Shown here piece by piece: positions 1-60,037 of a DNA stretch of 60,037 bases (its first letter is position 1; every line of letters begins with the position of its first letter). A model generated the notes under the pieces. It was not told the origin of the DNA, searched no databases, and worked only from the letters and a program-made list of their open reading frames with translations. Both the position numbers and the translations under genes were made by a program. The DNA is from Candidatus Gastranaerophilales bacterium. GTDB lineage: Bacteria > Cyanobacteriota > Vampirovibrionia > Gastranaerophilales > Gastranaerophilaceae. The stretch lies in the NCBI GenBank assembly GCA_944323265.1, contig CALURX010000009.1, positions 1-60,037 on the forward strand, read 5' to 3'.

Positions 1-80
1 ATTTACTATCTCCTTTCGTTTACTATTTTAGTACGTTGCACGAGATAGTGTTGCGATTACTCCTTGAAGCCATGCAATTT

Positions 81-1259
81 TCATTCCATTTTTTGGAGAT
101 ACAACTTTAAATCAGCAATTCTTGAATCTATAGAATAAATCACATCCCTCATCTGAGCTTCAAGCCTTTTTGCACCTTTAAAACACGTATGGAAAAATAA
201 AATGGTTGTTGAACCTTTAACTAACTCATTTTTCATATCCAAAATTTTATTATATATACAAGAATCAATGATTTCCTTATTCTCACATAGAACTGTAAAT
301 ATATCCCCAAACCACCACTGAACTTCTTCAACATTATTAGCCCTCAGCCCCTTTTGAGCCTTCTTCAAATAAGTAGAGATAAGCGAATATACTTCCGTCA
401 GTTTTTCCTTTTTAGCAGGAAGAACTCTTTTAAAATAATCCATTGTAATATTGTATCCGATATTAATCAAGTTTCTTCTTGCATCCTTATTTAAATTAAA
501 ATCCGCAAAGAAAATATCACCAGTGTTAATACTTATACAATCATATCTGTCATTTTGCCCATATAATTCTGTAACAAAATCGGTCGCAATATCTGTCACA
601 CAGCTGTAAATTGTATTAATAAAGGATATCGGATTTTTTTCATCCTTACTGCAGTCGCCTTCCAGACGAAATTCCAGAATTCTGCTCTCAGAATTTTTCA
701 AAGTATCAGATAGTCTCCACATCGGCGAAGCCTTCTGTAAATCACCATCAACAAGATAACTGTCGCCATACTCATACGGAGCCATTAGGCCCGGCATGCT
801 TGACGAAATCTTAATTGCTTGTGCTACTTCAAAATCAGGTGTTTCAATATCAGAAAATTCTTGAGGACAAAATTTTGTTAAATTAGTCGTCATTACAACT
901 AATGTTCTTTCTATATCTTTAAAAGTTACGTTACAGCCTTTTGCATGCTTAACTTTATTTGATAAAAGCTCGTTAATCCAATCCTGAAAAATCTCACCTT
1001 TACTTAATGCAAAACCTTTCCCAAAGCCAAGATGAATATCTTTAAATAAGTCAAAATTTACTTTCATAAACAGATTTTCAAGTTCATAAGATTTATACCC
1101 GCACGCAACAAGTGCAGCAAAAATCGAACCCACAGATGACCCACCTATTATATCGTACTCAATTCCAAGCTCCTCTAAGGCTCGAATAGTTCCGATATAA
1201 GCCATCCCCCTGACAGCACCGCCACCAAATAAACAAGTATATTTTAAAGGATTAGTCAT
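81..1259 (-). CDS. patatin-like phospholipase
   Basis: Predicted lipid acyl hydrolase of the patatin family. The N-terminus has the glycine-rich oxyanion loop GGGAVRG, followed by the nucleophile elbow GSSVG (Ser in GxSxG). The catalytic Asp lies in VDGD around residue 173, so the Ser-Asp dyad is complete. The C-terminal half is helical and not recognised. There is no signal peptide, so it probably acts at the inner face of the membrane. I start at the ATG with GGAGG eight bases upstream rather than the TTG one codon earlier. The start overlaps the end of the upstream membrane-protein gene by 8 bp, making it the last gene of a four-gene leftward operon. A role in envelope lipid turnover is inferred only from the family and the neighbours. 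Confidence 0.88.
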   Translation of the reverse strand: MTNPLKYTCLFGGGAVRGMAYIGTIRALEELGIEYDIIGGSSVGSIFAALVACGYKSYELENLFMKVNFDLFKDIHLGFGKGFALSKGEIFQDWINELLSNKVKHAKGCNVTFKDIERTLVVMTTNLTKFCPQEFSDIETPDFEVAQAIKISSSMPGLMAPYEYGDSYLVDGDLQKASPMWRLSDTLKNSESRILEFRLEGDCSKDEKNPISFINTIYSCVTDIATDFVTELYGQNDRYDCISINTGDIFFADFNLNKDARRNLINIGYNITMDYFKRVLPAKKEKLTEVYSLISTYLKKAQKGLRANNVEEVQWWFGDIFTVLCENKEIIDSCIYNKILDMKNELVKGSTTILFFHTCFKGAKRLEAQMRDVIYSIDSRIADLKLYLQKME

Positions 1260-2727
1260 CAATCGCCTCCAAGGTCATCTCTTCCAAATTATTTTCAAAG
1301 ATTTTTCTTCTATAATAATTTATATCTTCATTCGGTGCAAGTTCTGTGTGTATTATATTTTTATCTGTTCTGAGAAAAATTCCGCATAAAGAGCCTGTAT
1401 ATAAATGTTTCCAACTTTCTTCTTCAAACATAGCTCCATAAGCAGGATCTGTTTTCTCTACCATAACAATATCCGTATCATATTTATTAAGCACCTTACG
1501 CCAGCCGCCCCGTTTATTACAAAAATCCATTAAATCTTCCAGAGTATCGGGATAGTATACCTCTTCATACCTTCCATCCATATATATCAGGTTATTAGGA
1601 TAAAGTTTATAGCTGACGTAACTCCCCATTTCAAATGGAACTAAAATATTACCTTTGATATTGTTAATTTTTAAAAATTCTACCTCCTTCAAAGGGAATA
1701 TCCCGAAAGTAGCTCTTGGAATCATTGGAGAATATAACGGAATTAAACATGCCATCACCAAAATTACAGCGCTTGTTATTTTTTCTGCTTTTTTCCAAAT
1801 AGGAATTGAGCAGTACATAAATATTGCAATAAGTGAAAGCCCTAAAAGCTTTATATGTGCTAACCCCATATAAAGAGTTACAGCGAGAACCGCATACTCG
1901 ATATAATCAAGATGACGCTTCTTTATATCTGTATACAAACGCCATGCCAGCATTCCAAACATTACAACTAATACCGGAAGATAATACAAAAAATGATATG
2001 CCTGAAAAACATCATACCATTCCAGAATATAATATCGCTTTAATGTAGCGGCATAAAACAAAAATGCAATATATTTCAAACCATAAGGATTTATTATCAA
2101 ACCTGATATAGATGCAATCCAAGAAGCCAAAAGCTTTTTGTAAGGTTTCTTTTCTATTATTAAGCCGACAAGATAAATAAAGGCTATTCCAAGTCCTGAA
2201 ACGACACCGCCATGAAGATTATTCCAGACAACACTCATCGGAAACAACAGCCATATAAGATTTGTGTTTTCTCTTCTATATTTATCCAGTAAAAATATAA
2301 AGACCGCAAAAAAGAAAAAGGTAAACGTATGGCATCGTATTAAATCATCATGTGTATAATGCAATGTTACAAGAAATAATGCAGAGGAGAAAACCGACAT
2401 TGTACCCCATTTTTTCTGAATAAAATAGGCAATTCCGGACAGGAGCAATGCATTTAAAAGGATTAATCCAAAAGCACCGAAAAATTTAAGAAAGGTGTAG
2501 AAAATAACACCTGCACCCCACTCATGGTCATACCATACATGGGTCCTTGTATATGAAAAAGGACAATGTTTCAGAATTTGCCCTGTTTTATAAAAAATTT
2601 CTCCAACTTCCAGGCGTGCAAACAAATCATAGTCATAATTTGTTGTAAGACAGCTTAAAAATAAAGATAATAAAAATATTAAAATCAAAAGTTTAACATT
2701 TTGTATTTTTATGCAAAATTTCTTCAT
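1252..2727 (-). CDS. polytopic GT-C-like membrane protein, paralogue 3
   Basis: Integral membrane protein of 491 residues with about ten hydrophobic segments and a soluble C-terminal domain of roughly 130 residues. After the first TM segment it has DYDLFARL and then WYDHEWG. Acidic and His residues in the first extracytoplasmic loop are the usual signature of GT-C glycosyltransferases that use polyprenyl-phosphate sugars, so a GT-C-like fold is likely but the substrate is unknown. The C-terminal domain carries the block LYPNNLIYMDGRYEEVY. It is the third of three adjacent paralogues and overlaps the gene upstream by four bases (ATGA). It probably acts in surface polysaccharide or lipid glycosylation. 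Confidence 0.75.
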   Translation of the reverse strand: MKKFCIKIQNVKLLILIFLLSLFLSCLTTNYDYDLFARLEVGEIFYKTGQILKHCPFSYTRTHVWYDHEWGAGVIFYTFLKFFGAFGLILLNALLLSGIAYFIQKKWGTMSVFSSALFLVTLHYTHDDLIRCHTFTFFFFAVFIFLLDKYRRENTNLIWLLFPMSVVWNNLHGGVVSGLGIAFIYLVGLIIEKKPYKKLLASWIASISGLIINPYGLKYIAFLFYAATLKRYYILEWYDVFQAYHFLYYLPVLVVMFGMLAWRLYTDIKKRHLDYIEYAVLAVTLYMGLAHIKLLGLSLIAIFMYCSIPIWKKAEKITSAVILVMACLIPLYSPMIPRATFGIFPLKEVEFLKINNIKGNILVPFEMGSYVSYKLYPNNLIYMDGRYEEVYYPDTLEDLMDFCNKRGGWRKVLNKYDTDIVMVEKTDPAYGAMFEEESWKHLYTGSLCGIFLRTDKNIIHTELAPNEDINYYRRKIFENNLEEMTLEAIDD

Positions 2728-4223
2728 TTAAAACATCCAAAACTCTTTGAACAAAACATTGTGCGCCTGTAATAATCTAACCCGTATTCCGGTTCAAGAT
2801 AAGAGCTCCTTTCCATACCTTTTCTCACAAATATACCACATAATCTACCGTCAAATATATGTACCCAATCAGGACTGCTCTTTAGAACTTCGTATAGATT
2901 ATCCGTCTTAGGAGGCATTATTATATCTGTTTGGTAATTTTTATAAATATCCTGCCAATTAGATTCTGCAAGCCATGTATTTCGAAGTAATAAAAATTCT
3001 TTGTCATAATAGACTTCTTCATACCGCCCGTCAATAAAGATTAAATTATTCGGATATAATTTGTAGGCCGCATAACTTCCAAGCCCAAAAGGTGCAACTA
3101 TATTTCCTTTAATATTGTTAATAAGTAAAAATTCGATTTCATATAATGGGAATTTATACAAACTTGCACGGGGATGCAGAGGTGATGAAAGCGGAATAAA
3201 GCAAGCCATCACAATAATAACAAGATAAACTGACTTCTCTATTTTTTTCATCCAAGTCTTTATTGGATGAACTAATCCGCAAAATTCATTATAGCATAGG
3301 GCAGCCGCAGCAATAAGTGCAACAGGGATAAGCTTGACGTGCGCAAGTCCCAGATACAACGTAACAAAAAGAACGATAGTTTTTGTCATGTTAATCTTTT
3401 TTAATTTAATTATATTAATGACATTGCACAGGAACGCTAATACTACATATATGGCGCACGGCAAGTAATATAAAAAATGCATTCTGCTAAAAACAGACCA
3501 CCACTCTGTTATATACTCACGATTTTTAGTGGCTGCAGAAAACAAAAAGTCTAAGTATTTATAACCGTACGGATTTATGATTAGAACAGACGTTGATAAT
3601 ACCAATACTGCCAAGAGTCTCTTCCAAATATTTCTTGAGTCCTTTTGGAAGATATCACCAACAATATACATAAAAATAAGTCCAAGCCCGGAAACGACAC
3701 CTCCGTGAAGGTTATTCCAAACAATTACTATAAACGGCATAGCCCAGATTAAACCGGTAGATTGCTTTCTTTCCTTTTCTAAAATATATAAAAACATACT
3801 AAAGAAAAAGAAACTGAACAGATGACATCTGATTAAAGCAGGGTTTGCTTGCATAAAGAGGAAAAGAAAGATTGACATAAATACAAGCGACGTTGGGTAT
3901 GCATGCTTTTGTAATCTTTGGGTTTTTATAACAAATATTGCTGTTCCGAGCATCAATAAGGCTTGGAGTAAAAGGAAACCAACCGGCCCTATAAATTTTA
4001 ATACGCTATAGAAAACGACGCTGGAACCCCATTCATGGTCGTACCATACATGCGTCGGGGTATATGACATAAAATCCTTAAACGGTAAAATTCCATCCTC
4101 TATAAACCTTTGCCCTACAATTAACCTTGCATATAAATCGAAGTCATAATCCATTGACAAGCATGACAGAAAAACACAAATCAGGGCAAGCAGTATGTAT
4201 AGAATTATTGTTTTCTTTCTCAT
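2724..4223 (-). CDS. polytopic GT-C-like membrane protein, paralogue 2
   Basis: This is the middle of three tandem paralogues (499 residues). It has the same plan: an N-terminal TM segment, DYDFDLYARL, WYDHEWGSS, then many TM helices and a soluble C-terminal domain with LYPNNLIFIDGRYEEVY. The NNLHGGVVSGLGL segment in the middle is shared by all three copies. It overlaps both neighbours by four bases in ATGA junctions, so the genes are translationally coupled. All three copies keep the presumed catalytic loop, which argues that they are functional enzymes rather than decaying duplicates. The family is usually annotated only as hypothetical, and the GT-C assignment is an inference from topology and loop motif. 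Confidence 0.75.
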   Translation of the reverse strand: MRKKTIILYILLALICVFLSCLSMDYDFDLYARLIVGQRFIEDGILPFKDFMSYTPTHVWYDHEWGSSVVFYSVLKFIGPVGFLLLQALLMLGTAIFVIKTQRLQKHAYPTSLVFMSIFLFLFMQANPALIRCHLFSFFFFSMFLYILEKERKQSTGLIWAMPFIVIVWNNLHGGVVSGLGLIFMYIVGDIFQKDSRNIWKRLLAVLVLSTSVLIINPYGYKYLDFLFSAATKNREYITEWWSVFSRMHFLYYLPCAIYVVLAFLCNVINIIKLKKINMTKTIVLFVTLYLGLAHVKLIPVALIAAAALCYNEFCGLVHPIKTWMKKIEKSVYLVIIVMACFIPLSSPLHPRASLYKFPLYEIEFLLINNIKGNIVAPFGLGSYAAYKLYPNNLIFIDGRYEEVYYDKEFLLLRNTWLAESNWQDIYKNYQTDIIMPPKTDNLYEVLKSSPDWVHIFDGRLCGIFVRKGMERSSYLEPEYGLDYYRRTMFCSKSFGCFK

Positions 4224-5710
4224 TTATTTTTAAAAACTCCTTTATTTTTAAACATTGTTAATCTGTAGTAATTTTTTATATATGCAGGCTCTAAATAATT
4301 TGATTTAGCAGCCTCTTTTTTAACAAACACACCGCAGGAAACGCCTTCATAAATCTGCTTCCAATCAGGACTATTGAGCAGTACAGGATATATTTCTGTA
4401 TACTTAAGCGGCATAAGAATATCTGTCGGATAGTTTTTCACAATATCTTGCCAGTTAGGCTCTGCAAGCTCATAATCTCTTAGCACATAGTATTCTTTAT
4501 TGTTATAAACTTCCTCATACCGCCCATCCATATATATTAAGTTATTAGGATAAAGTTTATAGCTGACATAGCTTCCAAACCCGAATGGCACGACAATATT
4601 ACCTTTAATATCATTAATTTTTATGAACTCTGTTTCATAATAAGGGAACTTATATCCTTGAGCCTTTGGAATATTTAACCCTTTAAACGGAATAAAGAGT
4701 ATTGCGGATATTAATACCACTGCACAAGCAAGAATATTAAGATATTTAAACCCTTTTTTCAGAAACAGGAACAATTTTACTATATCGCTATAACAAAGAG
4801 CTGACAGAGCTATAAGCGGTAAGGACAACAATTTAACGTGCGCAAGCCCCATATAAAGAGTGACAATAATAGTCAGAGATTTAGTTATATCAAATTTTTT
4901 CTGCCTTAATGCCTGAATAAAATTCACAAGTGCCGTAAAAATAAGAAATGCTGCAATCGGAAAATAATACCAGAAGTGCCGCTTGTGGTAGAATGGCCAC
5001 CATTCAGTAATATATTTTCTATGCATAGTGCCTGCAGAAAATAAAAACGGCAAATACTTGTATCCCCAAGGGTTTATCAAAAGTCCGAAAGAAGAAAGCG
5101 CAAGAATACTCGCGAGTTTTTTCCAGGGTCTTTTTTCTACTAAAGCTCCTATAAAATATAAAAATACAAGCCCCAGTCCGGATAGAATCCCTCCATGCAG
5201 GTTATTCCAGATTACAGTAACCGGCACAATAAGCCAAACCCAATTAGTTTCTTTTTGTCTGTTTTTTTCAAGAAGATATAAAAACAGTGCAAAAAAGAAA
5301 AAGCTAAACATCTGACATCTAATTAGAGAGGGGTTCAAGATAGAAAACAAGACTACAAAGACGGACATAAAAAGAATTGAAGCCGGATATCCGCCCCTTT
5401 GCACTCTTTGCGTCTTTATAACAAAAAATGCTGTTCCAAGAGATAATAAAGCCTGCATCAAAATAAATCCGAACGGCCCCAGATATTTTAGCAACAGGTA
5501 AAATACAACACCTGAACCCCACTCATGGTCGTACCAAGCGTGCGTCGGAGTATAGGACAAGAAATCCTTAAAAGGCAATATACCGTTTTCTATAAACCTT
5601 TCCCCGACAATCAGCCGTGCAAACAAGTCATAATCATATTCGCTTGATACACTTGCGAACAAAAAACACAGAATGAAAATAGTTATATATAATAAAACTT
5701 TTTTCTTCAT
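4220..5710 (-). CDS. polytopic GT-C-like membrane protein, paralogue 1
   Basis: First gene of the leftward operon (496 residues). It has the paralogue signature EYDYDLFARL and WYDHEWGSG near residues 24-70, a central NNLHGGILSGLG segment, about ten TM helices and the C-terminal LYPNNLIYMDGRYEEVY block. The ATG is preceded by GAAGGGG. It is divergent from the LeuC-type gene, with only 73 bases between the two starts, so both promoters lie there. Three tandem copies suggest either sequential sugar transfer or a multi-subunit enzyme. I cannot tell the donor or acceptor from sequence. Confidence 0.75.
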   Translation of the reverse strand: MKKKVLLYITIFILCFLFASVSSEYDYDLFARLIVGERFIENGILPFKDFLSYTPTHAWYDHEWGSGVVFYLLLKYLGPFGFILMQALLSLGTAFFVIKTQRVQRGGYPASILFMSVFVVLFSILNPSLIRCQMFSFFFFALFLYLLEKNRQKETNWVWLIVPVTVIWNNLHGGILSGLGLVFLYFIGALVEKRPWKKLASILALSSFGLLINPWGYKYLPFLFSAGTMHRKYITEWWPFYHKRHFWYYFPIAAFLIFTALVNFIQALRQKKFDITKSLTIIVTLYMGLAHVKLLSLPLIALSALCYSDIVKLFLFLKKGFKYLNILACAVVLISAILFIPFKGLNIPKAQGYKFPYYETEFIKINDIKGNIVVPFGFGSYVSYKLYPNNLIYMDGRYEEVYNNKEYYVLRDYELAEPNWQDIVKNYPTDILMPLKYTEIYPVLLNSPDWKQIYEGVSCGVFVKKEAAKSNYLEPAYIKNYYRLTMFKNKGVFKNK

Positions 5711-5783
5711 AAAAGCCCCTTCATTTATATCTTATAATAAAAATGTTTTTATGCTAATATATTGAGGATAAAAGGAGAGTAAT

Positions 5784-7025
5784 ATGGGATTGACGTTAGT
5801 TGAAAAAATCATATCCGAACATGCCGGCAAACAGGTTCATGCAGGCGAGCTTGTTATATCAAAAGTTGATGTAACTGCAGTTCAGGATGGAACAGGGCCT
5901 CTAACGGTACAGGAGTTTAAGAAATTAGGAAAATCTAAGCTAAATAATCCGGAAAGAACTATTCTTTTTATCGACCATGCTTCCCCAAGTCCGAGAAAAG
6001 AATTATCAAATACTCATATGGTTTTGAGAGAGTTTCATAAAGAATATGGCGCAGTATTGTCAGATGTCGGAGCAGGTGTTTGCCATCAGAGGTTAATAGA
6101 AACCTTTGTTAACCCGGGAGAAGTCCTTGTCGGCGCAGATTCTCACACTTGTACATCAGGAGCTCTCGGAGCTTTTGCAACCGGCATGGGCTCAACAGAC
6201 GTTGCTGTTGCAATGGCGCTAGGGAAAACATGGCTTAAAGTTCCGCAAACTTATAAAATCGTTGTAAACGGTAAGTTTAAGCCCGGTATTTATTCAAAGG
6301 ATTTGATGCTTCACCTTATCGGAATGATTGGAGCTGACGGTGCCACTTACAAGGCTTTGGAATTTACAGGTGACACGATTGAGAATATGTCTATGTCCGA
6401 AAGGTTTACGCTTGCGAATATGGCTGTAGAAGCCGGCGCAAAATGCGGACTTTTTGTTGCGGATGACAAAACGAAAGCTTTCTTAAAAGAACGCGGGCGA
6501 GAAGATAAATTCAGACAGATTCTTCCTGATAAGGATGCCGTGTATGAAAGAATTATTGAAATTAATGCGGAAGACGTTCCGCATACAGTTTCTTGTCCTC
6601 ATACAGTTGACAATACGAAAACTGTTGACGAGCTTAAAGATGTCAAAGTTAATCAGGTATTTGTCGGAACTTGTACAAACGGCAGGATTGAAGATTTAAG
6701 GGTTGTGGCAGAAATTCTTAAAGGCAAAACCGTTCGTCCGGACGTTAGAATGTTAATTTCACCTGCATCAAAAGATGTTTTTAAACAGGCATTAAAAGAG
6801 GGTTTAATAGATATTTTTGTAGAAGCTAATGCGGCCATCTTAGCGCCGGGCTGCGGGCCTTGTGTAGGGGTTCATGCAGGTATTCTGGGGGACGGAGAAG
6901 TCTGTCTTGCAACACAAAACAGAAACTTTCAAGGCAGAATGGGGAACACTAAGGGATTCATTTACCTTGCATCCCCTTATGTTGCTGCTTACACTGCTTT
7001 AAACGGTTATATTTCCGCAAAATAG
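5784..7025 (+). CDS. leuC: 3-isopropylmalate dehydratase large subunit (LeuC/HacA type)
   Basis: Aconitase-superfamily [4Fe-4S] hydro-lyase large subunit of 413 residues. This matches the shorter, two-subunit LeuC class that isomerises 2- to 3-isopropylmalate in leucine synthesis. Motifs include GADSHTCTSGALG, the first cluster cysteine in VGTCTNG, and the other two in GCGPCVGVHAG, so all three Fe-S ligands are present. NRNFQGRMG near the C-terminus is the substrate-binding loop of the family. AAAGGAG lies 7 bases before the ATG. No leuD, leuB or leuA is beside it. Homoaconitase or another short-chain hydroxyacid dehydratase cannot be excluded, because this class is promiscuous. Confidence 0.88.
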   Translation: MGLTLVEKIISEHAGKQVHAGELVISKVDVTAVQDGTGPLTVQEFKKLGKSKLNNPERTILFIDHASPSPRKELSNTHMVLREFHKEYGAVLSDVGAGVCHQRLIETFVNPGEVLVGADSHTCTSGALGAFATGMGSTDVAVAMALGKTWLKVPQTYKIVVNGKFKPGIYSKDLMLHLIGMIGADGATYKALEFTGDTIENMSMSERFTLANMAVEAGAKCGLFVADDKTKAFLKERGREDKFRQILPDKDAVYERIIEINAEDVPHTVSCPHTVDNTKTVDELKDVKVNQVFVGTCTNGRIEDLRVVAEILKGKTVRPDVRMLISPASKDVFKQALKEGLIDIFVEANAAILAPGCGPCVGVHAGILGDGEVCLATQNRNFQGRMGNTKGFIYLASPYVAAYTALNGYISAK

Positions 7026-7035
7026 AGGTTAAAAT

Positions 7036-7524
7036 ATGAATTTATTATTGCTAAAACAACTATCAATTGTAAGCCTGTTCGCAGGAATTATCCTAGGGCT
7101 TGTGGGAGTTGTATCTTACTTTACGTTTGTAATTTGTGTTATGCTTGCAATGCTGTGTGTGTCAGTTTTTGTACTTATATATTTCAAGCGGAATGACCTT
7201 ATTGGAATTATAAACGTTAGGGAAGGATGTATATTTGGTGCAGTAATAGGTTTTGTTGCCTTCTGCGGTTTCTCGGTGGTTTTTGCGCCGATAAGCATGA
7301 TTCTCGGATGGCTTATTCCTGCTTATACATTAGGATTTTTAAGGTTTTTTATGGGAAGTTTCGGAACTTTTGTTGTAATGTTTTTCCTATTATTATTTAT
7401 GGGCGGACTTGCGGCTTTATTTAACGGTTTTTCGGGACTTGTAACAGCTTATGTGTTTGAACTTATCACCGGAATAAAAAAAGAGAATAACGAAAACACG
7501 AGCATAGACTTTGAGATAAAGTAA
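7036..7524 (+). CDS. four-TM membrane protein of unknown function
   Basis: A hydrophobic protein of 162 residues with four clear TM segments (about residues 10-30, 33-50, 65-95 and 112-140) and a short charged C-terminal tail. Glycines recur in the third and fourth helices. I recognise no family. It sits 10 bases after the LeuC-type gene and 26 bases before mtnA on the same strand, with AGAGGT before its start, so it is probably co-transcribed with them. Nothing in the sequence says whether it is a transporter. Confidence 0.6.
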   Translation: MNLLLLKQLSIVSLFAGIILGLVGVVSYFTFVICVMLAMLCVSVFVLIYFKRNDLIGIINVREGCIFGAVIGFVAFCGFSVVFAPISMILGWLIPAYTLGFLRFFMGSFGTFVVMFFLLLFMGGLAALFNGFSGLVTAYVFELITGIKKENNENTSIDFEIK

Positions 7525-7550
7525 GAAAAATCGAATAGGACGAGGTTGAA

Positions 7551-8606
7551 ATGGAATTTAAATCAAAAATAAAAACAATAGAATGGGTTGATACATATTC
7601 AAAGATGGTTGATCAGACGGTTGTACCTTATGAGTATAAATTTGTAAATATCACAACCGGCGATGAGATGTTTGATGCAATAAGAAATATGATAGTAAGA
7701 GGTGCTCCGGCAATTGGGATTGCAGGGGCTCATGGGGTTATACTATATGCTCAAACTCTAAAAGAAAAATGCTCTTCTCGCGAAGAATTTGTATCAGCGC
7801 TTCTTGAAAAAGCAGAATACATGAAGACCTCTCGTCCGACTGCTGTTAATCTTATGTGGGCGGTTGATAAACAAATAGAAGTTATCAAAAATTCAAAATC
7901 TGATATAAAAGGCATAATAGAAGAGCTTAAGGTTAATGCTGTAAAGCTTGAAAATGAAGATATCGAGATTAACAAAAAAATCGGCGACTTTGGTGCTGAA
8001 GTTGTTCCAAAGGGAGCCACAATTCTTACCCACTGCAACGCAGGCGCGCTTGCAACCGTTGGATACGGTACTGCACTGGGAGTTGTACGCTCAGCTTATG
8101 CAAAAGACAATACCATTCAAGTTTTTGCAGATGAAACAAGACCGCGCCAGCAGGGAGCTCGGATTACAACATTTGAGCTTGCTATGGACGGAATTCCTGT
8201 AACACTTATTACTGACGGAATGTGCTCGTACTTTATGAAAAAAGGTATGATTGATATGGTCGTCGTAGGTGCTGACAGAATTGCTGCAAACGGTGATACC
8301 GCAAACAAAATCGGCACATACACCGTTGCAATTGCCGCAAAATACCATAACATACCATTTTATATAGCAGCGCCTTTGTCTACTATTGATACATCAATCA
8401 AATCAGGAGAAGAGATTCCGATAGAAGAACGTTCAAGAGAAGAGGTAACTCATATTAATGGCAAGGCAATTTGTGCTTTAGAGGGGGTAAATATTATTAA
8501 TCCTGGGTTTGACGTAACTCCGCACGAATTGATTACCGGTATAATTACTGAAAAGGGAATTTTGAGACCTGATTATAATAAATCAATAGCGGAAGCTTTC
8601 TGTTAA
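7551..8606 (+). CDS. mtnA: S-methyl-5-thioribose-1-phosphate isomerase
   Basis: Converts methylthioribose-1-phosphate (or 5-deoxyribose-1-phosphate) to the ribulose-1-phosphate in methionine salvage or the DHAP shunt. The 351 residues match the family length. Motifs are RGAPAIGIAGAHG, HCNAGALATVGYG with the catalytic Cys, ADETRPRQQGAR, and VGADRIAANGDTANKIGTY with the catalytic Asp. It is related to eIF2B subunits, but the Cys/Asp pair marks it as the isomerase. Its stop codon directly abuts the stop of the convergent PdxA-family gene, leaving no room for a terminator. A class II aldolase and spermidine synthase, which could supply and finish the pathway, lie at 31.3-32.8 kb. Confidence 0.93.
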   Translation: MEFKSKIKTIEWVDTYSKMVDQTVVPYEYKFVNITTGDEMFDAIRNMIVRGAPAIGIAGAHGVILYAQTLKEKCSSREEFVSALLEKAEYMKTSRPTAVNLMWAVDKQIEVIKNSKSDIKGIIEELKVNAVKLENEDIEINKKIGDFGAEVVPKGATILTHCNAGALATVGYGTALGVVRSAYAKDNTIQVFADETRPRQQGARITTFELAMDGIPVTLITDGMCSYFMKKGMIDMVVVGADRIAANGDTANKIGTYTVAIAAKYHNIPFYIAAPLSTIDTSIKSGEEIPIEERSREEVTHINGKAICALEGVNIINPGFDVTPHELITGIITEKGILRPDYNKSIAEAFC

Positions 8607-9542
8607 CTAGTATTCACAGTATTTAATAGCTTCAATCATAGACTCTGGATTTGCAATATTTTTACCTGCAATATCAAATGCTGTGCCATGGCTAGGAGAT
8701 GTTCTTATTATATCAAGCCCAATTGTCATATTAACAGTTTTAGAACCAGCAACCGCCTTAATAGGAATCAGCCCCTGATCATGATAACAAGCAATATAAC
8801 AGTCATAAGACATTTTCTTGTTATTCAAATAGTTTTGAACCGCCCCTGCAAATAAAGCATCTGCAGGCAGTGGATTTGTTATATTAATTCCGCGTTTTCT
8901 TAGAGCCTCAACAGCAGGCAAAATCAGATGCTCCTCTTCACATCCTATTATTCCGTTTTCTCCGGCGTGGGGATTCAGACCGCAAAGGGCAAATGAAGGC
9001 TTTTTAATATACAATTTATTCTGGAAATAACTTCTCAGTCTTTCCGTTTTTTCTATAATAAATTCTTTCGTCAAAATATCACTTACCTGCTTCAAAGCAA
9101 CATGACGTGTAAGAAGCAGCACACGAAAGTCCTTTGATACGAATAACATTTCTGCTTTTTGCCCATCGTGTGCAAGAAAATGTTCTAAAACCTCTGTCTG
9201 GCCGCTGTAATTAAATCCTGCAAGATTCATAGCCTCTTTAGATGTCGGCGCGGTAACGATGAATTTTGGTTTTATTTCACACGCTTTTTCTAACGCTTTA
9301 AAGGCAAACCCTCCGGCTGATGCTGAAACTTCTCCCGGAACAACTTTTTCCGGATATTCTACTTCTATAAGTTCATAATCATTCTCTAGTCTTCCGTAGG
9401 TATTGAGTACCTTGGAATTAGATATAATAACAATGTCTTTTGCCGGCAGATTAAGCAGGTTAAGAGCCTTAATCGTAACTTCTGCCCCGATACCATTCGG
9501 GTCACCTGTTGTTATTGCAATTTTGTTAGAATATTTATTCAT
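8607..9542 (-). CDS. PdxA-family 4-phosphohydroxythreonine / 4-phosphotetronate dehydrogenase
   Basis: NAD-dependent dehydrogenase of the PdxA family (about 311 residues). It has ITTGDPNGIGAEV at the N-terminus, the metal/substrate His in CYHDQGL and the SPSHGTAFDIAG block near the C-terminus. True PdxA makes pyridoxal phosphate. PdxA2 acts on 4-phospho-D-threonate or erythronate and usually sits beside a DUF1537 kinase, as here. The ATG at 9542 overlaps the kinase stop by 8 bp, so the two are made together. I therefore favour PdxA2 in tetronate catabolism. If the genome has no other pdxA, a role in vitamin B6 synthesis is equally possible. A TTG three codons upstream is the alternative start. 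Confidence 0.8.
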   Translation of the reverse strand: MNKYSNKIAITTGDPNGIGAEVTIKALNLLNLPAKDIVIISNSKVLNTYGRLENDYELIEVEYPEKVVPGEVSASAGGFAFKALEKACEIKPKFIVTAPTSKEAMNLAGFNYSGQTEVLEHFLAHDGQKAEMLFVSKDFRVLLLTRHVALKQVSDILTKEFIIEKTERLRSYFQNKLYIKKPSFALCGLNPHAGENGIIGCEEEHLILPAVEALRKRGINITNPLPADALFAGAVQNYLNNKKMSYDCYIACYHDQGLIPIKAVAGSKTVNMTIGLDIIRTSPSHGTAFDIAGKNIANPESMIEAIKYCEY

Positions 9543-10839
9543 GACATCCAAAATAATTTAATATATCAATTAAAGTCTTTGTATTCCCGAGGTTTCCTGA
9601 TTTCGTAACAATCCATCTACCTTTTGTATCTGAACAAAGAGATATTGCAGGGGCAACCTCATCAACGAGCTGCAATTCATTAGAATCAATAGCCTTGCAG
9701 CATTTATAGGAAGTCTCTCCGCCCAATGTAATCAATATTACATTAATTTGTGCAAGAACCCTTTCCGCTAACTGAGCCAAAAAATCAGTAATCAATGACG
9801 TTAACTTGTTCTTTGTCAACTCTGCGTTAAAGGAATCATCAGAAAACCCATCAAAATTAGTTATCAAATGCGACGTATGAACAACAACCGTAACGTTACT
9901 TTTTAGATTAGTGACTATTCTATCAACAAGTTCTTGATTAACACCTTTCAGGATATCATTTGTATCCAGCGCAATAAAATTGATATTATCATAATCATCT
10001 GTTTGTTCAAGCTTGGTTATCTGTTCTGCTGTAGTATGCGTTGCAGTACCAGAAACAATGAACTTTGGCAGCTTTTCTAATTTTACCGGAGCATTTTCCC
10101 GCTCAATACCGGACAACCAGAATTTGCCCAGAACCTGTGCACCAGCCGCAGTACCTGCCGGCAAAAGCTTTTTGTCACATTTCTTTATTGCAAGTGCTAT
10201 CTGTTCTATATCCGTACTTGATGTAGAATCTGCAACAATAAGTTTTTTACCCTCTTTTATAAGCTCATTAATCTTAATTAGTATAGGTCCGGCACCGTTC
10301 ATTACGGTTTTCAAATCTATTGTACCGACGAGCTCTTTTTGTTTATCATCGAGCTGTGAGCGCAAAAGCGTCGGAACATGTGATTCTAGAATTGGTGAAT
10401 GCGGATCTCTTGCAACTTCTGTCCTTCCTAAAGGAACACCTTTCAGGAGATGATACCCGCCTACTGTTATTCTCCCTTCCTGAGGAAAAGCCGGTATTAT
10501 TATTGCTGCATCATAATTTAAAATATTGAGCATTGTTAATGTCTCAATTGCAATATTTCCTCTCAAAGTAGAATCTATTTTCTTATAAAAATAATCAAAC
10601 GAAAAGTTCTCGACAAATGAATTGACAGCTTTTTCAACTCTGCTTACAGCCTCCCAAGGTTCGACATTCCGCGATTCTGTAGAAACAGCCCAAACCTCTG
10701 TCATTTCTTTATCTGCAGGCACATAATCACTATCCAGAAGAATCTTTGTATTTGCTCCGCGCAAATGGAATTGAAGCGCCGTATCATTAGCACCGGTCAA
10801 GTCATCTGCAACTATACCTACTAAATCAGAAAAAATCAT
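9535..10839 (-). CDS. four-carbon acid sugar kinase (DUF1537, DtnK/OtnK type)
   Basis: ATP-dependent kinase of the two-domain four-carbon acid sugar kinase family (434 residues). The N-terminal domain opens with GIVADDLTGANDTALQF and has KKIDSTLRGN, both conserved substrate-binding blocks. The C-terminal nucleotide-binding domain has SGTATHTTAEQ and LITLGGETS. It phosphorylates a threonate, erythronate or 3-oxo-tetronate. The following PdxA-family gene would oxidise the phosphate ester toward DHAP. It overlaps ssb by four bases upstream and pdxA by 8 bases downstream. The exact substrate cannot be read from sequence. Confidence 0.85.
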   Translation of the reverse strand: MIFSDLVGIVADDLTGANDTALQFHLRGANTKILLDSDYVPADKEMTEVWAVSTESRNVEPWEAVSRVEKAVNSFVENFSFDYFYKKIDSTLRGNIAIETLTMLNILNYDAAIIIPAFPQEGRITVGGYHLLKGVPLGRTEVARDPHSPILESHVPTLLRSQLDDKQKELVGTIDLKTVMNGAGPILIKINELIKEGKKLIVADSTSSTDIEQIALAIKKCDKKLLPAGTAAGAQVLGKFWLSGIERENAPVKLEKLPKFIVSGTATHTTAEQITKLEQTDDYDNINFIALDTNDILKGVNQELVDRIVTNLKSNVTVVVHTSHLITNFDGFSDDSFNAELTKNKLTSLITDFLAQLAERVLAQINVILITLGGETSYKCCKAIDSNELQLVDEVAPAISLCSDTKGRWIVTKSGNLGNTKTLIDILNYFGCHE

Positions 10840-11165
10840 TGTTCCGCGTCTCTTTTTGAACCCAATAATCTTACATTATTTGCAACAATCAAAAAACGTT
10901 CTCTTTCATCTCCGGTCTGGTCAGTCCATTTACTTATCGAAATTCTGCCATCAACTACAACTTGACGGCCTTTTTTTATGTATTCACCTGCGAATTCTGC
11001 CTGTTTATCCCAAACTTCTATATTATACCAATCAGTCACTTCCTCTTTCGTCTTAGAGTCCCAGCGATTTACAGCAAGTGAAAATGTTGTTTTTACTTTA
11101 CCGGATTCAAAATATCTAATTTCTGCATCTTGACCGGCTCTTCCTATGATAGTTGCAGTATTCAT
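10836..11165 (-). CDS. ssb: single-stranded DNA-binding protein, cyanobacterial type
   Basis: OB-fold SSB of 109 residues that starts with the typical ATIIGRAGQDAEIRYFESG and ends at RLLGSKRDAEQ. The YFESG...LAVNR and LLGSKRD blocks resemble cyanobacterial SSB. The protein stops right after the OB fold and lacks the flexible tail and acidic DDxIPF tip that recruit repair partners in most bacteria. AAAGGAGAT precedes the ATG. It shares an ATGA overlap with the sugar-acid kinase, an odd operon partner. It is divergent from the Clp/FtsH-like gene. A second, tailed SSB elsewhere in the genome is possible. Confidence 0.9.
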   Translation of the reverse strand: MNTATIIGRAGQDAEIRYFESGKVKTTFSLAVNRWDSKTKEEVTDWYNIEVWDKQAEFAGEYIKKGRQVVVDGRISISKWTDQTGDERERFLIVANNVRLLGSKRDAEQ

Positions 11166-11266
11166 TTATATCTCCTTTATAAAAACTATATTCAGATTAT
11201 ACCATGTAATTTTGTACTAGCAAAAATATTTTTTAGAGTTTTTATAATAAAAAACGGAGAATATGA

Positions 11267-14200
11267 ATGATACTAAAAATAAACGCGATTAGACCTGTTA
11301 CTAATGATAACTACAATTTTAAACATAAAAAAGAAACTACAGATGTAATTTCACAAGAAATAACCTCACTATCAGGAGTTCCAAGAAGTTACATAACTTT
11401 TAAAGCAAAAGAGGACGACATTCCTTTAACGGAAGATGCTCAGGTTCTTTTTGAAAATGCAAAAAGAATTGCGCTTGAGATGGGGCACAAAGAAATTACT
11501 CCGTACCATATAATTGAAGCCTCAATTCAAGAAACATTTAATAACATAGAAACTGTCGGCAATGAATTAATCAACTCCGGCGTTATTGAATCTGTATCTA
11601 CTCTAAACCGTATTGCAAATAACTACGCAAAACAAAACGTACTGACAGACAAACGAAACCGCGACTATTTTCTAAGTACGGTAAAAATTCTTGAAGAGAG
11701 TAATGAAGAATATTTAACCCAGCTCCCTCAGGAGCAGACTTCCGATGAAAATATTACATATTCTGAAGATCTCAAAAAAACACTAAGTGAATTAAAATCG
11801 GCATCTCCGGTTCTTGATGGATATATGCTGTTAGGCGGCGCCTTTAACACTATAATCAATAACAGAATCACATATCCCAGCGACTTTCTGAATGATTTTG
11901 TGAGCTTGAGCCTGTTTCAGAATAATTCATACATAAAATCAAACTATATGAAAATTTATGATTCTAAGGCCATTGATGTATGGAACAAACTTGCTCTTGG
12001 CTCTAACCTGTATGTTACATACAAAGACAAAAAAGAAGCAGACAGAATTGCCGCAAGCATAGTAAAGACCATGAATGCGCCCAAACACGGCAACTTTAAC
12101 AGCAAAAATTCTTTAGTTTATGTAATGACAGACGATGTTACAGGCCCAAATCTTATATCAGAAATTAAATCTATCAAAGAGGCTGAACCTGATAAAAATC
12201 TTATATTTATGGTAAATATGGATAATATCTTAATAAACTCTATAGACAAGGAATCCGGACTTCCTGCATATCCTGCAGAAGTCATAACTCTTGCCGCACA
12301 GCCAATAGATAAAGTAAAACTTATATTCTTCCAGAATGATAACCCATACTTCCAGTGTATGCAGGCTCCTGCAATAAAAACTGTTTTCTCAGACTTTTTG
12401 TTATATCCGATACCTCCGATACATACCTATGAAACTCAGGAACTGTTAAGCCGAAACAGAAAACTTCTCAGTGATATAAATACGCCTTTTACCAAAGAAG
12501 CACGAGAAAAAACTATTTTATACGCTGATAAGACCAAAGGAATCTTTCCGGATAAAGCTATCGACTTAATGAAACGTATTGCAGAATATTATGGAGACAC
12601 CAAGAAAAAAATCACAACAAAAGATGTTGATGAGTTTGCATCTATTGCAAAAGATTTATTTAATAAAGAAGAAAGCGGGATAATATATGACACCGGAAAA
12701 ACCCTCTCTTCTTTATATGGCAAAGACACTACCAAAAAGGATGTAGAAGCTATTGTAAGACAAATAAAAACCGGAAAAATAGGCACTAAAGGGATGATAA
12801 TATATTCTAAAGATGAAGAAGCCGGTTCCGGAAGAAGACATACAGCTCAGGTTATTGCTGGCGAAGCAAAAATTCCTTTTCTTGAAATAAACTCATCAGA
12901 TTTTGCAGTTTCATCTAGAGAAGAAGATGGAGGTTCGTCTATCCTGCCTAAAGATGCTATGACAAGAATCTTTACGAGCGCTAAAAAGGCCGCAGAACAA
13001 AATGAAAGCAAAACCGCTATTATATATATTAATAACTTTGAAGAATTTGCATTTTCAAGCCCATACCTTCCCGGATATAAGCAGGCTATGGCACAGCTTG
13101 TTAAAGAGATGGCAAAAGCTGAAGCTGAAAAAGCAAATATCCTCGTAATCGGTTCTACTGAAGGATACTATGCAGATGTTATTCCAATGGTTGTAAGAGG
13201 TTTTAACCAGATACTAACGGTAGATTCTCCGGCATTTAATAAACAAGCAAGAAAAGATGTACTTACTAACAGAATCAATGAACTCAACCTTAAACTGGCC
13301 TGTAGAAATAACGCAGAAAAGGATGAACTAATCAACAAGCTTGTAAAAATGACAGACTATATGTCTTTTGTTCAAATAAAAGCACTTGTCGAAAAAACAG
13401 AGCAGATTATGGCTGAAAGAAACAAGCAAAAGGCTTCAATAGGCGATTTTATAGAAGCTTATCTGCAGCTCACAAGCGGAAGAACCTCGCTCCCTCAAAT
13501 GCCTGACTATAATAAACGGGCAACGACTTCTCACGAATGCGGACACGCAACAAACCTGGAGGTTATGAACGAACTTCTTAGAGAAAAAGGAAAGCCTTGG
13601 CATCAATATCATGATGTTGACTTTATTACGCTTGATCCAAGGGGAGAATTCTTAGGTGCAGTATTTGAAGGTCGTTCTGAAAACAGCGACTATCCTTTTG
13701 AAGCAATGTTCACAGGACTTGTTTGCACGTACGGCGGATACTCTTGCGAAAAAATGTTCTTTGATATGAACGGTTCAAATGGGATAAGTCAGGATCTTGC
13801 ACAGGCAACAGCCATGGCTAAAAGAGGGATTGAATATTTCGGATTTGGTGCTAATACAGGTAAAATCTCAAACGTTGTACAAATTGCTTCTGCAAAATTC
13901 AATGAAGCAGTGTTCAAGGATTTGGATATAATTCTTAAAAATGCACAAATGGCATCTGATTTAATCACCGAAACTTACAAAGAATTTAATGAATGGTTTA
14001 CAAACAAATATGCAAAACTCATAGGTTCTGACAACTGTATGATTGACGGAGATGATTTCAGAAAAGCGTTAAAAAATTGGAAAACATCTCAAACGCCGGA
14101 CAAAAAGGAAGAAATAAGTATTATGGAAGATATGATTCTTGACATAATAAAGGCTGCCAAAAACGGTAGAATATACGGTCAGGTAAAAAAAGTCTTATAA
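11267..14200 (+). CDS. Clp/FtsH-like fusion: Clp-N, two degenerate AAA modules, M41 metalloprotease
   Basis: A 977-residue soluble protein with an unusual architecture. Residues 1-50 form a leader with an ITFKAK motif. Residues about 55-165 resemble a Clp N-domain (MGHKEITPYHIIEA). Residues about 240-470 resemble a ClpB/ClpC D1 module, including a C-terminal FPDKAIDLMKRIAEYYG block, but show no Walker A. Residues about 500-700 resemble the FtsH AAA domain (IAGEAKIPFLEINSSDF). There the P-loop is replaced by EAGSGRRHT, and Walker B reads IIYINNFEEF with both acidic residues lost. Residues 735-975 are a peptidase M41 domain with HECGH at 756-760 and the third ligand Asp843 in SQDLAQAT. The zinc site is therefore intact while both ATPase sites look dead. 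No TM segment is seen, unlike FtsH. Function is unknown. Confidence 0.8.
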   Translation: MILKINAIRPVTNDNYNFKHKKETTDVISQEITSLSGVPRSYITFKAKEDDIPLTEDAQVLFENAKRIALEMGHKEITPYHIIEASIQETFNNIETVGNELINSGVIESVSTLNRIANNYAKQNVLTDKRNRDYFLSTVKILEESNEEYLTQLPQEQTSDENITYSEDLKKTLSELKSASPVLDGYMLLGGAFNTIINNRITYPSDFLNDFVSLSLFQNNSYIKSNYMKIYDSKAIDVWNKLALGSNLYVTYKDKKEADRIAASIVKTMNAPKHGNFNSKNSLVYVMTDDVTGPNLISEIKSIKEAEPDKNLIFMVNMDNILINSIDKESGLPAYPAEVITLAAQPIDKVKLIFFQNDNPYFQCMQAPAIKTVFSDFLLYPIPPIHTYETQELLSRNRKLLSDINTPFTKEAREKTILYADKTKGIFPDKAIDLMKRIAEYYGDTKKKITTKDVDEFASIAKDLFNKEESGIIYDTGKTLSSLYGKDTTKKDVEAIVRQIKTGKIGTKGMIIYSKDEEAGSGRRHTAQVIAGEAKIPFLEINSSDFAVSSREEDGGSSILPKDAMTRIFTSAKKAAEQNESKTAIIYINNFEEFAFSSPYLPGYKQAMAQLVKEMAKAEAEKANILVIGSTEGYYADVIPMVVRGFNQILTVDSPAFNKQARKDVLTNRINELNLKLACRNNAEKDELINKLVKMTDYMSFVQIKALVEKTEQIMAERNKQKASIGDFIEAYLQLTSGRTSLPQMPDYNKRATTSHECGHATNLEVMNELLREKGKPWHQYHDVDFITLDPRGEFLGAVFEGRSENSDYPFEAMFTGLVCTYGGYSCEKMFFDMNGSNGISQDLAQATAMAKRGIEYFGFGANTGKISNVVQIASAKFNEAVFKDLDIILKNAQMASDLITETYKEFNEWFTNKYAKLIGSDNCMIDGDDFRKALKNWKTSQTPDKKEEISIMEDMILDIIKAAKNGRIYGQVKKVL

Positions 14201-14956
14201 ATAATCACCAAGCCAAGCAGTTATTATTTTTGCAAGGCTGTTGTCGTTCTTTAACATCAACATGCCGGTAGAACGAGATTCAGAAGTGTATGTTGCAAAG
14301 CCTGCCTGAGCGAATTTTTTCAAATAATCAACAGAAGCCTTACCCGCAACGTCATCGGTTCCGGTTATGGCAAGGATATCAATTCCTGTCAGATGAGCCA
14401 ATTTTACAGGGATATACAGCCCCTTAACCTCCTCAACCGGAGATAAAAGAATCAGCGTTTTAGGTTTAACCGGCGCTTTTTCGGCTGTTAATACCGCTGT
14501 ATTTGCTCCGATATCCGCCCCTACAATTGCCCAATCATTAAAGAAAACACGCTTTGTGTTATCAGACTTTACCTTTTCTATAACGTTTATAACATCATCC
14601 GGATACTTTGCAAAAGCACTGTCTGTCATGTTACTCCAGGAGCTCCTGACTAATTTGGAGTTATAAACACTTGCACCATGACCTCTAAGATCAATTCTCA
14701 GCACTGCATAGCCTTGAGCCAGCAAATCCTTTGGAAGACTCTCCCACCAGCTTGATGAATACCCTAAAGAGTGCAGCAGAACTACCGTTGAAAATTCTTT
14801 CTGTCCCTTAACTCTTGGATACTCTAAAGTTCCCTTTATGCTAAAACCATCTACAGACTGCACACTTATATTTTGCTTAACCGTCGCAGAAGCTGCAAAA
14901 ACTATGCCATTTATTAAAAGCAAAAAAAATGTTAAAATAAGAATTAATCTTTTCAT
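14195..14956 (-). CDS. secreted alpha/beta hydrolase-fold protein, catalytic residues replaced
   Basis: A protein of 253 residues with a Sec signal peptide (hydrophobic 3-20, cleavage probably after AFA-type residues near 21-23) and an alpha/beta hydrolase fold. It keeps the oxyanion region LLHSLGYSSSWW and the RIDLRGHG strand. The nucleophile elbow reads GADIG, with Asp148 in the place of Ser, and the usual C-terminal catalytic His of the family is replaced in SRSTGML (228-233). It is therefore either a pseudoenzyme or uses Asp as nucleophile. It converges on the Clp/FtsH-like gene with a 6-bp overlap of the two 3' ends. Periplasmic location is inferred from the signal peptide. Confidence 0.75.
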   Translation of the reverse strand: MKRLILILTFFLLLINGIVFAASATVKQNISVQSVDGFSIKGTLEYPRVKGQKEFSTVVLLHSLGYSSSWWESLPKDLLAQGYAVLRIDLRGHGASVYNSKLVRSSWSNMTDSAFAKYPDDVINVIEKVKSDNTKRVFFNDWAIVGADIGANTAVLTAEKAPVKPKTLILLSPVEEVKGLYIPVKLAHLTGIDILAITGTDDVAGKASVDYLKKFAQAGFATYTSESRSTGMLMLKNDNSLAKIITAWLGDYL

Positions 14957-15063
14957 AGTTTTATTATATCATATTAAGCTTTTCGTTACAAATCTTAATA
15001 AAAAGAGCAATTATTTATAAATAATATACTTTATATATATAAGAACTATATTAAGGAGTTTCT

Positions 15064-15972
15064 ATGGCAGTAGTTTTAGACGCTAATATGAAATTATTTG
15101 CAGAGAGAATGAATATCACCTCTTCCCGAATGATTCAGGATTACGGTCTAAAAACTGTTGATGAAATTATCGAAGCAGAAGCTGAAAGAGGTAATACAAG
15201 AGCAGTAAACTACGCAAGAGAAATGTATAATTCTCCTGCAAAGCTCTGCAAAATATTTAAGCTCACAGATGTAGAAAATAAGTTTGTTATACTTCACAAT
15301 ATGGATGATAGAACAAGACAGCTGATGCTTCCTCTGCTTGATCAGGAAGACCTTGTTATGGGATTGTATTTCTTTACTCAGGATAAACTGCTTGAAATGC
15401 TCAAAGAGGTTGATATTGAAGAGCTTGTTCGAGTTGTAATGGGGGCTTTCCCTCTGCAAGAGATTGTTATGATGTTCACAGAAGACGACCTGGCACAATT
15501 TTTCCAGCATGATGAGCTGGAAAAATATGATGTTATAAACCAACTAAAAAGCCTTCCGCCGGAGGTTATGGTAAAATTCGTAGAAGGAGTTACCGGAAGA
15601 CCTTCTGAAGAAACTAACCCGCTGGAATTAATCAAGAGTATCGAAAATCTTCCGACAGACAAGTACAGAGATTTTATGTCAGCAATTGATCCGGATGTTC
15701 AAAGACAGTTAACTTTTCAGTTGACTAAAGCAAATCCTGATTATTTGCAGCTATTCGAAAACGATACTTATATTAATATGCTCAGTACATTGATGAAACC
15801 GGAAATGGTTAAACCTATGATTAACCTAAATAAAGAATCTTTGATTACAATGGTTACGGAGCTGCCAAGCGACTTGTTATCAATCGTCGGTGCGCAGGTT
15901 GATACGGTTGACTTTACTTACTTCCTGCTCGACGGTCATTTGGATTTGCTGGAACAATCATTGATGATTTAG
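15064..15972 (+). CDS. all-helical protein with MgtE-N/FliG-like repeats
   Basis: A 302-residue protein, predicted almost wholly helical and acidic, with no signal or TM segment. Short repeats of the type LLDQEDLVMGLYFFTQDKLL followed by similar helix pairs recall the MgtE N-terminal/FliG superhelix, but I cannot place it in a named family. AAGGAG is positioned before the ATG. Its 3' end overlaps the convergent HEAT-like gene by 15 bases. The resemblance would fit a scaffold or protein-interaction role and is only an inference. Confidence 0.6.
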   Translation: MAVVLDANMKLFAERMNITSSRMIQDYGLKTVDEIIEAEAERGNTRAVNYAREMYNSPAKLCKIFKLTDVENKFVILHNMDDRTRQLMLPLLDQEDLVMGLYFFTQDKLLEMLKEVDIEELVRVVMGAFPLQEIVMMFTEDDLAQFFQHDELEKYDVINQLKSLPPEVMVKFVEGVTGRPSEETNPLELIKSIENLPTDKYRDFMSAIDPDVQRQLTFQLTKANPDYLQLFENDTYINMLSTLMKPEMVKPMINLNKESLITMVTELPSDLLSIVGAQVDTVDFTYFLLDGHLDLLEQSLMI

Positions 15973-16680
15973 AAATACGGCTCTGACATAATAGTTTTCA
16001 TCCTGCTTTAAAGTTGCCAAAATATCTTTGAAATCATACTTTAGTGCAATTTGGGCTGCTTTTTCGCGAATGGTGTATTCTTTTTGCTCGCAGGATTTTT
16101 TTAGAATCTCTAAAACAATTTCTCTGTCGGCAATTTCGCAAAAATCCTTCAAGGTTTCAAGCACCCAGTAGAGCTTAAAAATTTGTTTGTTTATAACATA
16201 TTTCTTATCGCGGAAAATGAACTTATCAAGCTCATCAAAAGCCTCTTGCGAGAATTGGATTATTTTATTCGTATAAATCTTTGAAAACTCACTGTTTATT
16301 TTCAGCATACAAACACTATCAGCAATAAGTCTGCAAATATTTGCATTAATATCAATTACGGCATCCGCAAAAATCGGGGCGAATTCAGGATGGGCAAAAA
16401 TCTCTCCGGCTTTTTCATCTTCAATCAAGAGCCTGTTTATTTTTAAAGCAACAGCCTCTCTTATTTTGCCGTCGCATCCGGTAAGATTCCGAATCAAAGC
16501 TCTTGCATCGTTCAGGTTTTCTACCTTGTCAAACTTAAGTGCGGCTATCTGTTTTTGCGGGATATTGCCGTCCTCAAGCATTGATAAAAGTTCCGTATGA
16601 GAAAAATCTTTCTCGCTCATAAGAAAAGCTTGTTCAAAATTTGTATCTAAATCTTTATAAAAACCGGTATTCAAATTCAT
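15958..16680 (-). CDS. HEAT-like helical repeat protein
   Basis: Acidic helical protein of 240 residues when started at the ATG preceded by AAAGGAAA. The open frame extends 29 codons further upstream, but that stretch looks like untranslated leader. Paired helices (residues about 40-75, 80-130 and 200-238) with periodic Ala/Leu suggest HEAT or armadillo-type repeats. No enzyme motif is visible. It is convergent with the MgtE-N-like gene and overlaps it by 15 bases. I cannot assign a function. Confidence 0.55.
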   Translation of the reverse strand: MNLNTGFYKDLDTNFEQAFLMSEKDFSHTELLSMLEDGNIPQKQIAALKFDKVENLNDARALIRNLTGCDGKIREAVALKINRLLIEDEKAGEIFAHPEFAPIFADAVIDINANICRLIADSVCMLKINSEFSKIYTNKIIQFSQEAFDELDKFIFRDKKYVINKQIFKLYWVLETLKDFCEIADREIVLEILKKSCEQKEYTIREKAAQIALKYDFKDILATLKQDENYYVRAVFLNHQ

Positions 16681-16802
16681 ATTTTCCTTTTTATATGATA
16701 TTATCTTAGCATAAGGTATAATGAATTTGCAGGAAAATCTGGGTTTAATGTATGATAAGTAAAGCAAAATTTGCTGTATAATATTCCTTAAGGAGAACTA
16801 TC

Positions 16803-16967
16803 ATGAATATATTAGAAACTATAATGAAAAAAATTTTAATATTTGAAAAAGAACCGCAGAAGGTTGGTTTATCACAGTTTAAAGAGCCTGTAGTAAATAA
16901 GCTTCCTGCACCTTCCCTAAAGAACAAAGATGTCAAGCTCTCTGACCTTATGCGCCGCGCGGGCTAA
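16803..16967 (+). CDS. small 54-residue hypothetical protein
   Basis: Short open frame with AAGGAGAACTATC directly before its ATG. The translation begins MNILETIMKKILIFEKEPQK and ends DVKLSDLMRRAG. It has an amphipathic N-terminal helix and a basic, polar C-terminus. The strong SD and ordinary codon use support a real gene. It lies between the divergent HEAT-like gene and a block of intergenic repeats. No known family was recognised. Confidence 0.5.
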   Translation: MNILETIMKKILIFEKEPQKVGLSQFKEPVVNKLPAPSLKNKDVKLSDLMRRAG

Positions 16968-17194
16968 GGGGGTAAATGTATTGGCCGGATAGTCAGAGCT
17001 ACTGGCTTTGCGTCCTTCGGAGGGGGGGGGAAATGTATTAGGTCTGAAAGTTCAAACGACAAGCTTGATATCCTTCGGAGGGAGAATGTATTGGCTGGTT
17101 GGTCAGGGCTACTGATTTGATGTTCTCCAGTAGCGGGCTTGTCAGGACTCTGATATCCTTCTCAAAAGGAATAACCCTGAACAAAGTCAGGGTT
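16967..17194. repeat. degenerate GC-rich intergenic repeat, three units, plus hairpin
   Basis: Non-coding stretch made of about three diverged units. Each starts near AATGTATT(A/G)G, passes through AGTCAGAGCTACTG-like sequence and ends near TCCTTCGGAGGG (units about 16967-17031, 17032-17083 and 17084-17165). The first unit ends in a run of nine G. A hairpin AACCCTGA/TCAGGGTT follows at 17173-17194. The G-rich start resembles that of the repeat after manC at 21668, so this is a dispersed family in this genome. GC content is clearly above the neighbours. Confidence 0.55.
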
Positions 17195-17225
17195 ACCGTC
17201 CGAAATTTTATTATTACACTCTGCC

Positions 17226-18581
17226 CTAAAACATTAGTCTAAAGAGCAGGAATCTCTTATTCAGTTTTTCAGAGAACTTCTTGAGGTTTGCAACCGTATC
17301 AGATGTATCTTCCATTATTTGTTTCAAACCTTCCTTATCTCCGTCTTCACCGTTGATTGTTTCAAGAGCGGTAGAAACCTCGCACATAGTAACATTCAGA
17401 TTATCAATTGATGTGACAATTTTCTTCTTGAGATTTTCGTCTTTTGTCATCTCATTAACAGAAGTTGAAATCTCATTCAAGTTTTTCATAACAGCGTTCA
17501 AATCTTCACCGAATTCTTCTGCATCAACAGCACCGATAATTGGTGTTAACTGTTTTGAAAGATTTGAAACGGCCTCTGCTGTCTCATACATTGTCGGTTT
17601 GAATTTCTCATCACCAATAATACCGTTTATGTTTGTAGCAAGTTTATTAAAGTTAGTTGAAACATCACTCATCATCCACAAGACTGCATCTATATCATTT
17701 CTGGAAGTTTCAATAAGTTTTTCGGTCTTAGCCAGAGTTGATGTAGCCTGAGCAGTCAAATCCTTAAAGTTGGTTACAGACTGCTTGAGCTCTGCTATAA
17801 GCTGGTCATTCAGAAGTTCGTTAATAACCCTGTTTGTTTCAGTTAAAGACTCGGCTGCCTTATATTGCAAATCCATAAAGTCGGCAATTCTCATCGGCTC
17901 AATAATTGTATAAGGCGAAGTCTGCTGAGGATAAGGAAGCGGTGTATTATCAAGAGGCTTAATTCTGAGTTTCTTTACACCATTTTCTCCTATAACTTTT
18001 CCGGTCATAAAATGCGGTAAAATAAGCCCCGGAAGGTTTACAACATAATCAACCTTATAAGCGTAAGGCGTTCTTACATATTCACGAACCTCATCCGGTA
18101 CAAGTTTTGAACTCATAATCTGAGACTTTTTAACCTTACCTACATCATAATATTTTTCATCGAGTTTTATTTCCACATCAGCATCATTTGAAAGCAAGTC
18201 CTTATTAACAACAGGAATATAAACAGAGCGAACCCTCGGAGGAGTAATTTCCAAGAACTGTTCGCCGATTAATCCGGACTGTTGAATTGAGAGCATAGAA
18301 GCTTTAGGAATCGTAATCCCCGGCTCTGTTATAACAAATTTCATTTTTACATAACTTGATTCCTCTGTTACAACAGGAGTAATCTCTTCTACCTGACCGA
18401 CCCTAAGCCCCATCATCTGTACGCCGGAGCCCGGACGCATTCCGTTTACATCCTTAAACTGAACTTCTATACGTTCTGCTGATGAAAAAGAACGCCCCTT
18501 TATCCATAAAACCGTAAATAACAGTATTATCAAGGCTACTAATGTTAATATTCCTACTTTAAATGATGGTGATACTTTCAT
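17226..18581 (-). CDS. mlaD: MlaD-like MCE-domain lipid transport protein
   Basis: Substrate-binding component of an MCE-type ABC lipid transporter. An N-terminal TM anchor (residues 9-27) is followed by an MCE domain (about 37-120) with DVNGMRPGSGVQMMGLRVGQV. A long C-terminal region then has coiled-coil heptads with MCE-family spacing (about 250-440). At 451 residues it is much longer than E. coli MlaD (about 180) and closer to cyanobacterial and plastid TGD2-like proteins with extended tails. Its SD is GAGGAAAG. It follows the ATPase gene by 27 bases in the order permease-ATPase-MCE. It probably moves phospholipids between the inner and outer membranes. Confidence 0.88.
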   Translation of the reverse strand: MKVSPSFKVGILTLVALIILLFTVLWIKGRSFSSAERIEVQFKDVNGMRPGSGVQMMGLRVGQVEEITPVVTEESSYVKMKFVITEPGITIPKASMLSIQQSGLIGEQFLEITPPRVRSVYIPVVNKDLLSNDADVEIKLDEKYYDVGKVKKSQIMSSKLVPDEVREYVRTPYAYKVDYVVNLPGLILPHFMTGKVIGENGVKKLRIKPLDNTPLPYPQQTSPYTIIEPMRIADFMDLQYKAAESLTETNRVINELLNDQLIAELKQSVTNFKDLTAQATSTLAKTEKLIETSRNDIDAVLWMMSDVSTNFNKLATNINGIIGDEKFKPTMYETAEAVSNLSKQLTPIIGAVDAEEFGEDLNAVMKNLNEISTSVNEMTKDENLKKKIVTSIDNLNVTMCEVSTALETINGEDGDKEGLKQIMEDTSDTVANLKKFSEKLNKRFLLFRLMF

Positions 18582-18608
18582 TTCTTTATCTTTCCTCTTT
18601 TATCTTAG

Positions 18609-19325
18609 TTAATTCATTTTCATCGGGCCTTCTAAAGACGCATTTACAAACTGCTTAGTATAAGGTGTTTGCTGTGCGCAAAGTTCATCCGGCGAGCCCT
18701 CAAATACTGCATGTCCATTATACAACATTAAAACTGAATCAGCAGTCCTTCTTATAGTTGACATCTGGTGCGTTACAACTATCGATGCAGCATTTGTTTC
18801 ATTTTTTAGCCTTACAATATAATCTTCTATCAAAGTAGAAGAAATCGGATCCAAACCCGCTGTAGGTTCATCATAAAGAATTATCTTAGGCTCGGTCACG
18901 ATAGCTCTTGCAAAGCTTACACGCTTCTGCATACCGCCTGAAAGCTCTGAAGGGAATTTATCTTCAATTCCTGATAATCCTACAAGTTCAAGTTTTTCCG
19001 CAACAATTTTCTCTAATTCTTTTCTTGTATATTTTCCTCTCAAATCTTTTCTCTCCTGAAGGGCAAAAGAGATATTATCAAACACATTCAAAGAATCAAA
19101 TAAAGCAGAATACTGGAATACCATCGCAATATCACCTCCGGTCGTAATAATCTCTCCGGAGTCTTTTTCCAAAAGCCCGCTTATAAGTTTTAATACAGTA
19201 CTCTTTCCCGAACCGCTAAAACCTATTATAGATAATATCTTACCGTCATCAACTTTGAACGAAATATCATCTATTATAGCTTTTTTATCAAACGATTTTA
19301 CTAAATTTTTAACTTCTATTCCCAT
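18609..19325 (-). CDS. mlaF: MlaF-like ABC transporter ATPase
   Basis: Cytoplasmic ATPase of the MCE lipid transporter. Walker A is GFSGSGKST, the signature is LSGGMQKRVSFARA, Walker B is IILYDEPTAGLDP and the H-loop His is in VVTHQ, so all ATPase motifs are present. I start at the ATG at 19325 (238 residues), with AAAGG upstream, rather than the TTG 14 codons earlier that would overlap the permease gene. LSGGMQKR with Met-Gln-Lys-Arg is typical of the MlaF/TGD3 branch. Confidence 0.9.
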   Translation of the reverse strand: MGIEVKNLVKSFDKKAIIDDISFKVDDGKILSIIGFSGSGKSTVLKLISGLLEKDSGEIITTGGDIAMVFQYSALFDSLNVFDNISFALQERKDLRGKYTRKELEKIVAEKLELVGLSGIEDKFPSELSGGMQKRVSFARAIVTEPKIILYDEPTAGLDPISSTLIEDYIVRLKNETNAASIVVTHQMSTIRRTADSVLMLYNGHAVFEGSPDELCAQQTPYTKQFVNASLEGPMKMN

Positions 19326-19344
19326 AATTATTATGCCTTTAAAA

Positions 19345-20145
19345 TTAATAGAAAAATACCGCCGCAAAAATTAAGTCCAAAATTACGATTGCAACAAAAG
19401 ACCAAACAACAGCCTTAGTAGTTGCAATCCCGACCCCTTTTGCACCTTCTGTAGCTTCCATCCCGCAAGAACAGCTTATCAAAGATATTACAAACCCGAA
19501 ACTCAAAGCTTTCAGAATACAAACTTTCAAATCATGCATATCAAGCCCGAACCAGACCGAATCAAAATAAGCCTTATAAGTAAGCCCCGACGCCAGATTA
19601 GAAGCAACTGCTCCGCCTAATATTCCAAATAGAGAAGCTACAACAACAACAAGCGGCATCATTAAAGTCCCTGCAATTACTCTCGGAGTAAACAAATAAT
19701 GAACAGGATTAACCTTCAAAACCCTTATCGCATCAATCTGCTCCGTAACTTTCATCGTTGCTATTTCGGATGCAAGAGAAGATCCTATCATGGAAATTAT
19801 CGCAAATCCTGCCATTATAACCCCTTCTTCTCTCACCATCAATATTGCAACAAGCATGCCTACATAATTCCCTGCTCCCTGCTTTACCATCTCTCCTGCA
19901 ACCTGCATTGCTATAATTACAGATGTCATACCGACTATTGATAAAGTTATCGGAAGCGATGAAACACCAAATCTTGATGATTGCGCCATAACCTCTTTCA
20001 TTGTTGTAGGAAAAGTTTTTAATCCCTTTATAAGCTCCACACCAAACAAGGCTATATTACCCAGAGTTGAAACAAAGCTTACAATCTCTGATTGCAGCAT
20101 TCTAAATATTTTATATGTGTATGTAGCCTTATAATATATTTTCAT
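19345..20145 (-). CDS. mlaE: MlaE-like ABC transporter permease
   Basis: Integral membrane permease of the MlaE family, 266 residues with five or six TM segments. Features typical of the family are VREEGVIMAGFAIISMIGSS and ATMKVTEQIDAIRVL (the coupling/EQ loop), and the C-terminal TKAVVWSFVAIVILD. It is the first gene of the leftward mlaE-mlaF-mlaD operon and is divergent from manC across 132 bases. No good SD is seen before the ATG; Met16 is an alternative start. Confidence 0.88.
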   Translation of the reverse strand: MKIYYKATYTYKIFRMLQSEIVSFVSTLGNIALFGVELIKGLKTFPTTMKEVMAQSSRFGVSSLPITLSIVGMTSVIIAMQVAGEMVKQGAGNYVGMLVAILMVREEGVIMAGFAIISMIGSSLASEIATMKVTEQIDAIRVLKVNPVHYLFTPRVIAGTLMMPLVVVVASLFGILGGAVASNLASGLTYKAYFDSVWFGLDMHDLKVCILKALSFGFVISLISCSCGMEATEGAKGVGIATTKAVVWSFVAIVILDLIFAAVFFY

Positions 20146-20277
20146 AATTAATTATATCTGTGTTGTATTTTACCACACATTTTTTTAATTATACCAGAGA
20201 TTTGCTTTTATATACAAATAAATTTTTCTTCATGCTAAACTAAAAGAAACCATCGGAAAGTTTAAGGAGAGATAAAT

Positions 20278-21669
20278 ATGTACGGACTAATTTTAGCGGG
20301 AGGTTCAGGCAGCAGACTTTGGCCTTTGTCAAGAGAACTTTATCCAAAGCAGCTTTTGAATATACAAAACACTGACAGCCTTTTGCAAGAAACTTTCCTC
20401 AGATTGAGAGAATGCATGCCGGCATCTAACATTCTTAGTATGACTGGAGTTAAACATATTTCAACCGTTAAATACCAGCTCTCCTCTTTGGTTGACAACC
20501 CAACTGTACTTTCTGAGCCGATTTCTAAGAACACAGCACCGGCAATTGCTCTTGCGGCAAAATATATCCTGGAGAAAACGAACAAGGATCCTGTTATATT
20601 AGTTGTTCCTTCTGACCACTTAATCAACGACACTGAAAAATTCGTCAATACGGTTAAGTACGGCGAAAGCATTGCAGAGCTGGGATATATTGTAACATTC
20701 GGCGTAACACCTTCTTATCCTGAAATCGGATACGGGTATATTAATGTTACTGACAAACATATTGAAAAAGGATTTAAGGTTAATAAATTCGTAGAAAAAC
20801 CGGATGTTGAACTTGCAAAAAAATATATTGAAGAAGGAACCTACTACTGGAACAGCGGTATATTTATGTTCAAAGCTTCTGTTTTGCTGGAAGAGCTTGC
20901 AAAATACTCTCCGGATATTTATTCAAAACTGGATAACTTTGATTTTTCATCCTCTGATGAAATTCCGTTCACAGAGTTCGATAAAATGCCGAATATTTCG
21001 ATTGACTATGCTGTTATGGAAAAGTCCGATAAAATTGCACTGCTCAAACTTGAAAGCGACTGGAATGATTTAGGAAGCTGGAAATCAATTTATGATGTAA
21101 GCAAAAAAGATAAAGACGGTAATGTAAAAATCGGCCATGTACTTGATGAAGGATCAAAAAATTCTCTGATGTACTCATCGTCCAAACTTGTTGCTACAAT
21201 CGGGCTTGAAAACATGGTTATAGTAGAAACCGAAGACGCAATCCTTGCCTGCAAAAGCGACAAGACGCAGGAAGTTAAAAAGATTTTCGATACTTTAAAG
21301 AAACAAAATGATGACACGCATCTTATCCACAAAACCGTATACCGCCCCTGGGGATATTATACGGTTCTTGCGCAAGGCAACGGATTTTTAACCAAAATGA
21401 TTCACGTGAATCCGGGACAAAAATTATCACTTCAATCACACAATCACAGAAGCGAACACTGGGTTGTGCTTGAAGGTATGGCAAAAGTTGTACTTGAAGG
21501 CAAGGAGCTTGTCCTAAGCCCCGGCCACAGTGTAGATATTCCGGTAAAAGCAATACACTCGCTCCAGAATCCGTACACAGATAATCTCAAAATTATTGAA
21601 GTTCAAAAGGGTGATCCGTTGATAGAAGAAGACATCATCCGATATGAAGACATGTACGGAAGAGTATAG
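20278..21669 (+). CDS. manC: bifunctional mannose-1-phosphate guanylyltransferase / mannose-6-phosphate isomerase
   Basis: Type II PMI/GMP enzyme of 463 residues that makes GDP-mannose for surface polysaccharides. The N-terminal nucleotidyltransferase has LAGGSGSRLWPLS and YPKQLL, VVPSDHLI, and FVEKP...YYWNSGIFMF. The C-terminal cupin isomerase domain has RPWGYYTVL, a metal site in QSHNHRSEHWVV and the HSLQNP motif. AAGGAGAG precedes the ATG. GDP-mannose could supply polyprenyl-mannose donors to GT-C enzymes such as those at the left end, though the genes are not linked. Confidence 0.93.
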   Translation: MYGLILAGGSGSRLWPLSRELYPKQLLNIQNTDSLLQETFLRLRECMPASNILSMTGVKHISTVKYQLSSLVDNPTVLSEPISKNTAPAIALAAKYILEKTNKDPVILVVPSDHLINDTEKFVNTVKYGESIAELGYIVTFGVTPSYPEIGYGYINVTDKHIEKGFKVNKFVEKPDVELAKKYIEEGTYYWNSGIFMFKASVLLEELAKYSPDIYSKLDNFDFSSSDEIPFTEFDKMPNISIDYAVMEKSDKIALLKLESDWNDLGSWKSIYDVSKKDKDGNVKIGHVLDEGSKNSLMYSSSKLVATIGLENMVIVETEDAILACKSDKTQEVKKIFDTLKKQNDDTHLIHKTVYRPWGYYTVLAQGNGFLTKMIHVNPGQKLSLQSHNHRSEHWVVLEGMAKVVLEGKELVLSPGHSVDIPVKAIHSLQNPYTDNLKIIEVQKGDPLIEEDIIRYEDMYGRV

Positions 21670-21786
21670 GGGGGGGTAAATATATTAGGCCGGCTGGTGA
21701 AAGCTCCAAGCCGGACGTTTGTTTGTCTCCATCCCTGCGAGGGAGGGATTAAGGGTGGGTGCCGGTCTAAAATACATCTGGTTTCC
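21668..21786. repeat. GC-rich intergenic repeat after manC
   Basis: G-run followed by TAAATATATTAGGCCGGCTGG, then CCAAGCCGGACG and GTCTCCATCCCTGCGAGGGAGGGATTAAGGGTGGG. The opening resembles the first unit of the block at 16967-17031 (GGGGGTAAATGTATTGGCCGG). It is non-coding. Confidence 0.45.
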
Positions 21787-21980
21787 TGTCATCCTGAAAG
21801 CGTAGAAAATCGTTTATAGAAAATAGACTAAAAATAAGTCATTTCCCCTCGATTTTCGAGCTGTTCAGGATCTTACCAATAAATCGTTTTAATTTCCAAC
21901 CGGTAAGATGCTGAAATACGCCTCTGTTTATAAACACATACGCCATCATTTCTATACCTTGCCGGCTATTCAGCATGACA
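21787..21980. repeat. MITE-like element with imperfect terminal inverted repeats
   Basis: About 194 bases bounded by TGTCATCCTGAA on the left and TTCAGCATGACA on the right, an 11/12 inverted match. Inside lie further diverged copies of the end sequence (TTCAGGATC near 21870, GATGCTGAA near 21908) and a pair AAAATCG/CGATTTT. It holds no open frame of note. It lies in the 312-base gap between manC and the next leftward gene and reaches that gene's stop codon. Confidence 0.5.
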
Positions 21981-21981
21981 A

Positions 21982-22470
21982 TTATTGGAATTGTTTGAAA
22001 AATCCCTGTTCAGCTTTTGGACTTAAATACCTGCCTTCAGATTTAGCGTTTTTCAAAACTTGATGCAAATATTTTATCATCGGCAAAGAGCCTGAGTGTT
22101 CCGTACTAATTCTGTTAAATAAACAAGCCTGCTTAGTCTCTATAGCGGGTTTAGTAAGATTCTCTATTGCACCAATAAAATCCTTTGCAGAGTATGATAT
22201 AACGTCCTTATTGTTTTTATCTCTAAGCAAAGAAACATTATACCCCTCGCCAAAAATTTCATTAAACAAACGCAGAGAATACATTCTTCCTTTTTTAGTA
22301 TCCTGAGACATTATATCAATAACCGTTGTCGGCTCACCCATTTCTTTTAAATTTTGAGCGACCTTTGCGAGCTTCTCAGGTGCGTGTTTTAATTCATAAT
22401 TAGCGCGCCACCCGAGCTTTGCTCCGAATTTAGGATTTGAATTATTATAATTTATACTATTTATCATCAT
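21982..22470 (-). CDS. hypothetical protein with NPKFGAK leader
   Basis: A 162-residue protein of unknown function. The N-terminus reads MMINSINYNNSNPKFGAKLG, one of several proteins here with an early F-G/A-K motif. There is no TM segment or signal peptide. The middle has a basic-acidic mix and a conserved-looking block VIDIMSQDTKKGRMYSLRLF. The SD AGGAG lies about 15 bases upstream, longer than usual. It is divergent from the TetR gene, whose operator lies between the two, so it could share that control. Confidence 0.55.
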   Translation of the reverse strand: MMINSINYNNSNPKFGAKLGWRANYELKHAPEKLAKVAQNLKEMGEPTTVIDIMSQDTKKGRMYSLRLFNEIFGEGYNVSLLRDKNNKDVISYSAKDFIGAIENLTKPAIETKQACLFNRISTEHSGSLPMIKYLHQVLKNAKSEGRYLSPKAEQGFFKQFQ

Positions 22471-22530
22471 ACATAAACATTAAAACTCCTAAAAAATAAA
22501 TTTGCCAGCAGAATTGCGGCAAATATTTTA

Positions 22531-22559
22531 TTGACCTTAGGTCATTGACTTAGGGTCAA
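22531..22559. promoter_or_regulatory. TetR-family operator candidate
   Basis: A 29-base imperfect palindrome with end half-sites TTGACC and GGTCAA and inner GTCA/TGAC. Read on either strand it is the same at 24 of 29 positions. It sits 37 bases before the TetR ATG and between two divergent genes, the usual place for an autoregulated TetR operator. Its TTGAC element could also serve as a -35 box. Confidence 0.65.
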
Positions 22560-22596
22560 TAGTGTGTTATCATATATTTATAATCGGGAGTTAAAA

Positions 22597-23199
22597 ATGA
22601 ATAAACGACAGGCAGCAGCACAAGAAACAAAAAGAAAACTTATAACAGCAGGGCTTGAGTTAATCAAAGAAGCAGGCTTTGACGCAATAAATGTTGAAGA
22701 TATTACAAAAAAAGCCGGTGTTGCAAAGGGAACTTTTTATACATATTTTAAGAGAAAAGAAGACCTTGTTCTTGACATAAGCAGAGTTCCGTTCAGCGAA
22801 ATAGCAGACGAGATTAAGACATTGGAGGACATGGAAATAACCCAAAAGCTGACCCGCTACTTCCATAGATTTATGGAATGCGTAGAATCATGCGGTATAA
22901 ATGTCTGCAGACAATGGATAAAAGATGTTATTAACCCGAATTGCGTTCCGGATAACAAAGACGGACAAAAATGGCATTATGATGTTGAAATGCTCAAAGG
23001 GATTCTTGAAGCTTCCGTAAAAAACGGAGAGTTAAAAGAAGATACACCAATAGAGCTTTTGACGCACATAATAATAAGTGAATTATATGGCATGATGACT
23101 TGCTGGTGCATGTCTGACGGAAGATTTGAACCGCTTGATTGGACGGCAGAATTTTGCAAAACACAGCTTACACAAATATTCAAACCTTATTTAGAATAA
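22597..23199 (+). CDS. TetR/AcrR family transcriptional regulator
   Basis: A 200-residue repressor with an N-terminal TetR helix-turn-helix (residues about 10-55): AAAQETKRKLITAGLELI, then DITKKAGVAKGTFYTYFKRKEDL. The C-terminal ligand domain is helical with several Cys and Trp. The start is the ATG behind CGGGAG. The open frame runs 11 codons further, but those overlap the promoter. It lies 12 bases before the aldo/keto reductase gene, so it probably represses both. The ligand is unknown, perhaps an aldehyde or quinone. Confidence 0.85.
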   Translation: MNKRQAAAQETKRKLITAGLELIKEAGFDAINVEDITKKAGVAKGTFYTYFKRKEDLVLDISRVPFSEIADEIKTLEDMEITQKLTRYFHRFMECVESCGINVCRQWIKDVINPNCVPDNKDGQKWHYDVEMLKGILEASVKNGELKEDTPIELLTHIIISELYGMMTCWCMSDGRFEPLDWTAEFCKTQLTQIFKPYLE

Positions 23200-23211
23200 A
23201 AGGAGATTTTT

Positions 23212-24210
23212 ATGAAATACAGAAAATTACGTAACATTGAGGTTTCAGCAGTCGGTATGGGCTGCATGGGGTTCAGCCATGGTTATGGCGCAATACCGAC
23301 AGAAAATGAATCTATCAGACTTATACGTAAAGCTTATGATTTAGGGTGTACTCTATTTGATACAGCAGAAGCTTATGGCCCTTATGTTAATGAAGAACTG
23401 GTCGGAAAAGCAGTAAAACCTTTCCGCGACAAAATCATTCTTACAACAAAATTCGTTCCGGTTTTCCAGCCGGGGCAAGAGATTCCGGAAGGCAAGCTGA
23501 GCAAAAAAGGTGTTACAAATGCACTTAATGATTCATTGAAAAGATTACAGACAGATTATATTGACATCTACTATGAACACAGAGTTCCGCTTGACAGCAA
23601 TGTTGAAGAGGTTGCAGGCTGGATGGGTGAATTTATAAAAGAAGGTAAAATCCGCGCCTGGGGTCAGTCACAGTCTACAGAAGAACAAATAAGAAAAGCT
23701 CACGCTGTAACTCCATTAAGTGCAATACAGAGTGAATATTCCATGATGGAGCGAATGTTTGAAAAAGACGTAATCCCGGCGTGTCAGGAATTAAATATCG
23801 GCTTTGTCGCTTTTTCTCCGATGGCAAGCGGATTTTTAAGCGGAAAATACAATAAAAATACTGAATACAAAGGCGATGACGTAAGACGAGTTATCACAAG
23901 ATTTAACCCTGAAAACGTAGAAAAAAATCAGCCGTTATTAGACCTGCTCCATGAAGTTGCTGACAAAAAGGGAATTACTCCTGCACAGATTTCTCTTGCC
24001 TGGATGCTAAAAAAATATCCTCACGTAGTGCCAATTCCGGGAATGAGAAAAGATGAGAGAGTTATTGAAAATCTTGGTGCAGCTGATATTGACTTGACTG
24101 ATGATGAGTTTAATAACATTGAAAGAGAGCTTGATAAAATCACTATATACGGCAACAGGACAGATAAAGATATAGCTAAATTAGGCACGGTTAAATCACA
24201 GGATTTTTAA
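23212..24210 (+). CDS. aldo/keto reductase
   Basis: NADPH-dependent (beta/alpha)8 oxidoreductase of 332 residues. It has GMGCMGFSHGYG, the catalytic Asp and Tyr in LFDTAEAYGP, Lys in LTTKF and the His in YYEHRV, so the Asp-Tyr-Lys-His tetrad is complete. The pattern is close to the AKR13/YakC branch, and the C-terminal cofactor region is PIPGMRKDERVIENLGA. AAAGGAGAT precedes the ATG. It lies just downstream of a TetR gene and is probably induced by a reactive carbonyl or similar compound. Confidence 0.9.
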   Translation: MKYRKLRNIEVSAVGMGCMGFSHGYGAIPTENESIRLIRKAYDLGCTLFDTAEAYGPYVNEELVGKAVKPFRDKIILTTKFVPVFQPGQEIPEGKLSKKGVTNALNDSLKRLQTDYIDIYYEHRVPLDSNVEEVAGWMGEFIKEGKIRAWGQSQSTEEQIRKAHAVTPLSAIQSEYSMMERMFEKDVIPACQELNIGFVAFSPMASGFLSGKYNKNTEYKGDDVRRVITRFNPENVEKNQPLLDLLHEVADKKGITPAQISLAWMLKKYPHVVPIPGMRKDERVIENLGAADIDLTDDEFNNIERELDKITIYGNRTDKDIAKLGTVKSQDF

Positions 24211-24264
24211 ATTAGAGCTAGGTTTAAAGTTTGGGTGAGATGTTTTAAATAATCTCGCCCAAAC

Positions 24265-24783
24265 TTACTTCTTAAGCTTATAGATAAGATGCCTCATTCT
24301 TTTACCCTTTACATTCTTTATAAAACTTCCATCTATTGCAGCCCCAAGCCTCTCTGCAACCCTGCAAGAAGTTCTGTTTTCTGGACGAATCTCAAAGATC
24401 ACTTCATTTAAATTCAATTTAGTAAAGGCATATTTTACTAATCCTTCAGCGCACTCTGTCGCATACCCCCTTGACCAAAACGGCTTCTTTAACATATAAC
24501 TTATTTCATAATATTGCTTATTCTGTATAATATCCGGCATTAAAGCCGCCTGCCCTATCACAGAATTCAATAATTTATCTTCAATAATAAAGTAACCAAG
24601 ATTATATCTTTTATAACATTCTAAAGTTCTATCTATCCAACTCCAAACTTCATCATCACTGAATAGATATTCCCAAGCATACATAATTTCCCTATCCTGA
24701 AGCATACTCTTTAAAATATCAAAATCTTTCCTAGAAATATATCTCAAATAAACTCTTTCAAGCTCTAAAAAAATATTCTTCAT
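24265..24783 (-). CDS. GNAT acetyltransferase, RimJ-like
   Basis: A 172-residue N-acetyltransferase. It starts in RimJ/RimL style (LELERVYLRYISRKDFDIL) and has the acetyl-CoA region LKKPFWSRGYATECAEGLVKYAF with a pyrophosphate-binding loop (SRGYAT), followed by RPENRTSCRVAERLGA. The substrate could be a protein N-terminus or an antibiotic. It converges with the aldo/keto reductase gene. Between them is a hairpin of the sequence GGTTTAAAGTTTGGGTGAGA paired with TCTCGCCCAAAC. Confidence 0.85.
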   Translation of the reverse strand: MKNIFLELERVYLRYISRKDFDILKSMLQDREIMYAWEYLFSDDEVWSWIDRTLECYKRYNLGYFIIEDKLLNSVIGQAALMPDIIQNKQYYEISYMLKKPFWSRGYATECAEGLVKYAFTKLNLNEVIFEIRPENRTSCRVAERLGAAIDGSFIKNVKGKRMRHLIYKLKK

Positions 24784-24893
24784 ACAAAAATATTAACATA
24801 AATATATACCCACTTAAACATTGTCATATCAGACTGACCAAGAATTTCCAAAAGATTTAAAATTTTGATTCATATAGTTAGACTTTAATTTAT

Positions 24894-24945
24894 AATAAAA
24901 AGGTGTAATTTATACTGTAAACATTGTGTTACACATAAATTACAC
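24894..24945 (-). terminator. terminator of initiator tRNA
   Basis: On the minus strand, 9 bases after the tRNA 3' end, an 11-bp stem GTGTAATTTAT/ATAAATTACAC with a 21-base loop is followed by CTTTTTATTAT. It is read leftward, away from the tRNA. Confidence 0.65.
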
Positions 24946-24954
24946 TCTTGAAAT

Positions 24955-25031
<77 letters not shown>

Positions 25032-25369
25032 ATATTCTATTTTGGGCACCTGACAACTACTGTTATCATTTACCCCCACCCCATTATTAAACGCTAAAAA
25101 ACAAAAATCAAGCCCAAAATTTACAAAGTTACAAGTTGGGAATTGAATAATGCAAATATTTGGCTTTAAAATATTAACTTTTGTAACATTTTATTTAAAT
25201 TATGCAATTTTTATCCCTAGACATACTTTATATATGCATAAGATTGAAAAATCATAACACAAACCTTTCATACAACCTACACACTAACCTTCTACACATG
25301 AGGAATTAATTCAAAAAGATTCCAAACCTTTCTTTTTTAGAAAGGTTTTTTTTGTGCTAAAATTATATT
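25032..25369. other. 338-base intergenic region before dnaG, with an orphan terminator
   Basis: AT-rich and without a credible gene. From about 25258 it has a run of CCT-containing segments (AAACCTTTCA, AACCTACA, AACCTTCTA), then ATGAGGAATTAATTC. A hairpin AAACCTTTCT/AGAAAGGTTT with eight T follows at 25324-25353, an intrinsic terminator on the plus strand just 16 bases before dnaG. No gene ends upstream on this strand, so it ends either a small RNA or a regulated dnaG leader. TAAAAT at 25358 may be the -10 of a near-leaderless dnaG transcript. Confidence 0.5.
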
Positions 25370-27262
25370 ATGGTTGTGGCAAATTCTTTTGATGAAGTTA
25401 TTTCACTAATTAAAGACCGGCTGGATATAGTAGACGTTGTTTCACAATATGTTCCTTTAAAAAAGAGCGGAGCCAATTATTGGGGACTTTGCCCTTTTCA
25501 TGACGATAAGAAGCCTTCCATGTCAGTAAGTCCTTCAAGAGGGATTTATAAATGTTTTTCCTGCGGTGCCGGAGGAGACGCTCTAAATTTCTTAGTAAAA
25601 ATACAAAACAGAGAATACAAAGATATTATCCTTGAACTTGCTGACAAATATGGCATAGAACTGCCAAAGAAATTTCATCAGGCATCGGCAGAAACCAAAT
25701 CTCAAAAAGCAGAAATGATTAAAGCATGCCAGAAGGCTGCAAAGTTTTATAACCTCCAGCTTAAATCTGCAGAAGATGCTAACAAAGCTATGACATATCT
25801 TAGGAGCAGAGAAATTTCAGATGAAATTATTGAAACTTTTACTCTGGGATGGGCTCCTAATAAATTCGATACTTTGTATAAAGAGCTACACAAAGAATTC
25901 AAGGATGAGATTCTGGAAAAAGCCGGACTTATTCTAAAATCAAATTCCGGCGGCTGGATTGACAGATTCAGAAATAGAATTATCATCCCTATTCAAAATG
26001 AAAATGGAGAGTATGTTGCATTCGGGGCAAGAGCAGTAGACGAAGGGCAAAACCCAAAGTATTTAAACTCTTCAGATTCCTTGATTTATAACAAAAGTAA
26101 GATTCTGTTTGGCTTGTATTCTGCAGAAAATTCCATAAAATCAGAAGATGGCGTTATAATAATGGAAGGATACTTTGACGTAATCTCCGCACAAGCAAAC
26201 GGAATTAAAAATGCTGTAGCTTCCTGCGGAACAGCGTTAACTTCGGAGCATGTTAAACTTCTTTCAAGATACACAAAATCAAGAAGAATCTTTCTGTCTT
26301 TTGACACAGACTCTGCAGGAATTAATGCGACAAAAAAGGGAAGCGCTGTTATAAAAGAAACCCTTTCTGCACTTGGGAATATAAAACAATTTGATGAGAG
26401 CCATATATCATCCACATCTGATAACAAATATGCCTGCGAAATTCGCGTTATATCGCCTCCGCAGGGTAAAGATCCGGATGAGTTTATACGCTCTATGGGA
26501 GGAGACTCTTTTAAAGAGTATATTAAAAATGCCCCCCTATTAATAGATTTTTTATTAAATAATATATTAAAAGAAAAAAACTCTGCTCAAACACCCCAGC
26601 AGAAAGCAGAACTCGTTGCACAGATTATAGATATTCTTAAAGATATAAATAACAAGATTATACAAACAGAATATGTTAAAATGGTGTCAACAGCGTTAAA
26701 TGTTGATGAGAATGCTATGCTAAAAGAGCTTGCTCGTGCAAACAGGATGGGAGATACAGCCGGGGATATTCAAAACTCAAAAAAAATTGTTGTAACAAAT
26801 TCTTCACAATTTGAAATAAAAGCGCAAAAAAATTTATTGAGCGTTTTTTTAGCAAGTGATGGTTCACTAAGCTTTCAACAGCTGAATGAATTAATCCCTG
26901 AAAATATCATCCAAGATGAAACGTTAATAATTGTAAAAAATACAATTGACAAATTTGCGTGTACAATAAATAATGTAGAAGAATTAACAAAAAGTTTGTA
27001 TACAGAATTCATTGAGGATGATAATTTGACCCATATTTTAACAGACTTAGTAGAACTCTCAGAAGCCTTTAATGGACTTAGTCAGGAAGAGTTTGAACGC
27101 GCTGTAAGGGAAAATGTTGTAAGACTGAAAAAATGCTATCAGGAAAAAGAAGCCGAACAACTTCGTCAAAAATATAGACAGGTTAATAATGACGAAATTG
27201 AAGCACTAAAAATACAAATGCAACTTAGAGATAAAATAAAATTAAGGACTGGAGACAAATAA
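25370..27262 (+). CDS. dnaG: DNA primase
   Basis: Replicative primase of 630 residues. The N-terminal CHC2 zinc finger has Cys41, His44, Cys62 and Cys65 (CPFHDD and [10 protein letters not shown]). The RNA polymerase-like core has FGARA. The TOPRIM domain has the catalytic Glu in IIMEGYFD and the metal site FDTDSAG. The C-terminal third, which binds the DnaB helicase, is poorly conserved. No SD precedes the ATG, and a -10-like TAAAAT lies about 12 bases upstream, so translation may be leaderless. Its stop overlaps the rpoD start by one base (TAATG), the classic dnaG-rpoD arrangement. Confidence 0.95.
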
Positions 27263-28353
27263 TGACTCAAAAAAGAAATTCACGTTCGTCAGTTGTAAGC
27301 GTTGTAGAAGATGAAAACATTGATCTTTTAGATTACGATGCCGATAAAGATGAAGACAACGTTGATTATATCGAAACTGACTTAGGTACTGATAATATTG
27401 AAGATATTATTACCTCTTCGAAATTGGATATAAAAAACGATGATTTTTACATGATGGATTCTTCAGATTCCCAGAGAGACGCTGATATGGATACAGAAGT
27501 TCCAAAAGGCGTTGCAGTAGAAGATCCGGTCAGATTATACCTAAGAGAAATCGGTCGTATTAAATTACTTTCAACAAGTGAAGAAATTGAACTTGCAAGA
27601 AAAATTATGCAAGGAGGAACTCCAGGGGCAATTGCAAAGCGTAAACTTGTTCAAGCCAACTTAAGACTTGTTGTAAGTATTGCAAAAAAATACGTAGGAA
27701 GAGGCATGCTGTTTTTAGACTTGATTCAGGAAGGTAACTTAGGCCTTATAAGAGCTGCTGAAAAATTTGACCACGAAAGAGGTTTCAAATTCTCAACTTA
27801 TGCAACCTGGTGGATTAGACAGGCTATAACAAGAGCTATTGCAGACCAGGCAAGAACTATTCGTATACCTGTTCATATGGTTGAAACTATTAATAAACTA
27901 AAGAAAGTTACAAGAAGACTAGCTCAAGAACTTTCAAGAAAACCAACCGAAGAAGAATTGGCTGCGGAAATGAATGTTTCAATTTCTAAGTTGAGAGAAA
28001 TTGTTAAAATTGCACAGGAACCTTTATCATTAGAAACTCCTATCGGTAAAGAAGAAGATTCTAGATTGGGTGATTTTATTGAAGATAAAGAAGCTGACGC
28101 TCCTATTAAGACTGTTGCATCAGAACTCTTGAGAGAAGATTTGGCAGAAGTTCTTTGTACATTATCTCCAAGAGAAAGAGATGTTTTGAGATTGCGTTTT
28201 GGTATGGATGATGGAAGGCAAAGGACTTTGGAAGAAGTCGGCCAGTTGTTCGGTGTAACTCGCGAACGTATCAGGCAGATAGAAGCTAAAGCTCTAAGAA
28301 AACTACGCCACCCTAATCGCAGTAAACGCTTAAGAGAATATGTTGAAAACTAA
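27262..28353 (+). CDS. rpoD: RNA polymerase primary sigma factor
   Basis: Group 1 sigma-70 of 363 residues. It has a short acidic region 1 (residues 1-85), region 1.2 ([11 protein letters not shown]), region 2 with [21 protein letters not shown] and [15 protein letters not shown], region 3, and region 4 with [15 protein letters not shown] and the [21 protein letters not shown]. It lacks the large non-conserved insertion between regions 1.2 and 2 seen in proteobacteria. It is translationally coupled to dnaG, and a strong terminator follows. Confidence 0.96.
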
Positions 28354-28360
28354 TATAGAA

Positions 28361-28394
28361 AAATAAATCCTAGATGTCCTAGGATTTATTTTTT
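28361..28394 (+). terminator. rho-independent terminator after rpoD
   Basis: A 13-bp perfect stem (AAATAAATCCTAG / CTAGGATTTATTT) with a 5-base loop, extended by further T. Confidence 0.9.
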
Positions 28395-28412
28395 ACAAAA
28401 CATTACATTTTG

Positions 28413-28441
28413 TTGGCATTTAAATATGTTTAAAATATAAT
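28413..28441 (+). promoter_or_regulatory. sigma-70 promoter of the 196-residue protein
   Basis: TTGGCA, a 17-base spacer and TATAAT, ending 32 bases before the ATG of the next gene. This is an almost consensus sigma-70 promoter. Confidence 0.8.
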
Positions 28442-28473
28442 AATTTCAGTAAACCTATGAGGGAGTATAAAAT

Positions 28474-29064
28474 ATGCCTAATAATGAAAGTGTAGGAAAA
28501 AAGATAGTTGAAGCTTTAAAAAAACAAGCTGAAAATATGGATATACAGGATGATCTCAATTACGAATCAACTCCGGTTACCAACCCTATGAATAATAGTG
28601 ATGATATTTTTTCATCATCTGATGACATATTTGCAGAACCTGTAAAACCTGCGAAAACAACTAATTTCTTTGATGATATTGAAGAAGAAAAAGACTCGTT
28701 TTTTGCAGAGCCAAAACCTGTACAAACTCCTGTTGTTGAAACAATGAGTGAAGCGTTTGAAATGCCTGCAAATATAACCGTGTTGAAAAAGCTTATTTCG
28801 CAGCTTCCAAGCGGTGTTTCAAGACACACTGGTGCACAAATTATCAAACAGACAATGGAAGCTCTTGGAATCTCAATGAAGAGTGTACTTCAAGATGCAC
28901 AGCAGGTTCAAGAAAATTTAAAAGTTTCTGCAAGAGAGTGTCAGGCATCAATTCAAGAATATAAAAAACAAATATTAACTCTTGAAAAACAATCACAAAG
29001 CTATCAAAAACAATACTCGGCTTTGAATGATTTGATAAGTTTATTTATACAAACAACAAAATAA
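28474..29064 (+). CDS. acidic protein with C-terminal coiled coil
   Basis: A 196-residue protein. The first 95 residues are acidic and low in complexity, with Asp-Asp-Ile-Phe repeats (DDIFSSSDDIFAEP) and Pro-Val stretches, probably disordered. Residues about 100-190 are helical: SQLPSGVSRHTGAQIIKQTM, then a Gln-rich coiled coil to the end. There is no TM or signal peptide. A consensus promoter, the SD GAGGG and a terminator make it a single-gene unit with likely strong expression. The architecture suits a cytoplasmic scaffold or division/segregation partner. I recognise no named family. Confidence 0.6.
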   Translation: MPNNESVGKKIVEALKKQAENMDIQDDLNYESTPVTNPMNNSDDIFSSSDDIFAEPVKPAKTTNFFDDIEEEKDSFFAEPKPVQTPVVETMSEAFEMPANITVLKKLISQLPSGVSRHTGAQIIKQTMEALGISMKSVLQDAQQVQENLKVSARECQASIQEYKKQILTLEKQSQSYQKQYSALNDLISLFIQTTK

Positions 29065-29066
29065 GT

Positions 29067-29104
29067 AAAAAAGGTCTCTGTATAAAAAGAGACCTTTTAT
29101 TTTG
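29067..29104 (+). terminator. rho-independent terminator
   Basis: Stem AAAAGGTCTCT/AGAGACCTTTT with an 8-base loop and a T-rich tail, beginning 2 bases after the stop codon. Confidence 0.88.
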
Positions 29105-29154
29105 ATTATAACTTATTAGACTTTACCCATTTAGGAAAGCGGTGCGGTTGCCTA

Positions 29155-29182
29155 ATGTAACTCAATAGGTATTGAGTTACAT
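29155..29182. promoter_or_regulatory. perfect 13-bp palindrome in the pseudopilin leader
   Basis: ATGTAACTCAATA, GG, then its exact reverse complement, ending 28 bases before the pseudopilin ATG. It may be an operator or an RNA hairpin. An adjacent pair CATTTAGG/CCTAATG (about 29129-29156) could form a second stem. No promoter match is obvious. Confidence 0.6.
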
Positions 29183-29210
29183 TTATGTTTATTCTCAAAA
29201 GGAGAGCTAT

Positions 29211-30866
29211 ATGAAAAAACGAGGATTTACTTTGGCAGAACTGCTGATTGTACTTGGAATAACAGGAGTTGTTGCGGCATTAATTCTTCCGGCTATCAAT
29301 GGTTTAATGCCGGATAAAACAAAGGTTATGTATTTAAGGGTATATGATGAATTAAGCAAGAATATAAAGCAGCTGGCTTCTGACTCTTCAATTTACCCGG
29401 TGTGCCTGGAATCCGGCTCTGAAAGTATTGGCTGTTCTGACCATCCGCTTTTGAATACAACAAAACCTATTAATAAAAGATTCGATGATTCAGATTATGA
29501 AGGGAATAAGAAGCTTTGTAAACTTCTTGCCTTTACAATGAATAGTGATAACGACAACTGCAGTGATGACAGTTATACCTTCTCATCATCCAGCTTTACT
29601 TCTGATTTTAATGCTAATAAATCATTTACAACGGCGAATGGTATGGAATGGTGGATTGTTCCCCAGACAAACACAGCAAGCGGCGGTACGGCATCTTATC
29701 AAACAGATATTTATGTAGATGTAGATGGGAAAAATACAAATAATTGTATTTACGATTCGACTTCTTGTAAAAAACCGGACAGATTTAAATTTATGATTGC
29801 AGCAGACGGAACACTTGTTCCTGCAGATCCCATGGGACTAATGTACATTAATACAAGAAAATCTTTTTTGAAAAACAAGAATCAAAAAGTCGGTGATGAT
29901 GTAGCAATAGCAACAGATTTGAATGGAGATTTAAAAACTTTTAATTACGAACCTTGTGTTGAAAGCCATGAGCCGGCAGGTCCGACTCCAGAGGAGGAAT
30001 GTATTGCCTCAGGCGGCATTTGGGACGCTGCAACTAATACTTGTGGAACTCCAGGTCCAACAGAGGAAGAAAAATGTATTGCATCCGGCGGTATTTGGGA
30101 TGCCGCAAGCGGTGTATGCAGAGAACCTGAACAGGAAGAACCGCAAGAACCAGAGTTTGATCCCAATAGTGTTCGAGTCACATTTACCCTTGTTCCTTTA
30201 AAAGGTACAATGGTGAGAGATATTAATACCTGGCAGCAACCTGAATCACCAGCAAGATTTGGGCTTTTTGGAAGAGTACAAATTAATAGAGCTATTGAAT
30301 ATAACATAAGATCCGGTATTTCTATAAGCAGCGGCAGTTCTACCTATTCTTATATATGTACGATACCAGCTGGTAAAACAGCTTGTGTTACAAAAGTTAT
30401 CAATCGTAATAAAATATATGCAAATGTTTATGGACGCTGGAGCATAGGTAGCGCCTTTGCAAGTATTAATGATTCCAGATATAAAGGCTCTTCTACCGTG
30501 ATTTCTAATATTACTACATACAATAAAGATGCTTATACAAGTGAATCAAGGTTTGATAGTGCAGGCGGGTATAGCTTTAGTACAAGAGAAAGTTACAAAG
30601 ACAGTACAAACTCCGGATATATACCGCCATCTGAAGCGGAAAGACTTGATTATTACAGGATTGGTGTGTTAAGCGGAGGATGCAAATCTCCTATTAATTA
30701 CAGCAATGAATTCATGTGTAAATCTTTATCTAATAATGGTAAAGAATGGTTCTTTAACGATGTCGACCCTAGCCTGCTTTCAGGAAAATCCTCTTTCCCA
30801 GATGGAGGTGGCAAATATGAAATTATAGAAGCGAACAAAGTACAACATCAGGAATATTACCAGTAA
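29211..30866 (+). CDS. type II/IV pseudopilin-like surface protein with Cys repeat
   Basis: A protein of 551 residues with a class I prepilin N-terminus: MKKRG before FTLAELLIVLGITGVVAAL, with Gly at -1, Phe at +1 and Glu at +5. It should be cleaved by prepilin peptidase and displayed on a pilus or type II-like machine. The body has many Ser/Tyr and paired Cys. Around residues 260-310 a motif ECIASGGIWDAATNTC is repeated twice in tandem, separated by Pro-rich linkers. The C-terminal 240 residues are unrecognised and probably the exposed head. I start at the ATG behind AAAGGAG rather than the TTG upstream. At 551 residues it is far larger than typical pilins (150-200). Confidence 0.8.
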   Translation: MKKRGFTLAELLIVLGITGVVAALILPAINGLMPDKTKVMYLRVYDELSKNIKQLASDSSIYPVCLESGSESIGCSDHPLLNTTKPINKRFDDSDYEGNKKLCKLLAFTMNSDNDNCSDDSYTFSSSSFTSDFNANKSFTTANGMEWWIVPQTNTASGGTASYQTDIYVDVDGKNTNNCIYDSTSCKKPDRFKFMIAADGTLVPADPMGLMYINTRKSFLKNKNQKVGDDVAIATDLNGDLKTFNYEPCVESHEPAGPTPEEECIASGGIWDAATNTCGTPGPTEEEKCIASGGIWDAASGVCREPEQEEPQEPEFDPNSVRVTFTLVPLKGTMVRDINTWQQPESPARFGLFGRVQINRAIEYNIRSGISISSGSSTYSYICTIPAGKTACVTKVINRNKIYANVYGRWSIGSAFASINDSRYKGSSTVISNITTYNKDAYTSESRFDSAGGYSFSTRESYKDSTNSGYIPPSEAERLDYYRIGVLSGGCKSPINYSNEFMCKSLSNNGKEWFFNDVDPSLLSGKSSFPDGGGKYEIIEANKVQHQEYYQ

Positions 30867-30873
30867 TATAATA

Positions 30874-30906
30874 AAATACCGCTCGCATAAAACGAGCGGT
30901 ATTTTT
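30874..30906 (+). terminator. rho-independent terminator after the pseudopilin gene
   Basis: A 12-bp stem AAATACCGCTCG/CGAGCGGTATTT with a 7-base loop, followed by T. Confidence 0.88.
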
Positions 30907-30964
30907 CTAATTTACCCTTGTATTTCCCACCTTTTTGAATTATTATTACTGAAAAGGAGATAGT

Positions 30965-31285
30965 ATGAGCGATTGTATTTTTTGCAAAATTATTAACGGT
31001 GATTTTAATACCGAATTTGTTTATGAAAACGAATATGCAGTTGTTTTTAAAGACATCAATCCGAAGGCAGATACACATTTACTTGTTGTTCCAAGGAAAC
31101 ATGTTGAATCTTTAAATGAATTGGATGATGAATTTTTATTAGGAAAACTTATGATGACTGTAAAAGAAGCCGCAAAAAATGTCGGACTTAAATCATACAG
31201 AACAGTAATTAACACAGGAAAAGAGGCTGGTCAGGAAGTATTCCACCTCCATATACACATATTAGCAGGGAGTATTAAATTATGA
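30965..31285 (+). CDS. HIT family nucleotide hydrolase
   Basis: A small HIT-domain protein (106 residues). It opens with DCIFCKIINGD and has INPKADTHLLVVPRKHV. The histidine triad HLHIHIL near residue 97 contains the catalytic His. The family splits nucleoside phosphoramidates and similar conjugates. AAAGGAG precedes the ATG, and it overlaps speE by four bases (ATGA). It may clear nucleotide by-products, but this is family knowledge, not visible here. Confidence 0.9.
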   Translation: MSDCIFCKIINGDFNTEFVYENEYAVVFKDINPKADTHLLVVPRKHVESLNELDDEFLLGKLMMTVKEAAKNVGLKSYRTVINTGKEAGQEVFHLHIHILAGSIKL

Positions 31286-32118
31286 GTGAATTTTATAAAG
31301 AAATAACACCGGCAGGTTTTGGTATTGCAATAAAACAAAAAGAAGTTTTATTTTCCAAGCAGTCCCCATTTCAGAAAGTTGAGATTATTGATACAAACTC
31401 TACTCTGGGAAAAATCTTAACATTAGACGATTTAATGATGACAACAGAAGGCGATGAATTTCATTACCACGAAATGATTGCACACATTCCTATGATGCAC
31501 CATAAAGCCCCAAAGACCGTGCTTGTAATCGGCGGCGGTGACGGCGGAACCGTAAGAGAAGTTTTAAAACATGATACCGTGGAAAAAGTTGTTCTCTGCG
31601 AAATTGACGGAATGGTTATAGAAGCTTGCAAGAAATATCTGCCGACGATTTCGTGCGAACTTGATAACCCAAAATGCGAAATTCTTGTGGAAGATGCTAT
31701 AGAATACATTAAGGGTAAAGAAAAAATGTTTGATATTGTTCTTATAGATTCTACTGATCCTATGGGACCAGGTGAAGGATTATTTACAGAAGAATTTTAC
31801 ACAAACGTAAAAAAATCTTTGAAAGAAGGCGGCATTATGTGCGCTCAATCTGAATCACCATTTGTTAACAAAGAAGAAATTCAAAAAATGTACAAATTAT
31901 TAAAAAAAGTATTTCCGATTTGTTCAACATTCACATCAAATATTCCGACGTATCCGGGCGGCTATTGGGCTTGGGCTTTCTGTTCAGAAACAGTTAAACC
32001 GCTTTCTTACTGGGATGAAAGAAGGGGGGAAGCGATTACAAAAACCTGCAAGATTTATAACAAAGAATATCATAATGCAAGGTTTGCGCTTCCTAATTAC
32101 TTAAAAGAATTATTATAG
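31282..32118 (+). CDS. speE: spermidine synthase
   Basis: Aminopropyltransferase of 278 residues that transfers aminopropyl from decarboxylated SAM to putrescine, releasing methylthioadenosine (MTA). Motifs are the SAM site VLVIGGGDGGTVREVLKH, the catalytic Asp in DSTDPMGPGEGLF and QSESPF, and YPGGYWAWAF near the C-terminus. It is coupled to the HIT gene upstream and faces the class II aldolase gene across a shared terminator. MTA is the feedstock of the pathway that uses MtnA at 7.5 kb. Confidence 0.93.
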   Translation: MSEFYKEITPAGFGIAIKQKEVLFSKQSPFQKVEIIDTNSTLGKILTLDDLMMTTEGDEFHYHEMIAHIPMMHHKAPKTVLVIGGGDGGTVREVLKHDTVEKVVLCEIDGMVIEACKKYLPTISCELDNPKCEILVEDAIEYIKGKEKMFDIVLIDSTDPMGPGEGLFTEEFYTNVKKSLKEGGIMCAQSESPFVNKEEIQKMYKLLKKVFPICSTFTSNIPTYPGGYWAWAFCSETVKPLSYWDERRGEAITKTCKIYNKEYHNARFALPNYLKELL

Positions 32119-32120
32119 TA

Positions 32121-32153
32121 AAAAAAACGGATTCAAATTGAATCCGTTTTTTT
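32121..32153. terminator. bidirectional terminator between speE and the aldolase
   Basis: A near-perfect palindrome AAAAAAACGGATTC with GAATCCGTTTTTTT and a 5-base loop. It has T runs on both strands and so serves both convergent genes. Confidence 0.88.
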
Positions 32154-32778
32154 ATTGCCTTAAACTAAAAATTTCTTTTGCCTGATTTTCATCAAGAATT
32201 TTTGCTCCGCCTAAAATTTGTGTATTTAAAACAACCTGCGCATACGATTCAGCAAGCTCAAGCTTCATATACGCATCCTCTATTGTTTTTGAGGCAACAA
32301 CAAATCCATGGTTTGCCATAAGCACAGCATCATATTCATCAAAAAATTTAACCGTATTTTCAACAAGCTGCATTGTAGAAGGAAGCGCATAGTCTGCCAG
32401 AGGAATTCCTCCAAAGTAGAAAACATTTTCTGCCATAACAGGCAGCATTAAGTCCTTTCCAGATGATGCGAAACTGCTTAAATACGGTGCGTGAACATGA
32501 ATTATATAGTTAAATTCAGGTCTTTTTTTATAAATTTCTATGTGTAAAAATTTCTCGCTGGAAGGTTTTTTGCCTTTTTCTACAGAATTCCCATTGAAAT
32601 CCGTAAACACTATATTAGAAGGCTTTAAATAACCGTTTGAAGAACCGGAGGTTGTAATCAGCATTCCATCTTTATATCTGGCTGAAATATTGCCGGAATA
32701 GCCAGGTGTGTAATTCTTTTCATCACACATTCTGCCATATTTAATAATTTTTTTTGTTAATTTATATCTAGAGAACAT
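32152..32778 (-). CDS. class II aldolase/adducin family protein
   Basis: Zinc-dependent aldolase-fold protein of 208 residues. It has GNIS, TTSGSSNGY (phosphate loop), the catalytic Glu in SSEKFLH, and zinc ligands in HVHAP and ANHG. Possible functions are MtnB (methylthioribulose-1-phosphate dehydratase), the Ald2 aldolase of the DHAP shunt, or a fuculose-1-phosphate-type aldolase. It faces speE, whose by-product MTA feeds MtnA, so an MTA or 5-deoxyadenosine role is attractive. It also overlaps the LptD-like gene by 11 bases, so co-transcription comes from that side. The exact substrate is not readable. Confidence 0.8.
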   Translation of the reverse strand: MFSRYKLTKKIIKYGRMCDEKNYTPGYSGNISARYKDGMLITTSGSSNGYLKPSNIVFTDFNGNSVEKGKKPSSEKFLHIEIYKKRPEFNYIIHVHAPYLSSFASSGKDLMLPVMAENVFYFGGIPLADYALPSTMQLVENTVKFFDEYDAVLMANHGFVVASKTIEDAYMKLELAESYAQVVLNTQILGGAKILDENQAKEIFSLRQ

Positions 32779-34954
32779 CTTCCACCGTTTTAATTTCTTC
32801 TACAACAGCTCGCTGCAGAACCGGAGCTTTGTTGGAGTTTTGGAAGTTATTTTCTTCTTCCTCTGCATCAACAAGCTTTGCCTTTTTCTCAGGCTTTTTA
32901 TCCTGTTTAATCTCTAACCTGTCATAGTCAACCTGTGTACCTTTTGCATCCATCATAACTTCAACAGTAAAGAAAGTATTTTCTCTTATGAAGTCATAAC
33001 CAATATTAAATTTGATATCATCAGGACCAATTGATACATAGAAAGAGTTTTCCTGAAACGGCTGACCGTTGGGAGAGTCTCCAGACAAGTTAATAGAGCC
33101 GAACCACGATGCTGTTAAATATCTGCAGATTCTTAAGTATTCTCTAATATAGAAGTTTGATTTACCATATCTGTATGCGTCAAATACCGGAATTGGAGAA
33201 TTATCATCGTAAACTGATTGGAAGTATCCTATATCCTGCATCCAACGTTTATACTGGGTGTGCATTCTCGGACCGATTCTTCCGATTACCTGAGTGTTCC
33301 CTGTTCCATAAATTGATGCTGCAAGTTGTGAGGATACATCGATACTAAACGCAGTCTGTTTTTCTATATTCTTATAATTAAAGATATTCTGGTCTGCCTG
33401 CGCCATATATCTGAAACGCATTGTTCCAATCTGGTCGCCTCTTAATGCACCAAAGTTTTTATCTTCATCTATATCATGGTAATAACCCATATCAAACCTG
33501 TGAGCAAATTGAGAAACATGGCCTTTCAACAGGAAGTTATCATCCATATAACCTTTCTCATAAACAAGGTCTACACCGTACTTAGGACGACGTCTTCCCA
33601 AAAACCATTCATTCATATAGTCATTCATACCGTATTGCAGGTATAAGTTATCATCAAGCTTTTGTTTACCTCTGATAAGGAATAAGCTCTCTGCTGAGCC
33701 GTAAGCAACCTGAGTTTTGTTTGTTGCGCTGCTGAAACGTCCAATACCGCCGACGCCAATACCGTGGTTATAATTTAATATTGGTATAGCTTTTAAAACA
33801 GAACCTTTTGGCAGTTCAAATACAAATCCGGGACCTATATACATACCCAGCCCCCTAAAAGAACCCAGTTCCCAGGAGTTTGTTTCGGCAAATTCATTAT
33901 TCTTATTTGTATAAACCTTTAAGCCGGGTATTTTTATAATTTTTCGTTTGCCTTTAAACACTGTCGCATGTTTGATAGCAAGGACTTCCAAATCACCTTT
34001 CTGGGTGATTTTCATATCCTTAACCTTAACCCTTATCAGCCCTTTTTCCATATCACTTGTCATAGTCTGATCTTTGGGAACAATCATCTGTGAAATATTT
34101 GGACCGGCATTAGCCGAGCGAAAATTGACGGGAAAAGACTCGTCAACTTTTATAAAACCATTCTCTTGTACTATTTTATCGCCATACACATAACCTTTTT
34201 TAGCCTTAATTTCAATGGTTGCAGTCTGAGTAAGAGGATTTTCGATAAGTGCATTTTCTTCGTTCATATCAACGAAAATATAATCCCCTGTAATTGTCTG
34301 ACCATTTTTTAATATGCGAACATTACCTTCAGCCTTGATTGTATTATTCATGCGATCATAGGTTATTACATCAGCTTTAACAACAGTACCTTGCTTTACA
34401 AATTCTACGCTTACATCTCCGGTTGCTTTGATACAATAGGTTTCTGTATCATAATCCATATTTTCGCAGTCTAAGATTATATTGTCAGTATTTTCTTGTT
34501 CTTCAACTTTCTGTTTCTTGGATTTCCTGTTCCAAAAATGTTTTGATTTCTTTTGTTCTGCAACAGATTCTTCATCAGCTTCAAACCCATCTGGCATCAT
34601 CTCTTCATCAAAATGTTCTTCCAACTCTTTTGAGGCAAACTCCGAGGTTTCTGCTCCTGCCGCATATATATCATCTTCCTGGGGTGCAACAGGTGCCAGC
34701 TGTAACTTTTTATCAGAACGTTCTTTCATTTTATTTTTTAATAAGACACGCATCTGTTTGACAGGAGGCATTGTTTTGTCACCGGAACTTTTATTAGCTT
34801 TTTGCTGCTTATTTTCTTCCTCAAGCTTAAATGCCGGCGGTGTAAAAAAAGCATCTCCTGTAAAATCCGCAGGGTCAACAAAAGAATACTCTGCAAACGC
34901 AGCGTTTGCCAGAACCAATGTTGTTATAAATAATGATAATAATTTCTTTTTCAA
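32768..34954 (-). CDS. LptD/OstA-like outer-membrane assembly protein
   Basis: A 728-residue protein with a signal peptide (KKKLLSLFITTLVLANAAFA). An acidic and Lys-rich low-complexity region (residues 30-155) follows, then an OstA/LptA-like beta-jellyroll domain (about 160-300) with VKADVITYDRMNNTIKAEGNV. The C-terminal two thirds are rich in alternating Tyr/Phe/Gly and Asn, as in a beta-barrel (for example YGMNDYMNEWFLGRRRP). This is the plan of an LptD homologue that inserts lipopolysaccharide or another glycolipid in the outer membrane. The start is TTG behind AGGAAAA. It is good evidence for a diderm cell. The tail beyond the barrel is charged and unusual. Confidence 0.78.
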   Translation of the reverse strand: MKKKLLSLFITTLVLANAAFAEYSFVDPADFTGDAFFTPPAFKLEEENKQQKANKSSGDKTMPPVKQMRVLLKNKMKERSDKKLQLAPVAPQEDDIYAAGAETSEFASKELEEHFDEEMMPDGFEADEESVAEQKKSKHFWNRKSKKQKVEEQENTDNIILDCENMDYDTETYCIKATGDVSVEFVKQGTVVKADVITYDRMNNTIKAEGNVRILKNGQTITGDYIFVDMNEENALIENPLTQTATIEIKAKKGYVYGDKIVQENGFIKVDESFPVNFRSANAGPNISQMIVPKDQTMTSDMEKGLIRVKVKDMKITQKGDLEVLAIKHATVFKGKRKIIKIPGLKVYTNKNNEFAETNSWELGSFRGLGMYIGPGFVFELPKGSVLKAIPILNYNHGIGVGGIGRFSSATNKTQVAYGSAESLFLIRGKQKLDDNLYLQYGMNDYMNEWFLGRRRPKYGVDLVYEKGYMDDNFLLKGHVSQFAHRFDMGYYHDIDEDKNFGALRGDQIGTMRFRYMAQADQNIFNYKNIEKQTAFSIDVSSQLAASIYGTGNTQVIGRIGPRMHTQYKRWMQDIGYFQSVYDDNSPIPVFDAYRYGKSNFYIREYLRICRYLTASWFGSINLSGDSPNGQPFQENSFYVSIGPDDIKFNIGYDFIRENTFFTVEVMMDAKGTQVDYDRLEIKQDKKPEKKAKLVDAEEEENNFQNSNKAPVLQRAVVEEIKTVEDVL

Positions 34955-34966
34955 TTTTTTTTCCTA

Positions 34967-36088
34967 CTATATATAATTCAACGGATTATTAGGTTGCCCA
35001 TTAACTCTTACCTCAAAGTGACAATGCGGTCCTGTACTATATCCGGTTGTACCTTCGTATCCAAGCACCTGCCCCTTTGTAACTCGCTGCCCATTAGAAA
35101 CCTTTATGGAATTCATATGAGCATAAAGTGTCGTTATCGGTTTACCGTTAACTATACCGTGCTCTAGTATAACTACTTTACCATAACCGCCATACCAGCC
35201 GGAGTATATAACTTTACCTGAATTTGAAGCTCTGATAGCACCGAGATTCGGGCCGCCTATATCAACTCCTGAGTGGAATGATTTTGTATTAAATATAGGG
35301 TGAGTTCTCCAACCGAACGGAGATGTTATACGGCCTTGTATTGGTTTTATAAATCCTGAGGCAACCTGTACGTCAGAATCTTTTACAGTTTTGTTGATAT
35401 ATGAACCGATACTTGCAGATTGTTTCGCAAGTTCTTTTTCAGCCCTCTGGTAAGCTACACGATCGGTTCTTAGCTTATTAATCATACTTTCATTTTTTGC
35501 AATTGCTCTTTGTATATAATTCTGCTGAGAATTAATAGAAGCTACAGAACGCTCAAGATTACGTTTTCTGGCCTCAATATTGTATTTGAGCATCGCTATT
35601 TCTTGTGCCTTTTTCTTTGCCTGGCTCATTCGTTCATAATCGTCTTTAAGTATAATTTTTTGGAAATATACCCTATCGACAAGCATGTTTATGTCTTCAG
35701 ATGTGAGCAATAGTTCAAAGAAGGCTTTCCTTTGAGTTTTGAAAACTTTTCTAATGTGACCGGCAAGAACATTGTTCAAGTTATTATATTCAGCAGCGGC
35801 TTTGTCCAGTTGCGCCTGCATTCCGTTCAGTTCTCTTTGCGCACTAATAATTTCACTTTTAGATTGCTGCAGGTTATTAGTCGCATTTTCCAGCTTTTGT
35901 TGGTTTTTATATAGCTTATTTGTTTCAAGACTTTCCAGCCAGCGAAGGTGGTTGATTTTTTCTCTGGTCTTGCGTTTTTGGGCTTCGATATCTTGTGCAA
36001 AAATACTACAACACGCAATTGTGTTGAAGATAAAAGCAAAAGATATTAAAGCTGTTATTATTTTGGTCCCTTTTGCAGTTGTTGCCAC
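34967..36088 (-). CDS. EnvC/NlpD-like M23 peptidase with coiled coil
   Basis: A secreted murein hydrolase or amidase activator. An N-terminal hydrophobic signal (ITALISFAFIFNTIACCSIFAQ) leads to a long coiled coil (about residues 30-240) and then a LytM/M23 domain. The domain has SPFGWRTHPIF, HSGVDIGG, TLYAHM and GYSTGPHCHFEVRVNG, so the His and Asp zinc ligands and the HxH pair are all present. It is therefore likely active, unlike EnvC. I prefer the GTG start at 36088 because GGGGG lies six bases upstream. A TTG at 36112, overlapping the small upstream gene, is the alternative. It probably acts in septal peptidoglycan splitting. Confidence 0.88.
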   Translation of the reverse strand: MATTAKGTKIITALISFAFIFNTIACCSIFAQDIEAQKRKTREKINHLRWLESLETNKLYKNQQKLENATNNLQQSKSEIISAQRELNGMQAQLDKAAAEYNNLNNVLAGHIRKVFKTQRKAFFELLLTSEDINMLVDRVYFQKIILKDDYERMSQAKKKAQEIAMLKYNIEARKRNLERSVASINSQQNYIQRAIAKNESMINKLRTDRVAYQRAEKELAKQSASIGSYINKTVKDSDVQVASGFIKPIQGRITSPFGWRTHPIFNTKSFHSGVDIGGPNLGAIRASNSGKVIYSGWYGGYGKVVILEHGIVNGKPITTLYAHMNSIKVSNGQRVTKGQVLGYEGTTGYSTGPHCHFEVRVNGQPNNPLNYI

Positions 36089-36101
36089 TATGCCCCCGCG
36101 T

Positions 36102-36215
36102 TTATTTTCCAAGACTAGGAAGTATTAACAGCAAGCTTAGACCAAATGTCCAGATAATAAAAGATACGGCAATCAAACCAACTATCAACTTTTTATGCTG
36201 TCTAAAAAAATCCAT
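36102..36215 (-). CDS. 37-residue single-TM protein
   Basis: Small open frame too short for most callers, with AAGAGGTGGAA before its ATG. It starts with the basic segment MDFFRQHKKL, has one TM helix (LIVGLIAVSFIIWTFGLSLL) and ends with a short tail. It lies 13 bases before the GTG start of the M23 gene on the same strand. It may be a membrane anchor or regulator for that protein, but this is inferred from position only. Confidence 0.55.
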   Translation of the reverse strand: MDFFRQHKKLIVGLIAVSFIIWTFGLSLLLILPSLGK

Positions 36216-36309
36216 TTCCACCTCTTAATCTATACTATATATCATAGTACAAAAAAAGCTTTTAAGCAATTTGTTACAATCATCTTTATGGGGGAAATAT
36301 GTAACTTAT

Positions 36310-36549
36310 AAAATTGTCGTAGGGGGACTGTCTTGGATTTGCTCCACGCTCGGAAAGTTTCGCATTAGCGGCGCTGCCGCTGTATGCTCAATTTCCTCGC
36401 TATCCGGACTAACTTCGTGTCGTCCGTACGCAAATCCGCTTGAACCATTTGAAGGCTCTGCCTTGGGGTGCTGCATCCTCATACTGACAATAAAAAAGAG
36501 CCCATAAAGGACTCTTCTTTATTGTCGTAGGGGGGACTTGAACCCCCAA
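36310..36549. repeat. left copy of the 240-bp direct repeat (attL region)
   Basis: Matches 42058-42298 with one single-base length difference in a G run. It contains a tRNA-Leu 3'-end-like sequence at each end (GTCGTAGGGGGACT at 36315 and TGTCGTAGGGGGGACTTGAACCCCC at 36523). The terminator hairpin that serves the tRNA in the right copy is also present here (AAGAGCCC...GGACTCTT). The final 27 bases equal the tRNA-Leu 3' end, but the rest of the tRNA is missing. Confidence 0.85.
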
Positions 36550-36625
36550 TATTGCCGTTAAGTACCGTAATATTGGGACTATTTCACCCCGTTTCAGAAA
36601 CATTATACCCCATTCGGAATGAATT

Positions 36626-36649
36626 GCAAGTACATAATAAGTACATAGT
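36626..36649. other. left integrase arm-like site pair
   Basis: Two AAGTACATA repeats in GCAAGTACATAAT-AAGTACATAGT. The same 24 bases, with one inserted C, occur at 42001-42025 beside the other end of the element. This matches what is expected for arm-type sites of a tyrosine recombinase. Confidence 0.6.
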
Positions 36650-36739
36650 TTTGCATTGGATAGATGATAGTTAATAACTAATACTTTTGACTAACTTTCA
36701 ATCTATATTTGACCTTGAAACCATTTTATTTTTATAAGC

Positions 36740-36863
36740 AATTCTACATTAGAATAAATAGATTTAAGGAATAAGTAGAATAAAGAATTAATAGAATTAT
36801 TTATAACAAATTAAAATAAATAGAACTAATAATATATCAAAATAATTCTATTATTTCGTTATT
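36740..36863. repeat. AT-rich iteron-like tract
   Basis: About 120 bases of nearly pure A/T with at least five copies of a TAGAAT/AATAGAA-like motif in both orientations. It sits directly upstream of a dyad and of the element's largest gene. The arrangement resembles a plasmid replication origin, but no replication protein family was recognised. Confidence 0.4.
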
Positions 36864-36883
36864 CTTAGATACTTGTATCTAAG
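36864..36883. promoter_or_regulatory. perfect dyad CTTAGATAC-TT-GTATCTAAG
   Basis: A 9-bp perfect inverted repeat with a 2-base centre, at the edge of the AT-rich tract. It could be an operator or an origin-binding site for the 447-residue protein. Confidence 0.5.
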
Positions 36884-36909
36884 ATGAAAAAGGAGAAGGG
36901 AGTTTGTTG

Positions 36910-36990
36910 CTCCACCAAACCTAAGTTTATATTTTAGTTAGTAATATATACTCTTGGTTGTTTATAAGGTGGAGTAATATATTCCACCTT
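36910..36990 (+). promoter_or_regulatory. possible attenuator in the leader of the 447-residue protein
   Basis: Two mutually exclusive hairpins. CTCCACC (36910-36916) can pair with GGTGGAG (36968-36974), or AAGGTGGA (36966-36973) can pair with TCCACCTT (36983-36990), which is followed by TTGATTTTCT. The second looks like a weak intrinsic terminator. Such switches control rep genes of some plasmids. Confidence 0.45.
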
Positions 36991-37061
36991 TTGATTTTCT
37001 TAAGAGAAATACAAGAGATATTACATTTTAAAATACATTACACAACTAAGAGGAATATACA

Positions 37062-38405
37062 ATGGCAGTAAAAACTTATGACGAAGAAATAGCGTATATT
37101 ACACGCAAATTACAAGCACTTATTAACGCAGGTTATGTTATCAGAAATAGTTCTGGCAAACCTATAACATCAGCACATCAGGCAGCGACTGATTTATACA
37201 GTTCTGCTTCAAAGATATATACATTAACCATGCCAGATGACCATAAATGCTGTTGCATAAAGTGGTCAAATATGGCAATCAAGCTAATTAAACCTTATAT
37301 AAAAAACAAGTTTTTCATAGAACAATGGACATCAAATTCACACTATATGCTGGTTGATAGTTCTATGGCTGAACAGTTACAGCAGCTTCAACCTATTGAA
37401 GATATTGAAGTAGTTGATACCTTTGAATTAGAGTTCACGAAGTCAACCTTGCCGACCTACTCAAACAGAGCTTCGCTCTTTACTGTAAATACGGCACCAG
37501 TCTTAGCACCTAAAGAATTAGAAAAAGTCCTATCTTTATCGGAGCATATTCTAGTAAACCAAAACAACTATTTCCTACTATCCAATTCAATAACACACAC
37601 ATATAATGCCCCTATGACAATTATTCGTATATTAGGCGAGAATGTGATATCATTGAGTGCACTGAATTTGCTGGAGTTGATACTAACCTACGCAACTAAT
37701 AGCTCGGCTGTCTTTAGAAATAAGACAGATGAGCTTAAACCATTCATAATACCTTTTGATTTTTTCAGTAATGAAGATTTTGAGCTTGCCCAATCCATTG
37801 ATGAAATATCATCATCTCTTGCAGAACTTAAAGCTATTAATTTAATTAATTCTTATAAGTTTATCCCGGAAATTGTAGCATTTGAAATTGTATCAAATGT
37901 TATAACTAAGTCTATCAAGCAATATTCATATACACAGCCTATAGGGTACTACAAATCACTAAAATTGCACCAGCAGGATTACTGTTATACCTTTGTTAAC
38001 TACCTACAATATGTTTCAAATATCAAATATACGACAAAATCAGCAGTAGCTGAAAATGTCGAAGCACAAGACATAAGGAAGGCTGAGAAACTGACAATCT
38101 GTTTACCATCGCTATTATATAACCTTGGGCAAGATAAATATATTCAAGACCATACCAGAATAGCACAGGTGCTTAATAACTTGTATCAAGCTGGCATGAA
38201 AGCATTCTTGTTAAAACAAACACCTTTTGAAATAAATAATAGTGCTGTAAAAGATATCCTTTCGCATAAAGATAGCTTACATAAATACTTTATACTTGAT
38301 ACCGAAGAAAAAATGAAAGTTAATTTTGAAGCATACAAAGAATTGGTAACATTAGTGAACCTTGATATCAAACCTTCACAATACCGAAAATTAGTACAGC
38401 GTTAG
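37062..38405 (+). CDS. 447-residue protein of unknown function, element-encoded
   Basis: The largest cargo gene. No family recognised. It begins MAVKTYDEEIAYITRKLQAL and has three adjacent Cys (KCCCIKWSNMA) near residue 67. The middle (residues about 170-300) is helical with hydrophobic repeats, and the C-terminus is basic (KPSQYRKLVQR). There is no TM or signal peptide. AGAGGA precedes the ATG. Its position behind an AT-rich iteron-like tract and a possible attenuator suggests a replication initiator or primase-like role, which is an inference from context. Three neighbouring genes on the same strand may be co-expressed. Confidence 0.65.
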   Translation: MAVKTYDEEIAYITRKLQALINAGYVIRNSSGKPITSAHQAATDLYSSASKIYTLTMPDDHKCCCIKWSNMAIKLIKPYIKNKFFIEQWTSNSHYMLVDSSMAEQLQQLQPIEDIEVVDTFELEFTKSTLPTYSNRASLFTVNTAPVLAPKELEKVLSLSEHILVNQNNYFLLSNSITHTYNAPMTIIRILGENVISLSALNLLELILTYATNSSAVFRNKTDELKPFIIPFDFFSNEDFELAQSIDEISSSLAELKAINLINSYKFIPEIVAFEIVSNVITKSIKQYSYTQPIGYYKSLKLHQQDYCYTFVNYLQYVSNIKYTTKSAVAENVEAQDIRKAEKLTICLPSLLYNLGQDKYIQDHTRIAQVLNNLYQAGMKAFLLKQTPFEINNSAVKDILSHKDSLHKYFILDTEEKMKVNFEAYKELVTLVNLDIKPSQYRKLVQR

Positions 38406-38443
38406 TAATTATAATGCCTGCTGTTGCAGGCAAGGAGTTTTAA

Positions 38444-38632
38444 ATGAGTAAATACAATCAAGATGATTATGATTTTATTGAAGATGAAGAATTTCAAGCG
38501 TTTCTTAAAAATAAACTTGGTGAGAAATTTGTACCACGTTACAAGTTTTTCACCATACTCAACAGATGTAAAAGAGAATATATACACTATCTTAATCATC
38601 CAGCTATGTTTAAAAATACACCATTATATTAG
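38444..38632 (+). CDS. 62-residue acidic/basic small protein
   Basis: Small protein with AAGGAGTTTTAA before the ATG. The N-terminus is very acidic (MSKYNQDDYDFIEDEEFQAF) and the rest is basic and aromatic (RYKFFTILNRCKREYIHYL). It begins 38 bases after the 447-residue gene and 13 bases before the next small gene. No known family. Confidence 0.6.
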   Translation: MSKYNQDDYDFIEDEEFQAFLKNKLGEKFVPRYKFFTILNRCKREYIHYLNHPAMFKNTPLY

Positions 38633-38645
38633 AGAGGAAATTAAT

Positions 38646-38852
38646 ATGAATAGAAAGGAACTTGCGGAAAAATTAAAAGCAGAAGCAGAAGCAAATAGAG
38701 CTGAAACTATTAAAACATCTGATACCCCGCAGCCGTTGAAACCTACGGAGAAGGCGAAAGCATTGTTGCGTAAGACAGATAGTAAATATATTAATCACGT
38801 ATCAAAAAAAACTCCTTCCCGGTTTAGATTAAATTGTATAGGCGAATATTAA
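38646..38852 (+). CDS. 68-residue basic small protein
   Basis: I start at the ATG behind AGAGAGGAAATTAAT. The longer frame beginning at 38463 overlaps the previous gene and has no SD. The N-terminal half is a charged helix (MNRKELAEKLKAEAEANRAE), and the C-terminus is basic (KKTPSRFRLNCIGEY). It is probably co-transcribed with the two genes upstream. No known family. Confidence 0.55.
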   Translation: MNRKELAEKLKAEAEANRAETIKTSDTPQPLKPTEKAKALLRKTDSKYINHVSKKTPSRFRLNCIGEY

Positions 38853-39087
38853 CGAAGTCATAGCCATGCCTGTTTATTCATCCTCTTAAATGGCTAAAAT
38901 TAGCTTGTGCATTTGAGAATAGACCTATGACACAATATATAGTCCTTCTTGTGCTGAATAGCGTGCTGGCATGGTAAGCTCATCTTAACAATTCTTAATA
39001 ATTTAGGCAATTTTTCATGTGTTTTAGACTTTATATATGTATGTAGAAGAAATAACAGTGTACTTATACACAGAAAGTAGGTTTTAA
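38853..39087. other. 235-base spacer with distant inverted repeat
   Basis: No gene seen. GCCATGCC (38863) and GGCATGGT (38968) form a 7/8 inverted pair about 100 bases apart and could enclose a structured RNA. An AT-rich promoter-like stretch (TTTAGACTTTATATATGT) precedes the next gene. Confidence 0.35.
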
Positions 39088-39633
39088 ATGAGCGAATACA
39101 ATGTTAACACAAAACAATTAGACCCTTCAATGTTCAAAAGTGCAATAGGTAAAGGGAATTATACTCCTTCACAGGCAGAAAAAGAATTCTTTGAATGGAT
39201 AGAAAAGAATGCACAAGCTGGTAGAACATACGTATCACCAGAAGGCCATATGGTACATGGTGATGATATTATACGCAGTCGTGAGTTCACTAAAAGCATT
39301 ACTAAGTCTAATGTTATACCTCAAGATGTGCAAAAAGAAATGAATGGGGTAAACATAAAAGGTGCTTTGTCGAAAGATACTGTTGAACTTAAAACAAAAC
39401 CTACTATGCTGAAAAATGGAATTAGTACTGGAAATATAGAATTATCACAGGCAGAAAAAGAATTCTTTGCATGGTTAGAAAAGAATGCACAAGCTGGTAG
39501 AACATACGTATCACCAGAAGGACATATGGTACATGGTGATGATATTATACGCAGTCGTGAATTCACTAAAAGCATTACTAAAAAAATAAATCTAAAGAAT
39601 GTTACCAATCTTATTAAAAAAGTAAGAGTATAG
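39088..39633 (+). CDS. 181-residue protein with two copies of a 45-residue module
   Basis: A protein of unknown function composed of two near-identical modules (about residues 28-73 and 120-165). Each contains QAEKEFF, then W(I/L)EKNAQAGRTYVSPEGHM and VHGDDIIRSREFTKSITK. At the DNA level 39171-39305 and 39447-39581 differ at only a few bases, so the duplication is very recent. The linker is unrelated. There is no TM or signal peptide. GTAGG-type SD is weak. A terminator follows at 39656. Confidence 0.6.
   Translation: MSEYNVNTKQLDPSMFKSAIGKGNYTPSQAEKEFFEWIEKNAQAGRTYVSPEGHMVHGDDIIRSREFTKSITKSNVIPQDVQKEMNGVNIKGALSKDTVELKTKPTMLKNGISTGNIELSQAEKEFFAWLEKNAQAGRTYVSPEGHMVHGDDIIRSREFTKSITKKINLKNVTNLIKKVRV
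39171..39305 (+). repeat. 135-bp intragenic repeat, copy 1
   Basis: First copy of the module inside the 181-residue gene. It is about 97 percent identical to 39447-39581, offset by 276 bases and in the same orientation and frame. Confidence 0.9.
39447..39581 (+). repeat. 135-bp intragenic repeat, copy 2
   Basis: Second copy of the module, in the same frame as copy 1. The few base differences include the Glu-to-Ala and Ile-to-Leu changes before EKNAQAG. Confidence 0.9.
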
Positions 39634-39655
39634 TCATATTCATATGACAATATAG

Positions 39656-39686
39656 AAAAGGCTCATAACTACTGTGAGCCTTTTAT
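39656..39686 (+). terminator. rho-independent terminator
   Basis: Stem AAAAGGCTCA/TGAGCCTTTT with a 9-base loop and a TTTTAT tail, ending the rightward cargo operon. Confidence 0.85.
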
Positions 39687-39776
39687 CTATGCACACTGTT
39701 ACAACATATTCAAGAAGTTATGCAGATTGCCTACAGAACAGCCATAATATAATGTAATGAATTTCAGCTCCAACAC

Positions 39777-39805
39777 TTGACAAAATAAGGGTTATAGTAA
39801 ATAAT
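39777..39805 (+). promoter_or_regulatory. antisense RNA promoter candidate
   Basis: TTGACA, a 17-base spacer and AATAAT. It would start transcription near 39812, toward the 3' end and then the coding part of the small hydrophobic peptide gene on the other strand. Confidence 0.6.
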
Positions 39806-39811
39806 ACTTAT

Positions 39812-39936
39812 ATAGGGGGCAGCCCCCAACAGACTGCTAAATCTTTGTTGAGGACTGCACTTAGTACCCTATAGATTGAATAGTTTTAGTGCTACTACGA
39901 ATAGCGTTGCTACGAATAGTAGCACTATTATTTTTT
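39812..39936 (+). ncRNA. candidate antisense antitoxin RNA
   Basis: Predicted plus-strand transcript of about 125 bases. It runs from the promoter at 39777-39805 to an intrinsic terminator formed by TAGTGCTACTA/TAGTAGCACTA (39887-39927) with a T-rich tail at 39928-39936. It covers the whole 3' structure and almost all of the peptide gene in antisense. This is the layout of type I antitoxins such as RatA or SR4. No expression evidence exists in the sequence. Confidence 0.5.
39819..39858 (-). other. stable hairpin in the peptide mRNA 3' end
   Basis: On the minus strand GCAGTCCTCAACA pairs with TGTTGGGGGCTGC (13 pairs, two wobbles) around a 14-base loop. It has no T tract, so it looks like a stabilising or antisense-contact structure rather than a terminator. 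Confidence 0.5.
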
Positions 39937-39943
39937 CAATCAT
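39869..39943 (-). CDS. 24-residue hydrophobic peptide, candidate type I toxin
   Basis: A tiny open frame encoding MIEKIIVLLFVATLFVVALK followed by four more residues. A short charged start leads into a single TM-length helix with a Lys near its end, the shape of Fst/Ldr/Ibs-type membrane toxins. An SD AAAGGGGGTGAT lies about eight bases before the ATG and nearly matches the full anti-SD. The promoter is TTTACA-17-TATAAT at 40050-40022, leaving a leader of about 70 bases. A plus-strand antisense unit overlaps the gene. Homology is not claimed; the call rests on this combination of signals and on its place in an integrative element. Confidence 0.55.
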   Translation of the reverse strand: MIEKIIVLLFVATLFVVALKLFNL

Positions 39944-40021
39944 AGTTTTATCACCCCCTTTCCACCGATTTCTTAGTTAAATACGTGTGTGGGCGGGTTG
40001 TGAGGTACTCCCTTTGATAGC
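39944..40021 (-). other. 5' leader of the peptide mRNA
   Basis: Leader of roughly 70 bases between the minus-strand promoter and the peptide ATG, including the strong SD (GGGGGTGAT). Part of a 529-base stretch (39634-40162) with no conventional gene. Confidence 0.4.
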
Positions 40022-40050
40022 ATTATAATATAAACTGACAGGCATGTAAA
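40022..40050 (-). promoter_or_regulatory. sigma-70 promoter of the small hydrophobic peptide
   Basis: On the minus strand TTTACA (40050-40045), a 17-base spacer and TATAAT (40027-40022). A single mismatch from consensus. It points leftward to the 24-residue peptide. Confidence 0.7.
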
Positions 40051-40162
40051 TAAACCTTGATAGAAGCTCCTTTTCAGCCTTCGTGGTACGCTTGCTTAAT
40101 CTGTAACACCTAGCGACAATATCGGTCGAAAGTTTTGATACTACAGCCCCATGCCAGTATCC

Positions 40163-40600
40163 TTAGTGTTGTGATAGCTTAAAGTCTATAAAGTGCTCAA
40201 TCTCTGTTATATCATCGGCATACAAACCTTTTAAATTTAATAGCTTGCGTAGTTGTTCATCAGTTGATAATACAGGTGTTTTAGCCTTTGTATCTAACAG
40301 GAACTTTTTACTTTCTACATTACCCTTATAGAATAATAAGCTCAATCCGGGAGAAGCTTCATCTTGTGAACGCTTGATTTGAACTGATAGCCCCAGTGCC
40401 TCTGCTAATTTCAACAGTGTTTCGATTTTAGGTAAGACAAGCCTTTTTTCTAAATCATAGATTACAGTGTAGCTGACTCCAGCTCTTTCTCCTAATTCTC
40501 TTACATTGAGATTAAGGGCTTCTCTCCTTTTGGTAAAGAATTCTTTAATTTCTCCTTTAACTTCATTAATGCTATCTGATTTTGAGTTTATCTCTGGCAT
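40163..40600 (-). CDS. XRE-family repressor of the integrative element
   Basis: A 145-residue regulator starting at the ATG behind AAAGGAGATAAC. The longer frame adds 33 unlikely residues. The Cro/C1-type HTH spans residues about 20-75 (RREALNLNVRELGERAGVSY, then TVIYDLEKRLVLPKIETLLKLAEALG). The C-terminal 60 residues are charged and may mediate dimerisation. It is divergent from the xis-int pair, with symmetric CAACTGTT/AACAGTTG half-sites over the two promoters. It probably keeps the element silent and controls its own synthesis. No peptidase domain for SOS cleavage is visible. Confidence 0.85.
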   Translation of the reverse strand: MPEINSKSDSINEVKGEIKEFFTKRREALNLNVRELGERAGVSYTVIYDLEKRLVLPKIETLLKLAEALGLSVQIKRSQDEASPGLSLLFYKGNVESKKFLLDTKAKTPVLSTDEQLRKLLNLKGLYADDITEIEHFIDFKLSQH

Positions 40601-40618
40601 GTTATCTCCTTTGATTGT

Positions 40619-40646
40619 ATTATAACACAATGTTTGAAAAATACAA
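40619..40646 (-). promoter_or_regulatory. promoter of the XRE repressor
   Basis: On the minus strand TTGTAT (40646-40641), a 16-base spacer and TATAAT (40624-40619), followed by the repressor SD and ATG at 40600. Confidence 0.6.
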
Positions 40647-40695
40647 CTGTTAAGAAAAGTAACAAGAATATCAATATGACAAAACCAAACAGTTG
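40644..40695. promoter_or_regulatory. symmetric operator candidate between repressor and xis-int
   Basis: CAACTGTT at 40644-40651 and its exact reverse complement AACAGTTG at 40688-40695. One half-site overlaps the -35 of the repressor promoter and the other overlaps the -35 of the xis-int promoter. This is a plausible binding arrangement for the XRE protein. Confidence 0.6.
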
Positions 40696-40720
40696 ACAAG
40701 AGTCATTTTCATGATATGAT
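40693..40720 (+). promoter_or_regulatory. promoter of xis-int
   Basis: TTGACA, a 16-base spacer and TATGAT, then a 55-base leader to the excisionase ATG. Confidence 0.7.
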
Positions 40721-40775
40721 AGATTTGTGAAAAGCAAACATTTTGCTTTGGTAATATAATTTAAAGGAGAAGTCT

Positions 40776-40949
40776 ATGGAAACATTCGGAATATTAACAA
40801 TTCCACAATTTGCCAAGATGATTGGCAGAGGCAAAAGTACCATTTATGACTGGAAAAACAATGGTACACTTCCAGCGAGCTGTTTTAAACAGGTCGGTGG
40901 AATATGGTACATCAAAGTAGACGAAATGAAAGCATTTATGGCTGCATAG
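40776..40949 (+). CDS. excisionase-like HTH protein, 57 residues
   Basis: Too short for most gene callers, but has AAAGGAGAAGTCT before its ATG. The MerR/HTH_17-type fold is visible: LTIPQFAKMIGRGKSTIYDW, then GGIWYIKVDEMKAFM. It lies 10 bases before the integrase gene, as excisionases and recombination directionality factors often do. It could instead be a transcription factor for the element. Confidence 0.8.
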   Translation: METFGILTIPQFAKMIGRGKSTIYDWKNNGTLPASCFKQVGGIWYIKVDEMKAFMAA

Positions 40950-40959
40950 GTAGGGTTCA

Positions 40960-42000
40960 ATGGCTGGTTTTCGTCAATGTATCAGAAAAGATAAGCGTGG
41001 TGGCTACACATACAGAGTTACTGTAAATGGTGTGCCAAAACAGGGTGCTTGCAAAGATTGCACAACTCGTGAGCAAGCACTTGCTTTTGTTGCTCAACTT
41101 AAAGCAGAACTACGCAATAATAACCAGCCATTGAAAGATGTACCTGTAATTACTATTGGTACACTCGGAGAAAACTACAAACAGTACACAATAGCTCGTA
41201 ACGGAGATATTAAACATGTTAAGTCTAAGGTCAAATTCTTTAATGAATACTTTGGCGAAAATACGCCTGCCGTCAATATTAAGAGAAGCGACTTAGACAC
41301 ATTCATTAACTATTGTAGAACTGAAAGAAATTACAAAGACGCAACAATAGACAGATATATTAGTGCATTATCAAAAATGTATAATAATGCAATTAATGAT
41401 GATGTTTTGATTAAGAACCCTTGTTCTAAAATAGGAAAGTTAGCACTATATGACCAGAATGACTTTAAATTCTGGTATGAGGAAGAAGTGAAAGCAATAA
41501 AGAGTGTTGCTCCCTTATGGTTTAAAGATATGATTGAATGTGCATTGATTATGGGAGTTAGACGTGCCAACATAAGATTGTTCAACAAGAGCTGGATTGA
41601 TTGGGATAGAAAAATGGTAACTGTTCCTCGTAAATACTCCAAGAGCAGAAAAGCCATTCCAATTCCTCTTGGTAATAAATTGAAAGACATTATATTAAGG
41701 AATTTGCAAGATAATGATACAGAGTATGTATTCATTAATCGTCAAAGAAGAACCCCCCGTGCTGAAAAGACATTGGAAGATTACTTAAAGAAGTTCTGTG
41801 AACAAGCTGGGGTAAAATACTACGGTTGGAATGGGTTTAGACATACTGCTGGTTGCAGATTGGCAGATAACGGAGTTGCACCTCAAGAGATTAAAGAATA
41901 CATGGGGCATTCTTCGTTATTAGTAACTCAAAAATACCTTAATAGGAGAGATAAAAGCATGGTTACAGCAATGGAGATATTGGAAGCGTATGATGATTGA
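40960..42000 (+). CDS. int: tyrosine recombinase (integrase)
   Basis: Site-specific recombinase of 346 residues. The N-terminal 50 residues form a small arm-binding domain (GYTYRVTVNGVPKQG). The core-binding domain follows, then the catalytic domain with Arg in IMGVRRANIR, Lys in RKYSKSRKAIPIPL, the His-x-x-Arg pair in FRHTAGCRLADNG and the His-Tyr pair in MGHSSLLVTQKYL. All catalytic residues are present. It ends right beside arm-like repeats, a terminator and the tRNA-Leu target. The start has a weak SD and is probably coupled to the excisionase gene. Confidence 0.93.
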   Translation: MAGFRQCIRKDKRGGYTYRVTVNGVPKQGACKDCTTREQALAFVAQLKAELRNNNQPLKDVPVITIGTLGENYKQYTIARNGDIKHVKSKVKFFNEYFGENTPAVNIKRSDLDTFINYCRTERNYKDATIDRYISALSKMYNNAINDDVLIKNPCSKIGKLALYDQNDFKFWYEEEVKAIKSVAPLWFKDMIECALIMGVRRANIRLFNKSWIDWDRKMVTVPRKYSKSRKAIPIPLGNKLKDIILRNLQDNDTEYVFINRQRRTPRAEKTLEDYLKKFCEQAGVKYYGWNGFRHTAGCRLADNGVAPQEIKEYMGHSSLLVTQKYLNRRDKSMVTAMEILEAYDD

Positions 42001-42025
42001 GCAAGTACATAATCAAGTACATAGT
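42001..42025. other. right integrase arm-like site pair
   Basis: GCAAGTACATAATCAAGTACATAGT directly after the integrase stop. It equals the left-end site apart from one inserted C. Confidence 0.6.
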
Positions 42026-42057
42026 AAAGGCTGGAATACAGTCCCAGCCTTTATTTT
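42026..42057 (+). terminator. rho-independent terminator after int
   Basis: Stem AAAGGCTGG/CCAGCCTTT with a 9-base loop and TATTTT. Confidence 0.85.
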
Positions 42058-42298
42058 AAAATTGTCGTAGGGGGGACTGTCTTGGATTTGCTCCACGCTC
42101 GGAAAGTTTCGCATTAGCGGCGCTGCCGCTGTATGCTCAATTTCCTCGCTATCCGGACTAACTTCGTGTCGTCCGTACGCAAATCCGCTTGAACCATTTG
42201 AAGGCTCTGCCTTGGGGTGCTGCATCCTCATACTGACAATAAAAAAGAGCCCATAAAGGACTCTTCTTTATTGTCGTAGGGGGGACTTGAACCCCCAA
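42058..42298. repeat. right copy of the 240-bp direct repeat (attR region)
   Basis: Matches 36310-36549. It begins with the core ATTGTCGTAGGGGGGACT and runs through a GC-rich spacer of about 190 bases. It then passes the tRNA-Leu terminator (on the minus strand AAGAGTCC/GGGCTCTT with a TTTTTT tail) and the last 27 bases of tRNA-Leu. The open frame at 42013-42231 lies in this repeat and is not a gene. Confidence 0.85.
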
Positions 42299-42353
42299 GG
42301 ATTTCTCCACACGCCCCTCAAACGTGCGCGTATACCGATTCCGCCACTACGAC
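42272..42353 (-). tRNA. tRNA-Leu (GAG)
   Basis: An 82-base class II tRNA with a long variable arm. The acceptor GTCGTAG pairs with CTACGAC with discriminator A. The anticodon loop TTGAGGG gives GAG (Leu, CUC/CUU). CCA is not encoded. Its 3' end lies toward the integrative element and serves as the attachment site; the gene is intact. Confidence 0.92.
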
Positions 42354-42641
42354 ATATTTAATTTTCAGATATCATAATGGCAAATGATATTGTCTGGTAT
42401 ACGGCTCGCACGAAGGTTTACACCTTCTACCTCGCCTACCTCCATCCAAAACTTGACATTTAGTCAACATTTGGCGGAGTCCTTGGCTCGTCTCACATCC
42501 GTTCGAACTCGCCTGCCGTCCATTCGAAACGATTCTTAATCGTTTCTCACGGAGTCCTTACCACTACGACATAAATTATTCAACTTTCAACAAAATTTAT
42601 TCTAACACAAAAGATTTTTTGTTACAAATGTTATATTTCTA
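42354..42641. other. GC-rich scar with tRNA-like remnants
   Basis: No gene in this stretch. On the minus strand it contains TGTCGTAGTGGTAAGGACTCC (near 42552-42572), which repeats the 5' end of tRNA-Leu. AAGGACTCCG also recurs near 42475. A hairpin GAAACGATT/AATCGTTTC lies at about 42518-42538. It looks like the debris of an earlier tRNA copy or integration event. Confidence 0.45.
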
Positions 42642-42670
42642 TTGACATGTTTTTTGCTCTGAACCACAAT
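42642..42670 (+). promoter_or_regulatory. promoter candidate for the 74-residue protein and dut
   Basis: TTGACA, a 17-base spacer and CACAAT, 31 bases before the next ATG. Confidence 0.5.
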
Positions 42671-42700
42671 AAAAAAGGAAAACGCGAAAGGTCGTATACT

Positions 42701-42925
42701 ATGAAAATTTCATCTATATCACAAGAACATGCTAACCTGAGAAAAAATATGTTTATTAATTACTCTAACAGCTTTATGTCTATGATGAATGACGGCGAGA
42801 AAGCTGTTGAGAAAGCTCAAAAAGCAAATATGCCGGTTGAAAAAACTGATAAGTCTATGGGACTAGAAATTCTGACCATTTTCCCAAAAGAAGTTAAGGA
42901 CAGCAAAACAATTATTACGGCCTAA
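42701..42925 (+). CDS. 74-residue hypothetical protein
   Basis: I start at the ATG after AAAGG; the extension to 42647 overlaps the promoter. It begins MKISSISQEHANLRKNMFIN and has an internal Met-rich, charged helix (SFMSMMNDGEKAVEKAQKAN). There is no TM segment. It lies 20 bases before dut and is probably co-transcribed. No family recognised. Confidence 0.5.
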   Translation: MKISSISQEHANLRKNMFINYSNSFMSMMNDGEKAVEKAQKANMPVEKTDKSMGLEILTIFPKEVKDSKTIITA

Positions 42926-42945
42926 AAAATATTTGAGGGGAGAAA

Positions 42946-43383
42946 ATGATTTTAAAAATTTTTAGAATGGAACATAATAGGTTCGTGCCTGAATACAAAA
43001 CAGAAGGCGCTGCAGGCATGGATTTATGTGCTGCAATTGATGAAGAAATTACTCTTATGCCTTTAGAGAGAAAATTAATTCCGACAGGTTTGAAAATTGA
43101 ACTTGAACACGGCTATGAAGCCCAAATCAGACCTCGCTCAGGGCTTTCTATTAAACACGGTATAAGCCTCATTAACTGCGTTGGCACAATTGATGAAGAT
43201 TATCGCGGTGAAGTTTGTATCCCGGTTGTAAATCTTTCTAACGAGCCTTATACAATTAAACCGGATGAAAGAATCGCTCAAATGGTTATTGCTAAATACG
43301 AACAGGCTAAAATTGAGGTAGTTACGGAATTAACAGAAACCACACGCGGTGCCGGCGGATTTGGTTCAACCGGTAAGGTATAA
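42946..43383 (+). CDS. dut: dUTP diphosphatase
   Basis: Trimeric dUTPase of 145 residues that removes dUTP and supplies dUMP for thymidylate. All five motifs are visible: [15 protein letters not shown], the uracil-binding hairpin [17 protein letters not shown], and the C-terminal GGFGSTG loop. GAGGGGAG precedes the ATG. It follows a small hypothetical gene by 20 bases. A dyad repeat element lies downstream. Confidence 0.95.
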
Positions 43384-43450
43384 CCAAATCCAGCGATAAC
43401 TTTTTGTAAGTTTTGAATTGATATTACAGCGATTTTTGTATATCAGCAAC

Positions 43451-43573
43451 GTAGGGTGGGTGAAACCCAACAACTTATTACTTAATTAATAAAATTACGC
43501 CATTCTAATTTATAATATTTTTTATAATACAAATAGCGCAATTAATTTATTTGTTGGGTTTTACCCAACCTAC
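43451..43573. repeat. MITE-like dyad repeat
   Basis: A 123-base unit whose ends form an inverted repeat: left GTAGGGTGGGTGAAACCCAACAA, right (reversed) GTAGGTTGGGTAAAACCCAACAA, 20 of 23 matching. The centre is AT-rich. The GTAGG-TTGGGT-AAACCCAACA pattern resembles a repeat I associate with cyanobacterial intergenic regions. It lies between convergent genes. Confidence 0.65.
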
Positions 43574-43645
43574 AAACTTCTCATAGTCTTTACTTTTATA
43601 GAAATGTTTCGGTAATCAAAGATTACCAAAACCTACTTTTCTTAC

Positions 43646-44737
43646 TTATTGTACCCAAGGAATTCGATATGGACTTGCAAAATAGTTATATATTTCTTCA
43701 AATATTTTTTCAGAATTTTCTGCTTCTTTTTCTAAAATCTGAGAATGATATCCTTTTCGATCATTTCCTGGTCTAACATAATTTTTAGTATTTTCAATAT
43801 ATTTTAACCCAAGCTTATATTCTTGAGAATCTTTATCTAAGATTGGTAATTTTTCAAATAAGTCATCTAAAACAATCCTTTCATCTTTATCAAAAAGGAT
43901 ACTTCCGATTTTTTTATCATCAATATCTTTAATAATAGATTCTAACTGTTTCCTTAAGTCTTCAACACTTATATTCATTTTATTTGCCTGTTGTTCTAAT
44001 TTGTATTTTTTACCATTTAATAAACTTTGTATATTTTCTTTTACTTTCTGCATATTTCCTCGAGTTTCGTGTATCGCTTCCGCAATACCATCTCTAGATG
44101 TTCTATAAGCTATTTCATGCTGCTTTGCATGCTGAAATTCATGGATAATTTCTTGAAGTTTACATTTTCTGCCACGTCTATTTTTTTCAAATACTTTTCC
44201 ATTAAATCTATCTGTTAACAAATTAATATTAATAATTCCTCTCTCAGAATCCCACCCAGCGTCTCCTGCTCCATTCACATCTTTGACTTTATTTATTTTT
44301 AGTGTAATCGGAATATTTTCATATCCATAATCTTTTTTAACTTCCTCAAAAGCTTTTTTACAAAATTCTTCAGTATCTTCTATATTCAAAAGCTCTTCAT
44401 ATTTTTTTACTAGTTTTTCTGCCTCATCTTTTGAAACATCTCGCCTAAATATTTCAGAAAAATTCTTTGCAACTTTTTCAATACTAGGTTTAGTTAACAT
44501 TCTATGCCCAACAACAGCACCATAAACAGCACCGGCTGTACCTAAAATACCCAAAGCCCACTTTGCGCCTGTTGACATTCCGGTCTTTTCAGAATTACTG
44601 CTCTCTTTTATCTTATCTCCGGCAGAGATTTGGACAACATCTTGTGAAGGAGACTGCACAGCCCCAGATGACGGCTGAATTGCACTTACTGCAGGCGGAT
44701 TAGAGGATACCCCCCCCCCCGAAATGCGCATGACCAT
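43646..44737 (-). CDS. putative membrane-anchored zinc metalloprotease with poly-G start
   Basis: A 363-residue protein. A Ser/Pro/Gln-rich N-terminus (1-55) leads to one TM helix (WALGILGTAGAVYGAVVG, about 60-77) and then a helical body. An HExxH zinc motif sits in LQEIIHEFQHAKQHE (His199, Glu200, His203), with a further Glu in EAIHETRGN as possible third ligand. Codons 6-10 lie in an 11-base G tract (44710-44720), so slippage would shift the frame directly after the start and switch the gene off or on. No named family was recognised. A terminator for this strand is not obvious. Confidence 0.6.
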   Translation of the reverse strand: MVMRISGGGVSSNPPAVSAIQPSSGAVQSPSQDVVQISAGDKIKESSNSEKTGMSTGAKWALGILGTAGAVYGAVVGHRMLTKPSIEKVAKNFSEIFRRDVSKDEAEKLVKKYEELLNIEDTEEFCKKAFEEVKKDYGYENIPITLKINKVKDVNGAGDAGWDSERGIININLLTDRFNGKVFEKNRRGRKCKLQEIIHEFQHAKQHEIAYRTSRDGIAEAIHETRGNMQKVKENIQSLLNGKKYKLEQQANKMNISVEDLRKQLESIIKDIDDKKIGSILFDKDERIVLDDLFEKLPILDKDSQEYKLGLKYIENTKNYVRPGNDRKGYHSQILEKEAENSEKIFEEIYNYFASPYRIPWVQ

Positions 44738-45041
44738 GGAGTTTGAGCGATTGTATGATATCCGTAATAATTTACAGGGTATACCATCAAAAACCTACCT
44801 TTCTAAATATTAAGCTAACCTTATTTATATAAAGTCGTTTATTAAACCAAAATTGACATGATGTAACAAAATATTAAGCGGGCATAAAAACTTTTGCTTT
44901 TTATACAAAATCAGCATTCTCTTTTATGTAGTTTTGTTTCAATATTTTCCTAAAAAGCTTGACGGTTGCTGAAAAAAAGTATAGAATGAGGCATGACGCA
45001 GAATTTGTGTCAGGGTTATAAATTATTTAGGAGAACAAGTG
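44738..45041. other. 304-base divergent promoter region
   Basis: AT-rich spacer between two divergent genes. The right part holds the promoter at 44959-44987. The left part has no clear promoter for the metalloprotease gene. No open frame of interest. Confidence 0.4.
44959..44987 (+). promoter_or_regulatory. sigma-70 promoter of the zinc-ribbon protein
   Basis: TTGACG, a 17-base spacer and TAGAAT. An imperfect dyad TGACGCA/TGTGTCA (44994-45012) spans the likely start of transcription and could bind a regulator. Confidence 0.75.
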
Positions 45042-45344
45042 ATGTACCAAGATGAAACGCTTATTTGTGAAGATTGCGGCTGTGAATTTGTTTTTACGGC
45101 TGGCGAACAGGAGTTTTTTGCAGAAAAAGGTTTAACAAATAAGCCGAAAAGATGCCCGAGCTGCAGAAAGGCAAAAAAACAATTATACAGAGGTAAAAAG
45201 AGAATGCACGATGCAGTTTGTGCAAAATGCGGTAAACAAACGCAGGTACCTTTTAATCCTACTCAAGGCAGAGATGTACTTTGTAAAGAATGTTTTGATG
45301 CTGAAAAAGCTGCTGCCGCAGAAACCGCTTCAGCTGCAGTATAA
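45042..45344 (+). CDS. double zinc-ribbon protein
   Basis: A 100-residue protein with two Cys4 zinc ribbons. The first has CEDCGCEF, a linker, and CPSCRKAKK (CxxC...CxxC). The second has CAKCGKQTQVPF and CKECFDAE. This pair is known from many bacterial small proteins, usually without assigned function, and may bind RNA or the ribosome. Its tail is Ala-rich. TTAGGAG precedes the ATG. It stands alone behind a good promoter. Confidence 0.75.
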   Translation: MYQDETLICEDCGCEFVFTAGEQEFFAEKGLTNKPKRCPSCRKAKKQLYRGKKRMHDAVCAKCGKQTQVPFNPTQGRDVLCKECFDAEKAAAAETASAAV

Positions 45345-45351
45345 AAATTTA

Positions 45352-46326
45352 TTATGTATAAGTTTTAGAGCAGAGACATAGTCTCTGCTTTTTTAATGCC
45401 TCAATTCTTGAATTTGACTCTAATATGCGGCGTCTTAGTGTATCATTTTGTTCCGCCTTATTAATAACAGCTTCAATAATTTCAATAGTCTTTTGGTTTG
45501 CTTCTCTATATAGGATAATATCAACACCTGCAAGGATTGCCATTATAGACGCTTCAACCGCGCCGAAGCTCTCAACCCCTTTCATTTCCATATCGTCGGT
45601 TATGATAAGTCCCTTATACCCGATGATGTTTCTGAGATATCCTATTGCGTTAGCGCTCAATGACGCAGGAATAATATCTTTATCAAAGCAGGTACAGTGA
45701 AGATGCGCAGCCATTATCATTTCTATATTGTCATTTGCAGCCTCTCTAAAGGGGCGTATATGAAATTTTTCCATTTCTTTTAGCGGCAAATCAATTTCCG
45801 GTAAGGTTAAATGGCTGTCCTTGCTGGCATCGCCATGCCCCGGGTAATGTTTTATGCAAGGTATAATTCCATTTTGTCTGTAAGTATCGCTAACAATTCT
45901 TACTCCCTCAATAACTTCGTCGGTTTTATCAGAAAAAGCTCTTTCACCGATTATCGGATTGTCGGGATTTGTATTTACATCTGCACAAGGCGCAAAATTA
46001 AGGTTAATTCCGTAGCTTACAAGCTCATCCGCTATAGTTTTTGTCTGTTCTCGTAAGAAAGCTTCCCCTCTTTGAAAGGCAAATCTTGGAGATAAGTATC
46101 TTTCATGGATTTTTTCGGTTCTTTCAACCCTGCCTCCCTCCTGGTCAATTGATAAAAAAGGTGGAATTTCACATTGTGATTTGACTTTTGATATCAAGTC
46201 TTTGAACTGTTCTTTGGATTCAATATCCTTTGTGAAGAATATTACTCCGCCCAGCCCCCTTTTTAGGGCTTTTTCTAAATACTCGCCGGTTCCAAGAATA
46301 AACATTTGATAGACAAGTTTTTCCAT
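45352..46326 (-). CDS. nagZ: beta-N-acetylhexosaminidase (GH3)
   Basis: Glycoside hydrolase family 3 enzyme of about 324 residues that removes GlcNAc from peptidoglycan fragments during recycling. Motifs include LSIDQEGGRVER, KHYPGHGDASKDSH (catalytic loop with the His/Asp pair), and the nucleophile Asp in ITDDMEMKGV. There is no signal peptide, as in cytoplasmic NagZ. I prefer the ATG at 46326; the TTG five codons upstream is possible. No SD is seen. The gene ends 8 bases after the convergent zinc-ribbon gene. Confidence 0.92.
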   Translation of the reverse strand: MEKLVYQMFILGTGEYLEKALKRGLGGVIFFTKDIESKEQFKDLISKVKSQCEIPPFLSIDQEGGRVERTEKIHERYLSPRFAFQRGEAFLREQTKTIADELVSYGINLNFAPCADVNTNPDNPIIGERAFSDKTDEVIEGVRIVSDTYRQNGIIPCIKHYPGHGDASKDSHLTLPEIDLPLKEMEKFHIRPFREAANDNIEMIMAAHLHCTCFDKDIIPASLSANAIGYLRNIIGYKGLIITDDMEMKGVESFGAVEASIMAILAGVDIILYREANQKTIEIIEAVINKAEQNDTLRRRILESNSRIEALKKQRLCLCSKTYT

Positions 46327-46412
46327 ACGATAATCATACAATTAAATGAGATGTAAAACAAATCTTTTTAATATAATAAATTTAGGATATAATAAATGTA
46401 TCGGAGTGTGAT

Positions 46413-46865
46413 ATGAAAAAAGTAATATTAACAATACTTGCAGGATTTTTGTTGCTATCAGCAGTAAGCTTGGATGTTTCTGCAGCAAAAAAATCCTCTA
46501 AGCTTTCTAAAGAAGCTATAACGGAAATGTCTGACAGCATTGATAAGTTAACGCAAAAGATATACGGAAGAGCATTACTTTCTCCTCAGGATAATGAAAC
46601 CTTAATAGGGATTAAGATAAAATTAGATAATCAAATGCTGGTATCTCCATCAACAGAGCTGGCTCCTTTGTATTATAAAGCCGGAAATATCTACAGATTG
46701 AGGGATATGAAGCCTGAAGCTATTGAATGTTACCAAACTGTATTGGAAAACTTCTCTGATACAGCTTTAGCACCAAAAGCTCGGGCGGCTTTAGAATCTT
46801 TAGGGGTAACAGTTGCGGCTCCGGCTTCAACAGATGAAACGGATGATACGGATGAAGGAATATAA
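46413..46865 (+). CDS. secreted TPR-like protein
   Basis: A 150-residue protein with a Sec signal peptide (KKVILTILAGFLLLSAVSLDVSA). The mature part has two helical repeats, the second being TPR-like (LYYKAGNIYRLRDMKPEAIE, then CYQTVLENFSDTALAPKARA). The C-terminus is acidic and Thr-rich. It is probably periplasmic and a protein-interaction module. CGGAGTGTGAT precedes the ATG. Confidence 0.65.
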   Translation: MKKVILTILAGFLLLSAVSLDVSAAKKSSKLSKEAITEMSDSIDKLTQKIYGRALLSPQDNETLIGIKIKLDNQMLVSPSTELAPLYYKAGNIYRLRDMKPEAIECYQTVLENFSDTALAPKARAALESLGVTVAAPASTDETDDTDEGI

Positions 46866-46890
46866 AAATTAGACACTGAGCCTATATGAA

Positions 46891-46935
46891 AAAAATCTCC
46901 TTGATAATATTTTAATTTTATCAAGGAGATTTTTT
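46891..46935 (+). terminator. rho-independent terminator
   Basis: Long stem AAAATCTCCTTGATA/TATCAAGGAGATTTT with an AT-rich loop and TTTTTT, after the TPR-like gene. Confidence 0.88.
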
Positions 46936-46967
46936 GCCGAAACGTTATAATACAGTATGGAGGCTCA

Positions 46968-47378
46968 ATGCTTATTAATTGGATAAAAAACAACGCAGTC
47001 AAAACAGAACAAGAGCTAAATTCAATTCTTAAAAAATATGGAGTTGAGATTAAGGATGGTCTGGCGATTATATCTCAGACAAACGAGAGATTTTCCGGTT
47101 CAATTACAAGACATGCAGGTTTTTTAGGGCTACAAAAAGAAATTATTAATTTTTCAGATGGTGCTTTAACAGAAAAATTATACTATATTCTGAATCAAGA
47201 AAAACTTGGATATTTTTATAAAGAAGGAAAAACTTATCTGGAAATAGAAAAGAATAAAGATAACTGCTTTTTGAAAATTTATACACCTGAGTGCAGTTTA
47301 TCCCGACATGAAATTTGTCAGGCAAAACAAAAGGTTTTCGATAAATATAAAACACTTATTAAGAATAATGAAATATAG
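46968..47378 (+). CDS. 136-residue hypothetical protein
   Basis: A protein with a helical start (LINWIKNNAVKTEQELNSIL), then a strand-rich middle and a basic helical end (HEICQAKQKVFDKYKTLI). No signal or TM segment. TGGAGG lies before the ATG. No family recognised. Confidence 0.55.
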   Translation: MLINWIKNNAVKTEQELNSILKKYGVEIKDGLAIISQTNERFSGSITRHAGFLGLQKEIINFSDGALTEKLYYILNQEKLGYFYKEGKTYLEIEKNKDNCFLKIYTPECSLSRHEICQAKQKVFDKYKTLIKNNEI

Positions 47379-47413
47379 AACTATAAAAAGCGCTCCATTT
47401 TAAATAAAGTAAA

Positions 47414-47433
47414 GCCGGATATTTCTATCCGGC
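47414..47433 (+). terminator. hairpin after the 136-residue gene
   Basis: Perfect 8-bp stem GCCGGATA/TATCCGGC with a TTTC loop. It has no T tract, so termination is uncertain. Two copies of TTACTTAATCGTA follow in tandem near 47447-47475. Confidence 0.5.
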
Positions 47434-47488
47434 GAATCCCTATATTACTTAATCGTAGTTTACTTAATCGTAAATTATACTCCTGGAG

Positions 47489-47522
47489 GGGATAAATATT
47501 TAATCGAATTAAATATTCCCCA
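47489..47522 (-). terminator. hairpin after the GH13 gene
   Basis: GGGGATAAATATTTAA with TTAAATATTCCCC around a TCGAA loop, just downstream of the GH13 stop on the minus strand. Its T tail is weak. Confidence 0.45.
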
Positions 47523-47524
47523 TT

Positions 47525-49801
47525 TTATCTTATAACCGTGAAAAATTTAAACTCTGCAGGCATCAGCTTTCCAAAAGAAAGTGAATTTGTCGCGGCAACA
47601 AATTTTTCTTCTATATAATCCGTACCGTCAAACCTAAACTCAGACACAATTGAATAGTCACAAGAAAGTTCAATTGTTTTGTCAAAAACTTCATGCCCTT
47701 CTCTTATTTCATTGTAAGAATTTCCGTTTTCTTCTACACAGAATTTTTCAGTCGGAGAATTGTAGTTAGCTACAACAAGAATAGAATTTTTCACCCCTTC
47801 TTTTTGTATTTGCCAAACAACAAAACCATCATCATCCTGTCTTATTATATGAGCCTCACCGTCCGTTATTATAGGACAATTCTTAACAAAACGGTCGATT
47901 GCATCAAACTTAGAATAAAAATCGTAATCTTTTTCTCTTGTCATTGAAACTTCATTACCGATTACAGATTCCATGCCTGTTTTTGTAAAAGATTCATCTC
48001 CGTCAATATACATAACAGGTCTTTGAGCATTACGTCCGCCCGGCAGGAATTTATATTTAAACCATTTAAACAACGCACCCTGCTGGCCGAGCTGTCCCGG
48101 ATATCTGTCAATTGCTTCAAACTCGCCGTCTTGATTGTTGTAAGTCTTTAAGATAGAAAACGGAGTTGATTTCTTTGAAGTCGTGTTGTAATTTGCAAGA
48201 TTTAAGTTATCCTCTGATATTGCCTCCGGTGTTTTATAACTTTGAGATACAATATCATTTCCCCACAGAACATCAAAGTGCATATCCTCATGGTATTCTT
48301 TGAAATAGTTATCCCACAGCATATATTCTGCAAGAGTTGCAAAATAAGGAATTTTTTCCTTCATTGCAGAATTAAGCATTCCAAGCACCTTTCTCGGAGC
48401 CCTGTAGCTTATCGGAATACCATCTTTTTCAGAAACATCATCAACTACGTGGTCAATATGGTCAACTCTGAATCCGTCAAAGTTAAATTTTTCCTGCAAA
48501 TCCTTCATATAATCAATAAAGAATTTTATAACTTCATTATTATATTTTCCGTTCTCAAGAGATACGAAATAGTATGGTGTCTGACAATCCAGGTTAGCGA
48601 ATTCCGTAACATCTTCACCGTTAAACTTATAATGTTTGAATGTCGGGAAAGATGCTCCGGGGCTCATTTTATCAAACACAGGCACGCCTGCAGAGCACCA
48701 GGCTCCGCCCGGGGCAGGCCACATTCCGGCGCCCATAAGAGCTTGAATTATTTCGTTTTGATTTGTAATATCTTCTTCCGTAAGTTTCTTGCCCTTATGA
48801 TTACCTGCAGAAGCATTAATTATCATACGAGCTTTTTTATGAAGTTTTTCCTGAATACTTTTTTCTAACATTGAATTAGATAAGAAAATCTTTATCTCCT
48901 TCAATGCCTCATCAATCTCATTAAAGATATTCTGGTAATGTTCGGACAAATCGCCGTAGCTTTCACCCTTAATACTCTTTTTGTAGATACCGCTTACAAT
49001 ATCCAAATCATCTTTAGAATATTTTTCAGAAAGTTTTGCAGCTTCGCTGTCAACATTCTTTATTAATTCTTCAATAAGAGCATTAATATCAAACCATCTT
49101 GCGCAATCCGGATTTGTTAGAACAACCTTTGAGAATCTTCCCGTTTGAGGAAGTATATCATAAATCACCGGATGCCCTGCAAGCTGTGTCAGATGTATAA
49201 ATGTAATAACCTGCTCATCAGCGTTCATACCTGTTTTTTCTTTAATCTGTTTGTCTTCCAGATTAGGGCTGACAGCACTTGATGTCGGAAGATAAGCACA
49301 TCCAAAATCACGAGGATGGAACGGAATCAAATACATTGTTGTTCCGAAAATATTATTCTTAAGATTTCCGGAAGGCAATATTAATAACTGTCTCATCCAA
49401 TCCATAAATTTACCAGATTCTTTAGAAGAATTACCGTTACCTAACCCTGCAAGATTGGTCAGCTTTATATCGTGGCCTTCTTTTTGAAGCCAGCTTGAAT
49501 CCTTAACATTGTTTCTTGCAAGTACACTTGATTGGGTAAAATCAAATCTGCCGTCTTTAAATACGCCATTATCTTCCCACTTGGATTCAAGTGCGAATAA
49601 AACTTCCGCGTCTGATAATTCTTCCAGGGCTTTGATTTGAGGATAAGGAAGATAACCGTATTTTTTCATTTCAGATTTTAAATATTCTTTGCGCTCGTCA
49701 GAAATCGTATCAAATGAATACATTTCCTTAAGCTGAGAATAAAAATTGTTTATATTTTCACACACATTTTCTGTATCTTTTTTAAACAAAAAGTCTAACA
49801 T
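47525..49801 (-). CDS. GH13 alpha-amylase-family glycosidase
   Basis: A 758-residue alpha-glucan-active protein. The start is the ATG behind AAGGAGAAACC; the frame runs 24 codons further without SD. The catalytic nucleophile region is FDGFRVDHIDH and the likely acid/base Glu is in ATLAEYML, followed by HFDVLWGND. The C-terminal domain is a beta-sandwich of the alpha-amylase C type (FVVWQIQKEGVKNSILVVANY). There is no signal peptide, so it probably works on cytoplasmic glycogen or maltodextrin. It is larger than plain amylases, and residues 1-350 are unfamiliar. The exact specificity is unknown. Confidence 0.8.
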   Translation of the reverse strand: MLDFLFKKDTENVCENINNFYSQLKEMYSFDTISDERKEYLKSEMKKYGYLPYPQIKALEELSDAEVLFALESKWEDNGVFKDGRFDFTQSSVLARNNVKDSSWLQKEGHDIKLTNLAGLGNGNSSKESGKFMDWMRQLLILPSGNLKNNIFGTTMYLIPFHPRDFGCAYLPTSSAVSPNLEDKQIKEKTGMNADEQVITFIHLTQLAGHPVIYDILPQTGRFSKVVLTNPDCARWFDINALIEELIKNVDSEAAKLSEKYSKDDLDIVSGIYKKSIKGESYGDLSEHYQNIFNEIDEALKEIKIFLSNSMLEKSIQEKLHKKARMIINASAGNHKGKKLTEEDITNQNEIIQALMGAGMWPAPGGAWCSAGVPVFDKMSPGASFPTFKHYKFNGEDVTEFANLDCQTPYYFVSLENGKYNNEVIKFFIDYMKDLQEKFNFDGFRVDHIDHVVDDVSEKDGIPISYRAPRKVLGMLNSAMKEKIPYFATLAEYMLWDNYFKEYHEDMHFDVLWGNDIVSQSYKTPEAISEDNLNLANYNTTSKKSTPFSILKTYNNQDGEFEAIDRYPGQLGQQGALFKWFKYKFLPGGRNAQRPVMYIDGDESFTKTGMESVIGNEVSMTREKDYDFYSKFDAIDRFVKNCPIITDGEAHIIRQDDDGFVVWQIQKEGVKNSILVVANYNSPTEKFCVEENGNSYNEIREGHEVFDKTIELSCDYSIVSEFRFDGTDYIEEKFVAATNSLSFGKLMPAEFKFFTVIR

Positions 49802-49954
49802 ATAGGGTTTCTCCTTATCTAAAATAAATTTGTGATTGTTTAATGTGGATTCTGTATACAAGAATAATATCACGCATATATATTTTTTACAAACGACTGT
49901 AAACTTTTGTGAAGCTTAATATCAAAAATTTTCTTTTTTATTTTTAATAAAATT

Positions 49955-50596
49955 ATGATTACATTCCAAAGCCGAAATAAAATGGTAAGAAATGCCGATA
50001 TGATAACCAGAAAAGCCCACTCGCAGTATCCTCATATTTCTGTGAGCAGAATTGATTCTATGCTCGGAAAAGATAAGGCAAAACATTTTTTCTGGGATGA
50101 TATGGCTTTCAAATATTCACTCAAATGCGCATCCGAAAGATTAAAAGTTGATATGGATGAAAAGAATATGTACAAATTAACTGTAGAATCTCTTAAAAAT
50201 GGTATCGGCAATTGCGGTGAAGAAGCTAATCTTGCAGAATTAATCGGAAAAATTAACGGATTAAAAAATATTTATTCGGGTAAAATCTATGCCGGAAACA
50301 AATTCCCTGTTCACGAAGCAGCTTTTATAACAGATAGGGAAATTAAACCGTCAAAACGATATTCTTTCAAGGGAAAAGATGCAATAATTGTTGATCCTTG
50401 GCTAGGTATTACTGAATACGCTGGAGAATACTTTAAAAGATTGAAAACTCAATTCAAAGAAATTTTTAATTTAAGGAGCAACTCTAGGCTAAAAATCGAA
50501 GCCGATTTTACATCGAAATTAACTCCTTATAAAATAAAAAAATTAAAAGAAGAATATCCTGAACTTATTATTAAAGATTTCAAAAAAAATAAATAA
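49955..50596 (+). CDS. putative papain/transglutaminase-fold cysteine protein
   Basis: A 213-residue protein with the Cys-His-Asp arrangement of transglutaminase-like or papain-like enzymes. Cys87 is in GNCGEEANLAELI, His120 in VHEAAFIT and Asp147 in IIVDPWLG. The N-terminus begins MITFQSRNKMVRNADMITRK, and there is no signal or TM segment. The C-terminus is Lys-rich. No SD is visible before the ATG. A protein-modifying or effector-like role is an inference from the triad alone. Confidence 0.5.
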   Translation: MITFQSRNKMVRNADMITRKAHSQYPHISVSRIDSMLGKDKAKHFFWDDMAFKYSLKCASERLKVDMDEKNMYKLTVESLKNGIGNCGEEANLAELIGKINGLKNIYSGKIYAGNKFPVHEAAFITDREIKPSKRYSFKGKDAIIVDPWLGITEYAGEYFKRLKTQFKEIFNLRSNSRLKIEADFTSKLTPYKIKKLKEEYPELIIKDFKKNK

Positions 50597-50640
50597 TTTC
50601 TGCTTGTAACAATTTTAATATAAACTTGCCTGAAAAGCAT

Positions 50641-50799
50641 GTTTATAATACGATTTTATTGGTTACACTAGTTCGATAGATTCGCTCTAGTCGGTCAAAA
50701 ACCGGGGCAGTATATAAGTGCAGTATTACACGAATTGAGCCCCACCCGATGGAACAGTGCAGCCCGTAGTAAAACAAGTTAGAAAAAAAGGAGACACAG
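50641..50799 (+). promoter_or_regulatory. promoter and structured leader of rpsB
   Basis: TATAAT at 50644-50649, then about 145 bases of GC-rich leader before the rpsB ATG. Pairs such as ACTAG/CTAGT, GGTCAAAAACC, GTGCAGTATTAC and GGGGC/GCCCC suggest several stems. Long rpsB leaders often bind S2 for autoregulation. Whether this one matches a known leader family needs a covariance search. Confidence 0.55.
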
Positions 50800-51561
50800 A
50801 TGTCAACAGCATCACTTATTGAACTTTTAGAAGCCGGAGTACACTTCGGACACCAAACACAACATTGGAACCCTAAAATGAAACCGTATATCTACGGTGC
50901 AAGAAACGGTATCTATATTCTTGATTTAAGAAAAACTACAGAATTATTAGATGCAGCTTATGATGCAGTTAGAGAGTACGCTGCAAAAGGCAGAAACGTA
51001 CTTTTTGTTGGTACAAAAAAACAGGCTGCAGAAGTTGTAGCAGAAGAAGCTAACCGCTCAGGCGCTTATTATATTAACAGAAGATGGTTAGGCGGTATGC
51101 TTACTAACTTTGAAACAATAAGAGGCAGAGTTAATAAATTAAGAGAACTTGAAGATTTCATTTCTTCTGGCCACGCTGAAAAATTACCGAAAAAAGAACA
51201 AGCTCAGCTTAACAGACAGCTTGCTAAATTGAGCAAAACTTTAGGCGGTATTAAAGAAATGCGCGGACTTCCGGATATTATCTTTGTAGTAGACCAAGCT
51301 AAAGAAGATATCGCTATTGCAGAAGCTAACAAACTAAATATTCCTGTTATCTGCTTAGCTGATACAAATGCTAATCCGGACGGTATCAACTACATTATTC
51401 CTGGTAACGACGATGCTATCCGCTCTATTAAATTGATTACTTCTAAATTGGCAGACGCTGTATTGGAAGGCAAACAATTAAAAGAAAACAACGCTGTTAA
51501 AGGAAAAGCTGAATCTATTACAGCTGCAGATGCAGGTGTAGAAGAACCGGCTGCAGTATAA
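50800..51561 (+). CDS. rpsB: 30S ribosomal protein S2
   Basis: S2 of 253 residues: [20 protein letters not shown] at the start, [19 protein letters not shown] and the C-terminal [10 protein letters not shown] and [20 protein letters not shown]. It is the first gene of the rpsB-tsf pair. AAAGGAG precedes the ATG. The tail is Ala/Glu-rich and slightly longer than in E. coli. Confidence 0.97.
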
Positions 51562-51632
51562 TTTATGTTTAATAAAATAAGGTAAAGAGAGGGGAACTTT
51601 CCCCTCATTTACCCCAAGAAGGAGAATTTAAA

Positions 51633-52496
51633 ATGAATATTACAGCTACTATGGTAAAAGAACTTCGTGATAAAACCGGCGCAGGTATGATGGATGCCAA
51701 AAAGGCACTTGTAGAAGTTGACGGTGATATGGAAAAAGCAATGGAAGTTTTACGCCAAAAAGGTATTGCTTCTGCTGACAAGAAAATGGGCAGAATCGCT
51801 GCAGAAGGCAGAATCGGCTCTTATGTTTCTGATACAGTAGGCGCTATGATTGAAGTTAACTGTGAAACAGATTTCGTTGCTAAAAATGCTGAATTTATCG
51901 AATTAACAAACGGACTTGCTCAATTGGTTGCAGAATCTAACCCTGCAGACGTTGATGCACTTCTTGCAACAACTTGCCCGAAATGCGGTAAACCAATTGC
52001 TGATGTTATTAAAGAAAAAATTGCCTCTATCGGTGAAAAAATTACTGTAAGAAGATTCGTTAGATATGAAGGCAATGTTGCAACTTATATCCACAATGGC
52101 AAAATCGGCGTTTTACTTCAAACAGACGCAAAAGACGATGTTCTTGCTAAAGATATCTGCTTACATATTGCATCTTCTGCACCTGAATTCGTTTCAAGAA
52201 AAGATATTCCTCAATCTGTAATTGAAGAAGAAACAAGAATTGAAATGGGTAAAGAAGATTTGGCTAACAAGCCTGAGCAAATTAGAGCTAAGATTGTTGA
52301 AGGAAGAGTTAACAAATTAATGGCTCACAGATGCTTAATCGAACAACCTTTTGTTAAAAATCCTGATCAGACTATTGAACAGCTTATTACAGGCAAATTC
52401 AATATTGTTAAGTTTGATAGATTTGTTCTTGGCGAAGGACTTGAAAAAAGAAACGATAACTTTGCGGATGAAGTTATGAGCCAGCTAAATAAATAG
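51633..52496 (+). CDS. tsf: elongation factor Ts
   Basis: EF-Ts of 287 residues, the GDP/GTP exchange factor for EF-Tu. It has the N-terminal VKELRDKTGAGMMDAKKALV motif and the core VNCETDFVAKN. A CPKC pair (TTCPKCGKPIADVI, about residue 111) lies in a loop where E. coli EF-Ts has none; it could bind a metal only with further ligands. Preceded by GAAGGAG and ends in a bidirectional terminator. Confidence 0.96.
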   Translation: MNITATMVKELRDKTGAGMMDAKKALVEVDGDMEKAMEVLRQKGIASADKKMGRIAAEGRIGSYVSDTVGAMIEVNCETDFVAKNAEFIELTNGLAQLVAESNPADVDALLATTCPKCGKPIADVIKEKIASIGEKITVRRFVRYEGNVATYIHNGKIGVLLQTDAKDDVLAKDICLHIASSAPEFVSRKDIPQSVIEEETRIEMGKEDLANKPEQIRAKIVEGRVNKLMAHRCLIEQPFVKNPDQTIEQLITGKFNIVKFDRFVLGEGLEKRNDNFADEVMSQLNK

Positions 52497-52511
52497 GCGT
52501 ATTATTAAAAT

Positions 52512-52551
52512 AAAAATAGCGGTCTTTCTAAAAGAAAACCGCTATTTTTTT
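52512..52551. terminator. bidirectional terminator between tsf and a hypothetical gene
   Basis: Stem AAAAATAGCGGT/ACCGCTATTTTT with A/T runs on both sides. It overlaps the stop of the convergent gene. Confidence 0.85.
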
Positions 52552-53438
52552 CTAGTATAAAAATCCTTCTCATATTTTTTTGAGCGATTTAGTATTCTAA
52601 AAGCTGTCGATATATTTGGAGAATCAAAGGGAATTTTATCAAAATAAAAATGAATCAATTCCAAACGATTCTTTATACCATCAGAATTTTTGATAGGATT
52701 TTGCATCATATAAACTAACTCTTTGTAAAGTATTACAAGGGTTTTGATTAAGTTGCGATTATAATTTTGTTTCACAGAGTCATAATCAAAACTTTCTGCA
52801 GGACAAAAATCACTCGCTATAGATTTAACGACAAAATTGGAACTTGTTTTGTCATATTTATTTAATATTATCTCCAATACATTAACAAAATCTAATTGTC
52901 TACTACTATTCCAGTCTAAAACTTTAAACCTTTCAGGCAAAAATCTTAGTTTTTCACGAATAGCCAGAACCATATCTTTTAAAGACACCATCCTGCCTAA
53001 AATATGCCTATAATCGACATCTTCTTTTAGAGGTTTTGTGCGATATAATTTTATGCTGTCATCAATAATCTTCTTATATGTTTCCGGTTGAATTTTCTCT
53101 TTTATAATTAAATTAGGTGATATTGATTTCAATAATGTCGAATAAATAATATTAACAGCGTTTATATGAAATTTTTTATTCCTTGCATTTGTCGGATAAT
53201 GAAGCAAATCCTGTATGTAATGTAAAACTTTTTGAACCTTTTCTTCATTTAACCTAGACTGCTCAAGCTTAAAAAACTTTCCCATACGATAAATATTTCC
53301 TGCCAAGTCATAAGGTTTTGCCTTAAATCCATCAAAAATTTCACAGCATTTTTTATCAAAAAGTTCTACGGCTCGGCTTTGTCCGGCTTTATTCAAACTC
53401 GATTGTATATTAACTGGTGATAATTTTTGTACTTGCAT
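52542..53438 (-). CDS. 298-residue hypothetical helical protein
   Basis: An all-helical basic protein with no signal or TM segment. It begins MQVQKLSPVNIQSSLNKAGQ and has repeated helices with Leu/Ile/Phe. No catalytic motif was seen. It lies next to the prophage edge but has host-like composition. No function assigned. Confidence 0.55.
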   Translation of the reverse strand: MQVQKLSPVNIQSSLNKAGQSRAVELFDKKCCEIFDGFKAKPYDLAGNIYRMGKFFKLEQSRLNEEKVQKVLHYIQDLLHYPTNARNKKFHINAVNIIYSTLLKSISPNLIIKEKIQPETYKKIIDDSIKLYRTKPLKEDVDYRHILGRMVSLKDMVLAIREKLRFLPERFKVLDWNSSRQLDFVNVLEIILNKYDKTSSNFVVKSIASDFCPAESFDYDSVKQNYNRNLIKTLVILYKELVYMMQNPIKNSDGIKNRLELIHFYFDKIPFDSPNISTAFRILNRSKKYEKDFYTRKK

Positions 53439-53494
53439 ATTCTTTTATTCTAAAACATGAAAACAAAAATTTTGCCAGTACACATACTAAATAT

Positions 53495-54799
53495 TTAAGC
53501 TCTGAGTCGCCAATAGTATTCAACAAGATAACTTATTGCATCAAATGGGTGTTCTAAGAACTTTGCTTCACGATTTGATTTTATCTGATTGTGGGTTGGA
53601 ACATCAACTATGCTTGTTCCTTCTTTAAAAGAAAGATTATAAATGTTGTACAGAATCCACTTGCATTTTCTCGGATCAACAAAAAGATGACGCTCATTAT
53701 TAGAATTTTTAACACGCGCATTAAAAGCCGAGATTCTGCTTAAAATTGGCGGATTGTAATTTCTGAGCCTAAACTTCACATCCTTATAGCCATAATCTTG
53801 AAGAGCATTTTTAATTATTGCGTAATTAGTGTACTCACTTTGTGTGCTTCGATTATCTCCAGATGCGTCGCCGTTTATGATAATCTCTGATTTATGCTTC
53901 GGATAGCGCCGTATAAATTCTTCTATACACTGCTGGGTTGTAGTTTTCTCAATTACAATTTCATCAAAAAAGTACACATTTTCATCATCCTTATGCGCAA
54001 GAGCCCAGCACATTGGATCAACGTTGAAATCACAGGTTAAATGCAGGGGCAAATTAGGGTTATATTTAAGTTTAAGTTTATTCTCCTCTGAAAACCCTTT
54101 AACAACAAGTCCGGAAGAATAGTCACCAAACTCACCCAGAACATTGATTCTATAATAATCCTCATCAAAACTTTCTTTCATTGATTGTATAAAATGAGGG
54201 GGTAAGTAGATATTATTTGTTGTAGGCGCGATAATCAGACGGTAATTTTCTTTTGCATGCTCAACAAATCTTTGCCAAATCCATCCTTTATCTGCCTGAG
54301 GGTTTGTATGCCCAAAAAGTCGATAACGAAAATCGACCCAATCTTTCCCGCGGTATGTATTCCTCAAACGTCCCAGAATCTGTTTAAACGAAGAATCTGA
54401 TATCTGTGACGCTTCTTCAATTTCAGCCCAGTGCAAATTTAGAGATTTAAATTTTTCAGGATCCTCTAGGGCTGTAAACAGAATTTCAGAACCGTTTGAA
54501 AACTTTATTGTTTTATCAACCTTATTATAAACATAGTCCTTATCTTCAACGTACCCTAGATTATCCAGATGTTCAAGATAAGTCACAAGCGTTGTCTTTC
54601 GTACAAGTTCATACTCTTTAGCCCCGACCATCCCGCGAGAGCCGGGATACTTCCTTGCAAGAAGTATCCCTAGAAGTGCTCCGCACCAAGTCTTTCCGCT
54701 TCCATATCCGCCCTGATATATTGCTACATCAAGAGAATTTGAATGCGGTATTTCTATAAATTCCCGCTGTTTATCCAGCAGTTTGTACTTAACCATCAT
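53495..54799 (-). CDS. phage terminase large subunit
   Basis: DNA packaging motor of about 434 residues. The ATPase domain has Walker A in YQGGYGSGKTWCGALLG and Walker B in LHWAEIEEAS. The nuclease domain has DFNVDPMCWAL and INGDASGD with the metal-binding Asp residues. I start at the ATG after GGGGTGAT. The start overlaps the DUF1353 gene. It is the last gene of the leftward phage cluster and lies 57 bases from the nearest host gene. A terminase at the end of a structural operon is unusual. Confidence 0.9.
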   Translation of the reverse strand: MMVKYKLLDKQREFIEIPHSNSLDVAIYQGGYGSGKTWCGALLGILLARKYPGSRGMVGAKEYELVRKTTLVTYLEHLDNLGYVEDKDYVYNKVDKTIKFSNGSEILFTALEDPEKFKSLNLHWAEIEEASQISDSSFKQILGRLRNTYRGKDWVDFRYRLFGHTNPQADKGWIWQRFVEHAKENYRLIIAPTTNNIYLPPHFIQSMKESFDEDYYRINVLGEFGDYSSGLVVKGFSEENKLKLKYNPNLPLHLTCDFNVDPMCWALAHKDDENVYFFDEIVIEKTTTQQCIEEFIRRYPKHKSEIIINGDASGDNRSTQSEYTNYAIIKNALQDYGYKDVKFRLRNYNPPILSRISAFNARVKNSNNERHLFVDPRKCKWILYNIYNLSFKEGTSIVDVPTHNQIKSNREAKFLEHPFDAISYLVEYYWRLRA

Positions 54800-55256
54800 T
54801 ATCACCCCAAGAACAAAATCGTTGAAAGAAATCTACGGAATGCTTCATACAAAAGCGTTTAAAAGCATTGACTTTACCGGCCTCAAGAAGTGCATTAAAA
54901 ACTTCCGTAGAAAAATGCCTATCATTATCTACATAAGAATGATTTTCGCATAGTACATCATGAATAAGCGCCGGAACCAGAAACCTATTATCCGTATTTG
55001 GCCCTATTACCCGCCAAAAAATTCTGGGAATTGTCGCACCGTCATAGCAGTAACCCTTTGGAATTTCAAAATTATAGGTCATATCTTTTGAATAGTCTGC
55101 TAATCTTACTTTTAAAGCTTTCTTATTAATAAAAGGATATTTTTCTATTGACTTTTTCTCATCCAAACTCATAGATGGAATGTAGTATCTGATTCCAAGA
55201 TGAGGGATGTCATCAAAGAAAATTCCCGCTTCTGAATTTGAATACCATTCTATCAT
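54789..55256 (-). CDS. DUF1353 phage protein
   Basis: A 155-residue protein of a family found in phage late operons. It has CYDGATIPRIFW and LVPALIHDVLCE, with conserved Asp and His that suggest a metal or catalytic site. The function is not established; some members lie beside lysis genes. AAAAGG lies directly against the ATG. It overlaps the terminase start by 11 bases. Confidence 0.75.
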   Translation of the reverse strand: MIEWYSNSEAGIFFDDIPHLGIRYYIPSMSLDEKKSIEKYPFINKKALKVRLADYSKDMTYNFEIPKGYCYDGATIPRIFWRVIGPNTDNRFLVPALIHDVLCENHSYVDNDRHFSTEVFNALLEAGKVNAFKRFCMKHSVDFFQRFCSWGDNDG

Positions 55257-55263
55257 CCTTTTA

Positions 55264-55635
55264 TCAACCTCCCATTACCTTTCTTGGATAAACAATGATA
55301 TTATTTACATCCCCATAATTTCCGTTTGAGACAAACAGGGTGTCCTCTGTTTCAGCTTCAACATCACAGGCCTTCACTCCATAAGTATATGTTTCAAAAG
55401 CTTTCCCTTTCGGAACAGTTAATAAGTCTGTGTAGTCAGAAGTTAAGAAAAAGCTTACACTGCCTGTTTTATTTGCGGAAACATACAATTCCTGCCCTAC
55501 AAGTTTTCTATTCTTATCTTGTATTGCAAAATAAACTACATAATTTTTTGTCTCATCAAGACCGGTGACAGCAATTTCGCCACTATCACCCTGATATATA
55601 GTAATCGTTCCGTTTTCATCTATATTTAATGACAT
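55264..55635 (-). CDS. phage protein, BppU-like N-terminal fold suspected
   Basis: A 123-residue strand-rich protein that begins MSLNIDENGTITIYQGDSGE and has an Asn/Gly-rich end (VSNGNYGDVNNIIVYPRKV). This resembles baseplate upper-protein N-terminal domains, an uncertain match. The TTG four codons upstream is an alternative start. Confidence 0.55.
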   Translation of the reverse strand: MSLNIDENGTITIYQGDSGEIAVTGLDETKNYVVYFAIQDKNRKLVGQELYVSANKTGSVSFFLTSDYTDLLTVPKGKAFETYTYGVKACDVEAETEDTLFVSNGNYGDVNNIIVYPRKVMGG

Positions 55636-55653
55636 TTCTTTATCCAACCTTTC

Positions 55654-56382
55654 TTATGTTATTTCCCCGCACGCGTACCATCTAAAAGTGCTTAATCCAT
55701 AACCGGGATTTATAATATTACAAGATGCTGCAGAAAGAGAAACCACACCTATTGCATTGGTTATCCAAGCCACATTTGTTGATGCAGAATTACCGGAAGT
55801 ATTTATTAACTGTTTACACACAAAATAATTACCATTTGCAAACGATTTCAAAAAAGTTACAGTTCCTCCTCCTGTTTGTCCTCCTTGCTCGCACCACCCA
55901 TCCGACCAAACTCTATACCAGGATGTGCCGTTTTTATAAGCTTCTGTTACATAAGGTCTGGTACAATTTGATAAATCAGTGTTTGCTTTCAGAGCTAAGT
56001 CTTCATCTATTCTGTCAATATCATCGCTGCAGTCTGCCAAATTCAATATAACAGTTTCTCCTGCCTCGGTGAGGTTTGACAAATCTGCATTTGCTTTATT
56101 AGCGGAAGTCAACTCTGCTGCTTTTTGGGCTGCAATCTGTGCCTGCTCAGTTGCAATACCGGCCTGTTCTTCAGCCTCTTCAAGAGCTTCACTGACGGCA
56201 GACTCCACTTCAAGTTTAGCTTTATTTGCATAATATTTAGCTGAAAAATCTTCATTATTGACCAAATATTCACTCACCGCCCATTGTTTTGCAAGATAAG
56301 AGTAATAGCCCGACGAATCTTTTGAGACTTCTATAACAGCCTCCGAGCCTGCAGGCTTTACTGTTATGACTTTTTTTGCCAT
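55654..56382 (-). CDS. phage tail-fibre-like protein
   Basis: A 242-residue protein beginning MAKKVITVKPAGSEAVIEVS. The middle is a long helical/coiled region rich in Ala/Glu (YANKAKLEVESAVSEALEEA, then EEQAGIATEQAQIAAQKAAE). The C-terminal 100 residues are strand-rich with Trp and Gly (NGTSWYRVWSDGWCEQGGQT), as in receptor-binding or collar fibres. TGGAGGTTAACT precedes the chosen ATG; the frame runs 14 codons further. The NGTSWYRVWSDG block recalls NGASWCREYFSD in the protein at 56898-57449, so the two may share a C-terminal tip. Confidence 0.7.
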   Translation of the reverse strand: MAKKVITVKPAGSEAVIEVSKDSSGYYSYLAKQWAVSEYLVNNEDFSAKYYANKAKLEVESAVSEALEEAEEQAGIATEQAQIAAQKAAELTSANKANADLSNLTEAGETVILNLADCSDDIDRIDEDLALKANTDLSNCTRPYVTEAYKNGTSWYRVWSDGWCEQGGQTGGGTVTFLKSFANGNYFVCKQLINTSGNSASTNVAWITNAIGVVSLSAASCNIINPGYGLSTFRWYACGEIT

Positions 56383-56384
56383 AG

Positions 56385-56879
56385 TTAACCTCCATAGAAA
56401 TCTGCAACAAGCTGAGATAAACACTCTTGAATAAATTCGGATGTTGCACTCTTATAAGACTGCAGGGTAATCATATATTCGTCTGTTATTTCCTGACTAA
56501 AATCAGGAGTAGAATAAGTTATAATTTTAATATCCTGTCCCATATCTACACCCAGTTTTATTTGCAGCAACAAGTCTGATAAGAAGTCTTTCGTTGTTCC
56601 ATCCTGCATATTTACTTTTCTTCTAATCCATCCGAGAGATGTGTTAAAAAAGTTTTGTTCAAAACCTTCTTCACGAGCTTGAACAAGTTCTTCCTCATAA
56701 TTTTCATTAACAACCGGAATGCTTTTACCATCTTCATCTACCCCCATAATCTCATTTTCTAAAAGTGCAAACAACGCTTCTTCAGTCTCTTCTATCTTCA
56801 AACCGCCCTGATGGTTATATTGAACAATAAAATCCGCTCTTTGAGCATCTGTATAAGGTTTGTTTAATTTGTATGACAT
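56385..56879 (-). CDS. phage hypothetical protein, 164 residues
   Basis: An acidic protein with a clear SD (AAAGGA) that starts MSYKLNKPYTDAQRADFIVQ and has Glu-rich helices. No family recognised. It lies 3 bases before the tail-fibre-like gene and 19 bases after the one upstream, in the phage operon. Confidence 0.6.
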   Translation of the reverse strand: MSYKLNKPYTDAQRADFIVQYNHQGGLKIEETEEALFALLENEIMGVDEDGKSIPVVNENYEEELVQAREEGFEQNFFNTSLGWIRRKVNMQDGTTKDFLSDLLLQIKLGVDMGQDIKIITYSTPDFSQEITDEYMITLQSYKSATSEFIQECLSQLVADFYGG

Positions 56880-56897
56880 AATCTTAATCCTTTCTTT

Positions 56898-57449
56898 TTA
56901 CTTACCAAAAGCAACCCAGCTGACCCCTGAGCCCCAACCCCTGTGAACATATACAAACGAACTTGTACTCCAGGAAGAAACACCCTGGTTGGAATCCGAA
57001 GCTCCGCCTGCTCCAACAAGAATTCCTGTAACATTACATATAGATGAAAATGTTTTCACAAAAGATATCGTTCTTGTCTGGAATTGAGAGTTCCCATAGC
57101 TTGAATGACCGCCTTGAACCATCCAAAGCCGTGTTGTCTTATCCTTATCCGAAAAATACTCTCTGCACCAGGAAGCTCCGTTTATATAAGTTGTTACATA
57201 AAGTCCGCTTGCTTCTACCATTGAGCCTATTTCATCAAGCGCTGTATTTATCTCTTCTACGGATTCATCCACACTGTCACCTAAAGAAGACAATGTGGCA
57301 TTTATGCTTACAATATTGGAGTTAACACTTGCAAGCCCGGCTATTTGGCTTTCTGAAAGCTCGGAGATTCTATTATCCAAATATTCAAAGTTGTTATTCA
57401 TTACCTCTGACGATGCCAGAGACCCATATTCAATTTCTGTTAAAGCCAT
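56898..57449 (-). CDS. phage tail-tip/fibre-like protein
   Basis: A 183-residue protein. It begins MALTEIEYGSLASSEVMNNN and has a coiled helix to about residue 80 (DNRISELSESQIAGLASVNS). The C-terminal part is strand-rich (NGASWCREYFSDKDKTTRLW and HRGWGSGVSW). The ATG lies behind GAAAGGAG; the longer start adds MKGVW without SD. It shares C-terminal features with the fibre-like protein downstream. Confidence 0.65.
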   Translation of the reverse strand: MALTEIEYGSLASSEVMNNNFEYLDNRISELSESQIAGLASVNSNIVSINATLSSLGDSVDESVEEINTALDEIGSMVEASGLYVTTYINGASWCREYFSDKDKTTRLWMVQGGHSSYGNSQFQTRTISFVKTFSSICNVTGILVGAGGASDSNQGVSSWSTSSFVYVHRGWGSGVSWVAFGK

Positions 57450-57690
57450 CCATACTCCTTTCATTTATTAAAGTATCGTATATTTTATCAATCTTCTTAT
57501 TTATATCCGCAAGCTGTTCTTTCACGTTTTCAAATTCTGACTTTGTTATATATACATGCGAAACTTCCGCTAAAATTTCCCGATGTGTCTGCTCCAGCCT
57601 CTCGGGTGTTACAAAAAGGTTATATTGGAAAATTATTGAGATACACACTATCGCAACCGGAGCGTACCTGTACAAAAAATCCTTAGCCAT
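57430..57690 (-). CDS. small phage membrane protein, holin/XhlA-like
   Basis: An 86-residue protein with one N-terminal TM helix (APVAIVCISIIFQYNLFV) followed by a coiled coil (SEFENVKEQLADINKKIDKI). This resembles XhlA or a small holin. AGGAGAGG precedes the ATG. It overlaps the next gene by 20 bases. No endolysin is visible in the window. Confidence 0.65.
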   Translation of the reverse strand: MAKDFLYRYAPVAIVCISIIFQYNLFVTPERLEQTHREILAEVSHVYITKSEFENVKEQLADINKKIDKIYDTLINERSMDGFNRN

Positions 57691-57698
57691 ATCCTCTC

Positions 57699-58325
57699 CT
57701 ATTTTTTAGCAAAAAGCTGTATGGCCTTTGTAATCACATCTAAAATCGAATTAGCAGAAGATGTTCCGCTTGAGATATTTCCGCCCAAAGAAGAACCAGC
57801 ATTTGTTGTTGTAGTTGCATTTCCCGCACTCGTTTGAAGTGACTGGTTCTGCATATCAGAAATTACATTATATCCCTGCATATAAGCACTCAAAAGGTTA
57901 TTCATCATAGCAGCCGTATTTTCCTGAGATTCTGCAATAAGCTCGTTAACATAAGATGATAAGGAGTCTGTTGTAGATTCAGAAAGATTTTTGTACAAAT
58001 CCGTTGCCTGAGATGAACGTATCATATTGCGATTTGAGAGCGGATTTATTATATTATTTTCCAAACTCTTTGCAGCCTCCGTATTTAATGCGGATGTATA
58101 AGCATTTAATTTTGCCTGATTTGTTGTTGAATTTATATTCGGATTCATATACTCATCCAAAAGTGAACCTATATTATTATTCACATAGTTATAAATCGTA
58201 TCCAGCGCAGTACCTTCCTTAAATGCAGATGTAGTGCCGGAGTTGTTCGTACTTGCAGTTGCATAAGGATTTGAGGTCGTTGTATTACCATAAACCTTGC
58301 TTGTTGTTTGAGATTTTTTTCCCAT
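57699..58325 (-). CDS. phage structural protein rich in Asn/Ser/Thr
   Basis: A 208-residue protein with low-complexity termini (KVYGNTTTSNPYATASTNNS and TTTTNAGSSLGGNISSGTSS) and a helical middle. The composition suits a virion or tail-needle component. AAAGGAATTGAAA precedes the ATG. No named family. Confidence 0.6.
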   Translation of the reverse strand: MGKKSQTTSKVYGNTTTSNPYATASTNNSGTTSAFKEGTALDTIYNYVNNNIGSLLDEYMNPNINSTTNQAKLNAYTSALNTEAAKSLENNIINPLSNRNMIRSSQATDLYKNLSESTTDSLSSYVNELIAESQENTAAMMNNLLSAYMQGYNVISDMQNQSLQTSAGNATTTTNAGSSLGGNISSGTSSANSILDVITKAIQLFAKK

Positions 58326-58355
58326 TTTCAATTCCTTTCTTTTACAAATTTATTT

Positions 58356-59900
58356 CTACATAGGCTTTGTCTTGATTTTGCCAAACTCTATATTTTTTAT
58401 ACAAAAATCATCCCCGTCATTTTTGGTTAAAAATGTTATCTGGAGAGTTTTGAAAAAAGACGAAGGAAGTTTTTTTATCGCGTTTATATCTTTTATCGGG
58501 AAATATGAAGAATCCCAATGCCCGATATCAAAATAAAGAGTATGTTTTAAAGACTTTGCTTTGATATATCTTGTCTTTGATGTCTGAGAATTGTAATTTC
58601 TGGTATATTCAACATAAAAACTGTTATTGTAGTACATATCCAGAGTAATTTTAGGCGGATAAGAGAGTATTTTTACAGAATTTTCATACCCCAGATTCAT
58701 TGGAGTACATTTGTAATATGATTCTATGAACTCACCGTCAAAAGTGTCAGAAGAGTATTCCTCATATATCTTTGCTCCTGCAGAATACAAAATTCCACCA
58801 ATCGTTGCAAAACAATTGATTTTCTGGCACTTTCTCTTTACCCAGGTCTCCTGAATATAATCGTAAATCAGAATTGTGGAATAATTTGCATCATTGTCAG
58901 GAATCAAAAACCAAACCTCATTCCTGTCTGCAGTTACAACAGAAAGCGTTCTTAGAGAATCAATTTTACCGACAGGAATATTGAAAAGCTCCTCCTGAAT
59001 ATCAAGCGCAATATTTTCCCCAAGCGTCTTGTTTCCGTTAACAACCTGCTTAAAACAAAATACTCCCTTTTTGGTATCATCATAAAAATACAGTTCTGTT
59101 CCGTGAAAAACAAGCGCATTATAAGAAGCACACCCGCCCGGAGAATCAAGAGTTTTATAAAAAGATTTATTATCCTCATCCAATGCAATCAGACAAGATG
59201 AATTTTTATGAAAAACAGCGAGAGTTCCCAAATATGGATAAATCGCAGTTATATCCTTGACAAACTCTATATATCCTGCAGAGGTAGAAATTTCAGCATC
59301 CGATGTTGCAAAATCATAGATATCTTCCTGCACCGAATACCAGAGAACTTCCTCATTAAAAACCCAGAGCCTGCCTGCAAAAACAACAAGCCCCATACCT
59401 TTAACATCACGCTCATCCGCATCCTTAGGGTTCATCATTACAACTTCATCCAGCTCAGCCTCTTCATTGTAATGGCCTATTTCTATAGACAAAAGCTCTT
59501 CCGAGTTTGAAAACACCCACAAATCAGACCAACCCTGTGCCACATCCGTAGCGCAGGATTTTGATGTAACACTTAGCCCGGAAACCTTTAATGTTAAAGT
59601 CTTTGCGCTTGGAGAAAACAAATAAATCTTCCCCTCGCTTGCACTTTCCGTGTGTACAAAAAAGTACGTCTCCCCCTTTTGTACACTTTCAAATATATTA
59701 ATAACACTCTCACCTTCCGGAATAGAATTACATACAGCAACATTCCCTTTCGCAGTCCGTATGCCGACCCCGGAGTTTATCTCCGTTGAAAATAACTCAA
59801 CGTTCTGAATATCAGAGGCCGTAATTACTGACTTTGAAAAAACAGAAGTGCTTCTGTTGATTCCGGAAAATTTATTACATATCAAAGATGTTCTTTGCAT
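58356..59900 (-). CDS. phage structural protein, beta-propeller-like
   Basis: A 514-residue strand-rich protein. It has repeated strand turns with Trp and Gly (LWVFSNSEELL, GRLWVFNEEVLWYSV, EVWFLIPDNDANYSTI) as in tail-tubular or stopper proteins. No catalytic motif. AGGAAATTAGTTT precedes the ATG. It is the most upstream phage gene seen; the spacer 59901-60037 holds no gene. Confidence 0.6.
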   Translation of the reverse strand: MQRTSLICNKFSGINRSTSVFSKSVITASDIQNVELFSTEINSGVGIRTAKGNVAVCNSIPEGESVINIFESVQKGETYFFVHTESASEGKIYLFSPSAKTLTLKVSGLSVTSKSCATDVAQGWSDLWVFSNSEELLSIEIGHYNEEAELDEVVMMNPKDADERDVKGMGLVVFAGRLWVFNEEVLWYSVQEDIYDFATSDAEISTSAGYIEFVKDITAIYPYLGTLAVFHKNSSCLIALDEDNKSFYKTLDSPGGCASYNALVFHGTELYFYDDTKKGVFCFKQVVNGNKTLGENIALDIQEELFNIPVGKIDSLRTLSVVTADRNEVWFLIPDNDANYSTILIYDYIQETWVKRKCQKINCFATIGGILYSAGAKIYEEYSSDTFDGEFIESYYKCTPMNLGYENSVKILSYPPKITLDMYYNNSFYVEYTRNYNSQTSKTRYIKAKSLKHTLYFDIGHWDSSYFPIKDINAIKKLPSSFFKTLQITFLTKNDGDDFCIKNIEFGKIKTKPM

Positions 59901-60037
59901 AAACTAATTTCCTTTCCAGCAAATTTATATGAAGTTTTGTAAAATTTTTATTTATTTTGGGATTTTTCGTAATATTTCTTAACAATACGAGTCAAAAAAG
60001 GCAATTTCTTAAAAGTTAAATACTTTATATATACATA

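What the first reader, a model, noticed from the sequence alone, without database searches (positions are those of the whole stretch)
39777..40050. Unannotated candidate type I toxin-antitoxin in the integrative element
A 24-residue hydrophobic peptide gene (39869-39943, minus) has a TTTACA-17-TATAAT promoter, a 70-base leader and a near-perfect SD. On the plus strand TTGACA-17-AATAAT starts an RNA toward it. That RNA ends at a perfect 11-bp hairpin plus T tract lying inside the peptide gene itself. The mRNA 3' end folds into a 13-bp stem opposite the antisense 5' end. All the parts of a RatA/SR4-like system are present, yet no caller would annotate it.
Basis: partly seen in the sequence, partly recalled or inferred. 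Interest (0 to 1): 0.85.

Follow-up and report, generated by a model that had tools for sequence, protein, structure and literature searches.

The report
Antisense-controlled toxin-like peptides in Gastranaerophilales
A tiny, unannotated gene for a membrane-seeking peptide, read against by its own antisense RNA whose stop signal is built from the peptide's own codons, is one of hundreds of related copies spread through a non-photosynthetic gut relative of cyanobacteria, where I found no published toxin-antitoxin system of this type.

Summary
The 24-codon frame, strong Shine-Dalgarno sequence, two facing promoters, 11-bp repeat plus T tract inside the frame, and 13-bp 3' stem are all at the stated coordinates. 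The locus is not isolated. The same genome holds at least six more copies. Profile searches found copies in 180 of 383 sampled genomes of the family (29 of 41 genera), one in another family of the order, and one in a faecal tailed phage.

The examined copies share one regulatory frame but carry at least nine different short hydrophobic peptides. Selection on the RNA parts can be tested. In the hairpin inside the frame, imperfect pairs are A.C on the coding strand (G.U in the antisense RNA) 86 times against 11 of the reverse; the null is 48 to 44. So that hairpin is kept for the antisense transcript, as its terminator. The 3' hairpin shows the opposite bias, so it belongs to the mRNA. A leader hairpin, a 5'-3' pairing and a leader copy of the post-stop sequence also covary.

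Best reading: a new type I toxin-antitoxin-like superfamily with Fst/par-like and AapA/Hok-like RNA control. Transcription and toxicity remain untested. The RatA/SR4 comparison holds only for overlap geometry.

The parts
39869..39943 (-). peptide gene, 24 codons, MIEKIIVLLFVATLFVVALKLFNL (candidate toxin)
   Evidence: translation; homologous frames in 107 unique related loci, hydropathy 1.66 in frame against -0.44 and -0.59 in the other frames
39950..39961 (-). Shine-Dalgarno sequence AAAGGGGGTGAT
   Evidence: sequence; a strong Shine-Dalgarno sequence (5-11 nt match) in almost every copy
40022..40050 (-). sense promoter TTTACA-17-TATAAT; start of the mRNA expected near 40015
   Evidence: related loci mean 9.3 of 12 against 7.8 shuffled
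40004..40009 (-). 5' arm AGTACC at the very start of the mRNA; can pair with the post-stop GGTACT or with the leader repeat
   Evidence: unsupervised helix search and pair counts
39962..39992 (-). leader hairpin, arms 39992-39989 (CCAC) and 39965-39962 (GTGG), directly upstream of the Shine-Dalgarno sequence
   Evidence: compensatory changes in related loci: CCACC/GGTGG, CCGTC/GACGG, CTGAC/GTCAG, CAGAC/GTCTG
39972..39977 (-). leader repeat ACTAAG, a copy of the post-stop sequence, in the loop of the leader hairpin; complementary to the antisense RNA
   Evidence: direct repeat co-varies across loci: mean 6.6 nt against 5.33 (sd 0.11) with permuted partners; duplex energy test
39860..39868 (-). 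post-stop sequence GGTACTAAG: partner of the 5' arm and source of the antisense segment that matches the leader repeat
39819..39858 (-). mRNA 3' hairpin, 13 pairs (39858-39846 / 39831-39819), opposite the antisense 5' end
   Evidence: fold; strongest covarying helix; G.T 72 against A.C 18, so selected as sense RNA
39812..39872 (-). outer stem ATAGGG / CCCTAT closing the 3' hairpin, an alternative partner for the post-stop segment
   Evidence: 97% paired in 38 diverse copies
39777..39805 (+). antisense promoter TTGACA-17-AATAAT; start of the antisense RNA expected near 39812
   Evidence: 101 of 105 related loci match at least 11 of 12, shuffled mean 7.9
39812..39938 (+). predicted antisense RNA (candidate antitoxin), about 125 nt
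   Evidence: fold -40.5 kcal/mol against -26.1 shuffled; promoter and terminator conservation
39887..39938 (+). intrinsic terminator of the antisense RNA inside the peptide frame: arms 39887-39897 / 39917-39927, T tract 39928-39938
   Evidence: A.C 86 against G.T 11 in related stems, null 48 to 44
39650..39690 (.). bidirectional terminator-like inverted repeat between this locus and the convergent gene 39088-39633; possible downstream end of the mRNA
   Evidence: I2
36322..42298 (.). integrative element that carries the locus: 228-bp terminal repeats, integrase 40960-42000 (+), HTH_17 excisionase-like 40776-40949 (+), HTH_3 repressor-like 40163-40600 (-)

Best explanation
The locus is a type I toxin-antitoxin-like module and one member of a large superfamily of the gut-associated Gastranaerophilales. 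The minus-strand mRNA starts near 40015 and encodes a 24-residue single-helix membrane peptide. Its 5' end (AGTACC) pairs with the sequence just after the stop codon (GGTACT), and a hairpin lies directly before the Shine-Dalgarno sequence, so the full-length mRNA is expected to be poorly translated. A strong promoter downstream makes a roughly 125-nt antisense RNA that runs through the mRNA 3' hairpin, the post-stop segment and most of the frame. It stops at a terminator hairpin written in the peptide's own codons. Because the leader carries a copy of the post-stop sequence, the antisense RNA can pair both with the 3' part of the mRNA and with the leader just upstream of the Shine-Dalgarno sequence. 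The likely outcome is blocked translation and duplex cleavage. If the antisense RNA is lost, for example with the element, the remaining mRNA would be translated and the peptide would damage the membrane; on this 5.75-kb element it would act as an addiction module. Shown by sequence: architecture, conservation, covariation, strand-specific selection, copy number. Inferred: transcription, translational lock, RNase cleavage, toxicity, addiction.
For: (1) Related loci: 180 of 383 family genomes, 114 of 386 phylum genomes with a broader model, 112 of these in the same family, seven or more loci in the own genome, a phage copy, a member in another family of the order. (2) Antisense promoter in 101 of 105 loci at nearly constant spacing. 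(3) In-frame hairpin: mean 11.6 pairs against 7.0 after synonymous reshuffling; frame folding energy -19.3/-21.0 (sense/antisense) against -9.8/-10.8; A.C 86 to G.T 11. (4) 3' hairpin, leader hairpin and 5'-3' pairing: 86.5% paired, 20 of 23 pairs with two-sided changes, 0 of 500 shuffles as high, slid controls 26-52%. (5) Leader/post-stop repeat 11 sd above permuted partners; leader-antisense duplex 5-6 sd better. (6) Coding: hydropathy in frame only, stops in other frames, dN/dS 0.54 in 418 pairs. (7) Tandem arrays of 2-4 copies.
Against: No expression or toxicity data. The 3' end of the mRNA is not located; no T tract follows its 3' hairpin in the window. The sense promoter is less conserved than the antisense one. 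The antisense RNA does not cover the Shine-Dalgarno sequence directly, and the leader repeat is short (6-8 nt in most copies). Antisense binding would compete with the 5'-3' pairing, so the order of events is uncertain. dN/dS is confounded by the overlapping hairpin. The 5'-arm test is weaker (3.9 sd) than the others, and shuffle controls do not remove relatedness.
Confidence: 0.8

Rival explanations
1. An antisense-regulated small membrane peptide that is not a toxin: the same RNA control, but the peptide modulates a membrane protein or stress response, and the antisense RNA only sets its level.
For: Small single-helix membrane regulators exist; some copies lie between core genes, for example next to an isocitrate/isopropylmalate dehydrogenase gene; toxicity was not tested.
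Against: At least nine unrelated peptide sequences share one regulatory frame, which suits a generic membrane effect better than a specific partner; copies occur in tandem and on a phage and an integrative element.
Confidence: 0.14
2. A structured non-coding RNA pair or repeat element in which the short frame is incidental and not translated.
For: Much of the conservation is RNA structure on both strands.
Against: Shine-Dalgarno sequence at proper spacing, start codon kept, frame open in all copies while the +1 frame always and the +2 frame mostly contain stops, hydrophobic only in frame; gaps inside the frame in multiples of three in the alignment.
Confidence: 0.04
3. A sub-model of the best explanation: a RatA/SR4-type system in the strict sense, where the antitoxin acts only by 3' pairing and RNase III decay of the mRNA, with no role for the leader repeat. 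(Its confidence is conditional on the best explanation and not exclusive with it.)
For: Overlap at the mRNA 3' end of about 100 nt, as in txpA/RatA and bsrG/SR4 (PMC6562991).
Against: The leader repeat and the post-stop sequence change together across loci, and leader-antisense pairing is better than with permuted partners. No sequence relation of peptide or RNA.
Confidence: 0.3
4. Chance arrangement of promoter-like and hairpin-like sequences in an AT-rich intergenic region.
For: Consensus scans of AT-rich DNA give many sites (31 found, 24 expected).
Against: Independent related loci keep every part, E-values to 1e-67 in other genomes.
Confidence: 0.01

Closest known systems
par/Fst (RNA I / RNA II, plasmid pAD1 and chromosomal relatives)
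   Same: Convergent promoters; direct repeats that give the antisense RNA a second pairing site near the translation start; stem-loop sequestering the Shine-Dalgarno region; sequestered mRNA 5' end; found on mobile elements and chromosomes (PMC7472228).
   Different: No shared bidirectional terminator: the antisense RNA ends inside the peptide frame. Peptides lack the PXXXG motif and charged tail reported for Fst. Host is the Gastranaerophilales, not Firmicutes.
txpA/RatA, bsrG/SR4, bsrE/SR5 (Bacillus subtilis)
   Same: Antisense RNA pairs with the 3' part of the toxin mRNA over about 100 nt (PMC6562991).
   Different: No sequence match of peptide or RNA. A leader repeat and covarying 5'-3' pairing are present here; the terminator is built from toxin codons with strand-specific G.U pairs.
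aapA/IsoA (Helicobacter) and hok/Sok
   Same: 5'-3' long-distance pairing with alternative leader structures in the toxin mRNA; multicopy; peptide of similar size to AapA, 30 aa (PMC6733600).
   Different: Peptide unrelated; antisense position and terminator differ; 3' processing was not tested here.
msoT1/msoA1 (Microcystis aeruginosa)
   Same: Candidate type I system of the same wider phylum; the antisense RNA pairs with the 3' end of the coding region and the 3' UTR (PMC12390103).
   Different: MsoT1 is 63 aa with two predicted membrane helices and its nearest relatives are other cyanobacterial proteins; here a 21-32 aa multicopy superfamily is seen.

Membership tests
type I toxin-antitoxin (general) | short hydrophobic peptide gene with its own translation signals | tested here: met
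type I toxin-antitoxin (general) | antisense RNA gene with its own promoter and terminator overlapping the toxin mRNA | tested here: met
   at sequence level only: conserved promoter, antisense-specific terminator hairpin; transcript not observed
type I toxin-antitoxin (general) | peptide is toxic when expressed without the antisense RNA | not testable with these tools
   needs expression in a laboratory strain
type I toxin-antitoxin (general) | antisense RNA neutralises the toxin | not testable with these tools
   needs co-expression and mutants
par/Fst | convergent promoters | tested here: met
par/Fst | direct repeats giving a second pairing site near the translation start | tested here: met
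   leader/post-stop repeat; a single short repeat rather than DRa and DRb
par/Fst | intramolecular stem-loop before or over the Shine-Dalgarno sequence | tested here: met
par/Fst | shared bidirectional terminator at the 3' ends of both RNAs | tested here: not met
   antisense terminator lies in the frame; mRNA 3' hairpin is separate and of opposite strand bias
par/Fst | Fst peptide family with PXXXG motif | tested here: not met
   no Pfam match; no proline in the window peptide
txpA/bsrG (RatA/SR4) | overlap at mRNA 3' end of about 100 nt | tested here: met
   predicted antisense RNA 39812-39938 against mRNA
txpA/bsrG (RatA/SR4) | peptide or RNA sequence relation | tested here: not met
   no Pfam, NCBIfam or Rfam match
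aapA/hok | 5'-3' long-distance pairing of the toxin mRNA | tested here: met
   helix 21-28/195-201 of alignment A8, 86% paired; permutation 3.9 sd
aapA/hok | activation by 3' processing | not testable with these tools
   needs RNA analysis
aapA/hok | peptide sequence relation | tested here: not met

The most novel reading that the evidence does not exclude
One conserved regulatory frame (leader hairpin, leader repeat, 5'-3' lock, 3' hairpin, facing antisense promoter) carries at least nine unrelated toxin-like peptides in the Gastranaerophilales. In nearly all of them the antitoxin's transcription terminator is encoded by the toxin's own codons, kept strong on the antisense strand and weaker on the mRNA by A.C/G.U asymmetry. 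The amino-acid sequence of these peptides, such as KTVITVIITVL, is therefore partly dictated by the antitoxin's terminator: two genes on opposite strands share the same bases with strand-specific structure.
Probability: 0.65. Interest if true: 0.82.

Novelty: new variant of a known kind. Interest (0 to 1): 0.74.

Why it matters
A 2025 paper states that type I systems had been found only in Proteobacteria, Firmicutes and Tenericutes, and adds one candidate in photosynthetic cyanobacteria (PMC12390103). A superfamily present in about half of the sampled Gastranaerophilales genomes, often in several copies, would extend them to a major uncultured gut lineage. It would also support that paper's point that the narrow known range reflects search bias. 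The strand-asymmetric hairpin gives a simple sequence-only test, A.C against G.T mismatches in a conserved stem, for which strand's RNA uses a structure; this could help find antisense RNAs elsewhere. The shared frame with many peptides lets one ask how toxin sequence evolves under an overlapping RNA constraint.

Tried and rejected
The first pattern scan of viral contigs gave seven hits; inspection showed other phage peptides or longer frames without the shared leader or antisense parts. A leader pattern gave three viral contigs that the profile does not match. A post-stop pattern gave none. Plasmids: no match. The same-leader pattern in the family found only the window and one other genome, which at first suggested a rare locus; the profile search showed that exact patterns were too strict. 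A weak match in a distant phylum member (G710) showed no peptide in the expected form and is treated as chance. The first versions of the hairpin script failed on wrongly placed frames and the analysis was repeated. Structure prediction was not used: nearly all the peptides are under the 30-residue limit. One PDB sequence search found nothing. Rfam matches were only tRNAs and chance hits. Several requests failed for wrong coordinates, terms or a missing file and were redone where needed.

Full report
Observation. The minus-strand frame 39869-39943 encodes MIEKIIVLLFVATLFVVALKLFNL. The two facing promoter-like sites match 11 of 12 bases each and are among the three best in 6 kb. An 11-bp perfect inverted repeat with a T tract on the plus strand lies inside the frame, and a 13-bp stem sits where the mRNA passes the antisense start. 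Both RNAs fold far better than shuffles (z about -4.5). The locus sits in a 5.75-kb integrative element bounded by 228-bp identical repeats, one overlapping the end of a tRNA-Leu gene, with an integrase, an HTH_17 excisionase-like gene and an HTH_3 repressor-like gene.

From singleton to superfamily. A DNA search of the own genome found a second locus sharing only the Shine-Dalgarno and start region. It encodes a different peptide, MIEEIRTKIKCALNVIGHILLIVSSLL, yet has the same parts in the same order. A pattern search in relatives found six more loci, and a named-genome scan placed most specific hits in Gastranaerophilales and Melainabacteria assemblies. A sequence profile from the window and its nearest relative then found 180 of 383 family genomes in 29 of 41 genera, often several copies and sometimes in tandem. 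A broader profile found 114 of 386 genomes across the phylum, 112 of them in the same family; one of the other two, in another family of the same order, is a real member by inspection, and the second looks like chance. The own genome holds at least seven copies. A tailed-phage genome from lemur faeces (Dulem virus 31) carries one that its annotation misses.

One frame, many peptides. The 107 unique frames examined encode mostly 21-32 residues (one outlier of 44), mostly of net charge +1 to +3, in at least nine sequence types, among them DKIIMLLLA (the window), KTVITVIITVL, KSAIKLLIALL, IKAAIIAVIAAL, EKAPELELLELF and NDFNLTLLLILL. Representatives match nothing in Pfam or NCBIfam above chance, and the four loci scanned match no Rfam family other than tRNA. 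They are coding: hydropathy is 1.66 in frame against -0.44 and -0.59 in the other two frames, the +1 frame always contains a stop, and dN/dS is 0.54. The dN/dS value is confounded by the overlapping hairpin.

The in-frame hairpin belongs to the antisense RNA. Stems inside the frames average 11.6 Watson-Crick pairs against 7.0 when codons are reshuffled synonymously, and frame folding energy is about twice the null. Imperfect positions are A.C on the coding strand 86 times and G.T 11 times; the reshuffled null gives 48 and 44. A.C on the coding strand is G.U in the antisense RNA, so pairing is preserved there and not in the mRNA. The stem starts 16-18 nt after the ATG in most copies and is preceded on the coding strand by an A-rich run, which is the T tract of an antisense terminator. 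The mRNA 3' hairpin shows the reverse bias, G.T 72 to A.C 18, an internal control for the test. In the NDFNLTL subfamily the terminator-like hairpin appears to lie at the 3' end of the frame instead (by eye).

Further RNA parts. An unsupervised helix search on 38 diverse copies found the 3' hairpin, a leader hairpin just before the Shine-Dalgarno sequence, a pairing of the mRNA 5' end with the post-stop sequence, and an alternative pairing of the same 5' arm with a leader segment. Counted as a structure, 86.5% of cells pair, 20 of 23 pairs show changes on both sides, no shuffle of 500 reaches any measure, and sliding the partners by one to three columns drops pairing to 26-52% (for the alternative set). 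These counts do not remove relatedness and the structure was derived from the same alignment, so the size of the effect matters more than the shuffle count. The leader also carries a copy of the post-stop sequence that changes together with it (mean shared length 6.6 against 5.33, sd 0.11, with permuted partners). Since the antisense RNA is complementary to the post-stop sequence, it is also complementary to the leader; this duplex is better than permuted by 5 to 6 sd. The antisense promoter matches at least 11 of 12 in 101 of 105 loci at a nearly constant distance from the stop codon.

Mechanism. Most likely this is a type I toxin-antitoxin-like module. The mRNA is held poorly translated by its 5'-3' pairing and leader hairpin, as described for aapA (PMC6733600) and hok. 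The antisense RNA pairs along the 3' part of the mRNA and, through the repeat, with the leader near the Shine-Dalgarno sequence, as described for the direct repeats of par/Fst (PMC7472228). Duplex cleavage, as for RatA (PMC6562991), is a reasonable further step. On the integrative element and the phage the expected role is maintenance; the chromosomal copies may have others. Shown here: architecture, conservation, covariation, strand-specific selection and copy number. Not shown: transcripts, toxicity, neutralisation, processing.

Membership. General type I features that can be read from sequence are met. The two functional ones, toxicity and neutralisation, cannot be tested here. It is not a member of the Fst, TxpA/BsrG, AapA or Hok sequence families by any test made. 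It works like a mixture of par/Fst and aapA designs. The 2025 Microcystis candidate is of another size and sequence (PMC12390103). Library searches for Gastranaerophilales or Melainabacteria together with toxin-antitoxin or small-protein terms found no description of this family, with the limit that only open-licence papers are held.

Score. It is a new variant of a known kind rather than a new kind; the unusual part is the antitoxin terminator written in toxin codons with strand-specific pairing.

Noticed in passing
window 36322-36549 and 42071-42298: The 228-bp identical repeats bounding the integrative element contain a shorter interspersed repeat (positions 7-119) found at 12 further places in the genome at 71-91% identity.
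   Followed up: partly
window 39088-39633: Gene of 181 residues with an internal 137-nt duplication (39169-39305 and 39445-39581, 97% identical), repeating SQAEKEFF..LEKNAQAGRTYVSPEGHMVHGDDIIRSREFTKSITK; only sub-threshold Pfam matches.
   Followed up: no
window 37062-38405: 447-residue protein of the integrative element without any Pfam match, possibly its replication or transfer protein.
   Followed up: no
L077 (PP511318.1 13886-21947): Dulem virus 31 is filed under Microviridae but is 35.8 kb long with tail and baseplate genes; the peptide locus lies among three annotated small hypothetical genes that are not the peptide frame.
   Followed up: partly
L026, L034, L036 (Adlercreutzia): 39-40-residue hydrophobic peptides with a charged tail behind GAAAGGAGGTGATCGCC, found by the pattern scan; unrelated leader; possible holin-like or type I toxin genes of Actinomycetota.
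   Followed up: no
L005, L007, L008, L009, L011 (viral contigs): A conserved 37-residue peptide MIELTTAGYIVLIALSVLGGYTLHGVVDAIKKGEFFD with a strong Shine-Dalgarno sequence and a hairpin after the stop, in five viral contigs.
   Followed up: no
L143 and L145 (own genome contig 10): Tandem pair of 24-residue peptides MIVKI(N/S)EKEL.LILA.VLTLKS(L/I)F in a more diverged version of the same frame.
   Followed up: partly
L035 (Desulfobacterales): 24-residue hydrophobic frame MIDILIIVIQFVLVLLDIIKLVID behind GGAAAGGAGGTGAT; no shared leader seen.
   Followed up: no
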